A stretch of 64,000 bases of DNA. It comes from an uncultured Lachnospiraceae bacterium (GTDB taxonomy: Bacteria; Bacillota; Clostridia; Lachnospirales; Lachnospiraceae). The stretch is taken from NCBI GenBank assembly GCA_949948715.1, contig CATLGW010000008.1:1-64000 (forward strand), read 5' to 3'. The notes under the pieces were generated by a model. It did no database searches, was not told where the DNA came from, and saw only the letters and a list, made by a program, of their open reading frames with translations. Positions 1-64,000 of this stretch are shown piece by piece. Every line of letters starts with the position of its first letter. Positions within the stretch are counted from its first letter, which is position 1. The translations under genes were made by a program, and so were the position numbers.

Positions 1-302
1 GCATCTTCCCGGACAGTGCCGGAACAATGTCCGACGGTGCCAATCAGACGGACGTTGTTCTGCCAGATTGGTACCGGGAGGGAAGATGGGGAACTAAAAA
101 CGATCCAGCATCTTCCCGGACAGTGCCGGAACAATGTCCGACGGTGCCTTTCAGACGGACATTGTTCTGCCAGATTGGTACCGGGAGGAAGATGGGGAAC
201 TAAAAACGATCCAGCATCTTCCCGGACAGTGCCGGAACAATGTCCGACGGTGCCTTTCAGACGGACATTGTTCTGCCAGATTGGTACTGGGAGGGAAGAT
301 GC
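1..302 (+). repeat. Three tandem copies of a ~90-nt hairpin element
   Basis: Units start at 1, 108 and 214; the first two are followed by an ~18-nt linker and the third runs into the proA ribosome site. Each unit folds on itself. The outer arms are GCATCTTCCC and GGGAAGATGC, perfect in unit 3. The inner arms are GAACAATGTCCG and CGGACATTGTTC; unit 1 has CGGACGTTGTTC, which still pairs through a G-U. A related copy lies before serA at 40864-40954. The window begins exactly at a unit boundary, so more copies may lie to the left. The repeats are open in the proA frame by chance; proA has its own start further on. Confidence 0.85.
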
Positions 303-327
303 GGAACTAAAAAAAGGAGGCAGGAGA

Positions 328-1578
328 ATGACTGACTTGACGCAAATGGGGCAGCGGGCCGTGGCGGCCAAATACGAGCTGCAAAGACTGACCCCCCGGG
401 AGAAGAACGGCGTTCTTGCGCGGGCGGCAAAGCTGCTGACCGACAGAACGGAAGAAATCCTCGCCGAGAACGCGAGGGATATGAGGAACGGAGAGGAGAA
501 CGGTATGCATCCCGGTATGCTGGACAGGCTTCGTCTCACCGGACAGCGCATGGAGGCCATGGCCCAGGGACTTTTGCAGATTGCCGAGCTTCCGGACTGT
601 GTGGGAGAGGTGCTGGAGCGCACCGTGCGCCCCAACGGCATGGAGATCGAAAAGGTGCGGGTGCCCATGGGTGTCATCGGCATTATCTATGAGTCCCGGC
701 CCAATGTGACTGCGGATGCCTTCGGGCTGTGTTTTAAGACGGGAAATGCCGTGATCTTAAAGGGGGGCAGCGACGCCATTTACTCCAACCTGGCCATCGT
801 AAGGGTGCTGCAGGACGCTTTGGAGGAGTGCGGGGTCTGCCGAGACGCGGTTTCCCTCATCGAGGATACCGACAGAAAGGTGACGGCAGAGTTCATGCGG
901 CTGAACCAGTACGTGGACGTACTGATTCCCCGAGGCGGCGCGGGGCTGATCCGCAGCGTGGTGGAGAACAGCACCATTCCGGTGATCGAGACCGGCACGG
1001 GCAACTGCCATGTGTATGTGGACCGGGACGCCGACCTGGAAATGGCGGCGGATATTATCTTTAACGCCAAGACCCAGCGTATCGGCGTGTGCAATGCCTG
1101 TGAGTCGCTGGTAGTCCACAGCAGTGTGAGAGAGTTTTTTTTGCCAAAGCTGGCAGGGCGGCTTCGGGAAAAGCAGGTGGAGCTTCGAGGGGACGAAAGG
1201 GTCAGGGAGATTTTGGGGGAAGAGTGTGTTCCCGCCTGTGAGGAGGATTACGGAAGGGAGTACCTGGACTATATTCTCTCCATAAAGACCGTGGATTCCC
1301 TGGAGGAGGCCATCGACCATATCAACCGATACAGCACAAAGCACTCCGAGTGCATTGTCACAAAAAACCCTGAGGCGTCGGAAAAGTTCCTGCGGGAAGT
1401 GGATGCGGCCTGCGTCTACGCCAATGTGTCCACACGCTTCACGGACGGATTTGAGTTCGGATTCGGCGCGGAGATCGGCATCAGCACCCAGAAGCTTCAC
1501 GCCAGAGGCCCCATGGGCTTACGGGAGTTGACCTCCTATAAGTATATTATTCGCGGGAACGGACAGATCCGCCCTTGA
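328..1578 (+). CDS. proA: Glutamate-5-semialdehyde dehydrogenase (gamma-glutamyl phosphate reductase)
   Basis: This cytosolic enzyme reduces gamma-glutamyl phosphate to glutamate-5-semialdehyde with NADPH, the second step of proline synthesis. The 416-residue length is normal. The aldehyde-dehydrogenase fold is evident, with the active-site cysteine in [14 protein letters not shown] and the conserved segments [19 protein letters not shown] and [20 protein letters not shown] chose the ATG at 328 because AAAGGAGG lies just upstream and family proteins start here. An upstream in-frame extension would only translate the hairpin repeats. The usual partner proB is not in the window and may lie to the left. 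The hairpin array ends about 10 nt before the ribosome site, so control of proline synthesis there is plausible but inferred. Confidence 0.97.
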
Positions 1579-1605
1579 CGGGGGTTGGGATAAGGAGAGA
1601 TTGTT

Positions 1606-3906
1606 TTGCGGAATCGGATTAAGAAGGGCATGGGCAGGCTGCCTTACAAATACGTGATCGTTCTGTGTGTGCTGACCCTGATCTGTATTATGATCGTGGC
1701 CTTTGCGCTGTATATCTATTATGATTACCGGAAGGAATGCCGGGAGATCGCGGGGCGGGAGGCGGAGTATGCCGCGGAGCAGATTGTCACCCAGGTGGAT
1801 GAAAAACTGGACATATTAAAACAATATTATCTATCGTTGTCGGAAAATGAGGATATCAAGTGGGTGTTGGAAAACGAGATATCCTATGCCGATTACGAAG
1901 AGTACCAGGCGGCGGAAAAGCTGCTGTCCAGCACTTGGCTGTTCGGAGATTATATCAGCGGCTATGCGCTGGTGAATTTTCGGACGGGATGGATCATCAG
2001 CAGCAAGGGGATGTTTCGTCTGAAGGAGGCCGGCAACAGGGAACTTTTGGAGGAGCTGTTTGAGCGAAACAATGATAATCTGGACAGAAATTACTGGATG
2101 TACGAGGGTGTGGAGGATGAGAATCGACAGGCGGCCAAGATGATCGACCGTCTTTCGGTAAATACGGACGGTTTGAGCTTTGTCTTAAAATTTCCGGCAA
2201 ATTATCGCCACAGCTACGGAATGCTTCTGGTCAATGTGAATATGCAGACGTGGAGGCAATGGGTGGAGCGTTGTCTGGATGCCTCGGAGGAGGTTGTGGT
2301 GCTGTCTCCCCAGGGGGAGACGATCTTTGCCACCGATGAGCGGCTTGTCCAGGTGTGCCAGGGGATCAAACAGGAAGAATATGCCGCCTGGGAGGAGATT
2401 AAGGTGGAGGGAGCGTCCACCTATTTGATTACTTCCCGGACTTCCGATGTGTTGGGCTGGCAGTATTATGTCTGCTATGATCTGGAAAAAGGGCAGTTTG
2501 CGGGCAGACAGTATTCTGTGGCCCTGCTCTTTTCCATGTTCCTTCTGGTGGCGGCCTGCTTTGTGACGGTGTGCTATATGATCTATCACCCTGTGGACAG
2601 GCTGATGCAGAATGTGTGGGATAAGAAACAGCAGATCAAGGGCAATGAGCTGGACTACCTGGCAGGGCAGTTCGCCGACCTGAAAAATAACAAGCTGGCC
2701 CTGGAGAATGTGATCAGCCAGAATCAGAATAAGCTTCAGGAACTCTTTGAGCTGCGACTGATCCGGGGCGAAGTCAGGGCGGACGACGAATGGTCCGAAT
2801 ATTTCGAGGGTCTGCATCTGAAAGCCTGCAACTATTTTGCGGCGGCGGTGATGGTGCTCAATCTCCAGGAGGAACAGGATGCCCAAAGCAATGTGAACGA
2901 GGATGCCATTTGCCTTAAGCTGGTGGAGGAGCTGCCGAAGCAGCTTAAGGAAATGACCTGGATGCCTCCGGTGTACAATGCCTGCACCATATTCTGTCTG
3001 TTCGGCGAGAATGACGAGGATGTGATGCTGCGTCAGATCAACCTTTTTTACGATGAGATTCAGGAATTTGCCCAGAGCCGATTTGGGTATCGGATTTTGA
3101 TGGGGGTCAGCGCCACCCATACGGAGCACAGGCATATCAGGGCCGCGTACAGAGAGAGCGTCACAGCCCTGACCATGGTGGGCAGCGGCAGCGGGGACGG
3201 TACAGCCGTTCCCAGGGACTGCTATTTCTTCCTGGCGAATTCCACCATGCGGGGAAACCGCTACAAGGGAAACCATGAGAGAGACATAGAGGCCGGAATC
3301 AAGGCCATGGACAAGGACCAGTGTTATAAGGCGGTGGATGAGTTCTGTCAGTATCTGCAGGAGGTCAGCTCCCATGAGGAGGCCATGGTGTACATTTTGA
3401 GAATGATCACGGCCATCTTTTTGACGGCGGTGGATGTCAAGCTGGACCTGCTGAAGGTATTTCCTGACGGAGTCAAGAAGGTCTACCGGGAGATTGTGGA
3501 GGTGATCGAGTTCTCCAGGGTGCGCCGATACTTGAAATTTATGCTGATAGATCCTATTTTCCAGGCGCGGAGCGAGCTTTTGGAAGTCCATTCCTATTCC
3601 ATTATAGAGGAGATAGAGAAGAAGATCGAGGAGACCAGGGGGAATATCACTCTGACAGAGTGCGCGGATGCCCTGGGCGTGCACCACACCTATATCTGGA
3701 AGGTGCTGAAAATGGAGAAGGACAAATCCTTCAGCGATTATCTGGAGGAGTATAAGCTGGAGGAGGCAAAACGGCTGCTGCTACAGACGAATATGTCCGT
3801 GGCGGAGATCGCCGCAGAGCTGAATTATACCAACGCTCAAAATTTTATCCGGTTTTTCAGCAAGAGCACGGGAGTCACTCCGGGGAAATTTCGAAAATTG
3901 TACTAA
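1606..3906 (+). CDS. Membrane-anchored AraC-family sensor/regulator of carbohydrate uptake (YesN/RhgR type)
   Basis: A 766-residue one-protein sensor. Membrane helix 1 spans about residues 16-40, an extracellular sensing region follows to about 300, helix 2 spans about 303-330, and a cytoplasmic linker leads to a C-terminal AraC double helix-turn-helix (about 665-766, with LTECADALGVHHTYIWKVLK and MSVAEIAAELNYTNAQNFIRFF). The start is TTG with AGGAGA seven bases upstream; an ATG at 1630 is possible but has no ribosome site. It lies 27 bp after proA and directly before the ABC permeases. Proteins of this architecture usually activate the adjacent sugar transporter, so it probably controls the cluster to 14475. 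The ligand is unknown; a rhamnogalacturonan fragment is inferred from context. Confidence 0.85.
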   Translation: MRNRIKKGMGRLPYKYVIVLCVLTLICIMIVAFALYIYYDYRKECREIAGREAEYAAEQIVTQVDEKLDILKQYYLSLSENEDIKWVLENEISYADYEEYQAAEKLLSSTWLFGDYISGYALVNFRTGWIISSKGMFRLKEAGNRELLEELFERNNDNLDRNYWMYEGVEDENRQAAKMIDRLSVNTDGLSFVLKFPANYRHSYGMLLVNVNMQTWRQWVERCLDASEEVVVLSPQGETIFATDERLVQVCQGIKQEEYAAWEEIKVEGASTYLITSRTSDVLGWQYYVCYDLEKGQFAGRQYSVALLFSMFLLVAACFVTVCYMIYHPVDRLMQNVWDKKQQIKGNELDYLAGQFADLKNNKLALENVISQNQNKLQELFELRLIRGEVRADDEWSEYFEGLHLKACNYFAAAVMVLNLQEEQDAQSNVNEDAICLKLVEELPKQLKEMTWMPPVYNACTIFCLFGENDEDVMLRQINLFYDEIQEFAQSRFGYRILMGVSATHTEHRHIRAAYRESVTALTMVGSGSGDGTAVPRDCYFFLANSTMRGNRYKGNHERDIEAGIKAMDKDQCYKAVDEFCQYLQEVSSHEEAMVYILRMITAIFLTAVDVKLDLLKVFPDGVKKVYREIVEVIEFSRVRRYLKFMLIDPIFQARSELLEVHSYSIIEEIEKKIEETRGNITLTECADALGVHHTYIWKVLKMEKDKSFSDYLEEYKLEEAKRLLLQTNMSVAEIAAELNYTNAQNFIRFFSKSTGVTPGKFRKLY

Positions 3907-4169
3907 ATATATTCCAAGTTCAATCCAAAATTTGATAAAAAATTAAAATAATCATTTTGTTAATAGAAAATTAAGAGTTAAGAAATGATAATTTTCTATG
4001 GAATTTATAAAATATTATTAGGCATTTTGACTAAAAAAGCCCATGAAAGTACTTACAAAAGAAAATGATTATAGATGTAATCCTCTCCAAGTGGTAATAT
4101 TGCATTATAAATTGTGGATATTTGGCGCGCGAAACGACAAATTGCCCAAAACAGGAAAGGTGGTTCGAC
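3907..4169 (+). promoter_or_regulatory. AT-rich leader/promoter region of the sugar ABC operon
   Basis: 263 bases without a gene, much richer in A/T than the flanking genes, between the AraC-type regulator and the first permease. A TTGACT box lies at 4027-4032, but I cannot pick out a convincing -10 at standard spacing. The region is the natural place for the regulator's operator and the operon promoter. I saw no clear inverted repeat or terminator. Confidence 0.5.
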
Positions 4170-5153
4170 ATGGCTAAGGCTAAGGCAAAAGTAAAAAACA
4201 AGAAAGGGTATATCACGCTCCAGGACGGAAGGACGATGAGAGTGCAGCGCATGAGCACCTGGCAGTATGTGGTGCAGCACAAGTGGCTGTATTTCCTTCT
4301 GCTTCCCGGGGTGATATATTTTATCATGTTCCGCTATGTTCCGATGGGAGGCCTGATCATTGCATTTAAAGAGTACAGTCCTTTTCAGGGAATCTGGAAA
4401 AGCCCCTGGGTGGGATTCGGGCAGTTCCAAAAGTTTTTCAGTACCAACGATTTCGGGAGACTTTTGACGAACACGCTGGGAATCAGTCTTTTGCAGCTTG
4501 TCCTGTTCTTCCCGGCCCCCATTATCCTGTCTCTCTTTTTAAATGAAGTGAGGCACAACGGATACAAGCGGCTGGTGCAGACTCTGGTCTATGTCCCTCA
4601 CTTTGTGTCCTGGGTTATCGTGGCCAGCCTTACCTATCAGCTTTTCAATGTAACGGACGGTATTATCTATCAGATTATAAAGGCTCTTACGGGGAACACG
4701 GTGGATGTGCTGTCCCAGGCTTCCTGCTTCTGGGGGCTGATCGTAGGGCAGGATATCTGGCGTGAGACCGGATACGGCACCATCGTCTTTCTGGCGGCCC
4801 TGGCCGGGGTGGACCAGGAACTCTACGAGGCGGCCAGAGTGGACGGCGCGGGGCGCTGGAGGCTGATGTGGCATATTACTCTGCCGGCCATCAGGGGAAC
4901 CATAGTCATGATGTTTATCCTCCGTGTGGGCGGCCTGCTGAACACGGGATACGAGCAGATCTTCCTTATGAGAAACGATTTGAATGTGGCGAGAGCGGAA
5001 GTGTTCGACACCTACATATACTTGAAGGGTATTAAGAGCGGCCAGTATTCCTTCTCCTCTGCGGCGGGTATGTTCAAATCCATTGTGGGAATGACGCTGG
5101 TGTTGATTTCAGACCGTGTTGCCAAGCTGTGCGGCGAGAGCGGAATTTACTAG
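4170..5153 (+). CDS. Carbohydrate ABC transporter permease, LplB type
   Basis: One of two membrane subunits of a CUT1-type sugar importer. It has 327 residues and several hydrophobic helices, beginning with the WLYFLLLPGVIYFIMF segment. The cytoplasmic EAA loop that contacts the ATPase reads YEAARVDGAGRWRLMWHITL. A Lys-rich N-terminus precedes the first helix, as in LplB/YteP proteins. I chose the ATG at 4170, with GAAAGG upstream, over an upstream TTG at 4122. It pairs with the next permease and the lipoprotein at 6177. No ATPase is encoded here; importers of this family commonly share an MsmX-type ATPase encoded elsewhere. The substrate, oligosaccharides from rhamnogalacturonan, is inferred from neighbours. 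Confidence 0.93.
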   Translation: MAKAKAKVKNKKGYITLQDGRTMRVQRMSTWQYVVQHKWLYFLLLPGVIYFIMFRYVPMGGLIIAFKEYSPFQGIWKSPWVGFGQFQKFFSTNDFGRLLTNTLGISLLQLVLFFPAPIILSLFLNEVRHNGYKRLVQTLVYVPHFVSWVIVASLTYQLFNVTDGIIYQIIKALTGNTVDVLSQASCFWGLIVGQDIWRETGYGTIVFLAALAGVDQELYEAARVDGAGRWRLMWHITLPAIRGTIVMMFILRVGGLLNTGYEQIFLMRNDLNVARAEVFDTYIYLKGIKSGQYSFSSAAGMFKSIVGMTLVLISDRVAKLCGESGIY

Positions 5154-5168
5154 AAGGGGGTGTGGCAC

Positions 5169-6080
5169 GTGGCTAAAGAACATGTAGTAAAGAACGGGGC
5201 CAAGGTAAAAAAGAGCCTGGGCGACCGTATTGTGGACGTAATAATCTATGGGGTGCTTGGTTTGATCGCGCTGAGCACGGTATTGCCTTTCCTGTATGTG
5301 ATAGCCGGTTCCTTTGCCACTGAGAAGGAGCTGACAGAGAAGGCTTTCTTTATCATACCCGAGACGTGGTCTTTGAATGCTTATCAGTACGCGATACGGA
5401 CTAACAATATTTTGAGAGGCCTGAAGAATTCCGTTTTCTTGACAATCATGGGCACGGTGATGTGTATGCTGTTCTCCATGAGCTTTGCCTATCCCCTGTC
5501 CAAGGCGCATTTCAGGGGACGCAACTGGATTATGAACCTGGTGATTGTGACCATGCTGTTCAGCGGCGGTATGATCCCCTCCTATATGGTGATCACGGCC
5601 TATGGGCTGTATGATTCCTACTGGGCGCTGGTGCTGCCTGCTTTGATCAATCCTTTTAACATGATCATCATTAAAAAGTTTTTCTCCGGTCTGCCGGTGG
5701 AGCTGGACGAGGCCTCCTATATGGACGGGGCCAATGATATGCAGATTTTTGTGAAGGTGGCGCTGCCGCTGTCAAAACCGGTTATCGCGTCCATCTCCCT
5801 GTTCTACGGGGTGGGCTTTTGGAACGATTACTTCAATGCCATGATCTATCTGCAGACTCCGGAGAAGTTCCCGGTGCAGATACAGCTTCGTTCCATCATT
5901 TTGTTGTCCTCCAAGGTATCGGAGGCGGCTATGGACTTTTACGATTTGAACGGCGCGCCCCCCGACAAGGCGGTGAAGATGGCCTGCACGGCCATTGCCA
6001 CCATACCGATCCTGTGCGTGTATCCCTTCGTGCAGAAGTATTTCACCAAGGGCGTCATGGTGGGAGCCGTAAAAGGTTAA
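5169..6080 (+). CDS. Carbohydrate ABC transporter permease, YtcP/LplC type
   Basis: Second membrane subunit of the sugar importer, 303 residues. It shows the typical opening DRIVDVIIYGVLGLIALSTV and an EAA loop reading LDEASYMDGANDMQIFVKVA, followed by ALPLSKP. The C-terminus ends KYFTKGVMVGAVKG, the standard ending of this subfamily. The start is a GTG at 5169 with AAGGGGGTG upstream; a GTG at 5160 lies inside the ribosome site and is less likely. It sits 15 bp after the first permease and 96 bp before the binding protein, so the three form one operon. Confidence 0.93.
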   Translation: MAKEHVVKNGAKVKKSLGDRIVDVIIYGVLGLIALSTVLPFLYVIAGSFATEKELTEKAFFIIPETWSLNAYQYAIRTNNILRGLKNSVFLTIMGTVMCMLFSMSFAYPLSKAHFRGRNWIMNLVIVTMLFSGGMIPSYMVITAYGLYDSYWALVLPALINPFNMIIIKKFFSGLPVELDEASYMDGANDMQIFVKVALPLSKPVIASISLFYGVGFWNDYFNAMIYLQTPEKFPVQIQLRSIILLSSKVSEAAMDFYDLNGAPPDKAVKMACTAIATIPILCVYPFVQKYFTKGVMVGAVKG

Positions 6081-6176
6081 GCGGATTCCGGGGGCGGAGG
6101 GAAGTGCCCTTCGCTTCCGTAATCATAAATCAGGCGGTTTAAAACTGCCGAATTCATTTTCATAAAGGAGGAAAAA

Positions 6177-7817
6177 ATGAAAAGAAAAAGTTTAAACAAA
6201 GTGCTCGCGCTTATGCTTGCATCCACCATGGCTTTAGGGCTGGCAGCCTGCGGCAATGACGACAGCGGCAAGAGCAGCGACGCGGGCAGCACACCTGCGG
6301 GAAGCAGCGCGCCTACAGGAAGCACTGCGGATGCGGCGAACACCGGTTCCGACCAGGCATCCACTCCCGCTGAGCGTCAGACCATCTCTTTCAGCGCCAT
6401 CGACGTGAATGCGGGCTCCAACAATACCGGTGAGTATGCGCAGCAGATTCTGGATCAGATTCAGGACTACACCGGTGTGAACATCGATCTGAGCTGGGTT
6501 GCAAACGATACCCTGGAGGAGAAGAACGGTCTGTATCTGACCAGCCCTTCCACCATGCCCAATATTATCACCTGGGGGGGTACTTTGACTGGTAATGTGG
6601 CCAGTGCGGCAAAGAACGGCGCGTTCGTAGATCTGAACGATTACATCTGGGATTCCGAGAAGTATCCCAATCTGTCCGGTATGGCAGAGGGTGTGGCGGC
6701 AAACCTGACCGTAGACGGCCACCTGATCGCGATTCCCCGTACCCGTGTGGTAGGACGTAACGGACTCTCCTATCGTACCGACTGGGCAGAGAAGCTTGAG
6801 CTCGCAGAGCCCAGCACTCCCGAGGCAGTGTATGATATGCTGTATGCCTTCACCTACAATGATCCTGACGGAAACGGACAGGACGATACCATCGGCATGG
6901 AGATGACGCTTCACACCGGTCCCTTCGATATCATCCAGACCTGGTTTGGCTGCGGCAACGGATGGGCTGAGGTGGACGGAAAGCTGGTTCCCGTGTGGAT
7001 GCAGGATGAGTACATGGAGGCTGTAGATTATATCAAGGGCCTGTATGACGACGGACTTATGCCTGCCGACTGGGCGACCAGACCTACCGATACCTGGTCC
7101 GACGGATGTAAGAAGGGTGAGAACGGCGTGTTCATCGACGTGCTTGACTCCGGAAAGCGTATCTGGAACTATTTCGTGGCTGAGGAGACCTACACTCCCT
7201 CTGTTGTCAATCCGGATGAGAGCGCCAGAATGACTCTGTACGGCGCAGTGAATGACCGCACTCTGGCAACCGCAGGCTATGCGGGGTATTACACTCTGTC
7301 CGCTACCACGCTGGATACCCCGGAGAAGATTGAGGCAGCTCTGACTCTGTTAGACAAGCTCAACGATCCGGAGATGCTTATTCTGACTCAGTATGGTATC
7401 GAGGACCTCAACTACAAGATGGAGGACGGCTACCTTGTAAAGCTTGACCAGGAGGATAAGGTTCTGTCCAACAACTACATGGGCCTGAATCAGCTTCTGG
7501 CATTCCTTCCTTCCACCGAGGCTGCAAACTCTTATATCCCTCTTAAGAGAAACGAGCGCGACCAGGCACAGGAGGACGCTTACGCTGCCGCTCTGCCGAA
7601 GGCTGTTCTGAACCCTGCGCTGTCCTTCCTGGCAAATTCCCCGACCTATGCTGACGACGGAAAGACCCTGGACGATGCGGTTACGGCAGCGAGAACTCAG
7701 TATATCTGCGGCGCTATCACCAAGGAGCAGTTTGAGCAGGCTATCCAGACCTGGAGAGACCAGGGCGGTGACAAGATCATCGAGGAAGTAAACGCTCAGT
7801 TTGAGGCTAACAAGTAA
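6177..7817 (+). CDS. Extracellular sugar-binding lipoprotein of the ABC importer
   Basis: A 546-residue solute-binding protein. A lipoprotein signal peptide (MKRKSLNKVLALMLAS...) ends in the lipobox LAAC, so Cys24 would be acylated and the protein tethered outside the membrane. A Ser/Gly/Ala/Thr-rich linker follows to about residue 63, then a large binding domain as in LplA/YtcQ proteins. The ribosome site AAAGGAGGAAAAA is strong. Codon use is more biased than in neighbours (many GCA, CTG, AAG), which fits high expression. It is followed by a hairpin terminator. Specificity for rhamnogalacturonan oligosaccharides is inferred from the PL11 lyase and GH2-like enzyme nearby. Confidence 0.93.
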   Translation: MKRKSLNKVLALMLASTMALGLAACGNDDSGKSSDAGSTPAGSSAPTGSTADAANTGSDQASTPAERQTISFSAIDVNAGSNNTGEYAQQILDQIQDYTGVNIDLSWVANDTLEEKNGLYLTSPSTMPNIITWGGTLTGNVASAAKNGAFVDLNDYIWDSEKYPNLSGMAEGVAANLTVDGHLIAIPRTRVVGRNGLSYRTDWAEKLELAEPSTPEAVYDMLYAFTYNDPDGNGQDDTIGMEMTLHTGPFDIIQTWFGCGNGWAEVDGKLVPVWMQDEYMEAVDYIKGLYDDGLMPADWATRPTDTWSDGCKKGENGVFIDVLDSGKRIWNYFVAEETYTPSVVNPDESARMTLYGAVNDRTLATAGYAGYYTLSATTLDTPEKIEAALTLLDKLNDPEMLILTQYGIEDLNYKMEDGYLVKLDQEDKVLSNNYMGLNQLLAFLPSTEAANSYIPLKRNERDQAQEDAYAAALPKAVLNPALSFLANSPTYADDGKTLDDAVTAARTQYICGAITKEQFEQAIQTWRDQGGDKIIEEVNAQFEANK

Positions 7818-7852
7818 TTGGATTTTTCTTGGCAATAAGGTATAATAAAGTT

Positions 7853-7888
7853 GCACCGGTATCTGGAAACGGATGCCGGTGCATTTTA
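7853..7888 (+). terminator. Terminator after the binding-protein gene
   Basis: Stem GCACCGG (7853-7859) with CCGGTGC (7876-7882), partly extended into the loop, followed by ATTTTAAC. The U tract is short. It lies 35 bp after the stop codon. A TATAAT at 7841-7846 just before it could start a new transcript into the leader of the glycosidase gene. Confidence 0.55.
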
Positions 7889-7907
7889 ACAGTTTATGAG
7901 GTGACGC

Positions 7908-7982
7908 ATGGAAACGGCAGCAGAGACTGTCCGCCGGGCGGGCTGCGTCTGTAATTGCAGAAGGATGGTTGGAACAGCGTGA
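7908..7982 (+). CDS. Possible 24-residue leader peptide
   Basis: ATG preceded by GAGGTG five bases upstream opens a 24-codon frame, METAAETVRRAGCVCNCRRM plus four more residues, ending in TGA. It contains three cysteines and two Arg pairs. It lies between the terminator of the binding-protein gene and a second terminator-like hairpin at 8012-8047, the arrangement of an attenuation leader. I do not recognise a family. It could be chance; the well-placed ribosome site and start are the only support. Confidence 0.3.
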   Translation: METAAETVRRAGCVCNCRRMVGTA

Positions 7983-8011
7983 AGAGAAGCTCTGGGGATC
8001 GAAAAGACCGT

Positions 8012-8047
8012 TTCTCCAAGGCAGCAAGGCAGCCTTGGAGAACTTTT
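8012..8047 (+). terminator. Terminator-like hairpin in the leader of the GH2-like gene
   Basis: Arms TTCTCCAAGGC (8012-8022) and GCCTTGGAGAA (8032-8042) are perfectly complementary over 11 bp with a nine-base loop, followed by CTTTTAA. It stands about 100 bp before the glycosidase start, inside the 5' leader, so it may act as an attenuator. The rest of the 331-base gap 7818-8148 holds a TATAAT, one terminator, the small frame at 7908 and the hairpin at 8118. Confidence 0.5.
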
Positions 8048-8117
8048 AAAGCTTCATGCCGAAGAATGCTTAGAATCGGGGCTTTCTATATAAGCCAAGT
8101 TGGATTTGGGATGATGA

Positions 8118-8136
8118 GTCACAGCAAAGCTGTGAC
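8118..8136 (+). promoter_or_regulatory. Perfect 8-bp hairpin/palindrome next to the ribosome site of the GH2-like gene
   Basis: GTCACAGC-AAA-GCTGTGAC ends two bases before AGGGAGG, the ribosome site of the gene at 8149. It could be an RNA hairpin that tunes ribosome access or a DNA operator. The sequence does not tell which. Confidence 0.5.
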
Positions 8137-8148
8137 AGGGAGGACAAT

Positions 8149-11100
8149 ATGATTGATTTGGCTGGAAAATGGCGGATTCGTCTGGAGAAGGACGAACATG
8201 AGAGAACCGGGCCTCCTGTGAGCGAGGGAGAGATCGAACTGCCCGGTACGCTGCAGGCGGCTGGGTTCGGCTATCCCGTGACCCTGGAAACGGAGTGGGT
8301 GAGCGGTCTGCACAATCCCTTCTGGTTTGAGCGGGAGGAGTATCGGTATGCAGGAAACGAAAGGCTTCCTTTTTTGCACAAGCTTGGGCAGGATGCCGCA
8401 GAGTCCGGATTTGGGGGGATGGAGCCCGAGGGAACAGCGTGCAGAGTGCCTTTTTTGGCCCAGCCCAGGATGCATTTTGTGGGCACGGCCTCCTATGAGA
8501 GAAAATTCAAGGTAGAGCAGCCGGGAAAAGAATGGACATTGCGGATGGAGCTGGCCAGGTGGCGCTCCAGAGTTTACATAGACGGAAAGTTTGCGGGGGA
8601 GGACTGCTCCCTTTGTGCAGCCCATGAAATATACTGCGGGAGACTGGAGCCCGGGGAGCACTGCGTCAGGGTGGAACTGGACACAGGGATGCAGTATCCC
8701 TACCGGCCGGACGGTCACGGTGTGTCCGACGGCCTGGGAGCGACCTGGAACGGCATGGTGGGTGAGATCGTCCTGCTCACAGGGGAGGAGCTGGCGGCCA
8801 GAGAGCGGGAGAAGAAGGCCTATGCCGCAGCCCATCCCAGGAAAATAGAGGTGAAGGACGGCCGTTTTGTGGTGGACGGCGTGCCGGAATATTTCCGGGG
8901 CACTCACTTTGGCGGAGATTATCCCCTGACGGGCTATCCGGTCACGGACATTGCCTGGTGGCGGAAGCTGATGGAAACGGTGAAGGAGTGGGGGTTAAAC
9001 TGGATCCGCTGCCATTCCTACTGTCCCCCTGAGGCGGCTTTTCTGGCGGCCGACGAGGCGGGAGTGTTCCTGCAGCCGGAGTGCGGTATGTGGAATTATT
9101 TCGACGATGCGGACGCCGCCGGAATGGTCTCCGTGCTGCAAAGGGAGACTGTGAAGATTTTAAGGGAGTTTGGGCACCATCCCTCCTTTGTGCTCTTTTC
9201 ACCCAGCAATGAGCCGGCGGGAGAGTGGTATCGCAGCCTGAGAGAGTGGGTCCGCTTTGCCAGGGAGACGGACGCAACCCTGGGATACCAGGACAGGAGG
9301 CTCTATACGGCCCAGTCAGGATGGTTCTATGACGTGCCTCCGGCGCAGATTGAGGAGACGGACTATATCTATTTTCACCGCTCGGCCTACGGCCCCTACC
9401 CGGGGGGTACGGTGCGAAACGAACCCGGGTGGTGGGGGAGGGATTACAACCCTTCTCTGGAGGGCTGTAAAAAGCCGGTGATCTGTCATGAGATGGGACA
9501 GTGGTGCGCTTATCCCGACTATGACAGGTTGATCCCGAAGTTTACCGGTTTTATGAGGCCGGGGAATTTTGAGGTCTTTCGGGAGAGCGCCCGGGAGAAC
9601 GGTCTGCTTACTCTGGCGGAGGATTTCGCCCATTGCTCCGGCAGGAACCAGGTGCGGCTCTTAAAGGAGGAGATGGAGGCCAACCGGCGCACGGATGCCC
9701 TCCAGGGCTTTGAATTTCTGGATCTCCACGATTATCTTGGACAGGGGGCGGCCCTGGTGGGCGTTCTGGACGCCTTCTGGGAGCGGAAGGGCTATGTGGA
9801 GCCGGAGGAATTTCGGGAATTCTGCGATGAGACGGTGCTGCTACTCAGACTGCCCTCCTATGTGTACCGCAGGGAGGAGACGCTGGATACGCCGATAATC
9901 GTCAGTCATTACGGCAGGGAGGAGCTTGTGAATCAGACACTGTTCTGGCGGCTGGTCTCTGCCGGGGGAGAGGACATAGGGCGGGGAAGCGTTGACGTCC
10001 CGCTGATTTCCCAGGGCATGAATCAGGAGATAGGGCGGATTTGTCAGCCATTGTCCGCTGTGAAGAAATGCGCTCCCCTGAGACTGGAGCTTACCCTGGA
10101 GCCCTGCGGGGTGAGGAATCACTGGGATATCACTGTGTTTGCGGCAGATTCGGGCGCGGATCAGGCTATTGCTTCTTCCGGAGGCTTGGCAGGTTTTTCA
10201 GCGGAAAGCGTAAAAACGCCGGAGGTTTTTGGCAGGGCTCTTTATACGAAAGATTTTGAGGAGGCTGTCCGGGCGCTGCGGCGGGGAGAGTCGGTACTCT
10301 ATACTCCCTATCTGTCGGATTTGGATTATGACTGCCCGCCCCTCTCTTACCGAAATACCTTCTGGAACGCTCAGATGGGTCCCAAGTGGAGCAGAGGGCT
10401 GGGGATATCCGTCAGGGAGGAGCATCCCGTTTTCCGGTATTTTCCCACGGGGCATGACGGAGGATGGCAGTGGGCGGATATTTTGAGCAATGCCAGGGGA
10501 TTTTGCCTGGATGAGATTTCCTCGGACCTTGTGCCTGTGGTGCGGGCTATCGACGAGTGGAACCGCAACCTCCCCCAGGCTCTGATTTTGGAAGCCAAGG
10601 TGCTGGCGGGAAGGCTTCTGCTGGTAAGCGCCGATCTGGAGGGGAGCTTTGAGGAAAGGCCTGCCGCATATACTTTGAAGAACGCACTCTTAAGATACCT
10701 GGCGGAAGGGGAGTACGGGGAGGCTCCCGAGGTTTCCGTGGAACAGATAGCCTCCCATATCCGGCCCCTGGCTATGAGCAGGGAATGGATCGGGGATATT
10801 TCCTGGCAGGGAGTTTCCAGGGTGAATCCGGGCGGTTTGAAGGCTCTGCTGGATCCCAGTCCCAATACCTCCTGTGTGCTGGAGGGATCGGCTTTTCCCC
10901 TGCAGGTTACCTTGCATTTAAAGCAGGAGTCGGACAGAAGAGGGGATATGGGACGCATAAGAGGGCTCACCTATCTGGCTGTACAGTCGGACCGGATGTT
11001 TGAGGGCTGTGTCAGGGAGTATCAGGTGCATGGTCTGTGCCGGGGAGAGTGGATTCTCTTGGATAAGGGGCTGTTTCGAAACAGTCTGCGGCCTCAGAAC

Positions 11101-11376
11101 ATATGGTTTCCGGAGCGGATAAGGCTTTCTTCCGGTTCGGAGGCGGTTCCGGAGGAGCTTTCGCAAATCCGTTTCACCGTTCTCTCCTGCTACGGACAGG
11201 GGGAGAGGATATCCTGGGAGGCGGGGCCGGGGGGCTGGGAGAGGACAAAGGAGAAAACCCGTCCCATGGCGCAGTTTGCGGCGTTGTCTTTGATTTGCGA
11301 GGGCGGAAAGATACACAGCGACGAGCGTTTCTGGAAGTGGAAAAACAGGAGCAATACCAGGGAGATCGAGGCGTGA
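8149..11376 (+). CDS. GH2-like glycoside hydrolase (large, cytoplasmic)
   Basis: A 1075-residue enzyme without signal peptide. An N-terminal jelly-roll sugar-binding domain (about 1-230, with FVGTASYERKF and the RVYIDGKFAGED stretch) leads into a TIM barrel (from about 245, with FRGTHFGGDYPLTGYP and WIRCHSYCPPEAAF). The likely acid/base is Glu355 in SPSNEP and the likely nucleophile is Glu448 in VICHEMGQW. Long C-terminal beta domains follow. Its place between an oligosaccharide importer and a PL11 lyase suggests it trims galactosyl, glucuronyl or similar side groups from imported rhamnogalacturonan pieces. That substrate is inference; the GH2-like fold is the firmer claim. ATG 8149 has AGGGAGGACAAT upstream. 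Confidence 0.82.
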   Translation: MIDLAGKWRIRLEKDEHERTGPPVSEGEIELPGTLQAAGFGYPVTLETEWVSGLHNPFWFEREEYRYAGNERLPFLHKLGQDAAESGFGGMEPEGTACRVPFLAQPRMHFVGTASYERKFKVEQPGKEWTLRMELARWRSRVYIDGKFAGEDCSLCAAHEIYCGRLEPGEHCVRVELDTGMQYPYRPDGHGVSDGLGATWNGMVGEIVLLTGEELAAREREKKAYAAAHPRKIEVKDGRFVVDGVPEYFRGTHFGGDYPLTGYPVTDIAWWRKLMETVKEWGLNWIRCHSYCPPEAAFLAADEAGVFLQPECGMWNYFDDADAAGMVSVLQRETVKILREFGHHPSFVLFSPSNEPAGEWYRSLREWVRFARETDATLGYQDRRLYTAQSGWFYDVPPAQIEETDYIYFHRSAYGPYPGGTVRNEPGWWGRDYNPSLEGCKKPVICHEMGQWCAYPDYDRLIPKFTGFMRPGNFEVFRESARENGLLTLAEDFAHCSGRNQVRLLKEEMEANRRTDALQGFEFLDLHDYLGQGAALVGVLDAFWERKGYVEPEEFREFCDETVLLLRLPSYVYRREETLDTPIIVSHYGREELVNQTLFWRLVSAGGEDIGRGSVDVPLISQGMNQEIGRICQPLSAVKKCAPLRLELTLEPCGVRNHWDITVFAADSGADQAIASSGGLAGFSAESVKTPEVFGRALYTKDFEEAVRALRRGESVLYTPYLSDLDYDCPPLSYRNTFWNAQMGPKWSRGLGISVREEHPVFRYFPTGHDGGWQWADILSNARGFCLDEISSDLVPVVRAIDEWNRNLPQALILEAKVLAGRLLLVSADLEGSFEERPAAYTLKNALLRYLAEGEYGEAPEVSVEQIASHIRPLAMSREWIGDISWQGVSRVNPGGLKALLDPSPNTSCVLEGSAFPLQVTLHLKQESDRRGDMGRIRGLTYLAVQSDRMFEGCVREYQVHGLCRGEWILLDKGLFRNSLRPQNIWFPERIRLSSGSEAVPEELSQIRFTVLSCYGQGERISWEAGPGGWERTKEKTRPMAQFAALSLICEGGKIHSDERFWKWKNRSNTREIEA

Positions 11377-11464
11377 GATATACCGCGGCACGGGCGTTCC
11401 ATTGAGCTGCGCCAAAGCATTGCAGGCGGCATCGTCCCTGATTCAGGCTGAGAGGAGAAATAAG

Positions 11465-11950
11465 ATGGAAGTTGCCTTGCAGCTCATGAGTATCGATGAC
11501 AAAATATTGTTGATGCGGCTTATGGAATTGTACAGCTATGAGTTTACGGAATTCAGTGATGATGATATCAGTGAATACGGATGCTATGGGTACGGCTACA
11601 TCGATGACTACTGGAAGGAAGAGGGGCGTTTTCCTTATTTAATAAGGGTGGACGGAAAAATCGGGGGATTTGCTTTGATTTGTCCCCACTGTGACTTTCG
11701 GAGGGAAGAAAACGCGCGGTGCGTCGGGGAATTTTTTGTAATGCTTAAGTATCGGCGGAAGGGGATCGGGAAAAAGGCTGCCGTGGAGCTGTTCGACCGT
11801 CATCGGGGACTCTGGGAGGTTTGCTATTGGAAAAATAATCTTCCGGCGGGGCAGTTTTGGAAAAGTGTTGTGGAAGAATATACGGATGGGAATTACCGGA
11901 TTTGCGGGACGAAGGATAACCATAACGAGGGATTTGTCTTTGAGAACTGA
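11465..11950 (+). CDS. GNAT-family N-acetyltransferase
   Basis: A 161-residue protein with the GNAT signature: a beta-strand GEFFVMLKYRRKGIGKKAAVEL carrying the acetyl-CoA loop R-K-G-I-G-K-K, then a C-terminal motif with LPAGQFWKSVVEEY. It would transfer an acetyl group from acetyl-CoA to an amine; the acceptor cannot be predicted. I chose the ATG at 11465 with AGGAG upstream; an in-frame start at 11402 lacks a ribosome site. It sits between the two polysaccharide enzymes in the same orientation, but this family often rides along in unrelated operons. Confidence 0.85.
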   Translation: MEVALQLMSIDDKILLMRLMELYSYEFTEFSDDDISEYGCYGYGYIDDYWKEEGRFPYLIRVDGKIGGFALICPHCDFRREENARCVGEFFVMLKYRRKGIGKKAAVELFDRHRGLWEVCYWKNNLPAGQFWKSVVEEYTDGNYRICGTKDNHNEGFVFEN

Positions 11951-12024
11951 CGGCAAAGGGTAAACGGAGCTGTCAGAGGAAACGGTACAAATAATCAGCG
12001 GATGTGAAGAACAGGGAGGTAGCT

Positions 12025-14475
12025 ATGGAGTTAAGGATCGAGAGGCTGGAGGATGATTCTGTGGAGGTAGCCTGGGAAGCGGCGCCCGGGGCGGCGGCTT
12101 ACCGCGTGCTGTGGTCGGATGTGGACAGGGAAACGGCAAAATACCGGGAGCTGGCGGTGACGAAGGAGACGTCTTGTACCCTGAAAAAGGCCACCCATGT
12201 GCCTCATTTTTTGAAGGTGGAGGCCCTGGACCAAAATCCCGGGGAGCCGGAAAGCCAGGGGGCTGCTGTGGTGGCAGTAAGCTCCGTGCTGCGCACGCCG
12301 GTGAAGAAGGTGTTCCACAGGCAGTTGGAGAAGCTGAACCGGGGGCTTTTGGCGGTGAAGGTAAAGGACGGCGTGTTCTTGAGCTGGAGGATGTTCCTGG
12401 AGGAGGTGGACGGATATAATGCCACGGGACTTACGGGGACGGATTACCGTGTTTACCGAAACGGCCAGGCGGTCTGCCTTGTGACGGACAGCACCAATTA
12501 TCTGGACCGAGAGGGGCGGCAGGAGGATTCCTACGCGGTGGCTCCCGTCAGAGAGGGACAGGAGGGAGAACCCTGCGAGGCGGTGATGCCCTGGGAGAAG
12601 GAATATCTGGATATTCCCATCAAAAAGCCCGAGGGCGGCGTGACTCCCGCGGGGGAGGTCTATGAATACCGGGCCAACGATATGAGCGTGGCGGATGTGG
12701 ACGGGGACGGGGAGTATGAGTATATTGTGAAGTGGGATCCCAGCAATTCTCAGGACGTGTCCATCAAGGGCTACACGGGAAAATGTTATCTGGACTGCTA
12801 CAAGCTGGACGGACGGCTCCTGTGGAGGTTGGACATGGGGGTGAATATTCGGGCCGGGGCCCATTATACTCAATTTATCGTCTATGACTTTAACGGAGAC
12901 GGCAGGGCGGAGATGGCGGTGAAGACGGCGCCGGGCACCCTGATGACGGTCTATGATGAGGACGGCGGGGTAAAGGAGCAGTTCTACATTACGCTGCCCC
13001 AGTCCGATGTGCAGGCCGGGGTGACCCACCAGGATAATTACGTGTGCTCTGCGGAAGGGTACAGGCAGCATCTGGCGGAGGTGTTTGGGGGCTGGCGGGA
13101 GCATCCCGAGGTAAAAAGCGGCCGCTGGCCGGACACTCTGGAGGAATGCTTCGGCATTTCACCCCGGTATGCATATCCCTTAAGTCATGAGGACGCGCTG
13201 GCGCTGGTGGACTTTTTTATAAAAGAGTTTGCGCCGGGGAGAAGTCCCAAAAACGAGCTGGACAAATTCGAAGGCTTTATCTATGAAGGGCCGGAGTATC
13301 TGACCATGTTCGGGGGAGACGGCGCGGAGCTTGAGACCATCCCTTTTAAAATGGAGCGGGTGGACGACGGTCTGATGTGGGGGGATTACGCCATGAAGCG
13401 CATCGAGCCCTGCAACCGAGTGGACCGTTTCCTGTCAGGTGTGGCTTATCTGGACGGGGAGAGGCCCTATCTGCTGATCTGCCGGGGCTACTATACCCGG
13501 TCAACCATTGTGGCCTACGATTTCTTTGAAAATCGCTTTCGGGAGTATTTCAGCGTGGACAGCGGTTTTGTGCCCATGAGCAATCCCTTCAACGACGACG
13601 GTATTCATGGAACGGACGGCACGGATCCGGTCTATGGCAGTCTGTCCGGGCAGGGGAACCACAGTCTTTCCACGGCGGATGTGGACGGAGACGGCTGTAT
13701 GGAGATTATCTATGGCGCGGCCGTCATCGACCATGACGGCTCCCTGCTCTACAGCAGTCATGACCGCAGACCGGACGGCGTATATACCAAGCTGGGGCAT
13801 GGGGACGCCATGCACGTGGCGAAGATTGATCCGGACAGGCCGGGATTGCAGATTTTCAATGTGTTCGAGGGCGGAGCCTTCGTGCCCTACGGATATGCCC
13901 TGCGGGATGCCGAGACCGGGGAGGCCATTTTCGGCGAGTATGCCACCACCGACTTGGGCCGGTGCATGATCGGCAAAATCGCGGAGGACGTGAGAGGGCT
14001 CCAGGTTTGGGTGAACGACGTGTATGACTGTGAGGGCAATAAGCTGGATGTGCCTGTTCTGGGAACCAATCAGTCCATCCATTGGGCGGGGGATCTGACT
14101 ACCCAGGTGACGGACAGCCCGAAGTATATCGGCACGGTGCAGCGGGGCATTGTCAACGACAATATCCACGGGGAGATGCTAATTCCCCAGGGCACCATGA
14201 CCAACAACGGCACCAAGGGCAATCCCTGTCTGGTGGCGGATATTTTCGGAGATTTCAGGGAGGAGCTTTTGCTTCGCACGGAGGACAGCAGCGCCATCCG
14301 CATTTACAGGAACACGGAGGTGACGAACCATAAGCTGTTCACTTTGATGCAGGATGTGCAGTACCGCTGCGGCGTGGCATGGCAGAACAATTGCTATAAC
14401 CAGCCGGGGTACACCAGCTTTTATTACGGCAGCGATATGGACTTTAAGGATGTGCTGCCGGAAAAATTCCACTAA
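12025..14475 (+). CDS. Rhamnogalacturonan lyase, PL11 family (YesX-like)
   Basis: An 816-residue lyase that cleaves the rhamnogalacturonan-I backbone by beta-elimination. A fibronectin-like N-terminal domain (about 1-90) precedes the eight-bladed propeller. The diagnostic segment at about 215-310 includes YIVKWDPSNSQDVSIKGYTG, LDCYKLDGRLLWRLDMG, NIRAGAHYTQF and FNGDGRAEMAVKTAPGT. Several DxDGDG-type calcium loops are visible (DVDGDGEYE, DFNGDGRAE, DVDGDGCME). There is no signal peptide, so it resembles intracellular YesX rather than secreted YesW and should act on imported oligosaccharides. The ATG at 12025 has AGGGAGGT upstream; an upstream GTG at 12004 is weaker. Confidence 0.93.
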   Translation: MELRIERLEDDSVEVAWEAAPGAAAYRVLWSDVDRETAKYRELAVTKETSCTLKKATHVPHFLKVEALDQNPGEPESQGAAVVAVSSVLRTPVKKVFHRQLEKLNRGLLAVKVKDGVFLSWRMFLEEVDGYNATGLTGTDYRVYRNGQAVCLVTDSTNYLDREGRQEDSYAVAPVREGQEGEPCEAVMPWEKEYLDIPIKKPEGGVTPAGEVYEYRANDMSVADVDGDGEYEYIVKWDPSNSQDVSIKGYTGKCYLDCYKLDGRLLWRLDMGVNIRAGAHYTQFIVYDFNGDGRAEMAVKTAPGTLMTVYDEDGGVKEQFYITLPQSDVQAGVTHQDNYVCSAEGYRQHLAEVFGGWREHPEVKSGRWPDTLEECFGISPRYAYPLSHEDALALVDFFIKEFAPGRSPKNELDKFEGFIYEGPEYLTMFGGDGAELETIPFKMERVDDGLMWGDYAMKRIEPCNRVDRFLSGVAYLDGERPYLLICRGYYTRSTIVAYDFFENRFREYFSVDSGFVPMSNPFNDDGIHGTDGTDPVYGSLSGQGNHSLSTADVDGDGCMEIIYGAAVIDHDGSLLYSSHDRRPDGVYTKLGHGDAMHVAKIDPDRPGLQIFNVFEGGAFVPYGYALRDAETGEAIFGEYATTDLGRCMIGKIAEDVRGLQVWVNDVYDCEGNKLDVPVLGTNQSIHWAGDLTTQVTDSPKYIGTVQRGIVNDNIHGEMLIPQGTMTNNGTKGNPCLVADIFGDFREELLLRTEDSSAIRIYRNTEVTNHKLFTLMQDVQYRCGVAWQNNCYNQPGYTSFYYGSDMDFKDVLPEKFH

Positions 14476-14502
14476 ATTAGATTTGTGAGGCAGGGAAAGC
14501 GG

Positions 14503-16005
14503 ATGAGCGACATGAGAGGCATTGACACCCCCGTGCGGGAGCGCAGGAGGAGAGTGTTCAGAGAGGTGGCCGATTTGGCCTATCACTCCGAGAATCTGAA
14601 GGACGATATGGAGGCGCTGCCGTACAAAATTGTAAATTATGAGGACTCCCTGTACTGGGAAAATGTATACAGGGACCGCGCCGTCACCAGGGAGCGCATC
14701 CGCCTGGCCATGGGAATGAGTCTTCGGCCGGAGAACAGGGAACAGCCGGGACATTTGACGGAGGGGCTTGAGGAGAGCAACATAGACGAAAAATACTATG
14801 AGCCGCCTCTGATGCAGGTGATCCCCTCGGCCTGCAATGCCTGTCCGGAGAACCGCTATGAGATCACCGACTCCTGCATGGGCTGTATGGCACATCCCTG
14901 CCAGAGCGTGTGCCCCAGGGGCGCCATCACAATGGTGAAGGGCAGGTCCGTGATTGACCAGGAGAAATGTATTAAATGCAGCAAATGCAAGGCGGTTTGT
15001 CCCTATGACGCCGTCTGCCGTAAGGAGAGGCCCTGTAAGGCGGCCTGCGGTGTGGACGCCATCCGGACGGACCGCTTCGGCCGGGCCGTTATCAACAGTG
15101 AGAAATGCGTGTCCTGCGGGATGTGCATGGTGAGTTGTCCCTTTGGGGCCATTGCGGACAAATCCCAGATCTTCCAGTTAATTCGGGCCATGCAGTCGGG
15201 AAAGAAGATGATTGCCCAGGTGGCTCCTGCCTTTGCGGGACAGTTTGGTCCGCAAGTGACACCGGAGATGTTTAAGGCGGCGCTGACAGAGCTGGGGTTT
15301 GCGGATGTATATGAGACGGCCCTGGGGGCGGATCTGGGCTGTGCGGCCGAGGCGGAGCACTATGTGGCGGAGGTGGCGGGGGGCCGACAGGCCTTTGCCC
15401 TGACCTCCTGCTGCCCCTCCTGGTCTGTCATGGCCAAGAGCCTGTTTCCCGAGACCATAGACAAGATCAGCAACGAGCTGACCCCCATGGTGGCGACGGC
15501 CCGCATCATCAAGGAGAGGCATCCGGACGCCTCGGTGGTGTTTATCGGCCCCTGCGCTTCGAAAAAGCTGGAGGCCAGCCGCCGGACAGTGCGCTCGGAT
15601 GTGGACTTTGTCATTACCTTTGAGGAGTTGGCGGGAATGTTTGAGGCCAGGGGAATTCTGCCCGAAAAGATGAAGCCCCGGGAGGGGCTGCAGGATGCCA
15701 CCGCCGCCGGACGGGGCTACGGCGTTGCGGGGGGAGTGGCCGGAGCGATAGAGGACTATATCAGGGAGTACTATCCGGGTACGGAGGTGCGCATTGAACA
15801 CGCGGAAGGACTTGCTGCGTGCAAAAAGGCCCTGATGCTAGCCAAGGCGGGCAAAATGGACGGCTGCCTGATCGAGGGAATGGCCTGCCCCGGCGGCTGC
15901 GTGGCGGGAGCCGGCACCAATATCGCCGTTTCTTTGGCGGCCAGAGAGGTGGAGAAATTTAAGAGGGCGGCGGCAGAAAGAGTACCGGAAAAAGGCGGGG
16001 CGTAA
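14503..16005 (+). CDS. Monomeric [FeFe] hydrogenase (group B-like)
   Basis: About 500 residues. An N-terminal region is followed by several ferredoxin-type cysteine clusters at about residues 110-220 (CMGCMAHPCQSVC, CIKCSKCKAVCP, CVSCGMCMVSCP). The H-cluster domain carries all three ligand motifs: TSCCPSW (about 301), GPCASKK (about 349) and EGMACPGGC (about 458). It would couple ferredoxin oxidation to H2 formation, or the reverse, in the cytosol; a sensory role is possible for this group. It follows the PL11 gene by 27 bp without a terminator. ATG 14503 is preceded by AGGGAAAG; GTG 14485 lacks a ribosome site. Its last codons form one arm of a terminator. Confidence 0.9.
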   Translation: MSDMRGIDTPVRERRRRVFREVADLAYHSENLKDDMEALPYKIVNYEDSLYWENVYRDRAVTRERIRLAMGMSLRPENREQPGHLTEGLEESNIDEKYYEPPLMQVIPSACNACPENRYEITDSCMGCMAHPCQSVCPRGAITMVKGRSVIDQEKCIKCSKCKAVCPYDAVCRKERPCKAACGVDAIRTDRFGRAVINSEKCVSCGMCMVSCPFGAIADKSQIFQLIRAMQSGKKMIAQVAPAFAGQFGPQVTPEMFKAALTELGFADVYETALGADLGCAAEAEHYVAEVAGGRQAFALTSCCPSWSVMAKSLFPETIDKISNELTPMVATARIIKERHPDASVVFIGPCASKKLEASRRTVRSDVDFVITFEELAGMFEARGILPEKMKPREGLQDATAAGRGYGVAGGVAGAIEDYIREYYPGTEVRIEHAEGLAACKKALMLAKAGKMDGCLIEGMACPGGCVAGAGTNIAVSLAAREVEKFKRAAAERVPEKGGA

Positions 16006-16020
16006 TCCGCCTTTTTCCGG
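15985..16020. terminator. Bidirectional terminator embedded in the hydrogenase 3' end
   Basis: CCGGAAAAAGGCGG (15985-15998) and CCGCCTTTTTCCGG (16007-16020) form a perfect 14-bp stem around an eight-base loop. The left arm codes for the end of the hydrogenase (PEKGG). The A/T run inside the arms gives a U tract on either strand, fitting a terminator shared by two convergent genes. Confidence 0.8.
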
Positions 16021-16049
16021 ACACCCTCCGGTCCTTGACATAAAGGGTA

Positions 16050-16637
16050 TTACAGCCGAAGCTGTCCGAAACGGCATTCGATCTGTTCCAGCATGGAGGC
16101 GTACTGCTGCAGCTCATGCTTTACAATCTCCTTGTCCTGACGGTTCTTTTTGTAGCAGATGCGGTGCTCCATGCTGGCCCAGAAGTCCATGGACAGCGTG
16201 CGGAACTGTACCTCCACCGGATAATATTCCATGGCATCCATGCAGTGCAGGGGTACCCCCAGCACGATGTGAAAGCTCCGATAGCCGTTGGGCTTGGGGT
16301 TTTTGATATAGTCCTTCTCCTTGATAACCAGCATATCGTTCTGACATTTCAATCCGTTCACCAGGTCGTATATTTCTTCCGGGAAGAAGCAGATGACCCG
16401 GATGCCGGCAATGTCCATCAGATGATCCTTGGCGTTGATGACGCTGTCTGTCAGGTCCTGTCTGTTCAGCTTATCCTCCATGCTCTTTTTTGATTTGATC
16501 CGGCTCTGGATGTGGTGTACCGGATGGCCTACTTCTTTATTGTATATGCTGTGATTGAGGATCTCCAGCTTGGTCATGAGCACCTTGCAGGCATCCTCAT
16601 AGGGGGTGATCAGTTCATAATATTGTTCGTTTGTCAT
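16050..16637 (-). CDS. Small alarmone synthetase (GTP pyrophosphokinase, YjbM/RelQ type)
   Basis: A 195-residue RelA/SpoT-type synthetase domain alone, without hydrolase or regulatory domains. Conserved motifs include RIKSKKSMEDKL, DIAGIRVICFF, DYIKNPKPNGYRSFH and EVQFRTLSMDFWASMEHRI. It would transfer pyrophosphate from ATP to GTP or GDP to make (p)ppGpp in the cytosol. I chose the ATG at 16637 by homology. A TTG at 16730 in frame would add 31 unrelated residues. The ATG overlaps the stop of a short upstream frame (ATGA), so translational coupling is possible. Its own AAAGG is 11 bases upstream, a rather long distance. It converges with the hydrogenase gene. Confidence 0.9.
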   Translation of the reverse strand: MTNEQYYELITPYEDACKVLMTKLEILNHSIYNKEVGHPVHHIQSRIKSKKSMEDKLNRQDLTDSVINAKDHLMDIAGIRVICFFPEEIYDLVNGLKCQNDMLVIKEKDYIKNPKPNGYRSFHIVLGVPLHCMDAMEYYPVEVQFRTLSMDFWASMEHRICYKKNRQDKEIVKHELQQYASMLEQIECRFGQLRL

Positions 16638-16672
16638 TGCGTAAAGGGCCTTTCTGAGATTTCCGGCGTCAC
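16634..16672 (-). CDS. Possible 12-residue upstream reading frame coupled to the alarmone synthetase
   Basis: AGGAGG followed by five bases and GTG opens the frame M-T-P-E-I-S-E-R-P-F-T-Q, whose TGA overlaps the synthetase ATG as ATGA. An upstream in-frame ATG at 16690 is also possible. The best ribosome site of the locus thus belongs to this frame and not to the synthetase. It could serve reinitiation or sense translation. This rests on position and ribosome-site strength alone. Confidence 0.35.
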   Translation of the reverse strand: MTPEISERPFTQ

Positions 16673-16729
16673 TTTCGCCTCCTGTATCATAGGCGGCATC
16701 AAAAACAGGCAAAAATATTAGTGTCGTCA

Positions 16730-16758
16730 ACTATACTTTAGCGGGGAAATATGAGCAA
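16730..16758 (-). promoter_or_regulatory. Possible promoter of the alarmone synthetase
   Basis: Read on the minus strand, TTGCTC (16758-16753) and TATAGT (16735-16730) are spaced by 17 bases. The -35 is weak and the -10 is good. The -10 lies in a TATAGTTGACGACA-like motif that recurs in the inverted repeat at 55703-55767. Confidence 0.4.
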
Positions 16759-16813
16759 ATTGTGTACGGGAGATTAAGAAAATATGATGGTTTTCTAAAA
16801 AAACATAAAAACC

Positions 16814-16860
16814 CAAAGGGATACATTCCCTTTGACAAATATTGTCTGTATGGATATAAT
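16814..16860 (+). promoter_or_regulatory. Strong sigma-A promoter with an inverted repeat over the -35
   Basis: TTGACA (16832-16837), 17-base spacer, TATAAT (16855-16860): a perfect consensus promoter about 100 bp before the serine hydrolase gene. CAAAGGGA (16814-16821) and TCCCTTTG (16827-16834) form a perfect 8-bp inverted repeat that overlaps the -35. A repressor binding there would block the promoter; the repressor is unknown. Confidence 0.8.
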
Positions 16861-16960
16861 TGACTTGTCGCGGGGCGCGGGGTTGGGCGCGGCGAGGTAG
16901 AAAAATCAATTGCGGGGGATTGGGGAGCTTCGCATACAATAGAAAGGCAGGGTGAGCCAT

Positions 16961-18466
16961 ATGTTTGCATGGGAATCGGGAAGGCCTGAGGATTACGGCA
17001 TCCCCGGGGATGCCGTAAAGCGGCTTGAGGATCTTATAGAGCGACGGAGGATACGCCTTCACGGGTATATGCTGACGGGAGGCCGCAGGATATTGTCCGA
17101 GAAATATTACGAGCCTTACGGACAGGGAGATTTACACAGGATGTATTCCATCACCAAGAGTTTTGTGGCAATGGGGGTGGGGCTGCTTCTCAAAAAGGGC
17201 CTGATTGGTCTGGATGATCGGATTTGCGATTATTTTCCGGAGAAGCTTCCGGCCCAGGGAGCTCATCCCTGGTGTGCGGATCTGACCATACGGGAAATGC
17301 TGGCTATGCGCACCTGCCATGCCAATACCACCTATAAAAATTCCGACTGTGACGACTGGACGGAGTCCTTTTTCCGGGTTCGGCCCACTCATGTGTCCGG
17401 CACGGTCTTTTCCTATGATACCTCCTCGGCCCATGTGCTGGGGGCCCTGGTGGAGAAGCTCACGGGGAGAAAGCTCTTGGACTTTCTGAGGGAGGAGGCC
17501 TTTCACAAGGTGGGATTTTCCGGGGAAGCCTATATTCTGGAGGATCCGTCTGGGGTTTCCCAGGGTGGCAGCGGCATGATGTGCACCCTGCGGGATGTGG
17601 CGGGAGTGGCCTATCTGTGCAACCGCTTCGGCGTGCTTGAGGGAGAGGAGCTGCTGCCCCGGGACTTTATGCGGGAGGCCGTCTGTGACCTGACTCCCAC
17701 GGATTTGCAGCCCACGCTGGACGAGCAGTGCGGGTACGGATACTTTTTCTGGATGCCCAGAACCCGAAAGGGGCAGCGGGGACCGGGGGAGGGTTTCGTG
17801 ATGTACGGTATGGGCGGACAGTTGGCGGTCTGCTTTCCCAGGCTTGACTTCTGTTATCTGACTATGGCCGACACCATCGGCAATCCCGCGGGGCTTCAGA
17901 TACTCTATGATTGCTTTTATGAGACGGTCTACCCTTATCTAAGGGAGCGCAGGGAGGACAATCCCGCCGCCTTTGAGGACGGTACGGGATTAAGCGCCGG
18001 CGGGGCTGACCCGGGAGCTGCCGGGCCTGATTGTCACAGGGGCAGAGAAGATTATCGTTTTTACGACAATGCCCAGGGCTGGCAGGAGCTTTCACTGAAT
18101 TTTGAGAAGGCCGCCGGAGACAAAGTTTCGGAGGGGATTCTGTCCGTGAATCTGCGCTATGTCAGGAAGGGTGGCGAGACGGTGGAATTAGCGCTTTCCT
18201 TTGCCCTGGGAGCCTGGCGGAGGGCTGACAATCTCCTGGCGGGGTATCGCTGCGAGTGTCGGGCCGACTGGAAGCAGGGTCATTTGATACTGCAGTGTTA
18301 TCTGACGGATCAGGAACACGGCCATTTCTGCATGGATATAGCCTGGAAGGGAGAGAATCTCTGCAGCGTCCGCATGAACTGTACCAACGAGATTTGCCTC
18401 ACGGGGCTCAGGGGCTTCGCCTCCGCCCGGATGAAGGATGAAGAAGGGAGCATAAATCATGAATAA
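16961..18466 (+). CDS. Serine hydrolase of the beta-lactamase/penicillin-binding fold
   Basis: A 501-residue class-C-type serine hydrolase without signal peptide. The nucleophile motif SxxK is seen as SITK in [18 protein letters not shown]. The tyrosine motif region is [20 protein letters not shown], and a C-terminal active-site edge reads [12 protein letters not shown]. This family covers esterases, 6-aminohexanoate-oligomer hydrolases and related amidases, so the substrate is open. A GTG at 16952 and an ATG at 16961 compete; I prefer the ATG because CAGGGTGA fits a ribosome site for it. Its 3' end overlaps gltX by 8 bp. The consensus promoter at 16832 drives it. Confidence 0.82.
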
Positions 18467-19916
18467 AATCAGAACCAGATACGCGCCCAGTCCCACGGGA
18501 AAAATGCATGTGGGAAATCTGCGCTCCGCCTTATATGAATTTCTCATCGCCAAGCATGAGGGTGGAGATTTCATGCTGCGCATTGAGGATACCGACCAGG
18601 AGAGATTTGTGGAGGGAGCCACGGAGATTATCTACCGCACCCTGGAGCAGGCCGGCTTACGGCATGATGAGGGGCCTGACAGAGACGGAGGGTACGGCCC
18701 CTATGTTCAGAGTGAGCGCATGAAGACCGGTATTTATATGAAATATGCGAAGGAGCTGATCGAGAAGGGTGAGGCCTATTACTGTTTTTGTGACAGAGAG
18801 CGGTTGGCCTCCTTAAAGACTGAGGTGATGGACGGCAAGGAGATCTCGGTCTATGACAAGCACTGTCTGTCCCTGTCAGGAGAGGAGGTTGCGGCCAATC
18901 TGGCGGCGGGTAAGCCCTATGTCATCCGCCAGAATATCCCCAACGAGGGCACCACCACCTTTCACGACGAGCTCTATGGGGATATCACGGTGGAGAATTC
19001 CGAGCTGGACGATATGATTTTGATCAAATCCGACGGCTATCCCACTTACAATTTTGCCAATGTGGTGGACGACCATACCATGAATATCACCCATGTGGTG
19101 CGTGGGAACGAGTATCTTTCCTCCTCGCCCAAGTATGTGAGACTCTACGATGCCTTTGGCTGGCAGGTTCCGGTCTACATTCATCTGCCCCTGATCACGG
19201 ACGAAAATCACAAGAAGCTCTCCAAGAGAAGCGGCCACGCCTCCTTTGAGGATTTGATGGAGCAGGGCTTTTTAAAGGAGGCGGTGATCAATTATGTGGC
19301 GCTTTTGGGCTGGAGTCCGGAGGACAATCAGGAGATTTTTTCTCTGGAGGAATTGATTGAGAAATTTGACTATCACCGAATCAGCAAGTCTCCGGCGGTA
19401 TTTGACATTGTAAAGCTGCGCTGGATGAACGGGGAATACCTGAAGGCTATGGATTTCGACGTCTTCTATGAGATGGCAAAGCCCTGGCTTGAGAGAGCGC
19501 TGCCCCATGGACTTGACCTGAGAAGGATTGCGGAGATGGTAAAGACCCGCATAGAGGTGTTTCCGGATATTGGGGGACAGGTGGACTTTTTCGGAAAGCT
19601 CCCTGAGTACGACGTGTCCATGTACACCCATAAGAAGATGAAGACCACGGGGGAGACCTCCCTGGAGGTGCTTAAGGATGTGCTGCCCCTTCTGGAGGCC
19701 CAGGAGGATTTCGGAAACGACGCTCTGTACCGGACTCTGCTGCAGTATGGGGAGGAAAAGGGCTACAAGACCGGATTTGTGATGTGGCCCATCCGCACGG
19801 CAGTGTCGGGAAAACAGATGACTCCTGCGGGCGCCACCGAGATCATGGAGGTGCTGGGTAAAGAGGAAGCCTTGAGAAGAATCCGGGCCGGGATCGAGAA
19901 GCTGCAGGCTGCGTGA
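18459..19916 (+). CDS. gltX: Glutamate--tRNA ligase
   Basis: A 485-residue class I aminoacyl-tRNA synthetase that charges tRNA-Glu (and perhaps tRNA-Gln if the cell uses the amidotransferase route). The opening motif reads [20 protein letters not shown], where HVGN stands for [16 protein letters not shown] follows, and the KMSKS loop is [13 protein letters not shown]-terminal anticodon-binding domain completes the normal length. The ATG at 18459 lies inside the end of the serine hydrolase gene (8-bp overlap), so the two are co-transcribed. No T-box leader is visible. Confidence 0.97.
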
Positions 19917-19979
19917 GAAGATTTGAGTTTCCGTAAAGCGCAATCTTGTAGGGCGGGGTAAATCGACAGGGAGGAGAAA

Positions 19980-21479
19980 ATGTCCAAGGGTAGAAAAATA
20001 GCCATGGGAATCAGCGGCGGACTGGCGCTTTTGTTTCTGGGGGCCGGCGTTATATCGCTGCTGTACTGTCTCTATCATGTGGAACAGAAGTGTCAGCGCA
20101 TGACGGTGGAATTGGGGGAGGAGATCAGCGGGGATATCCATGACTATCTGGAGGGTTATGACTTTGCCCTGAACAGGGCACAGCTTGACACAGAGGGCGT
20201 GGACACTGCCAGGGTGGGCGAATATCAGGCGGTCGTAAGCCTGCCCGGAGAACGGTTCCTCTATCAGGTTTCGGTGGTGGACACCACGGCTCCCGAGATA
20301 CAAACCAAGGTACAGGCCAGGTGCTTTTCCACGGAGGAGACCTACGGTTTGGAGGATTTCGTGAAAAGCGCCTGGGATCTCTCCGGGGAGGTATCTCTCT
20401 ATATGATGGACGAGGACGGCAGGACAGAGCAGCTTTCCTTTCCGGAGGCCGGGATATACAGGGTAACGGTTTATGGGGAGGACGTTTTCGGGAACGTAGG
20501 GGAGGCTTCCGTCTCGGTCATGGTGGACGAGCCCCCCAAACTGGTTGGAATCCACGACAGATATATCGAGGTCGGGGAACACCTGGACCTTCGGAAGTAC
20601 ATATTTGCGCTGGACAATTTGGACGGGGTCATCACGGAGCGGATTAAGGTGTGGGAGGGCGGATTTGACCCCAATATTCCCGGTGCCTATGAGATCGGCT
20701 ATTCGGTCACGGACTCAAACGGACTCACGGACCGGGCGGTTCTGACCGTCTATGTAGGTATGGAGAACGACGGGGAGGATATCCTTTTATCCCGGGAGGA
20801 TATGCAGCTTTTATGCGACGGGGGATATTTTACCTATGAGCCCCTTCGGACGAAGGATTACGACGCGGCCCTGGATCTGGTGGCGCCGGCTCTGGTGAAT
20901 CTGAAGAACAGAAAGGGTTCCGGAAGCGGGTTTATCTACAGGATTACACCTGAAAACGTCTATTTTTTGTCGGTGGGCCATGCCCTGGAGGTGGTGTCAC
21001 AGAATTCGGTGGTCCATTTTTACAACGGCACTGAAATCCGGCAGAGCTACGACTATGAGGAATTGTCGGAGGAAAATGAGATCGCCATCTTTTCCCTTCC
21101 CACGGATGAAATCCCGCTGGACACGCTGTTGGAGCTTAAGGAGATACATGTGGAGGAAGGGGTGTACGACAGCCTTTCGGTGGGGGATACGCTGATCGCC
21201 TATTCCATCTATTGGAGCGGAGAGAAACCGGTTATACGGGATCTGTGTCTGACGGACAAGCAGCGGTATTTCACATCTCACGGGCACAACTGCCTGGAGA
21301 CGGATTGGAATTTCATACCGGGCATGAGCGGCACGGCGGTGGTGGACTGCAGGGGAAATCTGGTGGGGATTGCCCAGGGTGGTCTGGTGGACGAGAAGAA
21401 TCAGAGCAACAGCCGCGGTTACAGCTTAAGAATCGATGAGGTGGAGAGTCTGTATGAGCGGTACAGAAAGGGGAGGTGA
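19980..21479 (+). CDS. Membrane-anchored protein with Ig-like domains and a trypsin-like protease fold
   Basis: A 499-residue protein with one N-terminal membrane helix (about 11-32) and a long outside part. Residues about 45-255 look like Ig-like/DUF5011 modules (VVDTTAPEI, PPKLVGIHDRYIEVGEHLDL, GYSVTDSNGLTDRAVLTVYV). From about 300 there is a chymotrypsin-like domain: GSGSGFIY, the His motif LSVGHALE and the Ser motif IPGMSGTAVVD. At the acidic position the text reads EENEIAIFSLP, so Glu replaces the usual Asp. It may be an active or weakened surface protease. GTG of the next gene overlaps its stop. ATG 19980 has AGGGAGGAGAAA upstream. Confidence 0.65.
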   Translation: MSKGRKIAMGISGGLALLFLGAGVISLLYCLYHVEQKCQRMTVELGEEISGDIHDYLEGYDFALNRAQLDTEGVDTARVGEYQAVVSLPGERFLYQVSVVDTTAPEIQTKVQARCFSTEETYGLEDFVKSAWDLSGEVSLYMMDEDGRTEQLSFPEAGIYRVTVYGEDVFGNVGEASVSVMVDEPPKLVGIHDRYIEVGEHLDLRKYIFALDNLDGVITERIKVWEGGFDPNIPGAYEIGYSVTDSNGLTDRAVLTVYVGMENDGEDILLSREDMQLLCDGGYFTYEPLRTKDYDAALDLVAPALVNLKNRKGSGSGFIYRITPENVYFLSVGHALEVVSQNSVVHFYNGTEIRQSYDYEELSEENEIAIFSLPTDEIPLDTLLELKEIHVEEGVYDSLSVGDTLIAYSIYWSGEKPVIRDLCLTDKQRYFTSHGHNCLETDWNFIPGMSGTAVVDCRGNLVGIAQGGLVDEKNQSNSRGYSLRIDEVESLYERYRKGR

Positions 21480-23506
21480 CGTTTATAGAAGCAAACGAGG
21501 CGCAGCGCGCCGCCATCACGCACAGAGAGGGGGCCTGCCTGGTGCTGGCCGGTCCCGGGAGCGGTAAAACTTTTGTCATTACACGGCGGATTGAATTTCT
21601 CCTGCGGGAGTGCGGCGTGCCGCCGGAGCGCATTCTGGTGGTCACCTTCACCAGGGAGGCGGCTCTGTCCATGCAGAGACGTTTTCAGAAGCAGTCGGGA
21701 AATCAGATCTATCCGGTTCCCTTCGGAACCTTTCATTCCATATTCTATCACATCTTGAGAGAATCCCACAGTTTAAACACATACAGGCTTGCCGCGGAGA
21801 GCCAGAGGCGGGAGATGGCGTTGTCTGTCTTAAACCGACTTTTTTCAAGGGAGGGCGTCGGCAGAGAACAGACACCCACGGCGGAGGACGCAGCCCTTTT
21901 CCTATCGGCGGTAGGTTTCTGTAAGAATACCGGGGAGAGGGAGGCGGCTGAGGGCTTGCTGCCCAGAGAGTGGCGTACCGGATTTTGGGAGGGAGCGCGG
22001 GGGTACGAGGAGGAAAAGAAGCGGCGGGGCTTATTGGATTTTGACGATATGGTCTGTCAGTGCAAAGAGCTCCTCAGAGATGACGCAAAGGTGAGAGCCC
22101 ATTGGCAGAGCCGCTTTTCCCATATTCTGATGGATGAATTCCAGGATATCAACCCTGTCCAGTATGAGACGGTAAAGCTTCTTTCGGGAAAGAGTACCCG
22201 GCTTTTTGCTGTGGGGGACGACGATCAGGCAATCTACGGTTTTCGCGGCTCCAGCCCTGCCTGTCTCAGAAAATTTGCGGAAGAATTTGAGGCCAGGCAG
22301 ATTTATCTGACGGTGAATTACAGAAGCTTGGGGGAGATTGTGGAGGCCTCCCGTTTAATGATTTCAGAAAACAAAGAGCGGTTTTCCAAAAACCTGACGG
22401 CGGCCAGGGAGCGCTGCGGACAGGAGACCGCCCCGGTGAGGCTTTCCGCCTTTCCTGGCAGGGAAGAGCAGTATGATTATCTGGTCCAGGCCCTGGAACG
22501 GGAGCTTTCCCGGGAGGATGGGGAGAACGGCTCTCTGGCGGTTCTGTTTCGCACCAATTCCTATATGCAGGGATTTGCCACCCTGCTGGAGAGACGGGGA
22601 GTGCCCTATCACATGAAGGAGCGGGTGAGCAGTATTTACGGACACTTTGTGGTGCGGGATGTGTTTGCCTATCTGCGGCTTTCGGAGGGTCCCCCTGAGA
22701 GGGAGACCCTTCTTCGGATATTGAACAGGCCCCTGCGCTATCTGAACCGGGAGGCTCTGGGGAAAGGAGCGGGAGATTTGTTTCAAAATATGCGAAGCTT
22801 TTATGGGGGGCAGCCGCGGCTTGCCTACGGGGAGGAGAGGCTTGCGGCCGTTGACAGGCTGGAGCGGGAGCTTAGCGGGCTTCGTGGGCTTTCCCTGTAC
22901 CTGAAGGTGCAGTATATCCTGAAGGGGATAGGATATGAGAACTATCTGAGGGAGCGGGCGGGAACGGGAAAGGAGAAGCTTCAGGAGTGGCAGGAGGTTT
23001 GTGAGTGGCTCAAGGGGGAGGCGGCGCAATATGAAGGGCTTAAAGAGTGGCTGGAAGCCAAGACCGCCTATGAGGAGAGGCTTGGGAGGTCGGAGAGAGA
23101 GAAGAACACAGGGGAAGGGGCCCTGGGGGTGCAGCTAATGACCGCCCATGGTTCCAAGGGATTGGAGTTTGACCGGGTGTGGATCCCCGACTGCAATGAG
23201 AATGTGTTCCCCCACGGCAGAATGACGCAAGAGGCTGTCTGCGAGGAGGAGAGAAGAATTTTCTATGTGGCCATGACAAGGGCGAAAAAGAGCCTGGAGC
23301 TGCTGTACCTCACCGGCACAAAGGAACGCCCCAGGCTTCCGTCCCGATTTCTCAATCCCCTTTTTTCCTCCGGGAAGAGGGAGGCCGAAAAAAACGTCTG
23401 CTACTCCGGGGAATCTCCGCCGGACAGCTCGTCGAATTCACAGTTGTCCAGAAATTCGTCAAACGCTTCCGCCGCCCGCTCGTACTCGTCGTCATCATCG
23501 ATATAG
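21476..23506 (+). CDS. UvrD/Rep/PcrA-type ATP-dependent 3'-5' DNA helicase
   Basis: A 676-residue superfamily 1 helicase. Motifs in order: Walker A AGPGSGKTFVITRR, Ia VTFTREAA, II MDEFQDIN, III VGDDDQAIYGFRGSS, IV LTVNYRS, V LMTAHGSKGLEFDRVWIPD, VI RRIFYVAMTRAKKS. It would unwind DNA in repair or replication restart. The start is GTG in a GTGA overlap with the previous stop, with AAAGGGG upstream. The last ~35 residues (low-complexity, Ser-rich) are encoded antisense to the DUF1292 gene, so the true domain ends near LPSRFLNPLF. It is somewhat shorter than typical PcrA (about 720-750). Confidence 0.92.
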   Translation: MTFIEANEAQRAAITHREGACLVLAGPGSGKTFVITRRIEFLLRECGVPPERILVVTFTREAALSMQRRFQKQSGNQIYPVPFGTFHSIFYHILRESHSLNTYRLAAESQRREMALSVLNRLFSREGVGREQTPTAEDAALFLSAVGFCKNTGEREAAEGLLPREWRTGFWEGARGYEEEKKRRGLLDFDDMVCQCKELLRDDAKVRAHWQSRFSHILMDEFQDINPVQYETVKLLSGKSTRLFAVGDDDQAIYGFRGSSPACLRKFAEEFEARQIYLTVNYRSLGEIVEASRLMISENKERFSKNLTAARERCGQETAPVRLSAFPGREEQYDYLVQALERELSREDGENGSLAVLFRTNSYMQGFATLLERRGVPYHMKERVSSIYGHFVVRDVFAYLRLSEGPPERETLLRILNRPLRYLNREALGKGAGDLFQNMRSFYGGQPRLAYGEERLAAVDRLERELSGLRGLSLYLKVQYILKGIGYENYLRERAGTGKEKLQEWQEVCEWLKGEAAQYEGLKEWLEAKTAYEERLGRSEREKNTGEGALGVQLMTAHGSKGLEFDRVWIPDCNENVFPHGRMTQEAVCEEERRIFYVAMTRAKKSLELLYLTGTKERPRLPSRFLNPLFSSGKREAEKNVCYSGESPPDSSSNSQLSRNSSNASAARSYSSSSSI

Positions 23507-23730
23507 TCAAGCTGGGGTTCCTCGTTGGGATCATCGGGATTTTCACTGTAGCGGTAAATCCATACCTCACCCTCGTCGCTGACGCTGTTTTCCTCCTGGG
23601 GAAGCAGCACAATATAGTCCCTGCCGTCCACGGGAAGAATGGTCACCACCTGGCAGCTCACCTTAGAGCCGTCCTCCAGTTCCAGGTCCACCGTCATTTC
23701 CTCGTCTTCATAATTCTTTTCTTTTGCCAT
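23401..23730 (-). CDS. DUF1292 (YrzB-like) acidic protein
   Basis: A 109-residue, strongly acidic protein. The DUF1292 core is seen as MTVDLELEDGSKVSCQVVTI followed by DYIVLLPQEEN and VWIYRYSE, then an Asp/Glu-rich tail. The function of the family is unknown; members often sit near the ruvX/mreB or RNA-processing genes of Firmicutes. The ATG is preceded by AAAGGAG. Its last ~106 bp are antisense to the end of the helicase gene, with no terminator between. It has its own promoter at 23767-23795. Confidence 0.88.
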   Translation of the reverse strand: MAKEKNYEDEEMTVDLELEDGSKVSCQVVTILPVDGRDYIVLLPQEENSVSDEGEVWIYRYSENPDDPNEEPQLDYIDDDDEYERAAEAFDEFLDNCEFDELSGGDSPE

Positions 23731-23766
23731 AATTCTGCGCTCCTTTACTATTTATCTGCTGTTTTC

Positions 23767-23795
23767 AGTATAATAGCTTGTGGTTTTTTTGGCAA
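23767..23795 (-). promoter_or_regulatory. Promoter of the DUF1292 gene
   Basis: On the minus strand TTGCCA (23795-23790), 17 bases, TATACT (23772-23767), about 35 bp before the ATG. It overlaps a divergent promoter for the gene at 23866. Confidence 0.65.
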
Positions 23796-23806
23796 TAGGT
23801 TATAAT
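23778..23806 (+). promoter_or_regulatory. Promoter of the GH13-like gene
   Basis: TTGTGG (23778-23783), 17 bases, TATAAT (23801-23806). The text TTGGCAATAGGTTATAATAAA around the -10 is nearly repeated at 7829-7849 (TTGGCAATAAGGTATAATAAA), before the terminator that precedes the GH2-like gene. Confidence 0.6.
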
Positions 23807-23865
23807 AAAACTAATATTGCTTGATGTGTGGGATAATACGCTGGATGGATGAGACGGAGGTTGTG

Positions 23866-25815
23866 ATGACGGGATACGAAATGCAGATTAGGCCATATCC
23901 TCTAGGGGCGCACTGTGAGGCGGATTATATACAGTTTGTGTTTGTTTCCAAGCAGGAAGACTGCGGAATTATTATTTACAACAGAGATTCCGGAAGGAGG
24001 ATGAAAAAGATTCCCTTTACTCCCAGGGAGCGGATCGGGAATGTGTATTTCAAGAATCTGACCGGAATGGATCCCACCCGGATCGCCTATCAGTTTTATG
24101 AGGGGGACCGCGTAGTCCCGGACAAGAGGGCACGTATGTTTGTCGGCGGCCATACCTACGGGAAGGAGCGGGCCGACGAGGATTTGAAGGCGGGTTTTCT
24201 GGTCTGTGATTTTGACTGGGCGGGCGATGAGAGGCCGCGCATTCCTTATGAGGACTGCATTTGCTACTGTATGCATGTGAGGGGATTTACCAGGCACAGC
24301 TCCTCCGGGGTGACAAACAGGGGCACCTTTCGGGGAATGACGGAAAAGATACCTTATCTGAAGGACATCGGCATTACCACGGTGGAGTTGCAGCCGGTCT
24401 ATGAGTTTATGGAGATTCCCACCGAGGCCGAGCGCAGAGAGCTTTTGCCCAGAGGGGAGATTTCAAGAGAGGAGCTGGATCAGATCATCCCTCCCAAGCT
24501 GAACTACTGGGGCTATAAGCAGGGGTATTACTATGTGCCCAAGGCTGCCTATGCGGCGGGGAAGGACGCCTCTTTGGAATTTAAGGAAATGGTGAGGGAA
24601 TTCCACAGAAACGGCATGGAGGTGGTGCTGCAGTTCTATTTCCCAAACGGCGTAAAGGAGCGGGAGATCTCGGAGATTCTGCACTTTTGGGTGCTGGAGT
24701 ACCATGTGGACGGCTTTCACCTCATGGGGGAGCGGATTCCCGCCACCTTGATTGCCCGGGATGATCTTCTGACGGATACAAAGCTCTGGTATTATTATTT
24801 TGACACGGGGGCAGTCTACGAGAGGCAGGAATACCCTCCTTACCGAAATCTGGCGGCCTACGGCGATGAGTGTATGTGCGTCCTTCGGAAATATTTAAAG
24901 GGCGATGAGAATATGCTGCAGTCCGTTCTGTACCAGATGCGCCATATGCCGGAGAAGGAGGCCTGCATCCATTACCTGACCAATTATTACGGTTTGACAC
25001 TGGCGGATCTGGTTTCCTATGACCGAAAGCACAATGAGGACAACGGGGAGGACAACAGGGACGGCAATTCGGCAAACTATAGCTGGAACTGCGGCGAGGA
25101 AGGCAGAAGCCGAAGGAAAAAAATACAGAGGCTGCGCAGACAGCAGATGAAGAATGCCATGTGTCTGCTCTTGATGGGACAGGCCACGCCTCTCATTTTC
25201 ATGGGGGATGAGTTTGGAAATTCTCAGCGGGGCAACAATAATCCTTACTGCCAGGACAATGGGGTGACCTGGCTTGACTGGCGGGATTTGGAGCGGAACA
25301 GAGATATCCATGAATTTTGGAAGAATCTGGTGGAGCTCAGAAAGCGGCATCCCATTCTGCATCGGCCCAGGGAGCTTCGGCTGATGGACTCTCTCTCCTG
25401 CGGTTACCCGGATTTATCCTACCACGGGCAAAACGCCTGGAGACCCCAGCTTGAGAGCTACAACCGACATGTGGGAATTATGTACTGCGGGAAATATGCC
25501 GTGGGCGCGGACGGAAGAGAGGACGATTTCTTTTATCTGGCCATGAATATGCACTGGGAACCCCAGTGGCTGGGTATGCCCAAGCTGCCCAGGGGATTTC
25601 GGTGGAAGCTTGTGATGGACACGGAGGAGCCAAGGCAGGGCGAAGAGGGAAAGATTTCGGAGGATCAGGAGGGGGAGGGCCCGTTGGGGGAGACGATGCA
25701 GCTCATCCCGCCGCGCACGATTAAGCTGTTTATGAGTGTTCCCGCGGAGGCCGAAAACGTGGGAAGGAAGCGGAAAACGGGCGGGATCCGGGGGAGGAAC
25801 GGCAGGTCAAATTGA
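23866..25815 (+). CDS. Isoamylase/GlgX-like GH13 protein lacking the catalytic residues
   Basis: A 649-residue protein with the layout of glycogen-debranching enzymes: an N-terminal beta domain, a TIM barrel and a C-terminal beta domain. Clear GlgX-type motifs remain (YWGYKQGYYYVPKAAYA, SYDRKHNEDNGEDNRDG, NYSWNCGEEG, MGDEFGNSQRGNNNPYCQD). All three catalytic carboxylates are replaced. The nucleophile segment DGFRFD reads DGFHLM (Met287), the acid segment LIAEPWD reads LWYYYFD (Tyr310), and CHDG reads NYYG (Tyr375). It is probably a non-catalytic glucan-binding or regulatory protein. ATG 23866 has GGAGG five bases upstream. Its TGA overlaps the next ATG. Confidence 0.85.
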   Translation: MTGYEMQIRPYPLGAHCEADYIQFVFVSKQEDCGIIIYNRDSGRRMKKIPFTPRERIGNVYFKNLTGMDPTRIAYQFYEGDRVVPDKRARMFVGGHTYGKERADEDLKAGFLVCDFDWAGDERPRIPYEDCICYCMHVRGFTRHSSSGVTNRGTFRGMTEKIPYLKDIGITTVELQPVYEFMEIPTEAERRELLPRGEISREELDQIIPPKLNYWGYKQGYYYVPKAAYAAGKDASLEFKEMVREFHRNGMEVVLQFYFPNGVKEREISEILHFWVLEYHVDGFHLMGERIPATLIARDDLLTDTKLWYYYFDTGAVYERQEYPPYRNLAAYGDECMCVLRKYLKGDENMLQSVLYQMRHMPEKEACIHYLTNYYGLTLADLVSYDRKHNEDNGEDNRDGNSANYSWNCGEEGRSRRKKIQRLRRQQMKNAMCLLLMGQATPLIFMGDEFGNSQRGNNNPYCQDNGVTWLDWRDLERNRDIHEFWKNLVELRKRHPILHRPRELRLMDSLSCGYPDLSYHGQNAWRPQLESYNRHVGIMYCGKYAVGADGREDDFFYLAMNMHWEPQWLGMPKLPRGFRWKLVMDTEEPRQGEEGKISEDQEGEGPLGETMQLIPPRTIKLFMSVPAEAENVGRKRKTGGIRGRNGRSN

Positions 25816-26357
25816 TGGTAAAAGCTTGGAAGCATTTTAAGACAATTACACACCATAAATATCTGGTAGCCAGAGGATGTTTTAAGGTGGGGCTGTACTG
25901 GCAGGGTCTGATCCATGATCTGTCCAAGTACAGTCCCGCGGAGTTTTTGGTGGGCGCCCGCTATTTTCAGGGAAACAGAAGTCCCAATAATGCCGAGCGG
26001 GAGCTTCGGGGGTATTCTTCCGCATGGCTGCATCACAAGGGCAGAAATAGGCATCACTATGAGTACTGGATCGACTACAGCCAGAAGGCCATACCCGGAG
26101 GGATGGCTCCGGTTCCCATGCCGGACCGCTATATTGCGGAGATGATTATGGACCGCATTGCGGCCGGAAAGATTTATAAGGGAAAGGAGTACTGTGACGA
26201 GGATCCCCTGCGCTATTTCAAGCAGGGAGCGGAGTCTCCTCTGCTTCATGAGTATACCAGGAGGAAGCTTGGTCATTATCTGCAGATGCTGGCCGACAGG
26301 GGCGAGGAGGAGACGTTTCGTCACATCCGCAGAGAGCTGGTGAAGAAAAGGAAATAG
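25815..26357 (+). CDS. DUF5662 family protein
   Basis: A 180-residue protein of unknown function, recognised by YLVARGCFKVGLYWQGLIHD, LSKYSPAEF and WLHHKGRNRHHYEYW. The many paired histidines plus LIHDLSK recall HD-type metal sites, so metal binding or a phosphohydrolase role can be imagined but is not shown. It starts in a TGATG overlap with the GH13-like gene, which argues for coupled translation. Comparable proteins are common in Lachnospiraceae. Confidence 0.75.
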   Translation: MVKAWKHFKTITHHKYLVARGCFKVGLYWQGLIHDLSKYSPAEFLVGARYFQGNRSPNNAERELRGYSSAWLHHKGRNRHHYEYWIDYSQKAIPGGMAPVPMPDRYIAEMIMDRIAAGKIYKGKEYCDEDPLRYFKQGAESPLLHEYTRRKLGHYLQMLADRGEEETFRHIRRELVKKRK

Positions 26358-26423
26358 GACTTGCAACTGCCGCATACAGACAGAATAAGATACAGTAAAT
26401 AAGAAAAATGAGGACACTGGGCA

Positions 26424-26882
26424 ATGAGCTGTTGGATTTGGTTATTACTGTTATTCTGTGGATGCGGCGGCAGGAACGGCTGCGGCTGCGACAGAGACAG
26501 AGACTGTGGCTGCGACAGAGACAGGGACTGTGACAGAGACAGAGACAGGGACAGAGACTGTGGCTGCGACAGAGACAGAGACAGGGACAGAGACTGTGGC
26601 TGCGACAGAGACAGGGACAGAGACTGTGGCTGCGACAGAGACAGGGACTGTGACAGAGACAGGAACAGAGATTGTGGCTGCGACAGAGACAGGGACTGCG
26701 GCAGGGACAGAGACAGGGACTGTGACAGAGACAGGAGAGGCGGGAACTGCGGTTGCGATCAGCCGAGGGGAAATTCCATGCCTGCGGCATGGTCTGACTG
26801 CGGCTGCGACAATGATCGAAGGCCCGGCCCCGGGAGACCTGATTTTCCCAGCGTGGGCGACGGTTGCGGTTGTGACAACTGA
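26424..26882 (+). CDS. Cysteine-rich CGC/(DR)n repeat protein of unknown function
   Basis: A 152-residue protein with a short hydrophobic start (MSCWIWLLLLFCGCGG) followed by runs of alternating Asp-Arg separated by Cys-Gly-Cys. The repeat DNA has no stops in several frames. I favour this one because the CGCD pattern continues outside the DNA repeat (NGCGCD before it; GNCGCDQ, SDCGCDND and a final DGCGCDN after it) and because GAGGA lies nine bases before the ATG. The chemistry (about 20% Cys, mixed charge) suggests metal or surface binding. A spore-coat or envelope role is only a guess. Confidence 0.55.
   Translation: MSCWIWLLLLFCGCGGRNGCGCDRDRDCGCDRDRDCDRDRDRDRDCGCDRDRDRDRDCGCDRDRDRDCGCDRDRDCDRDRNRDCGCDRDRDCGRDRDRDCDRDRRGGNCGCDQPRGNSMPAAWSDCGCDNDRRPGPGRPDFPSVGDGCGCDN
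26490..26739 (+). repeat. Hexanucleotide-based tandem repeat (GACAGA/GACAGG)
   Basis: About 250 bp built from GACAGAGACAGG-type units interrupted by TGTGGCTGC or TGT. The unit is a multiple of three, so length changes add or remove Asp-Arg pairs without shifting the frame. The structure is prone to slippage and could vary between strains. Confidence 0.85.
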
Positions 26883-26924
26883 CGGCTGCAGGGAGGCTTG
26901 AAGCCTGACTGAGCGCCGAATATG

Positions 26925-26992
26925 CGGCATGGTACTTTTTGAGTACCGTGCCGTAAAAAAAAGTTTAAAAAAGCTTCCGTTTGTGATATATT
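26925..26992 (+). promoter_or_regulatory. Hairpin and promoter upstream of the lactonase gene
   Basis: CGGCATGGTACT (26925-26936) and AGTACCGTGCCG (26942-26953) pair over 12 bp with one G-T, loop TTTTG, followed by A8 and not by T, so it is not a normal terminator for either strand. TTTAAA (26964-26969), 17 bases, TATATT (26987-26992) makes a plausible promoter about 30 bp before the lactonase ATG. Confidence 0.5.
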
Positions 26993-27021
26993 TAGGGAAA
27001 GGATCAAAGGAGGGCTGTTTT

Positions 27022-28083
27022 ATGGCAAGAGATAAATATGTGGCGTATGTGTCAACCTACACCAAGGGGGATACCCACGGTATCAAAATATATGACGTGG
27101 ACATTACGAAGGGCCGCTTTCAGGAGAAGGACAAGGTGGAGATCTCCAATTCCTCCTATCTCACCATTTCACACAACGGAAAATATCTGTATTCCATCAC
27201 GGATTTTGGCGTGGAGGCCTATCGGATAGAGAAGGACGGGGGTCTGGATTTGCTGAATTATGCGCCCATCAACGGTATGAGGGGATGCTATCTTGCCACT
27301 GACTTTACGGACAGGTATCTGTTTGTGGCAGGGTATCACGACGGCAAGCTCACTGTGCTGAGCCTGGCCAGGGACGGCTCCGTGGGCGAGATCACGGACG
27401 AGGTATTCCACAAGGGGCTGGGAAGCGTGGCAGAGCGCAATTTCAGGCCCCATATCAACTGCGCCCGCATGACCCACGACAATAAATATCTGCTGGTGGC
27501 CGACCAGGGGATGGATCATGTCAATGTGTATAGCTTTGACACGAAGCAGGGAAAGGTGAAGCTGGCCGATGTCATTCGAAGCGAGCTGGAATCCGCTCCC
27601 AGGCACATCAAATTCTCCCAGGACGGCAGATTTGTGTATATCGTTCATGAGCTGAAATGTTACATAGATGTGTATTCCTATGAGGAGCGGGACGGCCTTC
27701 CCTACTTTGAGAAGATTCAGACTGTGCAGGTGATAGCGCTGGAGAAGGGCTGCAACAATGCCGCCAGCACGCTGGGATTTTCTGCGGACTACCGTTATCT
27801 GCTCAGCTCCATCGCAGGAGACAATTCCGTGGTCGTTTATAATGCGGACAAGGAGACGGGGATGCTGACGGAAAATTTTCGTCTTCCCGTCAGCGGCGAG
27901 TATCCCAAGGATGCGGCATTGTTTCCCAACAATAAATTTCTGGTTTCCTTAAACCACGAATCCGATAACATGACTTTCTTTAAGGTTGATTTGAAAGAGA
28001 ATACGCTGGTCATGAACGGTCCGGCCATCCGGGTGAGCGAGCCGAACTGTATCCTGTTTCACAAGCTGGAAAGCGCAAAGTAA
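27022..28083 (+). CDS. Lactonase-family beta-propeller protein (6-phosphogluconolactonase-like)
   Basis: A 353-residue protein of the YbhE/Pgl lactonase family. Typical are the opening YVAYVSTYTKGDTHGIKIYD, the repeated blade motifs (SYLTISHNGKYLYSI, NCARMTHDNKYLLVADQGMD, APRHIKFSQDGRFVYIVHEL) and the late GEYPKDAALFPNNKFLVSLN. Known members hydrolyse 6-phosphogluconolactone in the pentose phosphate route; many paralogs have other or no known substrates. ATG 27022 has AAAGGAGGG upstream; an in-frame start at 26929 lies before the promoter. No glucose-6-phosphate dehydrogenase gene is nearby, so the exact role is open. Confidence 0.85.
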   Translation: MARDKYVAYVSTYTKGDTHGIKIYDVDITKGRFQEKDKVEISNSSYLTISHNGKYLYSITDFGVEAYRIEKDGGLDLLNYAPINGMRGCYLATDFTDRYLFVAGYHDGKLTVLSLARDGSVGEITDEVFHKGLGSVAERNFRPHINCARMTHDNKYLLVADQGMDHVNVYSFDTKQGKVKLADVIRSELESAPRHIKFSQDGRFVYIVHELKCYIDVYSYEERDGLPYFEKIQTVQVIALEKGCNNAASTLGFSADYRYLLSSIAGDNSVVVYNADKETGMLTENFRLPVSGEYPKDAALFPNNKFLVSLNHESDNMTFFKVDLKENTLVMNGPAIRVSEPNCILFHKLESAK

Positions 28084-28103
28084 AGCGGGAAAACGGATAG
28101 TGC

Positions 28104-28140
28104 GGCAGAATTCTACTGTCTGCGGCGGTAGAATTCTGTC
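28104..28140. terminator. Terminator-like stem between convergent genes
   Basis: GGCAGAATTCTAC (28104-28116) and GTAGAATTCTGTC (28128-28140) form a 13-bp stem with one mismatch. It includes the last codons of aroC and lies 20 bp after the lactonase stop. There is no T-run, so termination strength is uncertain. Confidence 0.45.
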
Positions 28141-29219
28141 AGCCGGTCCATGCGGGCCGACATCCCCAGCAGCATAGCGTCTAAGACCGTGAGAGCGGTC
28201 ATGCATTCCAGGACCACCACGGCGCGGGGCACAATGACGGGGTCATGGCGGCCCTTGATGCGGATTTCCGTATCTTCTCCGGAGCGGTTTACTGTCTGCT
28301 GGGGACGGAAGATGGAGGGGGTGGGCTTTACGTGGGCTCGGATGAGGATGGTATCCCCGTCGCTGATGCCGCCCAATATGCCGCCGGCGTGGTTTGTCTT
28401 TTTTCTGACACTTTTTCCCTCCCTATAAAAGGCATCGTTGTTTGCGCTGCCATACTTTTCCGACACTGCAGCGCCGTCGCCGATTTCCACGGCCTTGACG
28501 GCTCCGATGGACATGACGGCCTTTGCCAGATTGGCGTCCAGCTTCTCAAAGACAGGATCGCCGACCCCTGCGGGAACGCCGGTGACCAGGCATTCCATGC
28601 AGCCGCCCACAGAATCCGAGTCCGCCTTGGCCTGGGCCAGATAGGCCAAGGCCTTTTCGTCTGCGGAAAAATCGGGCATGGCGGTTTTGGTGGAGAGAAC
28701 GGCGTTTTCGTCAAAGTGAGACATATCCGCCTCTATAGGGCCGATGCTGCGAGTGTAGGCGCGCACGGAGACGCCCATCTGCCCCAGAATTTTGCAGGCG
28801 ATAGCTCCCGCTGCCACCCTTCCTACGGTCTCTCTGCCGGAGGAACGCCCGCCTCCCCGGTAGTCCCGGAAGCCGTACTTGGCGTCGTAGCAATAGTCGG
28901 CGTGTCCCGGGCGGTAGCAGGAGGCAATTTCGCCGTAGTCCCGGGAAATCTGGGAGGTGTTTCTCACCATGAGAGAGATGGGGGTGCCGGTGGTATGCCC
29001 CTCAAAGGTGCCGGAGAGGATTTCCACCAGGTCGTCCTCCCGCCTGGGTGTGGCGATATCGCTTGCGCCGGGCTTGCGGCGGTCAAGATATCGCTGAATG
29101 TCCTCCTCCGTCAGGGGAAGTCCGGCAGGACATCCGTCCACCACTACCCCCAGGGCCTTGCCGTGGGATTCTCCCCAGGTAGTTATTTTAAATATGGTTC
29201 CAAAGGTTGAACCTGCCAT
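28113..29219 (-). CDS. aroC: Chorismate synthase
   Basis: A 368-residue enzyme that converts EPSP to chorismate, the last step of the shikimate pathway, using reduced FMN. Signatures are GTIFKITTWGESHGKALGVV at the start, YRPGHADYCYDAKYGFRDYR, the block GGRSSGRETVGRVAAGA, and the late IKGRHDPVIVPRAVVVLE. I chose the ATG at 29219 with GAGGT upstream; 15 extra upstream codons are unlikely. It stands alone on the minus strand with its own promoter at 29264-29292. Confidence 0.97.
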   Translation of the reverse strand: MAGSTFGTIFKITTWGESHGKALGVVVDGCPAGLPLTEEDIQRYLDRRKPGASDIATPRREDDLVEILSGTFEGHTTGTPISLMVRNTSQISRDYGEIASCYRPGHADYCYDAKYGFRDYRGGGRSSGRETVGRVAAGAIACKILGQMGVSVRAYTRSIGPIEADMSHFDENAVLSTKTAMPDFSADEKALAYLAQAKADSDSVGGCMECLVTGVPAGVGDPVFEKLDANLAKAVMSIGAVKAVEIGDGAAVSEKYGSANNDAFYREGKSVRKKTNHAGGILGGISDGDTILIRAHVKPTPSIFRPQQTVNRSGEDTEIRIKGRHDPVIVPRAVVVLECMTALTVLDAMLLGMSARMDRLTEFYRRRQ

Positions 29220-29263
29220 AGATACCTCGTTTCCGCGCGGTTTCACGCTGAGCTTTTGAGACA

Positions 29264-29292
29264 ATTATAGCTAATGGGAGATTAAATCGCAA
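29264..29292 (-). promoter_or_regulatory. Promoter of aroC
   Basis: Minus strand TTGCGA (29292-29287), 17 bases, TATAAT (29269-29264), about 45 bp before the ATG. Confidence 0.65.
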
Positions 29293-29379
29293 CTTTTTTC
29301 AGAAAAATAGTGCATATGGGAAAAAAGTATGATATGATGGCTGTGTAAAATGTATTGACAGTCAAAGGACGAATGAAAA

Positions 29380-30426
29380 ATGCAGGAACAAATCAAAATG
29401 CGCCTCATAAAAGCAGGCAAAAAAAACAGAGTGTGCAGATATTTGGTCCTCCTTCCGCTGGCAATGTGCGTATTTCTTTTTCGGGTGGCTGCGTATATCC
29501 GAGGAAACGGAAAGCGCTTTTCCATACTTGCAATGACATTTTTTCTCTTTGTGGTGTACAGCAGTTTTTCCTTTCCGATCTTTATTTCAGGAGAGCACAG
29601 GGAGGAGGGCACTCTTGATATCAGTACGGCGGACAACAGCATATTTCTGGCCCAGGAGTCGGATTGGGAGACGGACCAGGAGCTTGTGGCCCAGGAAGAC
29701 GAGGAGGCTCACGGCTATGAGGGCTTAGATCGCTACGGGGTGGATGAAATTCTTCAGTTCAGGGAGGAGACCCAGACGGAAGCGTCGGCTGCGGGGAAAG
29801 CGTCCACCGGGGAGGAGGACAGAGACCCGGAGGAGGAAAGCGGCGAGGAGGTCGTCTTCTCAAAGGACGACTGGAGGTTGCTTCTGGTGAATAAGCAGCA
29901 TTCTATCCCGGAGGATTACACCTTTAACCTGGGTACCATCACAGGGACTCTAAAGTGTGACGAGCGAATTATAGACGATCTTCTGGCCATGATGCAGGCC
30001 GCCAAGGAGGAGGGCATCAATCTTCAGATCAGCTCACCCTTCAGAACGGAGGAGCGCCAGACCTGGCTGTTAAACAGAAAGATCAGCTATTACATGAACA
30101 GAGGCAGATCCTTTATGGAGGCTTACCAGATCTCCAGCCGGGTGGTGACATTGCCGGGAAACAGCGAGCATCAGATCGGCCTTGCGTTAGATATTGTGAG
30201 CGATACATACGGGCTGCTGGAGCAGGGATTTGAGGACACCGAGGCGGGGAAATGGCTGGCGGCCAACAGCTACCGATACGGCTTTATTCTGCGCTATCCA
30301 AAGGACAAGGAATATTATACCGGAATAGAGTATGAGCCCTGGCATTTCCGTTACGTGGGCGTCGAGGCGGCCACCGTTATCACGCAGCGGGGCATTACAT
30401 TAGAAGAATTTTGGGAGGAGCTCTGA
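29380..30426 (+). CDS. D-alanyl-D-alanine carboxypeptidase, VanY/LdcB type
   Basis: A 348-residue membrane-linked enzyme. Two N-terminal hydrophobic segments (about 21-37 and 48-66) precede an acidic linker rich in Glu. The peptidase domain from about 165 carries the zinc motifs SEHQIGLALDI (SxHxxGxAxD) and EPWHFRYVG (ExxWH). It would trim D-Ala from stem peptides of peptidoglycan outside the membrane. ATG 29380 follows AAAGGA by ten bases; a nearer ATG at 29373 is out of frame. It is followed by tgt after one base. Confidence 0.88.
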   Translation: MQEQIKMRLIKAGKKNRVCRYLVLLPLAMCVFLFRVAAYIRGNGKRFSILAMTFFLFVVYSSFSFPIFISGEHREEGTLDISTADNSIFLAQESDWETDQELVAQEDEEAHGYEGLDRYGVDEILQFREETQTEASAAGKASTGEEDRDPEEESGEEVVFSKDDWRLLLVNKQHSIPEDYTFNLGTITGTLKCDERIIDDLLAMMQAAKEEGINLQISSPFRTEERQTWLLNRKISYYMNRGRSFMEAYQISSRVVTLPGNSEHQIGLALDIVSDTYGLLEQGFEDTEAGKWLAANSYRYGFILRYPKDKEYYTGIEYEPWHFRYVGVEAATVITQRGITLEEFWEEL

Positions 30427-30427
30427 T

Positions 30428-31570
30428 TTGGGTTCAAATTATCAGGTATTAAAACGGGAGGGAAGGGCCAAGAGAGCCCAGCTTTCCACAGTACACGGCG
30501 TCATTCAGACGCCTGTATTTATGAATGTGGGAACGGTGGCGGCCATCAAAGGGGCCGTGTCCACGGAGGATTTGGAGCAAATCGGGACGCAGGTGGAGCT
30601 GTCCAACACCTACCACCTTCACGTGCGGCCCGGAGATCAGGTGATACGCAAAATGGGAGGTCTGCATCGGTTTATGTCCTGGGACAGGCCGATTCTCACG
30701 GATTCCGGCGGTTTTCAGGTGTTTTCCCTGGCGGGGCTGCGCAGGATTAAGGAGGAGGGCGTCTGCTTCCGGTCTCATATCGACGGGCGGAAGATCTTCA
30801 TGGGGCCGGAGGAGAGTATGCGGATACAGTCCAATCTGGGCTCCACCATAGCCATGGCATTCGACGAGTGCGCCCCCAGCAGGGCGGACAGAGGCTATGT
30901 GCAGGCTTCCGTGGAGAGAACCACCAGGTGGCTGGCGCGGTGTAAGGCGGAGATGACTCGCTTAAATGGACGGGAGGACACGGTGAATCCCAGCCAGCTT
31001 CTCTTCGGCATCAATCAGGGGGCCGTATATGACGAGATACGGATTGAGCACGCCAAACAAATCGCGGAGATGGATCTGGACGGCTATGCGGTGGGCGGTC
31101 TTGCGGTGGGGGAAACCCACGAGGAGATGTACCATGTGCTGGAACAGACGGTTCCCTGTCTCCCGACGGACAAGCCCACCTATCTGATGGGAGTGGGTAC
31201 TCCAGCCAACATTCTGGAGGGCGTGGAGCGAGGGATAGATTTCTTTGACTGTGTGTATCCTTCCAGAAACGGACGACACGGCCATCTGTATACGGGGCAT
31301 GGCAAAATCAATCTTTTCAACGCCAAATATGAGCTGGATGAGAGGCCCATTGAGGAGGGCTGCGGGTGTCCGGCCTGCAGACGTTACTCCAGGTCGTACA
31401 TCCGTCATCTTTTAAAGGCGAAGGAGATGCTGGGGATGCGCCTTTGCGTGCTGCACAATCTATACTTTTACAACAGCATGATGGCGGAGATCAGAACGGC
31501 TTTGGAGGAGGGCAGGTTCGGGGCCTACAAGCGGGAGAAGCTTCAGGCAATGGCCTCCGGGGAGGAATGA
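30428..31570 (+). CDS. tgt: tRNA-guanine transglycosylase (queuine tRNA-ribosyltransferase)
   Basis: A 380-residue enzyme that swaps guanine for preQ1 at position 34 of tRNAs with GUN anticodons. The catalytic Asp is seen in DSGGFQVFSL. Also present are GVGTPANILEGVERGIDFFD, the Asp nucleophile loop DCVYPSRNGRHG and the zinc site CGCPAC followed by VLHN. The start is TTG at 30428 with GGGAGGAGC upstream, one base after the previous stop. Other queuosine genes (queA, queG, the preQ1 route) are not in the window. yajC follows, as in many bacteria. Confidence 0.97.
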   Translation: MGSNYQVLKREGRAKRAQLSTVHGVIQTPVFMNVGTVAAIKGAVSTEDLEQIGTQVELSNTYHLHVRPGDQVIRKMGGLHRFMSWDRPILTDSGGFQVFSLAGLRRIKEEGVCFRSHIDGRKIFMGPEESMRIQSNLGSTIAMAFDECAPSRADRGYVQASVERTTRWLARCKAEMTRLNGREDTVNPSQLLFGINQGAVYDEIRIEHAKQIAEMDLDGYAVGGLAVGETHEEMYHVLEQTVPCLPTDKPTYLMGVGTPANILEGVERGIDFFDCVYPSRNGRHGHLYTGHGKINLFNAKYELDERPIEEGCGCPACRRYSRSYIRHLLKAKEMLGMRLCVLHNLYFYNSMMAEIRTALEEGRFGAYKREKLQAMASGEE

Positions 31571-31629
31571 AAAAAGCCGGAATGAAATATAAAAAAACGG
31601 TTAAATAATGCTTTTTGTGAAAATAGGGC

Positions 31630-31658
31630 TTGTACGGGAACTCAATTTTATGTATTAT
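31630..31658 (+). promoter_or_regulatory. Promoter of yajC
   Basis: TTGTAC (31630-31635), 17 bases, TATTAT (31653-31658), about 47 bp before the yajC ATG. yajC can therefore be transcribed separately from tgt. Confidence 0.55.
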
Positions 31659-31704
31659 ACTTATTTGAACAGGTAAAGCGCGGGAGGCGCGGAATGGAGG
31701 AGCA

Positions 31705-32040
31705 ATGGGTATTTTGTTGTCGGGAGACGCAGGTGCGGCAGGAGCCGCCGGGGAGGCTACGGGCAGCTTTCTTGTGATGATTCTGGTCTATGTGGCCATG
31801 TTTGGCGCGCTGTACTTTTTCTTTTTCAGACCTCAGAGAAAGCAGCAGAAGCAGTTGGCCGCCATGCAGGCCGCCGTGGAGGTGGGCGATGTGATCTTGA
31901 CGACCTCAGGCTTCTACGGGGTGGTGATCGACGTCACGGACGATATGGTCATCGTGGAGTTCGGCAGTAATAAGAACTGTCGTATTCCCATGGAGAAATC
32001 TGCCATCAGCCGTGTGGAGAAGCCCGGTGAAAGCCAGTAA
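31705..32040 (+). CDS. yajC: Preprotein translocase accessory subunit YajC
   Basis: A 111-residue membrane protein. One helix (about 22-40, LVMILVYVAMFGALYFFFF) is followed directly by the hallmark FRPQRKQQKQ and a small cytoplasmic beta domain (VGDVILTTSGFYGVVIDVTD, VIVEFGSNKNCRIPMEKSAI). It associates with SecDF at the Sec translocon. secD/secF are not in the window. ATG 31705 has GGAGGAGC upstream. A good terminator follows. Confidence 0.95.
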   Translation: MGILLSGDAGAAGAAGEATGSFLVMILVYVAMFGALYFFFFRPQRKQQKQLAAMQAAVEVGDVILTTSGFYGVVIDVTDDMVIVEFGSNKNCRIPMEKSAISRVEKPGESQ

Positions 32041-32085
32041 AATGTGAAGCAAAGGGAAAATGCCGGAGTCTGTATCCGGCGCGGA

Positions 32086-32113
32086 GAGTCCGGGGCGCCG
32101 GGCTCTTTTTTTT
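32086..32113 (+). terminator. Rho-independent terminator after yajC
   Basis: GAGTCCGG (32086-32093), loop GGCG, CCGGGCTC (32098-32105), then eight T. An 8-bp GC-rich stem with one G-T. Confidence 0.9.
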
Positions 32114-32121
32114 GAAAAATC

Positions 32122-32149
32122 TTGACTTTTAGCTGCGGGGGAGTACAAT
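32122..32149 (+). promoter_or_regulatory. Promoter of the Sel1-repeat gene
   Basis: TTGACT (32122-32127), 16 bases, TACAAT (32144-32149), just after the yajC terminator and about 70 bp before the next ATG. Confidence 0.6.
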
Positions 32150-32217
32150 TAAAATATTAGCGTAAGATGAGCCTATTTTAATTTAAAATATAAAAACGGA
32201 AGGGAGAGGCCATAAAG

Positions 32218-33450
32218 ATGAGACCGTTGGACAGTAAGATTCAAAAGGCAGTTCAGATTCTTTGGGTTGACAGGGCTTTTGCAAAGGGAGAGGAGGCAAA
32301 AAACCTGCTGGAGCAGTCGGCGGAGAGCGGAAATCCTGACGCCTATTATTTTCTGGCCCGCATATACGCGGGGGAGGGCTTTGTGGATTCCAGGTTCGGA
32401 TTTCCGGAGGAGGATCAGAAGGCGGAGGATTACCTGAGTCAGAGCATTGCCGCAGGGAGCGCCCTGGGAATGTTTGCCGGAATGCGGTTCGGAGGATACA
32501 AGCCCAAGGACGGAACGTTTGTGCATCCTCCTTACCATTCCATGCGGGAGATATGGGACGAGGTCTGCGCCATGGCGGACAATGGTGATCTCTTTGTGAA
32601 ATATCTGGTTGCCAACGCCTACTATTACGGCGATGTGGCCAAACTGACGGGGATCGATTTCAGCCATGTGTCCAAACAGTATTTGGAGTCGCAGTTCAGA
32701 GAGTGGGCGCTGAAGGCCATTCCCATGTACGATGAACTGATAGACAGGGGCTTGACTATGTGTCTGGGGAACTACATAGACATTATCACCTCCGGCGACT
32801 ACGGGGTGCCGAAGAATGAGCAGAAGGCCAGGGAGCTGCGGCGCGTCGGCGCGGAAAAGGGAGATCCCTTCTATATGGTGAAAGCGGGACAGGACTGTGT
32901 GGACACTCAGCCGGATCAGGCGGAATGGTACTTTCTCCAGGCCCTGGACCAAGGCTATGCGGATGCGGGCTATTATCTGGCAAAGCTTTACACCTTTAAT
33001 GGCAAGAAGCCGCGGGATTTGAGGAAGGCCAAAATGCACCTGGAGGAGTGTCTTGAGGCAGGGAAACAGCAGGTGGGCTGTCACAATCTCCTGGGCGAGA
33101 TTTATTTCCACGGCGGAGACGGCATCGAACCGGACTACAACAGAGCGTTCCAGCATCTTACGGCCGCTGCCGGGGAGGATAACCACTGGGGCTCCGATAT
33201 GCTGGGCACCTGTTATCTGAAGGGCTGGGGCACGGCGGTGGACTACAAAAGGGCCATGGAAGAGCTGAATCGTTACAGAGGCGAGGAGCTGTCCGCTGTG
33301 GGGCTGGGAGAAATCTATGCCTACGGTCTGGGTGTTCCGGTCAATATCAAAGAGGGCATGGCCTACTGGAACAAATTTCCCAATAATCCGGCGGTGATCG
33401 AGCACAAAAAGCATTTCAAGAAGACTCTTTTTGGCTGGAAGCAGATATAG
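32218..33450 (+). CDS. Sel1-like repeat (SLR/TPR-type) protein
   Basis: A 410-residue, probably cytosolic protein made of helical Sel1-type repeats. Examples are AYYFLARIYAGEGFVD, AGYYLAKLYTFNGKKPRDLR, VGCHNLLGEIYFHGGDGIEP, GSDMLGTCYLKGWGTAVDYK and GLGEIYAYGLGVPVNIKEGM. Such scaffolds mediate protein-protein contacts; no enzymatic domain is visible and the partner is unknown. It has no signal peptide. Own promoter upstream; leuB follows after 56 bp without a terminator. Confidence 0.82.
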   Translation: MRPLDSKIQKAVQILWVDRAFAKGEEAKNLLEQSAESGNPDAYYFLARIYAGEGFVDSRFGFPEEDQKAEDYLSQSIAAGSALGMFAGMRFGGYKPKDGTFVHPPYHSMREIWDEVCAMADNGDLFVKYLVANAYYYGDVAKLTGIDFSHVSKQYLESQFREWALKAIPMYDELIDRGLTMCLGNYIDIITSGDYGVPKNEQKARELRRVGAEKGDPFYMVKAGQDCVDTQPDQAEWYFLQALDQGYADAGYYLAKLYTFNGKKPRDLRKAKMHLEECLEAGKQQVGCHNLLGEIYFHGGDGIEPDYNRAFQHLTAAAGEDNHWGSDMLGTCYLKGWGTAVDYKRAMEELNRYRGEELSAVGLGEIYAYGLGVPVNIKEGMAYWNKFPNNPAVIEHKKHFKKTLFGWKQI

Positions 33451-33506
33451 ACGAAAGATCGGCTGGAAAGCGGGTATAAGCAGATTTTCAGAAAGGAAAG
33501 GAAGGC

Positions 33507-34592
33507 ATGGAATTAAATATTGTGTGTATTCCCGGGGACGGCATCGGCCCCGAGATCGTGGCGGAAGCCAGGAAGGTTTTGGAAAAGGTTGCTCTGGTTT
33601 TCGGGCATAAGATGAATTTCAAGGATATTCTCATGGGGGGCGCATCCATCGACGTCCACGGAGTGCCGCTGACGAAGGAGGCGGTGGAGGACGCAAAGGC
33701 CTCGGATGCCGTGCTTATGGGTTCCATCGGCGGCGACACCACCACCTCCCCCTGGTATAAGCTTCCTCCTGACAAGCGTCCTGAGGCGGGGCTTCTGGGG
33801 ATCAGAAAGGCCCTGAATCTCTTTGCGAACCTGCGTCCTGCGGTGCTTTACGACGAGCTGGCAAATGCCTGCCCCCTGAAGAAGGAGATCAGCGGGGACG
33901 GATTTGACATTATGATTATGCGGGAGCTGACGGGAGGGCTTTATTTCGGCGAGCGAAGGACCACCGAGGAGAACGGCGTCAGGACGGCGGTGGACACTCT
34001 GGTCTACAATGAAAACGAGATCCGCCGCATTGCCGTGAAGGGATTTGACATAGCAAAGAAACGCCGGGGGAAGGTCACCAGCGTGGACAAGGCCAATGTT
34101 CTGGACTCTTCCAGGCTCTGGAGAAAGGTGGTGGAGGAGGTGGCGCAGAACTACCCCGATGTCGTCCTGGAACATATGCTGGTGGACAACTGCGCCATGC
34201 AGTTGGTGAAGAATCCCGCACAGTTCGACGTGATTTTGACGGAAAATATGTTCGGCGACATTCTCTCCGACGAGGCCAGTATGGTCACAGGCTCTATCGG
34301 AATGCTGGCCAGCGCCAGCTTAAACGACAGCAAATTCGGCCTCTATGAGCCCAGCCACGGCTCCGCGCCGGACATTGCGGGAAAGGATATCGCCAATCCC
34401 ATCGCCACCGTGCTCAGCGCCGCTATGATGCTGCGCTACAGCTTTGATCTGGATCGGGAGGCGGATGCCGTCGAGGAGGCGGTGAAGCAGGTCCTCAAGG
34501 AGGGATACCGCACCGGAGATATCATGTCGGAGGGCTGTACCCAGGTAGGCTGCAGGGAAATGGGAGATTTGCTTGCTTCAAAGATCGGCTGA
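33507..34592 (+). CDS. leuB: 3-isopropylmalate dehydrogenase
   Basis: A 361-residue NAD-dependent enzyme that oxidises and decarboxylates 3-isopropylmalate in leucine synthesis. Seen are [17 protein letters not shown] at the start, the substrate-binding [38 protein letters not shown] with the metal-binding [13 protein letters not shown], and [22 protein letters not shown] 33507 has GGAAAGGAAGG upstream. It opens the branched-chain block leuB-ilvD-ilvB. leuA and leuCD are not in the window. Confidence 0.97.
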
Positions 34593-34669
34593 ATATAAAA
34601 CAAGCTATCTATTTCGTTGCAAATCTCCATAGATTGAATGAAAATGTGCGTTCAATTGTAGAAAACATG

Positions 34670-34685
34670 GCGCGCCGCAGCGCGC
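34670..34685 (+). promoter_or_regulatory. GC hairpin just upstream of ilvD
   Basis: GCGCGC-CGCA-GCGCGC, a 6-bp perfect stem, ends 14 bases before the ilvD ATG, whose ribosome site is weak (GGAA). It may influence translation of ilvD. It is also readable as codons of a longer ilvD form starting at 34667. Confidence 0.35.
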
Positions 34686-34699
34686 AGATTGGAATAAAC

Positions 34700-36379
34700 A
34701 TGAGAAGTGATTCGGTAAAGAAGGGGAATGCCCAGGCGCCCCACAGAAGTCTGTTTAACGCGCTGGGATACACGGAGGAGGAGAGACGCCGGCCGCTGAT
34801 CGGCGTGGTGTGCTCCTACAATGAGATCGTGCCGGGGCATATGAATCTGGATAAGATTGCGGAGGCCGTGAAACTGGGAGTGGCCATGGCTGGCGGCACC
34901 CCCGTCATGTTTCCTGCCATCGCGGTCTGCGACGGCATCGCCATGGGACATGTGGGGATGAAGTATTCTCTGGTGACCAGAGATCTGATCGCGGACAGCA
35001 CGGAGTGTATGGCGCTGGCCCACGGCTTTGACGGCCTGGTGTGCATTCCCAACTGTGACAAGAATGTGCCGGGGCTTTTGATGGCTGCCGCCAGACTGAA
35101 TATTCCCACCATATTTGTGTCCGGAGGTCCCATGCTGGCAGGAAGGGTTCACGGGCAGAAGCGCAGTCTGTCCTCCATGTTTGAGGCGGTGGGCAGTGTG
35201 GCCGCCGGCACCATGACCGTGGAGGAGCTGACGGAATTTGAGGAGAAGGTATGTCCCACCTGCGGATCCTGCTCCGGTATGTATACCGCCAATTCCATGA
35301 ACTGTCTGACGGAGGCCATCGGCATGGGGCTTGGGGGAAACGGTACCATTCCCGCCGTGTATTCGGAGCGAATCCGCCTGGCTAAGCACGCCGGGATGAA
35401 GATTATGGAACTGGTGGAGAGGGATTTAAAGCCCCGGGATATTATGACTGCCGAGGCCTTTGAGAACGCTCTGGCAGTGGATATGGCCCTGGGCTGTTCC
35501 ACCAATTCCATGCTGCACCTCCCGGCCATAGCCAGGGAGGCCGGTGTGGATCTGAACCTGGATCTGGCCAACGAGCTCTCCGCAAGGACTCCCAATCTGT
35601 GCCATCTGGCTCCCGCCGGCCCCACCTATATGGAGGATCTGAACGAGGCGGGGGGCGTGTACGCCGTGATGAACGAGCTCACAAAGAAGAATCTGCTGCA
35701 CTTGGACTGCCTGACGGTGACGGGGCAGACCATAGGAGAGAATATCAAAAACTGCGTGAACTTAAATCCCGAGGTGATCCGCCCTGTGGAGAATCCTTAT
35801 TCGGAGACAGGCGGCATCGCCATCCTGCGGGGGAATCTGGCGCCGGACAGCGGCGTGGTGAAGCGCTCCGCGGTTGCTCCCGAGATGCTGGTTCACGAGG
35901 GCCCAGCCAGAGTGTTCGACTGTGAGGAGGATGCCATCGACGCCATCAAGGGAGGCCTCATTGTGGCCGGGGATGTGGTGGTGATACGCTATGAGGGTCC
36001 CAAGGGTGGACCCGGCATGAGAGAGATGCTCAACCCCACCTCCGCCATTGCGGGCATGGGTCTGGGGTCCAGCGTTGCGCTGATCACGGACGGACGTTTT
36101 TCGGGCGCATCCAGGGGTGCGTCCATAGGACATGTGTCCCCCGAGGCGGCTGTGGGAGGTCCCATCGCTCTGGTGGAGGAGGGAGATATCATTCGGATCA
36201 ATATCCCGGAGAATAAGCTGGATGTGTTGGTGTCCGAAGAGGACCTGGCTAAGAGACGGGAAAAATGGCAGCCCAGGCAGCCCAGGATCACCACGGGATA
36301 TCTGTCCCGCTACCGGGAGCTGGTGACCAGCGGAAACAGGGGGGCGGTTCTGGAGGTGCCCGGAGGACAGGACAAATAA
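34700..36379 (+). CDS. ilvD: Dihydroxy-acid dehydratase
   Basis: A 559-residue iron-sulfur enzyme of valine/isoleucine synthesis. The three cluster cysteines are in [21 protein letters not shown] and [18 protein letters not shown]. The late [20 protein letters not shown] is also typical. I chose ATG 34700 because family members begin MRSDxVKKG. It has only a weak GGAA ribosome site. Starts at 34667 (ATG) and 34634 (TTG) are in frame but also lack ribosome sites. It sits between leuB and ilvB in one operon. Confidence 0.96.
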
Positions 36380-36424
36380 CACTATGAAATCATGTGAGAG
36401 AATACTCAGGTAGGAGCGGAGCAT

Positions 36425-38098
36425 ATGTTGTTAAACGGTTCGGAAATAGTTGTAGCATGCTTAAAGGAACAGGGGGTGGATACGGTATTCGGCTACCCCG
36501 GGGGAGCCATCCTGAATATCTATGACGCGCTGTATCAGCACAGTGAGGAAATCAGGCATATTCTCACATCCCATGAGCAGGGCGCGGCCCATGCGGCGGA
36601 CGGATACGCCAGAGCTTCCGGAAAGGTGGGGGTCTGCCTGGCCACCAGCGGCCCCGGGGCCACCAATCTGGTGACGGGCATCGCCACCGCCTACATGGAT
36701 TCCGTGCCCATGGTGGCTATCACAGCCAATGTGACTCTGCCTCTTTTGGGAAAGGACAGCTTTCAGGAGGTGGACATTGCCGGGGTGACCATGCCCATCA
36801 CCAAACACGGCTATATCGTAAAAAATGTGGAGGAGCTGGCGGATACTCTTCGCCGGGCCTTCCACATTGCAAGGAGCGGCCGGCCAGGTCCGGTTCTGGT
36901 GGATATCACCAAGGATGTGACGGCTGCCGTCTGTGAGTTTGAACCGCTCCCTGTGGAGGAGGAGCCTCCCCTGTGCGGATATGCGGAGGAGGATTTGAAG
37001 GAGATCGCCGAATATATCGGACAGGCGAAAAGGCCCTATATTTATCTGGGCGGCGGGGCTATTATCGCGGATGCCTTTCAAGAGGTGGCGGAGTTTGCCG
37101 AGCTGATCGACGCTCCGGTCTGCGATACCCTGATGGGAAAGGGAGCCTTCGACGGAAGAAGCCCCCGTTACACGGGCATGATCGGTATGCACGGCACCAA
37201 GGCTTCCAATCTGGGAGTCAGCCAGTGCGATCTGCTCATCGCCCTGGGGGCCAGATTCTCCGACCGGGTCACCGGAAATCCTAAGAAATTTGCGGAGAAT
37301 GCCCGGGTGATTCAGTTCGACGTGGATGCGGCGGAGATCAACAAGAACATCCGTGTGGATGCCTCTCTGGTGGGGGATCTGAAGAAGATCTTATCTCAGC
37401 TCAACCCCCTGCTCACAAAGCAGGATCACAGTGAGTGGATGAAGGAGATACGGATTCTGAAGGAAAAATATCCTCTCAAATATGACGGCGCCGTATTGTC
37501 CTGCCCCTATGTGATAGAGGAGATCGATCGCGTCACAAAGGGTGAGGCTGTTATCACCACCGACGTGGGGCAGCATCAGATGTGGGCGGCACAGTATTAC
37601 AAATATACCAGGCCCCGGACGTTTCTCTCCTCCGGAGGGCTGGGCACCATGGGATACGGTTTGGGAGCGTGCATCGGAGCGCAGACGGCCAGACCTGACA
37701 AGGTCTGCATCAATATCGCAGGCGACGGCTGCTTTCGCATGAACATGAACGAACTGGCCACGGCCAGCCGGTACAATATTCCGATCATCCAGGTGGTGAT
37801 AAACAACCATGTGCTGGGTATGGTGCGGCAGTGGCAGACTCTTTTCTATGGAAAACGTTATTCCCAGACCGTCTTGAACGATAAGGTGGATTTCTGTAAG
37901 GTGGCGGAGGCTCTGGGCTGTACCGCGATCCGCGTCGCAAAAAAGGAGGAGATGGGACCCGCTGTGGAGAGGGCGATCTCTCTGAAAGCGCCTGTCCTGA
38001 TCGAGTGCGTCATACCCGAGGATGACAAGGTGTTTCCCATGGTTCCCGCGGGAGCTCCCATCAGTGAGGTGTTTGACGGGGATGATTTGAAGGAATAG
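36425..38098 (+). CDS. ilvB: Acetolactate synthase, large (catalytic) subunit
   Basis: A 557-residue ThDP enzyme that makes acetolactate and acetohydroxybutyrate, the first common step of valine and isoleucine synthesis. The glutamate that activates ThDP is in SHEQGAAHAADGYAR, the FAD-binding domain is central, and the ThDP/Mg motif is GDGCFRMNMNELATASRYN. The end IECVIPEDDKVFPMVPAGAP is typical. AGGAG precedes ATG 36425. No small regulatory subunit (ilvN/ilvH) is adjacent; it may be elsewhere. The next gene follows after three bases. Confidence 0.95.
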   Translation: MLLNGSEIVVACLKEQGVDTVFGYPGGAILNIYDALYQHSEEIRHILTSHEQGAAHAADGYARASGKVGVCLATSGPGATNLVTGIATAYMDSVPMVAITANVTLPLLGKDSFQEVDIAGVTMPITKHGYIVKNVEELADTLRRAFHIARSGRPGPVLVDITKDVTAAVCEFEPLPVEEEPPLCGYAEEDLKEIAEYIGQAKRPYIYLGGGAIIADAFQEVAEFAELIDAPVCDTLMGKGAFDGRSPRYTGMIGMHGTKASNLGVSQCDLLIALGARFSDRVTGNPKKFAENARVIQFDVDAAEINKNIRVDASLVGDLKKILSQLNPLLTKQDHSEWMKEIRILKEKYPLKYDGAVLSCPYVIEEIDRVTKGEAVITTDVGQHQMWAAQYYKYTRPRTFLSSGGLGTMGYGLGACIGAQTARPDKVCINIAGDGCFRMNMNELATASRYNIPIIQVVINNHVLGMVRQWQTLFYGKRYSQTVLNDKVDFCKVAEALGCTAIRVAKKEEMGPAVERAISLKAPVLIECVIPEDDKVFPMVPAGAPISEVFDGDDLKE

Positions 38099-38101
38099 AG
38101 A

Positions 38102-39565
38102 ATGAAGCGGAAAATGACTGCGTTTAAGGAAATGATTCTTGCAATGTTTTTCCTTCTCCTGTCGGCCTTTATGGGATATGTGCTGCTGGCCCGTTATTAT
38201 GCGGCGGGCTTTGGGCCAAACACTTGGATCAACGGCATTTATTGCACCGGCAAGACGGTGGAGGAGGTGGGCGGGGAGCTTTTGTCACAGGCAGAGGCTC
38301 CCGTTCTTGTGATTCATATAGATTCCGGGTGGGAGCAGGGCTATCAGAATGAGATCGACCTGGGGGAACTTGGGTATGAGAGCAGCTATCTCCCCGCCCT
38401 GGAGCAATGTCTAAAGGAGCAGGAGCCCTTTCTATGGGCGAAAAACATCATGTCGCCCAAAGATCACAGGATAACGCCGCAGGTTTCCTATGACGAGGAG
38501 GCGCTAAGGGAGGCCTTCGAGCGGACCTGCGTGGGCCACTACGGTCAGCAGAGGACGGGATTTTACGGCATCGGCATCGACTGGAAGCAGGGGTGGTTCT
38601 GCTACGACGGGCTCACCCGTCGACTGGATATGGATAAGGCCTTTGCTCTGGTGAAGGAGGCTGTGACCGCCGGACAGTACGAGATCAATATAGATGAACT
38701 GGACTGTTTTTATGACATTCCCTTTACCCAAGAGCAGGAGGAGATCCGCGGGATTTGGGAGCGGCTGGAGGCGTTTCAGAACTGCGGCATTGTATATGAT
38801 ATGGGGGATGAGAAACGCGAAATTCCTGCGGATATCGCCGCCCATTTTCTGACATATGAATATCGGGAGGACCTGGGGATGGATTATCCTGTTCTGGATC
38901 AGGACGGAAAATTTGTCCTGGACAGGGAGGCGGTGGAGGACTTTGTGGATTCCCTGGCGGAGGAATATGACACCTATGGGAAGGACCGGGAGTTTATGAG
39001 CACCTCGGGAAAGCTGGTCACCGTTCCCGCGGGGGGAACCTACGGCACGAAGCTGGACAGAAAGGCGGAGGTTGCCTACTTGATGGAGATGCTCACGAAT
39101 GAAGACGCCGGCACAGGGAGCGCACAGGAGCACATACCCGCTTACGAGATGCAGGGGGCGGTGCGGGGGAAGGACGACATCGGTTCCACCTATGTGGAGG
39201 TGGATATGACGGCGCAGAAGCTTTATTATTATGAAGACGGCGAGCTTGTGCTGGAGACGGATGTGGTGACGGGAAATATGCGCAGACGGATGGGGACGCC
39301 CCAGGGGGTGAATTACGTCTATAACAAGCAGAAAAACCGGGTGCTCAGAGGGCCGGGATATGCGTCACCGGTGAGTTTCTGGATGCCTGTAAAGGGCAAT
39401 ATCGGGCTCCACGATGCCGGCTGGAGGAGCGAGTTTGGGGGAGAGATCTACCGCACAGGCGGTTCCCACGGATGTATCAACCTTCCCAAAGACATGGCGT
39501 CCCAGCTCTACGAGGCGGTGGAGGTGGGCACTCCCGTGATAATGTTCTACACGGAGGAGTCCTGA
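38102..39565 (+). CDS. L,D-transpeptidase (YkuD domain) with peptidoglycan-binding region
   Basis: A 487-residue protein with one N-terminal membrane helix (about 10-30) and an outside part. The middle region (about 40-340, VSYDEEALREAFERT, LDREAVEDFVDSLAEEYDTYG) matches the PG-binding-4 domains that precede YkuD. The catalytic domain holds IGLHDAGW and the cysteine motif TGGSHGCINLP. It would cross-link peptidoglycan through 3-3 bonds or attach proteins. It lies three bases after ilvB, an unexpected partner, with AAGGAA upstream of ATG 38102. Confidence 0.9.
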   Translation: MKRKMTAFKEMILAMFFLLLSAFMGYVLLARYYAAGFGPNTWINGIYCTGKTVEEVGGELLSQAEAPVLVIHIDSGWEQGYQNEIDLGELGYESSYLPALEQCLKEQEPFLWAKNIMSPKDHRITPQVSYDEEALREAFERTCVGHYGQQRTGFYGIGIDWKQGWFCYDGLTRRLDMDKAFALVKEAVTAGQYEINIDELDCFYDIPFTQEQEEIRGIWERLEAFQNCGIVYDMGDEKREIPADIAAHFLTYEYREDLGMDYPVLDQDGKFVLDREAVEDFVDSLAEEYDTYGKDREFMSTSGKLVTVPAGGTYGTKLDRKAEVAYLMEMLTNEDAGTGSAQEHIPAYEMQGAVRGKDDIGSTYVEVDMTAQKLYYYEDGELVLETDVVTGNMRRRMGTPQGVNYVYNKQKNRVLRGPGYASPVSFWMPVKGNIGLHDAGWRSEFGGEIYRTGGSHGCINLPKDMASQLYEAVEVGTPVIMFYTEES

Positions 39566-39615
39566 GATTTTTGAATGTTTCCCGAGAGTTTCACGGTCTA
39601 TTTTGTCATTTCTAG

Positions 39616-39644
39616 TTGACGAATGGGGCAGGAACGATTATTCT
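39616..39644 (+). promoter_or_regulatory. Promoter of serC
   Basis: TTGACG (39616-39621), 17 bases, TATTCT (39639-39644), about 55 bp before the serC ATG. TATACT at 39644-39649 is an alternative -10. The -35 sits in TAGTTGACGA, a string also seen on the minus strand before the alarmone synthetase. Confidence 0.5.
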
Positions 39645-39698
39645 ATACTTATGCCTTTAAGGGAGCTTTATTTTTGTTATATAGAGGAGGAGACAAAA

Positions 39699-40784
39699 AT
39701 GTCAAGGATTTTCAATTTTTCCGCCGGACCTGCGGTTCTGCCGGAGGAGGTTTTAAAGGAAGCAGCGGAGGAGATGCTGGATTACCGGGGAAGCGGTATG
39801 TCTGTGATGGAGATGAGTCACCGCTCCAAGGTGTATGATGATATTATCAAGGAGGCGGAGGCAGACCTGCGGGAACTGATGAACATTCCCGACAATTACA
39901 AGGTGCTGTTTTTGCAGGGGGGAGCCAGTCAGCAGTTTGCCATGATCCCCATGAATCTGATGAAGAATAAGAAGGCGGCTTACATAGTGACCGGACAGTG
40001 GGCAAAGAAAGCGTACCAGGAGGCAAAGCTCTATGGGGAGGCGGTGGAGGTAGCGTCCTCCGCAGACCAGACCTTCTCTTATATTCCCGACTGTTCCGAC
40101 CTTTCCATCCCTGAGGATGCGGACTATGTGTATATCTGTGAAAATAATACCATCTACGGCACGAAGTTTCACACCCTGCCCGACACCAAGGGACACACGC
40201 TGGTGGCGGACGTGTCAAGCTGCTTCCTGTCAGAACCTGTGGACGTGTCCAAATATGGCGTGATCTACGGCGGCGTACAGAAGAACGTGGGGCCTGCGGG
40301 TGTGGTGATCGTGATTATCAGAGAGGATCTGATCACGGAGGATGTGCTTCCGGGCACTCCCACCATGTTGCGTTACAAGACCCATGCGGACAATGATTCC
40401 CTCTACAACACGCCTCCCACCTACGGCATCTATATCTGCGGCAAGGTATTTAAGTGGCTGAAGGCAAAGGGCGGACTGGCCGCCATGAAGGAGTACAATG
40501 AGAAGAAGGCAAAGCTTCTCTACGATTTCCTGGATCAGAGCAGCTTGTTTAAGGGAACCGTGCGGAAGGAAGACCGCTCCCTGATGAACGTGCCCTTCGT
40601 GACCGGCGACGCCGAGCTGGACGCTAAGTTTGTGAAGGAGTCCAAGGCTGCAGGCTTGGAGAATCTGAAGGGTCACAGAAGCGTGGGCGGTATGCGCGCC
40701 AGCATCTACAACGCTATGCCCATGGAGGGAGTGGAGAAACTGGTGGAGTTTATGAAGAAATTTGAGGCAGAGAACCTGAAATAA
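39699..40784 (+). CDS. serC: Phosphoserine aminotransferase
   Basis: A 361-residue PLP enzyme that makes phosphoserine from 3-phosphohydroxypyruvate and glutamate. Seen are FNFSAGPAVLPEEVL at the start, GMSVMEMSHRSKVYDDI, LFLQGGASQQFAMIPMNL, the PLP lysine in GGVQKNVGPAGVV, and the final GHRSVGGMRASIYNAMP. ATG 39699 follows GAGGAGGAGACAAAA; an upstream start at 39603 would precede the promoter. serA follows, so two of three serine-pathway steps lie together. Confidence 0.97.
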   Translation: MSRIFNFSAGPAVLPEEVLKEAAEEMLDYRGSGMSVMEMSHRSKVYDDIIKEAEADLRELMNIPDNYKVLFLQGGASQQFAMIPMNLMKNKKAAYIVTGQWAKKAYQEAKLYGEAVEVASSADQTFSYIPDCSDLSIPEDADYVYICENNTIYGTKFHTLPDTKGHTLVADVSSCFLSEPVDVSKYGVIYGGVQKNVGPAGVVIVIIREDLITEDVLPGTPTMLRYKTHADNDSLYNTPPTYGIYICGKVFKWLKAKGGLAAMKEYNEKKAKLLYDFLDQSSLFKGTVRKEDRSLMNVPFVTGDAELDAKFVKESKAAGLENLKGHRSVGGMRASIYNAMPMEGVEKLVEFMKKFEAENLK

Positions 40785-40804
40785 AATAGGTCAAGAATTT
40801 TTAA

Positions 40805-40839
40805 GTATCTGCCGATGATGGTACTGGGAGGGCAGATGC
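40805..40839 (+). repeat. Internally deleted copy of the hairpin element
   Basis: TATCTGCC at 40806-40813 and GGCAGATGC at 40831-40839 form the outer stem, joined by the 3' part of the element (GATGGTACTGGGA). The inner hairpin is missing. It sits about 25 bp before the full copy. Confidence 0.65.
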
Positions 40840-40863
40840 GGAACAAATCAAGAACTGTTTACA

Positions 40864-40954
40864 GCATCTGCCCGGCCAGTGCCCAGAACAATGTCCGGCT
40901 GAGTCATACAGACGGACGTTGTTCTGTATGTGATGGTACTGGGAGGGCAGATGC
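40864..40954 (+). repeat. Full hairpin element upstream of serA
   Basis: A 91-base relative of the units before proA. The outer arms are GCATCTGCCC and GGGCAGATGC. The T-A pair of the proA copies is a G-C pair here, so pairing is kept by changes on both sides. The inner arms are GAACAATGTCCG (40886-40897) and CGGACGTTGTTC (40913-40924). GGAACTTAAAAGGAG with the serA ribosome site follows directly, as before proA. Confidence 0.85.
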
Positions 40955-40978
40955 GGAACTTAAAAGGAGAAACGAGCA

Positions 40979-42142
40979 ATGTATAAGATCAAATGTCTGA
41001 ATCCCATCTCGCAGGTGGGACTTACAAAACTGACGGCCGATTATCAGGTTACGGAGGAGCTGAAGGAGGCGGAGGGCGTACTGGTCCGCAGCGCGGCCAT
41101 GCACGATATGGAACTGCCTGACAGCCTTCTGGCGGTGGCCAGAGCCGGCGCGGGTACAAACAATATCCCGCTGGATAAATGTGCGGAGAAGGGTATCGTA
41201 GTGTTCAACACACCCGGGGCCAACGCCAACGGGGTGAAGGAGCTGGTGGTGGCGGGTATGCTTATGGCGGCCCGGGATATCGTGGGCGGCATCCAGTGGG
41301 TGAGGGAGAACCAACAGGACGAGAACATCGCCAAGGCGGTGGAGAAGGAGAAAAAGAAATTTGCGGGCACGGAGCTTATGGGAAAGAGGCTGGGCGTAAT
41401 CGGCCTGGGCGCCATAGGCTGCAGGATTGCCAACACCGCCATCAATCTGGGCATGGAGGTGTACGGCTACGACCCCTATTTGTCCGTAAACGCGGCCTGG
41501 AACATCAGCAGAGACGTAAAGCATGTGCTGAACGAGGATGAGATTTATGCACAGTGCGACTATATCACCGTGCATGTGCCTCTTTTGGATTCCACCAGGG
41601 GCATGATCAACAAAGAGGCCATCTCCAAGATGAAGGACGGCGTGGTGATCTTGAACTTCGCCAGAGATCTTCTGGCGGAGGAGAAGGATGTGATACAGGG
41701 GATTGAGGAGGGAAAGATTGCCCGCTATGTGACGGATTTCCCCAATACCACCACGGCGGGAGCGCCCGGCTGCATCGTGATTCCTCATTTGGGAGCCAGC
41801 ACCGAGGAGTCCGAGGACAACTGCGCGATCATGGCGGTGCAGGAGATAATGGACTATCTGGAGAACGGCAATATCAGAAACAGTGTGAATTACCCCGCCT
41901 GTGACATGGGTGTCTGCAGGGGAGCCGGCAGAGTTGCCATTTTCCACAAGAACATTGCCAATATGATTACCAAATTTACCGCGGTGTTCGGCGAGAAGGG
42001 CATCAATATCAGCGATATGACCAACAAATCCCGGGGGGAGGTGGCCTACACCATGATGGATGTGGATTCCGCCCTCACAGGGGATATCGTGGAGAGTCTT
42101 GAGAGCATCGACGGAGTCTTCAGAGCAAGGATTGTAAAATAA
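40979..42142 (+). CDS. serA: D-3-phosphoglycerate dehydrogenase
   Basis: A 387-residue NAD-dependent enzyme that starts serine synthesis from 3-phosphoglycerate. The Rossmann motif is GKRLGVIGLGAIGCRIAN. The catalytic Arg is in NFARDLLAEE, and the Glu and His lie further on, with His in VIPHLGASTEESEDNCA. A C-terminal ACT-type domain (about 315-387, NKSRGEVAYTMMDVDSA) could bind serine for feedback control. ATG 40979 has AAAAGGAG upstream, directly after the hairpin element. The usual ARGG is altered to ARDL, as in many clostridial members. Confidence 0.96.
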   Translation: MYKIKCLNPISQVGLTKLTADYQVTEELKEAEGVLVRSAAMHDMELPDSLLAVARAGAGTNNIPLDKCAEKGIVVFNTPGANANGVKELVVAGMLMAARDIVGGIQWVRENQQDENIAKAVEKEKKKFAGTELMGKRLGVIGLGAIGCRIANTAINLGMEVYGYDPYLSVNAAWNISRDVKHVLNEDEIYAQCDYITVHVPLLDSTRGMINKEAISKMKDGVVILNFARDLLAEEKDVIQGIEEGKIARYVTDFPNTTTAGAPGCIVIPHLGASTEESEDNCAIMAVQEIMDYLENGNIRNSVNYPACDMGVCRGAGRVAIFHKNIANMITKFTAVFGEKGINISDMTNKSRGEVAYTMMDVDSALTGDIVESLESIDGVFRARIVK

Positions 42143-42173
42143 GGGAGCCCCGGAGGCTGTCCCGTGAAAAAGG

Positions 42174-42214
42174 AGGCACACAGTATACAGCTTGAAATGC
42201 CGTATACCGTGTGC
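42174..42214. terminator. Long inverted repeat between convergent serA and a small gene
   Basis: GGCACACAGTATAC (42174-42187) and GTATACCGTGTGCC (42201-42214) form a 14-bp stem with one mismatch and a 13-base loop. It probably ends serA transcription, but no T-run follows, only TTATGCG. Confidence 0.5.
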
Positions 42215-42292
42215 CTTATGCGTATCCGGTGATTGCCGTCTGCCGAGACAAGGGCTGGGGGAGCGCTCCGGGGTTTCCGGGCGGCGGTTTTC

Positions 42293-42571
42293 CTATCGGT
42301 ACAGCAGGGGCATTCCCTCCCCGCCGTTTAAATCCTGCAGACTGTCCCGCAGCTTCTGCTCGGATTTGCAGGAAGCCTCGCTCTGTAAATCCATATACAG
42401 GATAAACATATCCTCCAGGCTGATTTTCTTTTCCCCGGCGATTTCCTCCATAATGGGGCGCAGATTGTTGAGCTGTGTGGACACAGGCACCTGCTGCGGG
42501 TCGATATCGCCCATCACCTGCTCGGCATAATCGTTTATGCGCTTTAAGATTTTCCTATCTTCATCCGTCAT
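42293..42571 (-). CDS. Small protein of unknown function
   Basis: A 92-residue, mostly helical, soluble protein beginning MTDEDRKILKRINDYAEQVM. I do not recognise a family. A segment of alternating charge (EIAGEKKISLEDMFILYMDLQSEAS, residues about 46-70) may form a helix pair. AAAGGATGG lies before the ATG at 42571; a GTG at 42589 overlaps that ribosome site. It converges on serA and is divergent from the DUF1015 gene across 217 bp, of which 42650-42740 is AT-rich and likely holds promoters for both. Confidence 0.65.
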   Translation of the reverse strand: MTDEDRKILKRINDYAEQVMGDIDPQQVPVSTQLNNLRPIMEEIAGEKKISLEDMFILYMDLQSEASCKSEQKLRDSLQDLNGGEGMPLLYR

Positions 42572-42788
42572 TTTGTTCCATCCTTTCACGCGGAGGCCCA
42601 GGCCGGACCGGGAGGCCCTTTTAGGGCGCTTCCTCCGGGGTTTTGTTCTCCGCTAATTTTATGGGATATATTTTATCACCAGATGCTTGTTATGTATAGG
42701 TTTATTTGATAAAATATCATAATAGAAGAATCAGTGTGGGGAGGACAAGTCCCGGCATACAAAAAAGCAGGAGAAAGGAAGGCTTTTA

Positions 42789-44024
42789 ATGGCACAGATC
42801 AGACCGTTTTGCGCGTACCGTCCCAGAAAGGGGCTGGAGGAGAAGATCGCGGCGCTGCCTTATGACGTATATAACAGGGAGGAGGCCTGCGCGGAGGTAA
42901 AGAGGAATCCCGATTCCTTTTTGGCCATAGACAGGGCGGAGACACAGTTTGGGCCCGAGGTGGACACCTATGCGCCCCAGGTGTACGAGAAGGCCCGGGA
43001 GATGCTTGGAGAGCAGATAGAGGAGGGACGCTTTGTGCGGGATGAAATCCCTTCCTACTATCTCTACGAGCAGACCTTTGAGGGCAGGCGCCAGACCGGT
43101 ATTGCGGCCTGCGCCTCCATCGACGATTATCTGAACAATGTGATCAGGAAGCACGAGAACACCCGGGAGGACAAGGAGCAGGACCGTATCCGTCATGTGG
43201 ATGTGTGCAATATGCAGACGGGCCCGATTTTTTTGGCTTATCGGGCAAACGATACCCTGCGGGGCATTACAAAGGAGGCCAAGGAAGGGGAGCCGGCGTA
43301 TGATTTTGTCTCCGAGGACGGGGTTGGGCACAGGGTATGGGTGATTTCGGACCCGGAGAGGACGGCGGCCGTCAGCGAAGCCTTTCGGGCCATTCCTGAG
43401 CTTTATATCGCGGACGGCCATCACCGCTGCGCCTCCGCGGTGAAGGTGGGCTTAAAGCGGCGGGAAGAGCATTCCGGCTACAGGGGAGATGAGGAGTACA
43501 ATTTCTTCCTCGCCGTATTGTTCCCGGACGAGGAGCTGCGGATAATGGACTATAACCGTGTGGTCAGGGATCTGAACGGTTTTTCTGCGGAGGAGTTTTT
43601 GGAGAAGGTTTCGGAGAGCTTTCTGGTGGAGGCCGTGGGCGCGGGGCCCTATGCCCCGGACCGGAAAGGGCGCTTTGGTATGTATCTGGAGGGAAGGTGG
43701 TACGCTTTACAGGCCAGGGAGGAGATACGAAGCGAGGATGCGGTGGAGGGGCTGGATGTGTCCATCCTTCAGCGGTATCTGCTGGCTCCCCTTTTGGGCA
43801 TCAAAGATCCCAAGACGGACAGGCGGATTGACTTTGTGGGCGGAATCCGGGGCCTGGGAGAGCTGGAGCGCAGAGCGGACACGGATATGAAGGTGGCCTT
43901 CTCCATGTACCCCACATCCATAGGAGAGCTCTTTGCCGTGGCGGACGCGGGACGGCTGATGCCGCCGAAATCCACATGGTTTGAGCCCAAGCTCAGGAGC
44001 GGACTGTTTTTGCATGAGCTGTAG
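42789..44024 (+). CDS. DUF1015 family protein
   Basis: A 411-residue protein of unknown function. Recognised by IRPFCAYRP, AALPYDVYNREEA, SYYLYEQTF, IRKHENTREDKEQDR and the central YIADGHHRCASA. The DGHHR string is reminiscent of ParB-like folds, which include ADP/ATP-dependent serine kinases. Location close to serC-serA is frequent in clostridia and suggests a link to serine metabolism, but that is inference. ATG 42789 has AGGAGAAAGGAAG upstream. Confidence 0.85.
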   Translation: MAQIRPFCAYRPRKGLEEKIAALPYDVYNREEACAEVKRNPDSFLAIDRAETQFGPEVDTYAPQVYEKAREMLGEQIEEGRFVRDEIPSYYLYEQTFEGRRQTGIAACASIDDYLNNVIRKHENTREDKEQDRIRHVDVCNMQTGPIFLAYRANDTLRGITKEAKEGEPAYDFVSEDGVGHRVWVISDPERTAAVSEAFRAIPELYIADGHHRCASAVKVGLKRREEHSGYRGDEEYNFFLAVLFPDEELRIMDYNRVVRDLNGFSAEEFLEKVSESFLVEAVGAGPYAPDRKGRFGMYLEGRWYALQAREEIRSEDAVEGLDVSILQRYLLAPLLGIKDPKTDRRIDFVGGIRGLGELERRADTDMKVAFSMYPTSIGELFAVADAGRLMPPKSTWFEPKLRSGLFLHEL

Positions 44025-44107
44025 ACATGTAACGGACAGCCCCTCTCGCGAATACGAAACTTGCGGGTATAGATTTCTGCAGCATCAGGAAAGGGAGGAA
44101 GACGGAT

Positions 44108-46411
44108 ATGACTGATAAATTGTATAAACTCATGAACTGGCCCAAGATAGAGGAGATCATTTACGGGGAGTGCGACGATCCCCATGCGCTGCTGGGCCCG
44201 CACAAGTCCGGTACGCAGACGCTTCTGCAGGCATATTTCCCGGGGGCAAGGGAAGTGAAGGTTCAGTGGGATGCACCTGAGGGGTATAAGGAGAAGAAGA
44301 TGGACCTGGCGGACGAGGAGGGGTATTTTGCGGTGCTTCTCCCCGGAAAGGATTTTAAGAGCGCGTCCTACCGCTATCATGTGAAATGGGAGGACGGCAA
44401 AGAGCTGTTCTCGGCGGATCCCTACCGTCATGAGCCTCAGATCACCGGCGAGGACCGGGAACGGTTCGCAAACGGCATCCATTACACGGTCTATGAGAAG
44501 CTGGGAGCGCATCCCATGACCCTTGGCGGCGACGAGGGGACCTACTTTGCCGTCTGGGCTCCCAATGCCCAGCGGGTCAGCGTGGTGGGAGATTTCAACG
44601 AATGGGACGGACGCGTCCATCAGATGCGCAGGCTGGGAGAGTCGGGGATCTTTGAAATCTTTGTGCCCGGAGCACGGTGCGGACTCAACTACAAATTTGA
44701 AATAAAGCTCAAAAGCGGCCTCACCTACCTGAAGGCGGATCCTTACGGCAACAGGGCGCAGCTTCGCCCGGATTCCGCCTCCGTGATCACGGATCTGAAC
44801 GGTTTCCGGTGGGAAGACGATAGCTTTATTCAAAACCGTGAAAAATTTCAGACCGGAAACGCCCCTGTCAGCATCTACGAGATGTACCTGGGATCCTTTG
44901 TGGAGCCGGGGGAGGGTGAGACTTACGCCAATTATCGGGATATTGCGCCCAGGGTGATCGAGTATGTGAAGGAGATGGGCTATACCCATGTGGAGCTGAT
45001 GCCTGTGATGGAGCATCCCTTTGACGGATCCTGGGGATATCAGGTCATTGGGTATTATGCTCCCACGGCCCGCTACGGCAGTCCCGAGGACTTTATGTAC
45101 TTTGTGAATGAGCTTCACAAGGCCGGGATCGGTGTGATCCTGGACTGGGTGCCCGCACATTTTCCCAGGGATACCTACGGATTGTCCAATTTTGACGGAA
45201 CCTGTCTCTATGAGCATCAGGATCCCAGGCAGGGATGCCATCCCCACTGGGGTACGCTGATCTACAATTACGGAAGGCCTCAGGTGGCCAACTATCTGAT
45301 CGCCAACGCCCTGTTCTGGGTGGAGAAATACCATGCGGACGGCATTCGCATGGATGCGGTGGCCAGTATGCTCTATCTGGATTACGGAAAGAACGACGGC
45401 GAGTGGGTGGCCAATATGTACGGGGGCAAGGAAAACCTGGAGGCCATAGAGATGATCAAGCACTTAAATTCCGTGCTGAAGAAGCGCAATCCTCATGTGC
45501 TGTCCATCGCCGAGGAGAGCACGGCGTTTCCGCTGATCACAGGCTCCCTGGAGGAGGGCGGCCTGGGATTTGATTTGAAATGGAATATGGGATTTATGAA
45601 CGATTACATTAATTATATCCAGTACGATCCCTATTTCAGAAGCCATCACCACGGCGAACTCACCTTCAGCATGGTCTACGCCTACAGCGAGAAATTTGTA
45701 CTGGTGTTCTCCCATGACGAGGTGGTGCACGGCAAAGCGACCATGATCGGCAAGATGCCGGGCGACAGAAGCCAGAAATTTGCCAATCTGCGCCTGACTT
45801 ACGCCTATATGATGACCCATCCCGGCAAGAAGCTTTTGTTTATGGGACAGGATATCGGAGAGTTTGACGAGTGGAACGAGGAGCGCCGGGTGGAGTGGGA
45901 ACTGAGGGAGAATCCCGAGCATCGGGGACTGGCTGCCATGGTGCGGGATCTGAACCGCCTCTACCGCACCAAGAGCGCGCTTTATGAGCTGGACGACCAG
46001 CCGGAGGGCTTTGAGTGGATCAACAGCATCTCAGGAAACGAGAGCTATCTGACATATCTGAGAAAGAGCGGCGACCCGGAGGATATGCTTCTGGTGGCGG
46101 CCAATTTCTCGGGGGTGCCCAGGGAGATCACCGTGGGTGTTCCCTTTGAGGGCAAATATAAGGAGATTTTCAATACGGACGATGTGAAGTACGGCGGAAG
46201 CGGCATGATAAACGAGCGGGTAAAAAAAGCAGCGGATTTGCGGTGGGATGACAGAATGCAGTCCGTCAAGGTCAAGCTGGCTCCCCTGTCCGTCAGCATC
46301 CTGCAGTTTATTCCCTACGAGGAGGAGGAGCTGGCCAAGGTCATCGAGCAGCGCATCCGCAAGGTGACGCCTGTCAAGAAGCGTTCGGGGAAGGAGATTT
46401 CCAGAATATGA
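44108..46411 (+). CDS. glgB: 1,4-alpha-glucan branching enzyme
   Basis: A 767-residue GH13 enzyme that makes alpha-1,6 branches in glycogen. A GlgB N-terminal domain (1-120, DPHALLGPHKSG) precedes a CBM48 domain (YFAVWAPNAQRVSVVGDFNEWDG), the catalytic barrel and a C-terminal beta domain. All catalytic residues are present: nucleophile in DGIRMDAVAS, acid in IAEESTAFP and the Asp in SHDEVVHGK. ATG 44108 has AAGGGAGGAAGACGG upstream. Other glycogen genes (glgC, glgA, glgP) are absent, while the GH13-like pseudoenzyme is 20 kb away. Confidence 0.97.
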   Translation: MTDKLYKLMNWPKIEEIIYGECDDPHALLGPHKSGTQTLLQAYFPGAREVKVQWDAPEGYKEKKMDLADEEGYFAVLLPGKDFKSASYRYHVKWEDGKELFSADPYRHEPQITGEDRERFANGIHYTVYEKLGAHPMTLGGDEGTYFAVWAPNAQRVSVVGDFNEWDGRVHQMRRLGESGIFEIFVPGARCGLNYKFEIKLKSGLTYLKADPYGNRAQLRPDSASVITDLNGFRWEDDSFIQNREKFQTGNAPVSIYEMYLGSFVEPGEGETYANYRDIAPRVIEYVKEMGYTHVELMPVMEHPFDGSWGYQVIGYYAPTARYGSPEDFMYFVNELHKAGIGVILDWVPAHFPRDTYGLSNFDGTCLYEHQDPRQGCHPHWGTLIYNYGRPQVANYLIANALFWVEKYHADGIRMDAVASMLYLDYGKNDGEWVANMYGGKENLEAIEMIKHLNSVLKKRNPHVLSIAEESTAFPLITGSLEEGGLGFDLKWNMGFMNDYINYIQYDPYFRSHHHGELTFSMVYAYSEKFVLVFSHDEVVHGKATMIGKMPGDRSQKFANLRLTYAYMMTHPGKKLLFMGQDIGEFDEWNEERRVEWELRENPEHRGLAAMVRDLNRLYRTKSALYELDDQPEGFEWINSISGNESYLTYLRKSGDPEDMLLVAANFSGVPREITVGVPFEGKYKEIFNTDDVKYGGSGMINERVKKAADLRWDDRMQSVKVKLAPLSVSILQFIPYEEEELAKVIEQRIRKVTPVKKRSGKEISRI

Positions 46412-47295
46412 TAACCGACGTGGATATGGCGCAGCCCCTGGAGGAACTGTTGGAGCCGTCCCTTTTGAAGGAGTTTTTGGAAAATCTGCCGGAGAAGGTT
46501 TTGAATCTGGGGCTGCGCATCCTGTTGGCGGCAGTGTTTTTCATAGTGGGTGTGCAGCTCATCAAGCTGCTTCGCCGCCTCTTACGCAAATCCATGACCC
46601 GGGCCGGCGCGGAGACGGGAGTTCTGCAGTTTGTGGACTCCTTTGTAAAGGGAGCCCTGTATGTGATGTTGGTCTTTATGCTGGCCTCCTATTTCGGGGT
46701 GGACGCTGCCAGCATCGTGGCGTTGGTGGGCTCAGCCGGCGTGGCCATCGGCCTGGCGGTGCAGGGAAGCCTGTCCAATCTGGCCGGGGGTGTGTTGATT
46801 CTCCTCCTGAAGCCATTTGTGGTGGGGGATTATATCTGTGAGAGCGCCACCGGTAAGGAGGGGACCGTAACCCAGATTCAGGTCTTCTATACCCGGCTGA
46901 TGACGCCGGACAACCGGATTATCGTTCTCCCAAACGGGAATCTGGCCAACACCAGCATCACAAACGTCACGGCGGCGCAGATCAGGCGCATGGACATCAG
47001 CGTGGATGTCTCCTACCGTGCCGATCTGAAGAAGGCCAAGGAGGTTCTGGGCAGGGTGCTGGAACAGGACGAAAAGGTGATGGAGGACAGGGAGCGTCTG
47101 GTCTTTGTGGATGAGCTGGGGGCCTCCGGCGTGCGCCTGGGCGTCAGATGCTGGTTTCGCAACGACGACTACTGGCCGGGCCGATGGAGGGTGACGGAGA
47201 ACTGTAAGCTGGCTCTGGACGAGGCAGGCATAGAGATCCCCTTCCCTCAGATGGACGTGCATTTGAAGGAAAAGATGCAGGAGAAAGCACCATAA
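46408..47295 (+). CDS. Small-conductance mechanosensitive channel, MscS family
   Basis: A 295-residue inner-membrane channel that releases solutes under hypo-osmotic stress. Three hydrophobic segments are seen; the last is the pore helix ASIVALVGSAGVAIGLAVQG with SLSNLAGGVLILLLKPF, the classic Gly/Ala pattern. A cytoplasmic beta domain follows with VLPNGNLANTSITNVT and YRADLKKAKEVL. The ATG overlaps the glgB stop as ATGA, so the pair is co-translated. A terminator follows. Confidence 0.92.
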   Translation: MITDVDMAQPLEELLEPSLLKEFLENLPEKVLNLGLRILLAAVFFIVGVQLIKLLRRLLRKSMTRAGAETGVLQFVDSFVKGALYVMLVFMLASYFGVDAASIVALVGSAGVAIGLAVQGSLSNLAGGVLILLLKPFVVGDYICESATGKEGTVTQIQVFYTRLMTPDNRIIVLPNGNLANTSITNVTAAQIRRMDISVDVSYRADLKKAKEVLGRVLEQDEKVMEDRERLVFVDELGASGVRLGVRCWFRNDDYWPGRWRVTENCKLALDEAGIEIPFPQMDVHLKEKMQEKAP

Positions 47296-47315
47296 AGGTC
47301 TAATAAGGATTTTTC

Positions 47316-47335
47316 GCAGGGAATCCTGCATTTTT
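47316..47335 (+). terminator. Terminator after the MscS gene
   Basis: GCAGG-GAAT-CCTGC followed by ATTTTT. A short stem with a reasonable T-run. A second hairpin without T-run (CGGCGGC 47343-47349 with GCCGCCG 47360-47366) follows. Confidence 0.6.
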
Positions 47336-47399
47336 ACGGCGTCGGCGGCAAGAATTTGAGCCGCCGGAAAGAAAAATTGTAAAAAAATAAAATTCATGG

Positions 47400-47428
47400 T
47401 TGCAAAATGGAAGAAGAACCTATATAAT
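47400..47428 (+). promoter_or_regulatory. Promoter of tRNA-Thr
   Basis: TTGCAA (47400-47405), 17 bases, TATAAT (47423-47428), ten bases before the first tRNA nucleotide. No discriminator-type GC stretch is evident. Confidence 0.8.
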
Positions 47429-47438
47429 ACAAATTGGT

Positions 47439-47511
47439 GCTGAAATAGCTCAGTTGGTAGAGCACTTCACTCGTAATGAAGGGGTCGTGGGTTCGAGTCC
47501 CATTTTCAGCT
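47439..47511 (+). tRNA. tRNA-Thr (anticodon CGT)
   Basis: A complete cloverleaf of 73 bases. Acceptor arms GCTGAAA and TTTCAGC pair over 7 bp, the D arm contains AGCTCAGTTGGTAGAGC, the anticodon stem CTTCA/TGAAG encloses the loop CTCGTAA with anticodon CGT at 47472-47474, and the T arm contains GTTCGAGTCC. The 3' CCA is not encoded. CGT reads ACG threonine codons. It stands alone with its own promoter and terminator. Confidence 0.95.
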
Positions 47512-47531
47512 TCCGCAAGATTCCCCTTTAT

Positions 47532-47571
47532 GTAAGAGCCGCAGGTTGTGAGAATGACCTGTGGCTTTTAC
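47532..47571 (+). terminator. Terminator after tRNA-Thr
   Basis: GTAAGAGCCGCAGGT (47532-47546) and ACCTGTGGCTTTTAC (47557-47571) pair over 15 positions with two G-T pairs. The TTTT lies within the arm. It faces the end of the convergent permease gene and may serve both strands. Confidence 0.75.
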
Positions 47572-47593
47572 CTTTGCACGGTTTTGAGAGCTT

Positions 47594-48409
47594 TCAGGTG
47601 CAGAATATTTTTTTTCGGATGTGATGCTCCAGCATCTGGATTCCCTTATAGAAGCCCATGGCGATAATGCACAAAAGCAGGATGCTGGTGATTACCAGGT
47701 CAAGCTGGAACACCTGGGAGCCGTATATGATCAGATACCCCAGCCCCCGTCTGGCGGCCAGAAATTCACCGATAATGACTCCCACCAAAGCAAGGCCGAT
47801 GTTGACCTTCGTGGTGCTGATCAGAATGGGGACGGAGCTGGGGAGCACCACCTTGCGGAAGGCGTCCCGTTTTCTGCCTCCCAGGGTTTGGATCAGGGTG
47901 AGCTTCTCCGGGTCGCACTGCTTAAATCCGGCGTAAAAGCTGATGATGGAGCCAAACAGCGCCACGGAGATCCCGGCCACGATGATGGTGGTGGCTCCGG
48001 TTCCCAGCCAGACGATAAATAACGGGGCCAGAGCCGATTTGGGCAGACTGTTTAAAATGACCAGGTAGGGCTCCAGGACCTCAGACAGCTTTTCCGAGTA
48101 CCACAGGGCGGTGGCTGCCGCCAGGCTGATGAGGAATACCAGAAAGAAGCTTAAGACGGTCTCAAACAGCGTGATGCCGATATGGAAGAAGATGGAGTGG
48201 TCCATGCTCAGCCGAATCAAAAGCTTTGCCACACGGCTGGGGCTGGAAAAGAAGAAGCTGTCGATCCATCCTCTGTCCGCGCTGATCTCCCACAGAAAAA
48301 ACAGCGCCAGAAACAGCACAATCCGCATGACGGCTATCTGAGTGTGGTGCCGACGATGATTTTTAATATATTTTTCCTGGTTTGTCAGGTTAGACTTCTT
48401 TGTTTTCAT
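47594..48409 (-). CDS. ABC transporter permease, SsuC/TauC/ThiX type
   Basis: A 271-residue membrane subunit with about six helices (first at about 28-44, VMRIVLFLALFFLWEIS). The EAA-like loop reads TLGGRKRDAFRKVVLPSSVP, followed by TKVNIGLALVGVIIGEFL and GLGYLIIYGSQVF, all typical of the nitrate/sulfonate/taurine importer class. It is translated after the ATPase with a 20-bp overlap. The substrate cannot be predicted; no binding protein is adjacent. Confidence 0.9.
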   Translation of the reverse strand: MKTKKSNLTNQEKYIKNHRRHHTQIAVMRIVLFLALFFLWEISADRGWIDSFFFSSPSRVAKLLIRLSMDHSIFFHIGITLFETVLSFFLVFLISLAAATALWYSEKLSEVLEPYLVILNSLPKSALAPLFIVWLGTGATTIIVAGISVALFGSIISFYAGFKQCDPEKLTLIQTLGGRKRDAFRKVVLPSSVPILISTTKVNIGLALVGVIIGEFLAARRGLGYLIIYGSQVFQLDLVITSILLLCIIAMGFYKGIQMLEHHIRKKIFCT

Positions 48410-49166
48410 TGGTCAATTCCTCCCAAAGCGTATTGAAATACTGGTTAAACTCCGGTGCGTTCCTGGCGGCCAGAGGATCGTCGTCAGCCAGGGTGAGACG
48501 GATGGGCAGATCCTTTTTCAGTCTCGCGGGCCGCCCCGACAGAATGATGACCCGGTCGGCCAGGCTGATGGCCTCGGACAGATCGTGGGTGATGAGAAGC
48601 ATGGTCTTTCCGGTAGCCCTGATCAGACGGCAGATATCGGCGGACACCATCAGCCTGGTCTGATAATCCAGGGCGCTGAAGGGTTCATCCATCAGAAGAA
48701 GCTGAGGATCCATGGCCAGGGTGCGGATAAGCGCCGCTCTCTGCTTCATTCCCCCGGAAAGCTCCCCGGGCCTTTTTTCGCGGAATTTGTCCAGGCCGTA
48801 GTCGATCAGAAGCTGATCCACATACAAAAGACGCTCCTCCGTCATCATATGGTTGATCTCCAGCCCCAGCGTCACGTTTTTGTAGACCGTACGCCATTCA
48901 AAGAGATGGTCGCGCTGCAGCATATACCCCACCCTGGGGTAGTGCAGGGAGCCGTCGGGATTGTTCACGATTATGGATCCCTGCTCCGGCTCCATGAGTC
49001 CCGCGATAATGGATAAAAGCGTTGATTTTCCGCAGCCGCTGGGGCCCACCACCGCCACAAACTCACCTACGCCCACACCGAAGGAAATGTTTTCGATGGC
49101 TTTGGTCTCACCGTGGAGACTGTGGTAGGAGTAGCCGATGTTTTTCAGTTCCAGTAGATTCTGCAT
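48390..49166 (-). CDS. ABC transporter ATPase, SsuB/TauB type
   Basis: A 258-residue ATPase with Walker A VGPSGCGKSTLL, signature LSGGMKQRAALIR, Walker B LLLMDEPFSALD and switch His in LLITHDLSEAISLADR. It is the first gene of a two-gene operon with the permease. Importers of this class need a periplasmic-type lipoprotein, which is missing here and must be encoded elsewhere if the system works. No leader riboswitch is recognised upstream. Confidence 0.93.
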   Translation of the reverse strand: MQNLLELKNIGYSYHSLHGETKAIENISFGVGVGEFVAVVGPSGCGKSTLLSIIAGLMEPEQGSIIVNNPDGSLHYPRVGYMLQRDHLFEWRTVYKNVTLGLEINHMMTEERLLYVDQLLIDYGLDKFREKRPGELSGGMKQRAALIRTLAMDPQLLLMDEPFSALDYQTRLMVSADICRLIRATGKTMLLITHDLSEAISLADRVIILSGRPARLKKDLPIRLTLADDDPLAARNAPEFNQYFNTLWEELTNENKEV

Positions 49167-49255
49167 AGAAAAACATAACCTCTTTACGCATATAATGTAG
49201 TTATTTTATTGTATGTGGAAAGGCGGCATTTGCTCCAAAATTCCCTGTGCAACAG

Positions 49256-49284
49256 TTGCAATCTTCCCCAGAATATGGTATCAT
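49256..49284 (+). promoter_or_regulatory. Promoter of argH
   Basis: TTGCAA (49256-49261), 17 bases, TATCAT (49279-49284), about 50 bp before the argH ATG. Confidence 0.55.
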
Positions 49285-49336
49285 CAGGTTTAGTTTTTAT
49301 TTTTTTAACATTCTTATTACGGACAGGAGAATGATT

Positions 49337-50731
49337 ATGGCACAGTTATGGGGGGGACGTTTCACCAAGGAGACGGACAGGCAGGTTTACGAGTTCAATG
49401 CCTCCATCAATTTTGATAAAAGGTTGTTTCACCAGGATATCGAGGGCAGCATCGCCCATGTGGTCATGCTGGCCAAGCAGGGGATCCTCACTATGGATGA
49501 GAAGGATTCCATCGTGAAGGGACTCACGGGCATACGGGAGGATGTGGACAGCGGCGTGCTCATGATTGACGGGGAGTGCGAGGACATTCACAGCTTTGTG
49601 GAGGCTCATTTGATCAGACGCATCGGCGATGCGGGCAAGAAGCTCCACACCGGCAGGAGCCGCAACGATCAGGTGGCTTTGGATATGCGTCTGTATACCA
49701 GGGAGCGGGTGCTTGAGACGGACGGACTTCTAAAGGAGCTGCTGACGGTTCTTTTGGACGCCATGGAGGGGAATCTGGACACCTTCATGCCGGGATTTAC
49801 GCATCTGCAGAAGGCGCAGCCCATCACTTTGGCGCATCATTACGGGGCCTATTTTGAGATGTTCCGCCGGGACAGAAGCAGGCTGAAGGATATATTTTAC
49901 CGCATGAATTATTGTCCCCTGGGGGCGGGAGCTCTGGCGGGCACCACCTATCCTCTGGATCGGTATTACACCGCGTCTCTCCTCGGCTTTGAGGGACCTA
50001 CCCTAAACAGCATCGATTCCGTGGCGGACAGGGATTATCTGATTGAGTTCTTGTCGGCCCTGTCCACCGTTATGATGCACCTGAGCCGTTTTGCGGAGGA
50101 GGTCATTCTCTGGAATTCCAATGAATATCAATTTGTTGAGATAGACGATGCTTATTCCACCGGGAGCAGCATTATGCCCCAGAAAAAGAATCCGGATATC
50201 GCGGAGCTTGTTCGGGGAAAGACGGGACGGGTGTACGGGGCCCTGATGAGTTTGCTCACCACCATGAAGGGACTGCCCCTGGCCTACAACAAGGATATGC
50301 AGGAGGACAAGGAGACGGCCTTCGATGCCATGGACACCGTGAGAGACTGTCTGACACTTTTTACCGGCATGATCGGCACCATGAAGTTTCGCAGGGAGCG
50401 CATGGAGAGAAGCGCCAAAAGCGGTTTTTCCAATGCCACGGACGCGGCGGACTATCTGGTAGGGAAGGGAGTCCCCTTCCGGGATGCCCACGGCGTTATC
50501 GGCAGACTGGTGCTGTACTGCTTAGAGAAGGATACCTCCATAGACGCCTTGAGCTTAGAGGAGCTCCAAGGGATCAGCGATAAATTCGGACCTGATTTTT
50601 ACGAAGCGGTGGCGTTAAAGACCTGCGTGGAGAAACGTCTGACCGTGGGCGCTCCGGGCTCCCAGGCCATGGGGCAGGTGATCGCCCAGTACCGAAGGTA
50701 TCTGAAAGAAAACGATATACAGATGGGTTGA
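49337..50731 (+). CDS. argH: Argininosuccinate lyase
   Basis: A 464-residue enzyme that splits argininosuccinate into arginine and fumarate. It begins MAQLWGGRFTKETDRQVYEF and carries the signature GSSIMPQKKNPDIAELVRGKTGR (catalytic Ser loop), HTGRSRNDQVALDMRLY and TFMPGFTHLQKAQPITLAHH. ATG 49337 is seven bases after AGGAG; an ATG at 49331 is too close to it. argG is not in the window. asd follows after 40 bp. Confidence 0.97.
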   Translation: MAQLWGGRFTKETDRQVYEFNASINFDKRLFHQDIEGSIAHVVMLAKQGILTMDEKDSIVKGLTGIREDVDSGVLMIDGECEDIHSFVEAHLIRRIGDAGKKLHTGRSRNDQVALDMRLYTRERVLETDGLLKELLTVLLDAMEGNLDTFMPGFTHLQKAQPITLAHHYGAYFEMFRRDRSRLKDIFYRMNYCPLGAGALAGTTYPLDRYYTASLLGFEGPTLNSIDSVADRDYLIEFLSALSTVMMHLSRFAEEVILWNSNEYQFVEIDDAYSTGSSIMPQKKNPDIAELVRGKTGRVYGALMSLLTTMKGLPLAYNKDMQEDKETAFDAMDTVRDCLTLFTGMIGTMKFRRERMERSAKSGFSNATDAADYLVGKGVPFRDAHGVIGRLVLYCLEKDTSIDALSLEELQGISDKFGPDFYEAVALKTCVEKRLTVGAPGSQAMGQVIAQYRRYLKENDIQMG

Positions 50732-50771
50732 GAGGCAAATAGAGCGCATATGCTTGGAAAGTGAGGAAAAA

Positions 50772-51857
50772 ATGAGCGAAAAGTTAAAGGTTGGCGTGTT
50801 AGGCGGCACGGGTATGGTGGGACAGAGATTCGTCTCCCTCCTGGAGAATCATCCCTGGTTTGAGGTGACGACCATTGCGGCGAGCCCCCGGTCCGCGGGA
50901 AAGACCTACGAGGAGGCCGTGGGAAGCCGGTGGAAGATGGACACGCCCATGCCTGAGGCGGTGAAGGGCCTGATCGTAAAGAATGTAAACGAGGTGGAGC
51001 AGGTTGCCGCCGAGGTAGACTTTGTGTTCAGCGCGGTGGATATGACCAAGGAGGAGATCCGTCAGATCGAGGAGGCCTATGCCAGGGCAGAGACTCCCGT
51101 GGTCTCCAACAACAGCGCTCACAGGTGGACTCCCGACGTGCCCATGATGGTTCCCGAGATCAATCCTGAGCATATGGAAGTAATTCCCTTCCAGAAAAAG
51201 CGTCTGGGGACCGCCAGGGGATTTATGGCGGTAAAGCCCAACTGCTCCATTCAGAGCTATGCCCCGGTTTTGAATGCCTGGAAGGAGTTTGAGCCCACTC
51301 AGGTGGTAGCCACCACCTATCAGGCCATCTCCGGCGCGGGCAAGACCTTTAAGGACTGGCCGGAGATGGTGGGGAATGTGATTCCCTACATCGGCGGCGA
51401 GGAGGAAAAGAGCGAGAAGGAGCCCCTGCGCATCTGGGGCACGCTGCAGGACGGCGTGATCGTACCCGCCCAGGCTCCCCTGATCACCTGTCAGTGCATC
51501 CGCGTACCGGTGTTAAACGGACATACTGCGGCGGTGTTTGTGAACTTTAAGGATAAGCCGGAGAAGGCGGCCCTGATCGAGAAGATTTGCTCCTACAGCG
51601 GCGAGCCCCAGCGCCTGGGCCTTCCCAGCGCTCCGAAGCAGTTTATCCAGTACCTGGAGGAAGATAACAGGCCTCAGGTGGCCCTGGATGTGGATTTCGA
51701 GAACGGAATGGGCGTCAGTGTGGGCAGACTTCGGGAGGACAGCCTTTTTGACTATAAGTTTGTGGGCCTTTCCCACAACACGGTGCGGGGCGCCGCCGGC
51801 GGCGCGGTGCTGTGCGCAGAGCTTTTGAAGGCAGCCGGTTATATATCCGCCAAATAG
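50772..51857 (+). CDS. asd: Aspartate-semialdehyde dehydrogenase
   Basis: A 361-residue NADPH enzyme that makes aspartate semialdehyde for lysine, threonine and methionine. Seen are VGVLGGTGMVGQRFVSLL, the active-site Cys in AVKPNCSIQSYAPVL, TYQAISGAG and the catalytic His in FVGLSHNTVRGAAGG. Length and the VKPNCSIQ form match the archaeal/fungal-type subgroup, which is common in clostridia. GAGGAAAAA precedes ATG 50772; a TTG at 50754 is unlikely. Confidence 0.96.
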   Translation: MSEKLKVGVLGGTGMVGQRFVSLLENHPWFEVTTIAASPRSAGKTYEEAVGSRWKMDTPMPEAVKGLIVKNVNEVEQVAAEVDFVFSAVDMTKEEIRQIEEAYARAETPVVSNNSAHRWTPDVPMMVPEINPEHMEVIPFQKKRLGTARGFMAVKPNCSIQSYAPVLNAWKEFEPTQVVATTYQAISGAGKTFKDWPEMVGNVIPYIGGEEEKSEKEPLRIWGTLQDGVIVPAQAPLITCQCIRVPVLNGHTAAVFVNFKDKPEKAALIEKICSYSGEPQRLGLPSAPKQFIQYLEEDNRPQVALDVDFENGMGVSVGRLREDSLFDYKFVGLSHNTVRGAAGGAVLCAELLKAAGYISAK

Positions 51858-51947
51858 AAGAGCTGAATTGCTACCATCACGAGAAAGGGCATATGGGTAC
51901 GGACACCGGGCGGTGACGCGGGACGGCCATAGGGAGATTATCACATT

Positions 51948-53675
51948 ATGAATGAAATGCGCTATCAATTGGACCTTTTGAAAGCGATGAACCAAAAGTT
52001 GAATGCCAAGGAGCGTATGTATCGGCTGATCTGCGACACCGCCGAAAATGCATACCTGTATTATGCCTTTGACCGGGATGAGGTGTTCACCCTGGGAAGA
52101 TGGGATGACTTTTTTGATTTTGACATCAAGGAGAGCCGGGATATTCCCCGTCTCTTTGACGCCGTGGAGGAGACCTATATGATGCCTCTGCGGGACGTTT
52201 TGTTTGCGGAGAAGAACCATCAGGGGGAAGCCTCCGTGGAGTGCCTGATGAAGGACAGGAGAAGCTGGGTGAGGTTTCGCGTGGACATAGTCTACGACGA
52301 GGATGACAAGCCCGTGGACAAGGTGGTCTGTGCGGAAAATATTTCCAAGATGAAGACCCAGAAGGACGAGCTGATGTACATGGCGTATTACGACGGCATC
52401 ACCGGCCTGTACAACCGAAATTATTTCGTGCGCCTTCTGGCAGAATTTCTGCGCCGGGCGGCCGAGACTAAGACCATCGTCAGCGTAATTCTCATCGATA
52501 TAGACGACTTCAGAAAGATCAACGACGGCATCGGCATGATTGTGGGGGACGAGCTGGTGCAGCAGTTCGGAAGCTTTTTGAAGGATTTCGAGTCGGAAAA
52601 TGTTCTGGTATGTCATATGAACAGTGACGTGTACTGCATGGCCATCTATGACCCTGTGGGAAGCCGCAGTGTGGAGCACATCCACAAACAGATACAGCGC
52701 CGCGTCAAGGAACCTTTCCAGCTCAGCAGCGGACACCTTCTGCAGATCACGGTGAGTATGGGCGTGGCGGAGTACCCGGAGGCATCCACCTCGGCTCTGG
52801 AGCTGATCAACTGTGCCGAGATCGTTATGTTTAAGAGCAAGACAATGGGGAAGAATACCATTCAGTATTTCGATGCTCCCATATTGAATGAGTTCATTCA
52901 CAATGTGGAAATTGAGAACAAGCTGAAGGAGGCTGTGTTCCAAAACAATTTTGTCATGCATTTCCAGCCCCAGTATTTCACGGACGGCCGAAAGCTTCGG
53001 GGCATGGAGGCGCTGATCCGGTGGAAGGACAACGGGGACCACACCATGATCAGTCCCGCCACCTTTATCCCTATCGCGGAGAAAAACGGAGCCATCATTC
53101 CCATCGGGAACTGGGTGGTGGAGCAGAGTATCAGACAGTATGCCGAATGGCGGGAGAAGTACGGCGTGGATTTTATTATGTCCATCAATATATCCGCGCT
53201 TCAGTACGGCAGGGAAAATTTTGTGTCCTTCCTGATGGGACTTTTGGAGAAATATCAGGTGAACGCCTCACAGATTGAGCTGGAGATCACGGAGAGCATT
53301 TTGATCAGCGACTTCAAGGGCGTGTCCGAAAAATTGATGCTTCTGCGGGGGAGCGGCATCCGCATCTCACTGGATGATTTCGGAACCGGATTTTCCTCCC
53401 TTTCCTATCTGAAGAAGCTGCCCATTGACACGCTGAAGATCGACAAATCCTTTATCGACACTGTGCTGACGGACACGGCAACCAGAATTATCACGGAATC
53501 CATTATCAACATGGTGAAGACTTTAGGGTTTGAATCCATTGCGGAGGGCGTGGAGCAGGAGCAGCAGTTTGAATATCTGCGCACCGTGGGCTGCGATGTG
53601 ATACAGGGATTTTTGCTGGGCAGGCCCCAGCCTCCGGAGGATATCGAGAGGCTTCTGGAAGAATTAAAAGATTAA
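51948..53675 (+). CDS. Signalling protein with PAS-like, degenerate GGDEF and EAL domains
   Basis: A 575-residue cytosolic protein. An N-terminal sensor-like region (about 1-145) is followed by a GGDEF domain (about 146-310, DGITGLYNRNYFVRLLAEF, ILIDIDDFRKINDGIG) in which the signature position reads MNSDVY and not GGDEF. An intact EAL domain follows (about 320-575: MEALIRW, INISALQ, ELEITES, SLDDFGTGFSSL, KIDKSFI, EGVE). It probably hydrolyses c-di-GMP and cannot make it. AGGGAG lies 11 bases before the ATG, a rather long distance. topB follows after 12 bp. Confidence 0.92.
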   Translation: MNEMRYQLDLLKAMNQKLNAKERMYRLICDTAENAYLYYAFDRDEVFTLGRWDDFFDFDIKESRDIPRLFDAVEETYMMPLRDVLFAEKNHQGEASVECLMKDRRSWVRFRVDIVYDEDDKPVDKVVCAENISKMKTQKDELMYMAYYDGITGLYNRNYFVRLLAEFLRRAAETKTIVSVILIDIDDFRKINDGIGMIVGDELVQQFGSFLKDFESENVLVCHMNSDVYCMAIYDPVGSRSVEHIHKQIQRRVKEPFQLSSGHLLQITVSMGVAEYPEASTSALELINCAEIVMFKSKTMGKNTIQYFDAPILNEFIHNVEIENKLKEAVFQNNFVMHFQPQYFTDGRKLRGMEALIRWKDNGDHTMISPATFIPIAEKNGAIIPIGNWVVEQSIRQYAEWREKYGVDFIMSINISALQYGRENFVSFLMGLLEKYQVNASQIELEITESILISDFKGVSEKLMLLRGSGIRISLDDFGTGFSSLSYLKKLPIDTLKIDKSFIDTVLTDTATRIITESIINMVKTLGFESIAEGVEQEQQFEYLRTVGCDVIQGFLLGRPQPPEDIERLLEELKD

Positions 53676-53687
53676 GGACGGCATTTT

Positions 53688-55721
53688 GTGGGCAAAAGTC
53701 TATTTATTGCGGAAAAACCCAGCGTGGCAAGAGAGTTTGCGGACGCGCTGAAATTAGATACCAGAGGCCGGGACGGCTATATGGAGTCCGATTCAGTCAT
53801 TGTCACCTGGTGCGTGGGGCATCTGGTGACAATGAGCTATCCGGAGGCCTACGACGAGAAGTATAAACGCTGGAGTTTTGACACCATTCCTTTTATTCCA
53901 TCGGAATTCAAATACGAAATCATCGAAAACGCCAAAAAACAATTTATGATTGTCAGCTCTCTCCTAAACAGGAAGGACGTCGCCACAATCTATGTGTGTA
54001 CCGACTCCGGGCGGGAGGGGGAGTATATCTACCGGCTGGTGGAGCAGATGTCAGGGGTCAGGGGCAAGGAGAGAAAACGGGTCTGGATCGACTCTCAGAC
54101 CCGGGAGGAAATCCTGCGGGGCATCAGAGAGGCCAAGGATCTGTCAGAGTACGACCATTTGAGCGACGCCGCCTATCTGCGGGCCAAGGAGGATTACCTG
54201 ATGGGAATCAATTTTTCCAGGGTTCTCACCCTCAAGTACGGCAGAACCGTAAAGGATTACCTGAAAAGAGACCGGGCGGTTATCTCGGTGGGACGGGTAA
54301 TGACCTGTGTGCTGGGCATGGTGGTGGACAGAGAGCGGGAGATTCGTTCCTTTGTGAAGACTCCTTTTTACCGTGTGCTCGGCAGCTTCCGGCTGCAGGA
54401 GCGGACTCTGACAGGAGAGTGGCGGGCCGTGGAGGGCTCTCCCTATTTTGCCTCCCCTCTGCTGTATAAGGATAATGGTTTTAAGGAGAAGGACAGCGCC
54501 GCGGGACTGATCGCACATCTGACAAAGGAGCCTGTGGGGGATGTGACGGTGGAAGGCATCGAGCGGAAAAAGGAAAACAAGAATCCGCCGCTTCTCTACA
54601 ATCTGGCGGAGCTGCAGAATGACTGCTCCAGATATTTTAAGATCAGCCCGGATCAGACCCTGGCCATAGTGCAGGAACTGTATGAGAAGAAGCTGGTGAC
54701 TTATCCCAGAACCGATGCCCGGGTATTGTCCTCTTCGGTGGCAAAGGAAATCCATAAAAATATAGGAGGGCTCAAGGCTTACGGGGGCCTTGGCGGGTTT
54801 GCCGCGGAGATTTTGCAGAAGGGTTCCCATCTCAGCCTGGAAAAGACCAGATATGTGAACGACAAACAGATTACGGACCACTATGCCATTATTCCCACGG
54901 GTCAGGGTCTGGGAGCGCTGGCGTCCCTGGCCCCCGGCTCTAAGAGAGTGTTTGAATTGATTGCCAGGAGATTTTTGAGCATCTTCTTTCCGGCTGCGGT
55001 TTACCGCAGATTCTCCCTGTGGGTCAAGGTCAAGGAGGAAAAATTCTTCTCCGGCTTTAAGGTGTTGGAGGAGGAGGGATATCTCAAGGTGGCCGCCTTC
55101 CAGGCCGGAAAGGCGGAGCAGGCCCCCAAGGCGGAAAAGAAGGAGCCGCCGGGCGGTGAGGAAGAAGACGCCGGAGAAAAATGCGACGCCGATCTGGTAA
55201 AGCTTCTTATGTCCCTGAGGAAGGGACAGCGTTTGTCGGCGGAGGGCTATGAGATTAAGGAGGGCGAGACCACGCCCCCCAAAAGATACAATTCCGGCAG
55301 CATTATCCTCACCATGGAGAATGCCGGTCAGTTTATCGAGGACGAGGAGCTGCGGGCCCAGATCAAGGGAAGCGGCATCGGCACCAGCGCCACCCGGGCG
55401 GAAATACTCAAAAAGCTGATTCATATCGAATATTTGAAACTAAATCAAAAGACTCAGGTCTTGACACCGACGCTGATGGGAGAGATGATATATGATGTGG
55501 TGGCCGCGTCTATCCGTCCGCTTTTAAACCCGGCGCTGACGGCAAGCTGGGAAAAGGGGCTCACTCTGGTGGCGGAGGGCAGCATCACTTCCGAGGAGTA
55601 TATGAAAAAATTGGACGACTTTGTGAGCCGCAGGACCAATATGGTGAAGCAGTTAAACAATCAGGGCGCGCTGTACCATTTGTTTCGGGCCGCTGAGAGC
55701 AACTATAGTAAACGACATTGA
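53688..55721 (+). CDS. topB: DNA topoisomerase III
   Basis: A 677-residue type IA topoisomerase. The Toprim domain starts SLFIAEKPSVAREFADAL and has the acidic triad TDSGREGEYI. The active-site Tyr is in KLVTYPRTDARVLSS. Also seen are IPTGQG and the ATRAEILKKLI block near the end. It relaxes or decatenates DNA during recombination and replication. The start is GTG at 53688 with AAGGACGG upstream. It lacks C-terminal zinc fingers, as is usual for topoisomerase III. Its last codons form one arm of an inverted repeat. Confidence 0.95.
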   Translation: MGKSLFIAEKPSVAREFADALKLDTRGRDGYMESDSVIVTWCVGHLVTMSYPEAYDEKYKRWSFDTIPFIPSEFKYEIIENAKKQFMIVSSLLNRKDVATIYVCTDSGREGEYIYRLVEQMSGVRGKERKRVWIDSQTREEILRGIREAKDLSEYDHLSDAAYLRAKEDYLMGINFSRVLTLKYGRTVKDYLKRDRAVISVGRVMTCVLGMVVDREREIRSFVKTPFYRVLGSFRLQERTLTGEWRAVEGSPYFASPLLYKDNGFKEKDSAAGLIAHLTKEPVGDVTVEGIERKKENKNPPLLYNLAELQNDCSRYFKISPDQTLAIVQELYEKKLVTYPRTDARVLSSSVAKEIHKNIGGLKAYGGLGGFAAEILQKGSHLSLEKTRYVNDKQITDHYAIIPTGQGLGALASLAPGSKRVFELIARRFLSIFFPAAVYRRFSLWVKVKEEKFFSGFKVLEEEGYLKVAAFQAGKAEQAPKAEKKEPPGGEEEDAGEKCDADLVKLLMSLRKGQRLSAEGYEIKEGETTPPKRYNSGSIILTMENAGQFIEDEELRAQIKGSGIGTSATRAEILKKLIHIEYLKLNQKTQVLTPTLMGEMIYDVVAASIRPLLNPALTASWEKGLTLVAEGSITSEEYMKKLDDFVSRRTNMVKQLNNQGALYHLFRAAESNYSKRH

Positions 55722-55767
55722 AGTTTTTGCAAGGCTTCAGGAAAATTTCTAATGTCGTTGACTATAC
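55703..55767. repeat. Inverted repeat spanning the topB-degV junction
   Basis: The left arm, a CTATAGTAAACGACATT string (55703-55719), and the right arm AATGTCGTTGACTATAC (55751-55767) match over 15 of 17 positions. A smaller GAAG/CTTC hairpin lies inside. The left arm is part of the topB C-terminus. A single arm with 14 of 17 matches (AGTGTCGTCAACTATAC, 16720-16736) lies before the alarmone synthetase. Possible miniature mobile element, protein site or processing signal. Confidence 0.6.
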
Positions 55768-55789
55768 AGGAAATAAGGAGGAATCTGCC

Positions 55790-56674
55790 ATGTCATTTTG
55801 TATTATCACGGATTCGGCTTCCGATATACCGGAGGCCATCATAGAGGAGTACGGTCTGCATGTGATTCCCACCCCGGTGACCATCGGAGGAACGGATTAT
55901 TTTGACGGGGAGACCATCTTTCCCGACGAATTTTACAGAATACAGGCTGAGGGGAAGGAGATCAAGACCTACCATATCAGCCAGTTTATGTTTGAGGAGC
56001 ATTTTCGCCCCTTTGCAAAGAGAGGGGACGAGGTGCTGTATATCTGCTTCTCCACAGGAATCGCCGGAACCTTCCAGGCGGCCAGCCTGGCTTTGGAGGA
56101 GGTCAGAGAGGAATTTCCCGATTTCAAAATGACCATTGTGGATTCCAAATGCGCCTCCATGGGATTCGGGCTGGTGGTGGAGAGGCTTCTTCGGATGCAG
56201 AAAAACGGGGCACCCAGAGAGATGCTGTTTGAGGCGGCGAACTTTTTCTGTGAACACATGGAGCACAATGTGACCGTGCAGGAGCTGGATTATCTCTTTA
56301 AGGGAGGGAGACTGAGCCGCACTTCCTTTCTGGCGGGCTCTGTGCTGGATGTGAAGCCTATTATCATTGTGGATGAGAACGGCTCCCTGAAGGCGGTGGA
56401 GAAGGTGCGGGGCTGGAAGAAGGCTCAGAAGCGGATTATTGACATGGTGGGGGAAAAGGGACGCAGCCTGGAAAAACAGGTGATCGGGGCCTGCTACGGC
56501 ACGGACCGGGCGGCTTTTGATTATGTGGTGGGCCAGCTAAAGGAACGCTTTCACGTGAAGGATGTCATCGAGGGCAGGGTGGGCTGTGCCATCGGGGCGC
56601 ATACCGGCCCCAGCATCCTGGGCATCGTGTATCTGAACGAGGTAAAGGAAGAATACGAGCCATATTTGCAATAG
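55790..56674 (+). CDS. DegV family fatty-acid-binding protein
   Basis: A 294-residue protein that starts CIITDSASDIPEAIIEEYGL and has ICFSTGIAGTFQAA, VDSKCASMGFG, the YLFKGGRLSRTSFLAG block and a C-terminal GAHTGPSILGIVYL. DegV/FakB proteins hold a fatty acid so that a FakA kinase can phosphorylate it for phospholipid synthesis; no fakA is nearby, so that role is by family only. ATG 55790 has AAGGAGGAATCTGCC upstream; longer forms would read through the inverted repeat. Confidence 0.92.
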   Translation: MSFCIITDSASDIPEAIIEEYGLHVIPTPVTIGGTDYFDGETIFPDEFYRIQAEGKEIKTYHISQFMFEEHFRPFAKRGDEVLYICFSTGIAGTFQAASLALEEVREEFPDFKMTIVDSKCASMGFGLVVERLLRMQKNGAPREMLFEAANFFCEHMEHNVTVQELDYLFKGGRLSRTSFLAGSVLDVKPIIIVDENGSLKAVEKVRGWKKAQKRIIDMVGEKGRSLEKQVIGACYGTDRAAFDYVVGQLKERFHVKDVIEGRVGCAIGAHTGPSILGIVYLNEVKEEYEPYLQ

Positions 56675-56684
56675 GAGTGAAACA

Positions 56685-58403
56685 GTGGCAATCATAGGGA
56701 TTGATTTGGGGACTACGAACAGTCTGGCCTCTGTGTGGAAGGACGGAAAAGTGCAGTTGATCCCCAACTCCTTCGGGGAATATCTGACGCCGTCTGTGGT
56801 CTCCATCGAGGAAGACGGGCAGGTGTTCGTAGGAAAAATTGCACAGGAAATGCTGTTGGGAAGACCCAGGCAGACCTTCCGGGAATTTAAGAGAAACATG
56901 GGAACGGACATCACCTGTCAGGCGTGGAAGCACAGATATCGCGCAGAGGAATTGTCCGCTTTAGTGCTGAGGCGGCTGAAGGAGGACGCGGAACGGTTTC
57001 TGGGTGAACCTGTGACCGAGGCTGTGGTCAGCGTTCCGGCTTACTTCAATGACGACAAGCGCTGCGCCACCAAGCGTGCGGGGGTATTGGCGGGGCTAAC
57101 GGTGGAGCGCATGGTGAACGAGCCGTCGGCGGTAGCCTTAAAGCACCATGTCTTGGAGAAGGATATGGAGCGGTTCCTGGTGTTTGATTTAGGGGGTGGG
57201 ACACTGGATGTGTCATTGGTGGATGCCTTTGAGAATATAGTGGAGATACAGGCGGTGGCCGGGGACAATTATCTGGGGGGAAAGGATTTTACCCAGGTCA
57301 TAGCGGAGGATTTCTGCCGGGAAAACGGCCTGTCCATGGCGGCGCTCACCCCCGGGGATCAGGCGCTGGCGCTTCGGGCGGCGGAACAGGTAAAGCTTGG
57401 ACTCTCGGAGAAAAACTTTGTCAGCCGCAGAGTTCTTCTGGAGAAGGGGGAGTACTCCTTAGAGATGACCAACCAAAGGCTGATCCGGCTCTCAGGCGGG
57501 CTTTTGCAGCGCATGGCAAAACCCATCCGCCGGGTGATGGACGACAGCGGAACAAGCTGGGAGGAAATTGACAGAGTGATTCTGGTGGGCGGCTCCTCCC
57601 GGATGCCGGTGGTGGCCCAATATATAAAGAGCATCTGCGGCACGGAAGTGACGGTGGACGACAGTCCCGACGAGAGCATTGCCATAGGGGCGGGTATGGC
57701 GGCCGCTATCAAAATGCGGACCGGAGAGCTGCAGGATGTGATTTTGTCGGATATCTGCCCCTTTTCCCTGGGGATTCAGGTGACGGGAGACCGTTTCTCG
57801 CCCATCATTGAGAGAAACGAGACTCTTCCCTGCAGCAGAACGGGCTTTTATACCACAGTGAACGACTATCAGGATAAAATCCACTTTTACATCTATCAGG
57901 GGGAAAGTCTGTCTGCCAGCGAAAATCTGCTGTTGGAGACCATTCGTATTGAAGTTTTGCCCCGTCCGGCGGGGGAGGTCAGAGTAGCCGTGACTTTTAT
58001 GTACGACATCAACGGTATATTGGATGTCAAAATCAGCGCGGACGGAGAGAACTGGCACAGAGTGATCACAAACAGGAATATGGGGCTGACACAGGAGGAG
58101 CTGGAGGACAGACTGCATACCCTGCGGGAGATGACGCTCCATCCCATGGAGCAGGAAAGGAACCGTCTGCTGGTGGAGACGGCGGGGCGTCTGTACCGGG
58201 AATGCCCCGTACGGTATCGAGGCGTTATCGAGAGACAGCTTTCCCGTTTTGAGAGGGAATTAAAGCACGGAAACGACAGGGAAATCAGAGAGGCCTATGT
58301 GCGCTTTTCCCTGTTTTTGTCCCTTGCGGAGCAGGCGGTGAATAACAGGGAGGAGACGGGGCGTTTCGACGAATCCTTCTGGGTGGAAGACGATACGGAA
58401 TGA
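56685..58403 (+). CDS. Hsp70-family chaperone, HscC-like
   Basis: A 572-residue Hsp70 with the ATPase motifs GIDLGTTNSLASVW, VPAYFNDDKRCATKRAG, FDLGGGTLDVSLVD and VILVGGSSRMPVV, and a short substrate domain. It is shorter than DnaK (about 610-640) and lacks the DnaK C-terminal tail, as in HscC. The start is GTG, ten bases after the degV stop. Its TGA overlaps the ATG of a J-protein gene, so the two are almost certainly partners. A dedicated client is unknown. Confidence 0.92.
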   Translation: MAIIGIDLGTTNSLASVWKDGKVQLIPNSFGEYLTPSVVSIEEDGQVFVGKIAQEMLLGRPRQTFREFKRNMGTDITCQAWKHRYRAEELSALVLRRLKEDAERFLGEPVTEAVVSVPAYFNDDKRCATKRAGVLAGLTVERMVNEPSAVALKHHVLEKDMERFLVFDLGGGTLDVSLVDAFENIVEIQAVAGDNYLGGKDFTQVIAEDFCRENGLSMAALTPGDQALALRAAEQVKLGLSEKNFVSRRVLLEKGEYSLEMTNQRLIRLSGGLLQRMAKPIRRVMDDSGTSWEEIDRVILVGGSSRMPVVAQYIKSICGTEVTVDDSPDESIAIGAGMAAAIKMRTGELQDVILSDICPFSLGIQVTGDRFSPIIERNETLPCSRTGFYTTVNDYQDKIHFYIYQGESLSASENLLLETIRIEVLPRPAGEVRVAVTFMYDINGILDVKISADGENWHRVITNRNMGLTQEELEDRLHTLREMTLHPMEQERNRLLVETAGRLYRECPVRYRGVIERQLSRFERELKHGNDREIREAYVRFSLFLSLAEQAVNNREETGRFDESFWVEDDTE

Positions 58404-59500
58404 ACGAATTCAATGTGTTGGGCATCGCTCCCACAGACGATATGATATTGATCAAAAAGGCTTTTGCCGCCAAGGCCAGGGAATGTCATCCGGAGGAGCA
58501 TCCCGGGGAATTTAAGCGCCTGCAGGCAGCGTACCGGGCCGCCTGCAGATATGCGAAGGCCGCCGGAGAGGCGGGGGGCGCCGGTATCTTTCTGGAGATA
58601 GGAGGAAGCTTGGCGGAGACGGACGGCACGCCGGGCGCGACGATTTCGTCAGACGGACAGACGGGTACGGAGGAGGGGGATTCGTCGGGGGCTGTGCCGG
58701 ATGGGGAGGAAGAGGATTCGTCGGGGGCTGTGCCGGATGGAGAGAAAAGAGCTTTGTCGGGCACTGTGCCGGATGGGGAGAAGGCTCAGGCGGGCAGTGT
58801 GGCGGTATTCGCGGGAGAAAGGGCCCCTTCGTCCTGGGACTTTGATTTTTCCGATGTGGAAAAGAGACAGACGGATAGCAGGGAGGAATTTTGGGAGAGA
58901 TTTGAGTATCTGCTGTGGAATCCCTGTCTGCGCAACAACAAGGAGGCATGGAGAGCCTTTTGCCGCCGTCCCGAGTACCAGGGCCTTTTGGAGGAGGACT
59001 CTTTTCGGGGGGAGCTGGCGGGGCGGATTCTGGGGGACAGTTATCTTTACTGGAATGTCAACACCCTGGATAGCCTGGCCAAAATGCTGAAGCGCTATCA
59101 GAAAAACAAGTTTGCGCTTTATGAGACGGGAACTTCTGCCTGGTCGTCTTTTCGCAGGAAGGCGTATCTGGCGGGAGCGGCCCCCAAAGGCCCGCTCCTC
59201 ACATCGGGACAGCAGAAGCTTCTCTTTGAGGTGGAGGGCACGGAAACTTTGGTTCGGGGCCAAAGGGTGGATATGGAGCGGTATCTGTATCTCTATTTTG
59301 CCTTTGCCGGGGAAAACAGGCAGGAGCTGGAGCGGCTGCACCAAAGCGCCGCCGGGCGGATGCGATGGATCCCCTGTCTGCGCCTTTTGTTCCGGGCAGG
59401 CAGAATGCTTTTGTGGCTTTGCGCCTATCTGGCGCTCCCGGCTCTTTTGTTTATGTTGGGCTGCTTTCTCCTGCATGAGGCAGGATATCTTGGTTCATAA
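58400..59500 (+). CDS. Membrane-anchored J-domain protein with HPE motif
   Basis: A 366-residue protein. The N-terminal J-like domain (1-52, FNVLGIAPTDDMILIKKAFA) has CHPEEHPGEFKRLQAAYRAA, where the essential HPD is HPE. A Gly/Ser/Asp-rich linker with three 12-residue repeats of the SSGAVPDGEEE type spans about 94-129. A helical domain (about 155-330, EEFWERFEYLLWNPCL) follows, with a single C-terminal membrane helix (about 335-358, LLWLCAYLALPALLFMLGCF). It overlaps the Hsp70 gene by four bases. Membrane anchoring and partner resemble E. coli HscC with DjlB/DjlC. Confidence 0.82.
   Translation: MNEFNVLGIAPTDDMILIKKAFAAKARECHPEEHPGEFKRLQAAYRAACRYAKAAGEAGGAGIFLEIGGSLAETDGTPGATISSDGQTGTEEGDSSGAVPDGEEEDSSGAVPDGEKRALSGTVPDGEKAQAGSVAVFAGERAPSSWDFDFSDVEKRQTDSREEFWERFEYLLWNPCLRNNKEAWRAFCRRPEYQGLLEEDSFRGELAGRILGDSYLYWNVNTLDSLAKMLKRYQKNKFALYETGTSAWSSFRRKAYLAGAAPKGPLLTSGQQKLLFEVEGTETLVRGQRVDMERYLYLYFAFAGENRQELERLHQSAAGRMRWIPCLRLLFRAGRMLLWLCAYLALPALLFMLGCFLLHEAGYLGS
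58679..58786 (+). repeat. Three 36-bp tandem repeats inside the J-protein gene
   Basis: Each unit encodes 12 residues: DSSGAVPDGEEE, DSSGAVPDGEKR, ALSGTVPDGEKA. The units are in frame, in the linker between the J domain and the middle domain. The second copy differs from the first by a few bases, so it arose by recent duplication. Confidence 0.85.
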
Positions 59501-59534
59501 GGGTTTAAATTTCAGAAAAGAAGAGGAATGTGCT

Positions 59535-60200
59535 ATGGCTGATATCAAGATTCAGGACTTGTTCGATTTAAAGGAGACCTTGGCGGCAGAGTTGTTTCAG
59601 GGGATTCAGTATCCCTGGGAGGCGCTGCCTCGGATACATGATTTCATTTTAAAGCTGGGGGAGAGTCTGAACCCTGAACTGTACGAAAAGCGGGGCGAGG
59701 ATATCTGGGTGGCGAAAAATGCCCGGATTGCTTCCACCGCCTGCTTGAACGGGCCTTTGATTGTGGACGAGGAGGCGGAGATTCGTCATTGCGCCTTTGT
59801 CCGCGGCAATGCCATTGTGGGCCGGGGGGCTGTGGTGGGCAACTCCACGGAGCTGAAAAATGTGATTCTGTTCAATAAGGTGCAGGTGCCCCATTACAAC
59901 TATGTGGGGGACAGCATCCTGGGCTTTAAGGCGCATATGGGGGCGGGCTCCATCACCTCCAATGTAAAGAGCGACAAAACCTTAGTGGCGGTAAAGGGGG
60001 AAGGGGTTTCGATAGAGACTGGATTAAAGAAGATGGGGGCCATGCTGGGAGACCGGGCGGAGATCGGCTGCAACAGCGTGCTGAACCCGGGCACCGTCAT
60101 AGGCCGGGACAGCAGCGTATATCCCACCTCCTGCGTCCGGGGCGTAATTCCCGCCGGACATATCTTTAAGGACGCCGGACATGTCATCCCCAGAGAGTGA
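59535..60200 (+). CDS. Left-handed beta-helix (hexapeptide-repeat) sugar-nucleotide/acyltransferase-like protein
   Basis: A 221-residue protein with hexapeptide repeats (ASTACLNGPLIVDEEAEIRH, GNAIVGRGAVVGNSTELKN, AHMGAGSITSNVKSDKTLVA, GDRAEIGCNSVLNPGTVIGR). It resembles the C-terminal acetyltransferase half of GlmU, including YVGDSILGFKAHMGAGS, but lacks the N-terminal uridylyltransferase domain. It may be a UDP-sugar-related acyltransferase or a structural relative; the substrate is unknown. ATG 59535 follows GAGGAATGTGC. It comes 34 bp after the J-protein gene in the same orientation. Confidence 0.85.
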   Translation: MADIKIQDLFDLKETLAAELFQGIQYPWEALPRIHDFILKLGESLNPELYEKRGEDIWVAKNARIASTACLNGPLIVDEEAEIRHCAFVRGNAIVGRGAVVGNSTELKNVILFNKVQVPHYNYVGDSILGFKAHMGAGSITSNVKSDKTLVAVKGEGVSIETGLKKMGAMLGDRAEIGCNSVLNPGTVIGRDSSVYPTSCVRGVIPAGHIFKDAGHVIPRE

Positions 60201-60227
60201 CGCAGGATGCGGAATAAACAACACATA

Positions 60228-60256
60228 TTGACGAGGAAGGGAAAATGATGTATATT
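60228..60256 (+). promoter_or_regulatory. Promoter of the TrpXYZ-like ABC operon
   Basis: TTGACG (60228-60233), 17 bases, TATATT (60251-60256). It matches the sigma-A consensus well. Confidence 0.75.
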
Positions 60257-60273
60257 AGTCCTTGTGGTGTAGT

Positions 60274-60291
60274 GCTTTAAATCATTAAAGC
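60274..60291 (+). promoter_or_regulatory. Palindrome in the 5' leader of the ABC operon
   Basis: GCTTTAA-ATCA-TTAAAGC, a perfect 7-bp inverted repeat 18 bases after the -10. It could be a repressor operator or an RNA hairpin. No T-box or other known riboswitch is recognisable in the 128-base gap. Confidence 0.5.
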
Positions 60292-60328
60292 GCATGAAAA
60301 GGATACACCAAGGGAGGAGAATCATAAA

Positions 60329-61294
60329 ATGAAGAAAAAATTGTTATCAGTTCTGCTGGTGGCCGTGCTGGCGGCTTCCGTGCTCACCGGCTGCGGCAGC
60401 GGGGAGAAGGTTTATAACATCGGCATCTGCCAGCTTGTGGAGCATCCCGCTTTGGACGCGGCTACCCAGGGTTTTCAGGACGCGCTGAAGGAGAAGCTTG
60501 GGGAGAATGTGAAATTTAATCTGCAGAACGCCCAGAACGAGCAGACCATGTGCACCACCATCTGTAACGGCTTCGTGTCGGAGGGCGTGGATTTGATTCT
60601 GGCCAATGCCACCTCGCCCCTGCAGAGCGCGGCGGCAGCCACCACAAGCATCCCTATTTTGGGCACTTCCGTGACGGATTACGGCACCGCCCTGGAGATC
60701 GAAAACTTCTCCGGTTCTACAGGAAGAAACATTTCCGGAACCTCCGATCTGGCCCCCATCGAGGAGCAGGAGGATATGCTGTTAGAGCTTTTCCCCGACG
60801 CAAAGAAGGTAGGACTCTTGTATTGTTCGGCGGAGACCAATTCCCTGTATCAGATCCAGCTTTTCAGGGCGGCTCTGGAAGCGGACGGCGTGGCTTATCA
60901 GGAATATGCCATCGCTGACACCAACGAGGTGCAGTCCGTGGTGACCACGGCTGCGGCGGAGTGCGATGTTCTCTACATTCCCACGGACAACACTCTGGCA
61001 AATGTCAGTGAGACGGTTGCCAACATCGTGGTTCCCGCAGGCGTTCCCGTGATCGCAGGTGAGGAGGGAATCTGTTCCGGATGCGGCGTGGCCACTTTGT
61101 CCATCAGCTATTACGACATCGGATATACCAGCGGCGAGATGGCTTATGAGATTTTGGCGGAGGGCAAGGACATTTCTTCCATGGATGTGCGCTTTGCGCC
61201 TCAGGTGACCAAGAAGTACAACCCTGAAATCTGCAGTCAACTGGGAATTACGCCCCCCGACGACTATGAAGCCATCCCCCCCAAAGAAGACTAA
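60329..61294 (+). CDS. ABC transporter substrate-binding lipoprotein (TrpX-like family)
   Basis: A 321-residue lipoprotein. The signal peptide ends in the lipobox VLTGCGSG (Cys21). The mature part is a periplasmic-binding fold of the family that includes TrpX: YNIGICQLVEHPALDAATQG, FNLQNAQNEQTMC, ANATSPLQSAAAATTSIPI and IPVIAGEEGICSGCGVATLSI-type segments. Family members bind aromatic amino acids or related solutes; the ligand here is not shown by sequence. It starts the three-gene operon; AGGGAGGAGAATC lies before ATG 60329. Confidence 0.9.
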   Translation: MKKKLLSVLLVAVLAASVLTGCGSGEKVYNIGICQLVEHPALDAATQGFQDALKEKLGENVKFNLQNAQNEQTMCTTICNGFVSEGVDLILANATSPLQSAAAATTSIPILGTSVTDYGTALEIENFSGSTGRNISGTSDLAPIEEQEDMLLELFPDAKKVGLLYCSAETNSLYQIQLFRAALEADGVAYQEYAIADTNEVQSVVTTAAAECDVLYIPTDNTLANVSETVANIVVPAGVPVIAGEEGICSGCGVATLSISYYDIGYTSGEMAYEILAEGKDISSMDVRFAPQVTKKYNPEICSQLGITPPDDYEAIPPKED

Positions 61295-61321
61295 AGGGAT
61301 CAATTCTCAGGAGGAAAGAAA

Positions 61322-62269
61322 ATGCAGTACTTTATGTCCTTGAACCCCCTTACACTGTTCCGCGCCCTGCCGGGCTCCATCGCTCAGGGCATGATCTGGG
61401 GCATTATGGCGCTGGGAGTGTACATAACCTTCCGGCTGCTGGATTTTGCGGATCTTACAGTGGACGGTTCCATCGCCACCGGCGCGGCCGTGTCCGTGAT
61501 GTTAATCAGAGGGGGCGTGTCCCCTCTGGTTTCCCTGCTCATTGCCTTTTTGGCGGGGATGGCGGCGGGGCTGGTCACCGGTCTTTTAAATACGCTGTTG
61601 GGAATACCGGGGATACTGGCCAGTATATTGACACAGATTTCTCTGTATTCCGTGAATTTGATCATCATGGGAAAATCCAATCAGCCGGTGAGTGTGGACA
61701 ATTATCCGCTGGTGGTGTCCCTGCGCTATGTGACGGACAACGCCGTCGGCAGAGCTGTCTTTTTCGTGGGAATGCTCTGTTTCCTGCTGGCCTTAGTGGC
61801 TCTCTTGTACTGGTATTTCGGGACGGAGCAGGGCCATGCCATAAGGGCCACAGGCTGTAACGGGAATATGGCCAGGGCCCAGGGCATCAACACCAACTTT
61901 ATCAAGGTCCTGGCCCTGATGATCTCCAACGGGCTGGTGGGTTTATGCGGCGGAATGTACGCCCAGTTTCAGGGGGCTGCGGACGTGGGTATGGGCCGGG
62001 GGGCCATCGTTATCGGTCTTGCCGCCGTGATCATCGGGGAAGTGCTGTTCGGCAGGTTTGCCAGCAAGCGCAAGTTTGCCTTTGCCTACACCTTGCTGGC
62101 GGTGATCTGCGGGGCGGTGATCTATTATATGGTGTACCAGTTCGTGCTGTGGCTGAAGATGCCTTCGGAGCATATGAAGCTGTTCTCCGCCATCGTAGTG
62201 ACGATTTTCCTGGCGATCCCGTATCTGCAGGAAAAAAGAAGCATGAAAAAGGGGGTGGCCAGGCAATGA
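61322..62269 (+). CDS. ABC transporter permease (TrpY-like)
   Basis: A 315-residue membrane protein with about eight or nine hydrophobic helices. Seen are GSIAQGMIWGIMALGVYITFRL, LDFADLTVDGSIATGAAVSV, GILASILTQISLYSVNLIIMG and RATGCNGNMARAQGIN with KVLALMISNGLVGLCGG, all typical of branched-chain amino-acid-type permeases in this transporter class. The ribosome site AGGAGGAAAGAAA is strong. The next gene starts in an ATGA overlap. Confidence 0.93.
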   Translation: MQYFMSLNPLTLFRALPGSIAQGMIWGIMALGVYITFRLLDFADLTVDGSIATGAAVSVMLIRGGVSPLVSLLIAFLAGMAAGLVTGLLNTLLGIPGILASILTQISLYSVNLIIMGKSNQPVSVDNYPLVVSLRYVTDNAVGRAVFFVGMLCFLLALVALLYWYFGTEQGHAIRATGCNGNMARAQGINTNFIKVLALMISNGLVGLCGGMYAQFQGAADVGMGRGAIVIGLAAVIIGEVLFGRFASKRKFAFAYTLLAVICGAVIYYMVYQFVLWLKMPSEHMKLFSAIVVTIFLAIPYLQEKRSMKKGVARQ

Positions 62270-63069
62270 GCTACGCGCTGGAAATCAAGGATGTGCATAA
62301 GGTCTTTAACCGGGGAACCATCAACGAGAAGGTTGCCCTGGACGGGGTGAATCTGAACCTGAATCCGGGTGATTTCGTGACCATCATCGGCGGAAACGGC
62401 GCGGGAAAATCCACCACCTTAAACGCCGTGGCAGGGGTGTGGCCTGTGGACAGCGGTCAGATCATCATAGACGGAACGGATATCACAGGGCTTCCCGAGC
62501 ACAAGCGGGCGGCTTATTTAGGCCGGGTGTTCCAGGATCCCATGACGGGCACGGCGGCCACTATGGACATAGAGGAAAACATGGCTCTTGCCTACAGGAG
62601 AGGGGAGCGGCGGCTGCTTCGCTGGGGAGTGTCCCGGGCGGAGAGAAGCCTTTTTCGGGAGAAGCTTATGACTCTGGGCCTGGGCCTGGAGGAGCGCATG
62701 ACCAGCAAGGTGGGGCTTTTGTCCGGCGGACAGCGTCAGGCCATCACACTGCTCATGGCCTCCTTAAAGCAGCCCAAGCTTCTGCTCTTAGACGAGCACA
62801 CGGCGGCGCTGGATCCCAAGACGGCGGCCAAGGTGCTGGAGATCAGCGACAAGATTATATCAGAGAACCACCTGACGGCCATGATGGTCACCCACAATAT
62901 GCGGGATGCCATCGCCCACGGCAACCGTCTGGTGATGATGCACGAGGGCCGCGTCATTTACGACGTGTCCGGGGAGGAGAAGAAAAACCTTCATGTGAAG
63001 GAATTGCTGGCTAAATTTGAGGAGGCCAGCGGGGGCGAATTTGCCAATGACAGGATGATACTGGCTTGA
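62266..63069 (+). CDS. ABC transporter ATPase (TrpZ-like)
   Basis: A 267-residue ATPase with Walker A GGNGAGKSTTLNAVAG, signature LLSGGQRQAITLLMAS, Walker B LLLLDEHTAALD and the switch His in MMVTHNMRDAIAHG. DEHTAALD in place of DEPTSALD is typical for this group. The ATG at 62266 overlaps the permease stop (ATGA); longer upstream forms are out of frame with the permease and unlikely. It ends the operon before a weak terminator. Confidence 0.94.
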   Translation: MSYALEIKDVHKVFNRGTINEKVALDGVNLNLNPGDFVTIIGGNGAGKSTTLNAVAGVWPVDSGQIIIDGTDITGLPEHKRAAYLGRVFQDPMTGTAATMDIEENMALAYRRGERRLLRWGVSRAERSLFREKLMTLGLGLEERMTSKVGLLSGGQRQAITLLMASLKQPKLLLLDEHTAALDPKTAAKVLEISDKIISENHLTAMMVTHNMRDAIAHGNRLVMMHEGRVIYDVSGEEKKNLHVKELLAKFEEASGGEFANDRMILA

Positions 63070-63077
63070 AAAATTTT

Positions 63078-63097
63078 CTAAAAGCACTAGCTTTTTT
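63078..63097 (+). terminator. Weak terminator after the ABC operon
   Basis: AAAAGC and GCTTTT pair across ACTA, followed by TTC. A short, AT-rich stem, so termination is probably partial. Confidence 0.4.
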
Positions 63098-63156
63098 CTT
63101 TGTTATATGAGAAAATGTACATGGTGTCCAAGTGATGAATTGAAAGGAGATTTCAC

Positions 63157-63849
63157 ATGATTTATTCAAAAGAAGTTGAAGAAATGTGTCCGGTAGCGCA
63201 GGGCGTACATCATGGCTGTGCACCCATTCCTGAAGAAGCGAAGTGGGTTCAGGCAAAGAAGGTGGAAGACATTTCAGGCTTTACCCACGGTGTGGGCTGG
63301 TGCGCTCCCCAGCAGGGCGCCTGCAAGCTGTCTTTGAACGTGAAGGAGGGCATTATCCAGGAGGCTCTGGTGGAGACCATCGGATGCTCCGGAATGACCC
63401 ATTCCGCAGCTATGGCATCTGAAATCCTTCCCGGTCTGACCGTTTTGGAGGCTTTGAATACCGACCTTGTGTGCGACGCCATCAATACCGCAATGAGAGA
63501 GCTGTTTTTGCAGATTGTCTATGGCCGCTCCCAGAGCGCGTTCTCTGAGGACGGACTGGCAGTGGGCGCAGGTCTGGAGGATCTGGGCAAGGGTCTGCGC
63601 AGTCAGGTCGGCACAATGTACGGTACACTGAAGAAAGGTCCCCGTTATCTGGAGATGGCGGAAGGTTATGTGACCGGAATTGCTCTTGACAAGGATGACC
63701 AGATCATAGGCTATCAGTTCGTGAGCCTCGGAAAGATGACTGACTTCATCAAGAAGGGCGATGACCCCAACACTGCATGGGAGAAGGCCAAGGGGCAGTA
63801 TGGCCGTGTGGACGATGCGGTGAAGATCATTGACCCCAGAAAAGAGTGA
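63157..63849 (+). CDS. Iron-sulfur cluster scaffold-like protein (NifU-type core) of the GGGtGRT pair
   Basis: A 230-residue protein. A Cys-rich N-terminus (MIYSKEVEEMCPVAQGVHHG, then HGVGWCAPQQGACK) leads to a NifU/IscU-like core with KEGIIQEALVETIGCSGMTH (Cys in GCSG). Homologs are annotated as iron-sulfur scaffold-like and are regularly followed by the GGGtGRT protein, as here. The actual cluster, client and pathway are unknown. ATG 63157 has GAAAGGAGATTTCAC upstream. The protein is strongly expressed by codon appearance. Confidence 0.8.
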   Translation: MIYSKEVEEMCPVAQGVHHGCAPIPEEAKWVQAKKVEDISGFTHGVGWCAPQQGACKLSLNVKEGIIQEALVETIGCSGMTHSAAMASEILPGLTVLEALNTDLVCDAINTAMRELFLQIVYGRSQSAFSEDGLAVGAGLEDLGKGLRSQVGTMYGTLKKGPRYLEMAEGYVTGIALDKDDQIIGYQFVSLGKMTDFIKKGDDPNTAWEKAKGQYGRVDDAVKIIDPRKE

Positions 63850-63870
63850 GGATAAAGGAGGACAGGAAAG

Positions 63871-64000
63871 ATGGCTTTATTTGAATCATATGAAAGACGT
63901 ATTGAAAAGATAAACTCTGTGTTGAACAGCTATGGTATCTCCTCCATCGAAGAAGCCGAGAAGATCACCAAGGATGCAGGCCTGGACGTTTACGAACAGG
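63871..64000 (+). CDS. GGGtGRT protein, 5' part (runs off the window)
   Basis: The visible 43 codons begin MALFESYERRIEKINSVLNS and continue into YGISSIEEAEKITKDAGLDV, the N-terminus I associate with the GGGtGRT family of unknown function. It is cut by the window edge. ATG 63871 follows AAAGGAGG and GACAGGAAAG, 21 bp after the scaffold gene, so they form an operon. Confidence 0.75.
   Translation, partial: MALFESYERRIEKINSVLNSYGISSIEEAEKITKDAGLDVYEQ

Follow-up and report, generated by a model that had tools for sequence, protein, structure and literature searches.

The window, meaning the whole 64,000 nt stretch analysed here, comprises the start of contig C8 in a Lachnospiraceae genome (G000) that was assembled as 54 contigs totalling 2.29 Mb and is estimated to be 66.7% complete. 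Towards its middle lie two adjacent genes, presumed to be serC, on the grounds of sequence and position before serA, and serA itself, the name we assume for a 387 aa open reading frame (ORF); the most likely serC start is MSRIFNFSAGPAV at 39699. The gap between them contains a 91 nt hairpin and, upstream of this, a shortened relative, and three similar units form an array at the very beginning of the contig, in front of a gene taken to be proA (Table 1). Searched against Rfam at gathering scores, neither the window nor 20 loci gave any match at the element, the window's only match being a tRNA gene at 47439-47511; when E values up to 10 were admitted for five loci, just an unrelated miRNA model over one copy was returned (23.5 bits, cut-off 66).

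Table 1. Positions in the window of the genes and hairpin components at the serC-serA gap and the proA array
Feature	Position	Strand	Details
serC (presumed)	39699..40784	+	upstream operon gene; ORF listed from 39603
Shortened family unit	40804..40852	+	covariance model R1 match, 24.7 bits, E 3.6e-4
Full hairpin unit before serA	40864..40954	+	91 nt; R1 match, 117.4 bits
Outer helix, 5' arm GCATCTGCCC	40864..40873	+	pairs with 40945-40954
3x3 internal loop, 5' side GGC	40874..40876	+	opposite 40942-40944 (GGA); GNA in most copies
Middle helix, 5' arm CAGTGCC	40877..40883	+	pairs with 40935-40941 (GGTACTG), including one G-U pair
Apical helix, 5' arm	40884..40897	+	pairs with 40913-40926
Apical loop	40898-40912	+	
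3' bulge	40927-40934	+	
Outer helix, 3' arm GGGCAGATGC	40945..40954	+	pairs with 40864-40873
Conserved single-stranded tail GGAACTTAAAA	40955..40965	+	
serA Shine-Dalgarno AAGGAG	40964..40969	+	
serA (presumed)	40979..42142	+	387 aa; D-isomer specific 2-hydroxyacid dehydrogenase family; ATG at 40979
proA array unit 1	1..89	+	contig starts here
proA array unit 2	108..195	+	
proA array unit 3	214..302	+	followed by GGAACTAAAAAAAGGAGG and ATG at 328
proA (presumed)	328..1578	+	416 aa; aldehyde dehydrogenase family

The unit before serA has a predicted folding energy of -61.3 kcal/mol, compared with -30.1 +/- 3.4 kcal/mol for 200 dinucleotide shuffles, none of which was as stable (z -9). A scan of positions 40700-41000 found no promoter, no terminator-like site and no T-run in the tail. 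The interval to which the original prediction applied, 40805..40978, also takes in the shortened unit, which consists of the 5' outer arm GTATCTGCC followed, after deletion of the middle, by the 3' part TGATGGTACTGGGAGGGCAGATGC and GGAAC, and which is still predicted to fold alone.

The proA array likewise folds far more stably than expected (z -8.8), and its three units start 107 and 106 nt apart. An identical copy of the first unit is found at the 3' end of contig C39 (L148), downstream of what is presumably a proB-like ORF and a 188 aa ORF. Because the same unit ends one contig and begins the other, the sequence suggests that C39 and C8 join in the order proB-like ORF, 188 aa ORF, array, proA, in which case proA probably belongs to the operon of the proB-like ORF.

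The original prediction drew attention to a compensatory change between the two loci. The G-C to T-A double change in the outer arms is real when the serA unit is set against the third proA unit, whose arms are GCATCTTCCC (214-223) and GGGAAGATGC (293-302); the arms described for proA as a whole are those of this unit only, the first two having imperfect ends (unit 1 ends in GATGG, as does unit 2, which also lacks one G). The inner arms are kept in outline, as had been claimed, but not exactly: the apical helices of the serA unit and proA unit 3 differ at two wobble positions, and the latter is one base shorter at the junction of the inner helices. Both loci do continue into GGAACT(T)AAAA, a Shine-Dalgarno sequence and an ATG (at 40979 for serA and 328 for proA). 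A single compensating pair between two loci is weak evidence on its own, and the case for a structured element rests on the wider family. The 10-mer GCATCTKCCC by itself occurs 23 times in the window with up to one mismatch against an expectation of 15.9, a mild enrichment only.

BLAST searches revealed many copies of the hairpin elsewhere in this genome, and a covariance model (R1) built from 21 units returned 78 rows in it, reverse-strand echoes included. The full collection, defined as the R1 matches in fetched loci, holds 233 units at 183 places, and takes in G000, G064 and G075 largely as the searches returned them, with other genomes represented by single loci. From one set of 156 R1 rows, 31 reverse-strand echoes were left out together with L089, which by its length and place is taken to share a contig with L155; L172, whose forward rows duplicate those of L234, was removed at a later stage. 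Most places hold a single unit (143), with 31 double, eight triple and one fourfold. G000 itself contributes 45 units at 30 places, which is probably an underestimate of its copy number, since eight of its 54 contigs (C8, C16, C17, C25, C26, C35, C39 and C49) begin or end in or beside arrays.

The family extends to other members of the genus. R1 matched 15 of 61 genomes drawn from it, G000 being one of them, and 14 of 28 genomes picked from it, four of which were shared with the first draw; at E values up to 1e-6 there were 71 matches in G064 and 91 in G075. Spread beyond the genus was considered and rejected, in that none of 115 other genomes of the order was matched under strict filters that may lose weak matches (95 of these genomes are not listed individually, and one that is listed belongs to the same genus). 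Seven named genomes with exact matches to a sequence pattern are all Lachnospiraceae or Clostridia, including one labelled [Clostridium] symbiosum. Carriage by phage was discarded similarly: 21 viral stretches contain a short pattern from the element and R1 matches seven of them weakly, and none of the 21 holds a unit on inspection by eye, so that these are attributable to chance.

The typical unit is about 91 nt long, with consensus ends AAAACAGC...GCGGAACT and a median folding energy of -47.4 kcal/mol over 206 units. In an alignment of 21 units from this genome that was not fitted to the model (A1), both partners vary in 13 of 35 pairs. The covariation anticipated by the original prediction is much more extensive in an alignment of 92 units from many genomes (A3), where this is true of 30 of 31 pairs; in neither alignment was the observed number reached by any of 500 shuffles. 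Standard pairs make up 92.8% of the paired cells of A3, as against 35-43% when the partner is slid. Both A3 and A4, the largest set, composed of 102 units from G064 and G075, were fitted to R1, and their members were picked by a model score that favours paired copies. The family keeps its structure and not its sequence, and the view of it as a structured, dispersed element with strong covariation is supported.

Evidence that this structure is maintained in RNA comes from the strand on which it pairs. Of the two strands, the sense strand gives the more stable fold in 184 of 206 units and its complement in 20, and G-U pairs outnumber A-C mismatches in every alignment (174 against 17 in A4, 121 against 33 in A3 and 32 against 13 in A1). 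Counted pair by pair in a sign test, the G-U excess is significant in A4 (22 against 3, p 1.6e-4) but not in A3 (14 against 7, p 0.19) or A1 (8 against 6, p 0.79), and one middle-helix pair supplies 48 of the 121 G-U pairs of A3. The excess is seen in both GC-type and AU-type pairs, and a coding-strand C-to-T bias alone is therefore no explanation. Certain unpaired parts are also conserved, namely an A before the stem, the GNA/GNA form of the 3x3 loop joining the outer and middle helices (61 of 92 units in A3 and 70 of 102 in A4) and a tail beginning GGAACT (81 of 92 and 81 of 102, respectively). On inspection by eye, AAAAC frequently flanks the element on its left and NAAAA frequently forms its tail outside this genome.

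The placement of the units relative to genes is equally constrained. Ten of the 183 places are too near a contig end to be assessed; at 166 of the remaining 173, an ORF of at least 60 aa starts on the same strand within 65 nt of the GGAAC; measured from the initial G of that word, the earliest of these starts lies 20-32 nt away at 136 of the 166 places. Five of the seven exceptions run, by eye, into another unit missed by R1, leaving L137 and L073. A Shine-Dalgarno-like word begins 10-14 nt past the first G of GGAAC in 126 of 164 cases, with no word from the list used in 27. By a crude comparison in the reverse direction, an ORF starts within 60 nt on the other side of 26 of 94 arrays. Upstream, 131 of 161 classified places follow a co-directional gene, 27 an opposed one and three none (12 were left out); ORF calls were mechanical, and some of the opposed ones are probably spurious antisense ORFs. 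The distance from the upstream stop to the element is loose, with a median of 39 nt and quartiles of 22 and 105 nt, whereas that to the downstream start is narrow, and it is accordingly the downstream start to which the elements are anchored. The gaps that hold them are likely to be co-transcribed.

The genes that follow are of many kinds. A Pfam search of the 24 genes called as ORFs downstream of elements in this genome left three without a match and placed others, in some cases by names we presume from their family, as serA, proA, RidA-like, DJ-1, SpoIIIAF, cytidylate kinase, a PHP-domain protein, an ABC permease, RNase E/G, SecD/F, PlsY, IMP cyclohydrolase, leucyl-tRNA synthetase, an aminotransferase, an aconitase-family protein, glycosidases and a GntR regulator. 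The candidates for amino-acid biosynthesis are serA and proA, with the aminotransferase and the aconitase-family protein as possibles, and the 36 of 57 downstream genes searched in G064 are equally mixed. Judged by the gene list itself, amino-acid biosynthesis is not their common theme. The distribution of copies is far from random, being tied to gene starts, but these are the starts of genes of many functions and not preferentially those of amino-acid genes. As a separate observation, genes for aminoacyl-tRNA synthetases recur downstream of elements, with alaS, gltX, pheS, pheT and asnS among the 36 of 57 genes searched in G064 (L166, L168, L234 and L248) and leuS in G000 (L134); that they are commoner than expected in G064 is an uncontrolled impression formed after the fact.

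Comparison of units indicates how the family has grown. Median identity is 97% within an array and 63-74% between different arrays of one genome, with 65% between units of G064 and G075 and 58% between those of G000 and either. These levels mean that duplication within arrays is of recent date and that dispersal looks mostly old; G000 appears to have expanded its set independently.

Individual sites turn over between relatives. At the serA loci of 47 relatives, one per genome, R1 found no element, leaving this genome as the only positive. The serC-serA gap is 193 nt in G000 and, by the same counting, 32, 21 and 32 nt in the three best-matching relatives, G157, G112 and G033, none of which has an R1 match anywhere in its genome (94, 94 and 81% complete, respectively); in many element-free relatives these genes are separated by a short gap or overlap. 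Two of the element-free relatives, G157 and G033, have the same AAGGAGAAA Shine-Dalgarno sequence (AAGGAG) before serA. As this is shared with genomes that lack the element, the ribosome site is older than the serA element and was not brought by it, and most simply the element arrived in this lineage.

Similarly, 11 of the 59 element-bearing places of G064 could be located in the examined part of G075, and only two of these orthologous sites match R1, one strongly and one weakly, which implies that no single site is indispensable. Inspected by eye, the other nine comprise four that retain either a decayed hairpin or a tail resembling GGAAC (L240, L243, L248 and L263), two with an unrelated hairpin (L237 and L260) and three with no trace (L156, L245 and L252). 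Strong positional conservation was rejected on further grounds, since only three orthologue pairs exceeding 90% identity exist among the 57 downstream proteins of G064 and the 51 of G075. Filled and empty versions of one site are found, then, both at serA and between G064 and G075.

The reading towards which we lean, while stopping short of confidence in it, is that of a stem-loop within operon mRNAs by which the message of the downstream gene is protected or processed. A stem-loop of about 91 nt, lying in the sense direction in a gene gap with its base usually some 25 nt before a start codon, would be transcribed within the operon mRNA; cleavage near the stem base or in the upstream gene might then leave the stem-loop marking and protecting the 5' end of the downstream cistron, where it would block 5'-to-3' decay and so set the level of the downstream gene apart from that of its upstream neighbour. 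Copies would multiply locally by tandem duplication and appear at new sites. The proximity of the base to the start, the constraint on the sense strand and the looseness of the upstream side make a role on the 5' side of the downstream cistron the simplest. There is precedent in the cip-cel mRNA of Ruminiclostridium cellulolyticum, in which intergenic stem-loops direct cleavage and protect the resulting ends, and a 5' stem-loop lifted the half-life of a reporter from 5.3 to 45.3 min, according to the available part of that report (PMC10311766). Against protection, the stem-loops tested in another study altered the upstream and not the downstream transcript, as far as the accessible text of that study states (PMC4423207). 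The lack of significance of the by-pair G-U bias in A3 and A1, the choice of members by score and the retention of only two of 11 sites also count against it.

Selfish or passively mobile DNA, resembling MITEs or REP sequences, is the foremost alternative, albeit an unlikely one. The hairpin would in that case be the target of a transposase or recombinase, with no gain to the host, and its orientation and spacing would stem from a preference for A-rich stretches before Shine-Dalgarno sequences. Dispersal, near-identical tandem units and the turnover of sites between relatives are all expected of such elements, and the AAAAC left flank and NAAAA tail could, by eye, be a target sequence, though this is suggestive only and no parent element was found. 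Mobilization of the RAYT/REP type was dismissed, as PF01797 (Y1/RAYT), the only enzyme family searched for, is missing from seven of the eight genomes with most R1 matches (G000, G019, G021, G064, G065, G067 and G075, with one in G083); G064, G021 and G065 are 97-98% complete and the other four PF01797-free genomes 61-80%. Moreover, copies have diverged yet remain paired, on the RNA-sense strand, and by eye an ORF or another unit follows at all but two of 173 places. Purely selfish DNA accounts less well for the strand bias and for the anchoring to starts.

A quite unlikely alternative is that the stem-loop insulates translation, shielding the next start from upstream ribosomes or RNA structure so that downstream translation becomes independent. 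A position about 25 nt before a start codon is just outside the footprint of the 30S subunit, and coupling is likely in the many element-free relatives whose serC and serA are close or overlapping; however, most copies already have some gap past the upstream stop. A site for a global RNA-binding protein, recognizing the stem base, the GNA/GNA loop and GGAAC and thereby defining a genome-wide post-transcriptional regulon, would account for the conservation of just these unpaired parts, but is highly doubtful given that the target genes have no evident common function and that membership changes between relatives.

The regulator specific to genes for the first steps of amino-acid biosynthesis that was originally proposed, whether riboswitch, T-box or other leader, owes its appeal to the presence of the element before both serA and proA in the window; it was rejected on the mixture of downstream genes and the absence of the element from serA in relatives, and with no Rfam match to set against these it is left with very little probability. 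An intrinsic terminator or attenuator within operons, for which a very stable G+C-rich stem might speak, has next to no likelihood, as the stem at serA is followed by its conserved tail and not by a T-run, the tails read at other copies show no T-run either, no terminator-like site was seen around serA, and the stem keeps a fixed distance from the start codon ahead of it but not from the stop behind it. What the data support is a general 5' element acting at the level of RNA.

Several known repeats are akin in kind. The ERIC or IRU elements of enterobacteria are about 127 bp in length. They are likewise dispersed imperfect palindromes in transcribed intergenic regions and are reported to affect mRNA stability in a manner for which orientation is crucial, in the available part of the source (PMC2229807). 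As described there, they differ in destabilising the upstream transcript, whereas the present hairpin is start-anchored and has a near-universal orientation. In the Bacillota, the bcr1-bcr18 repeats of Bacillus cereus are intergenic, in some cases structured and MITE-like, and co-transcribed in untranslated regions or operons, and bcr3 was correlated with a longer mRNA half-life; the available portion of that description has them in 5' UTRs, 3' UTRs and operon gaps and gives no fixed spacing to the start (PMC3446304). REP sequences and REPINs, associated with RAYT transposases, are also short palindromes present many times per genome and often between co-directional genes, from the accessible part of the report (PMC3733652). 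By contrast with the hairpin, of around 91 nt and with neither tag in its consensus ends, REPs are 20-40 nt long with a GTAG or CGTC tag, and they lie mostly downstream of coding regions instead of being anchored to a downstream start codon.

The closest functional parallel is with the SRPS stem-loops of Clostridium (Ruminiclostridium) cellulolyticum, which sit in operon gaps, direct cleavage and protect ends (PMC10311766, PMC4423207, both as partially available). The present family shares with these a stable stem-loop in an operon gap, assuming co-transcription; the SRPS are individual structures as described in those parts, unlike a single homologous family with tens of sense-oriented, start-anchored copies per genome. 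No description of the family was found in the titles and abstract beginnings covered, and it may correspond to an unnamed entry in the catalogues of structured families (PMC2267715, PMC8040213, as available in part). The combination that we have not seen described is that of one homologous family, a fixed sense orientation and a fixed distance to the start codon.

A broader proposal, held tentatively as a possibility, is that these hairpins form a genome-wide class of portable 5' RNA modules anchored to start codons, in which a homologous, gene-less stem-loop has spread between operon-internal ribosome-binding sites, is kept only for its shape on the sense strand, and rewires the relative output of genes sharing a transcript. 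Were this so, dispersal would have to be aimed at Shine-Dalgarno regions, or selection would have to remove copies elsewhere. Dispersed bacterial hairpins are usually regarded as clutter or as 3'-end stabilisers; should a start-anchored, strand-constrained family hold up, it would amount to a set of parts for translation or mRNA stability that occurs in nature and evolves. Because sites come and go between related species, the same gene can readily be compared with and without an element, making the function of the repeat directly testable in this genus. In one case (L061 1398-1603, in G021), a tandem pair of units directly precedes a gene that we take to be rplL-like, at a locus that also carries an Rfam L10 leader; since more L7/L12 than L10 is made, this site would be a good natural test.

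Other sequences occur beside the element. Several single-unit elements, belonging to more than one species, are immediately preceded by a 22 nt box similar to AGTCCGGCTAAGAAATGTCAAG, with instances in G000 at C4:28891, C7:46897, C1:90035 and C9:12425 (L204-L207), the C9 box being 3' of a short element, and at L033, L035, L085 and L092. The box was rejected as a regular component of the element, since this genome has only four copies within three mismatches. A second family of short palindromes, of the GAGGATCnnnnGATCCTC type, was noticed by eye between GGAAC and the Shine-Dalgarno sequence, or just before the stem, at L074, L156, L168, L240, L248 and L252 of G064; gaps can therefore hold several hairpin families. 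Unrelated hairpins also replace the G064 element in G075, at L315 near 6352-6381 and at L321 near 6314-6342, one of the two consisting of tandem TTTGGAAGTAAAACTTCCAAA-like units.
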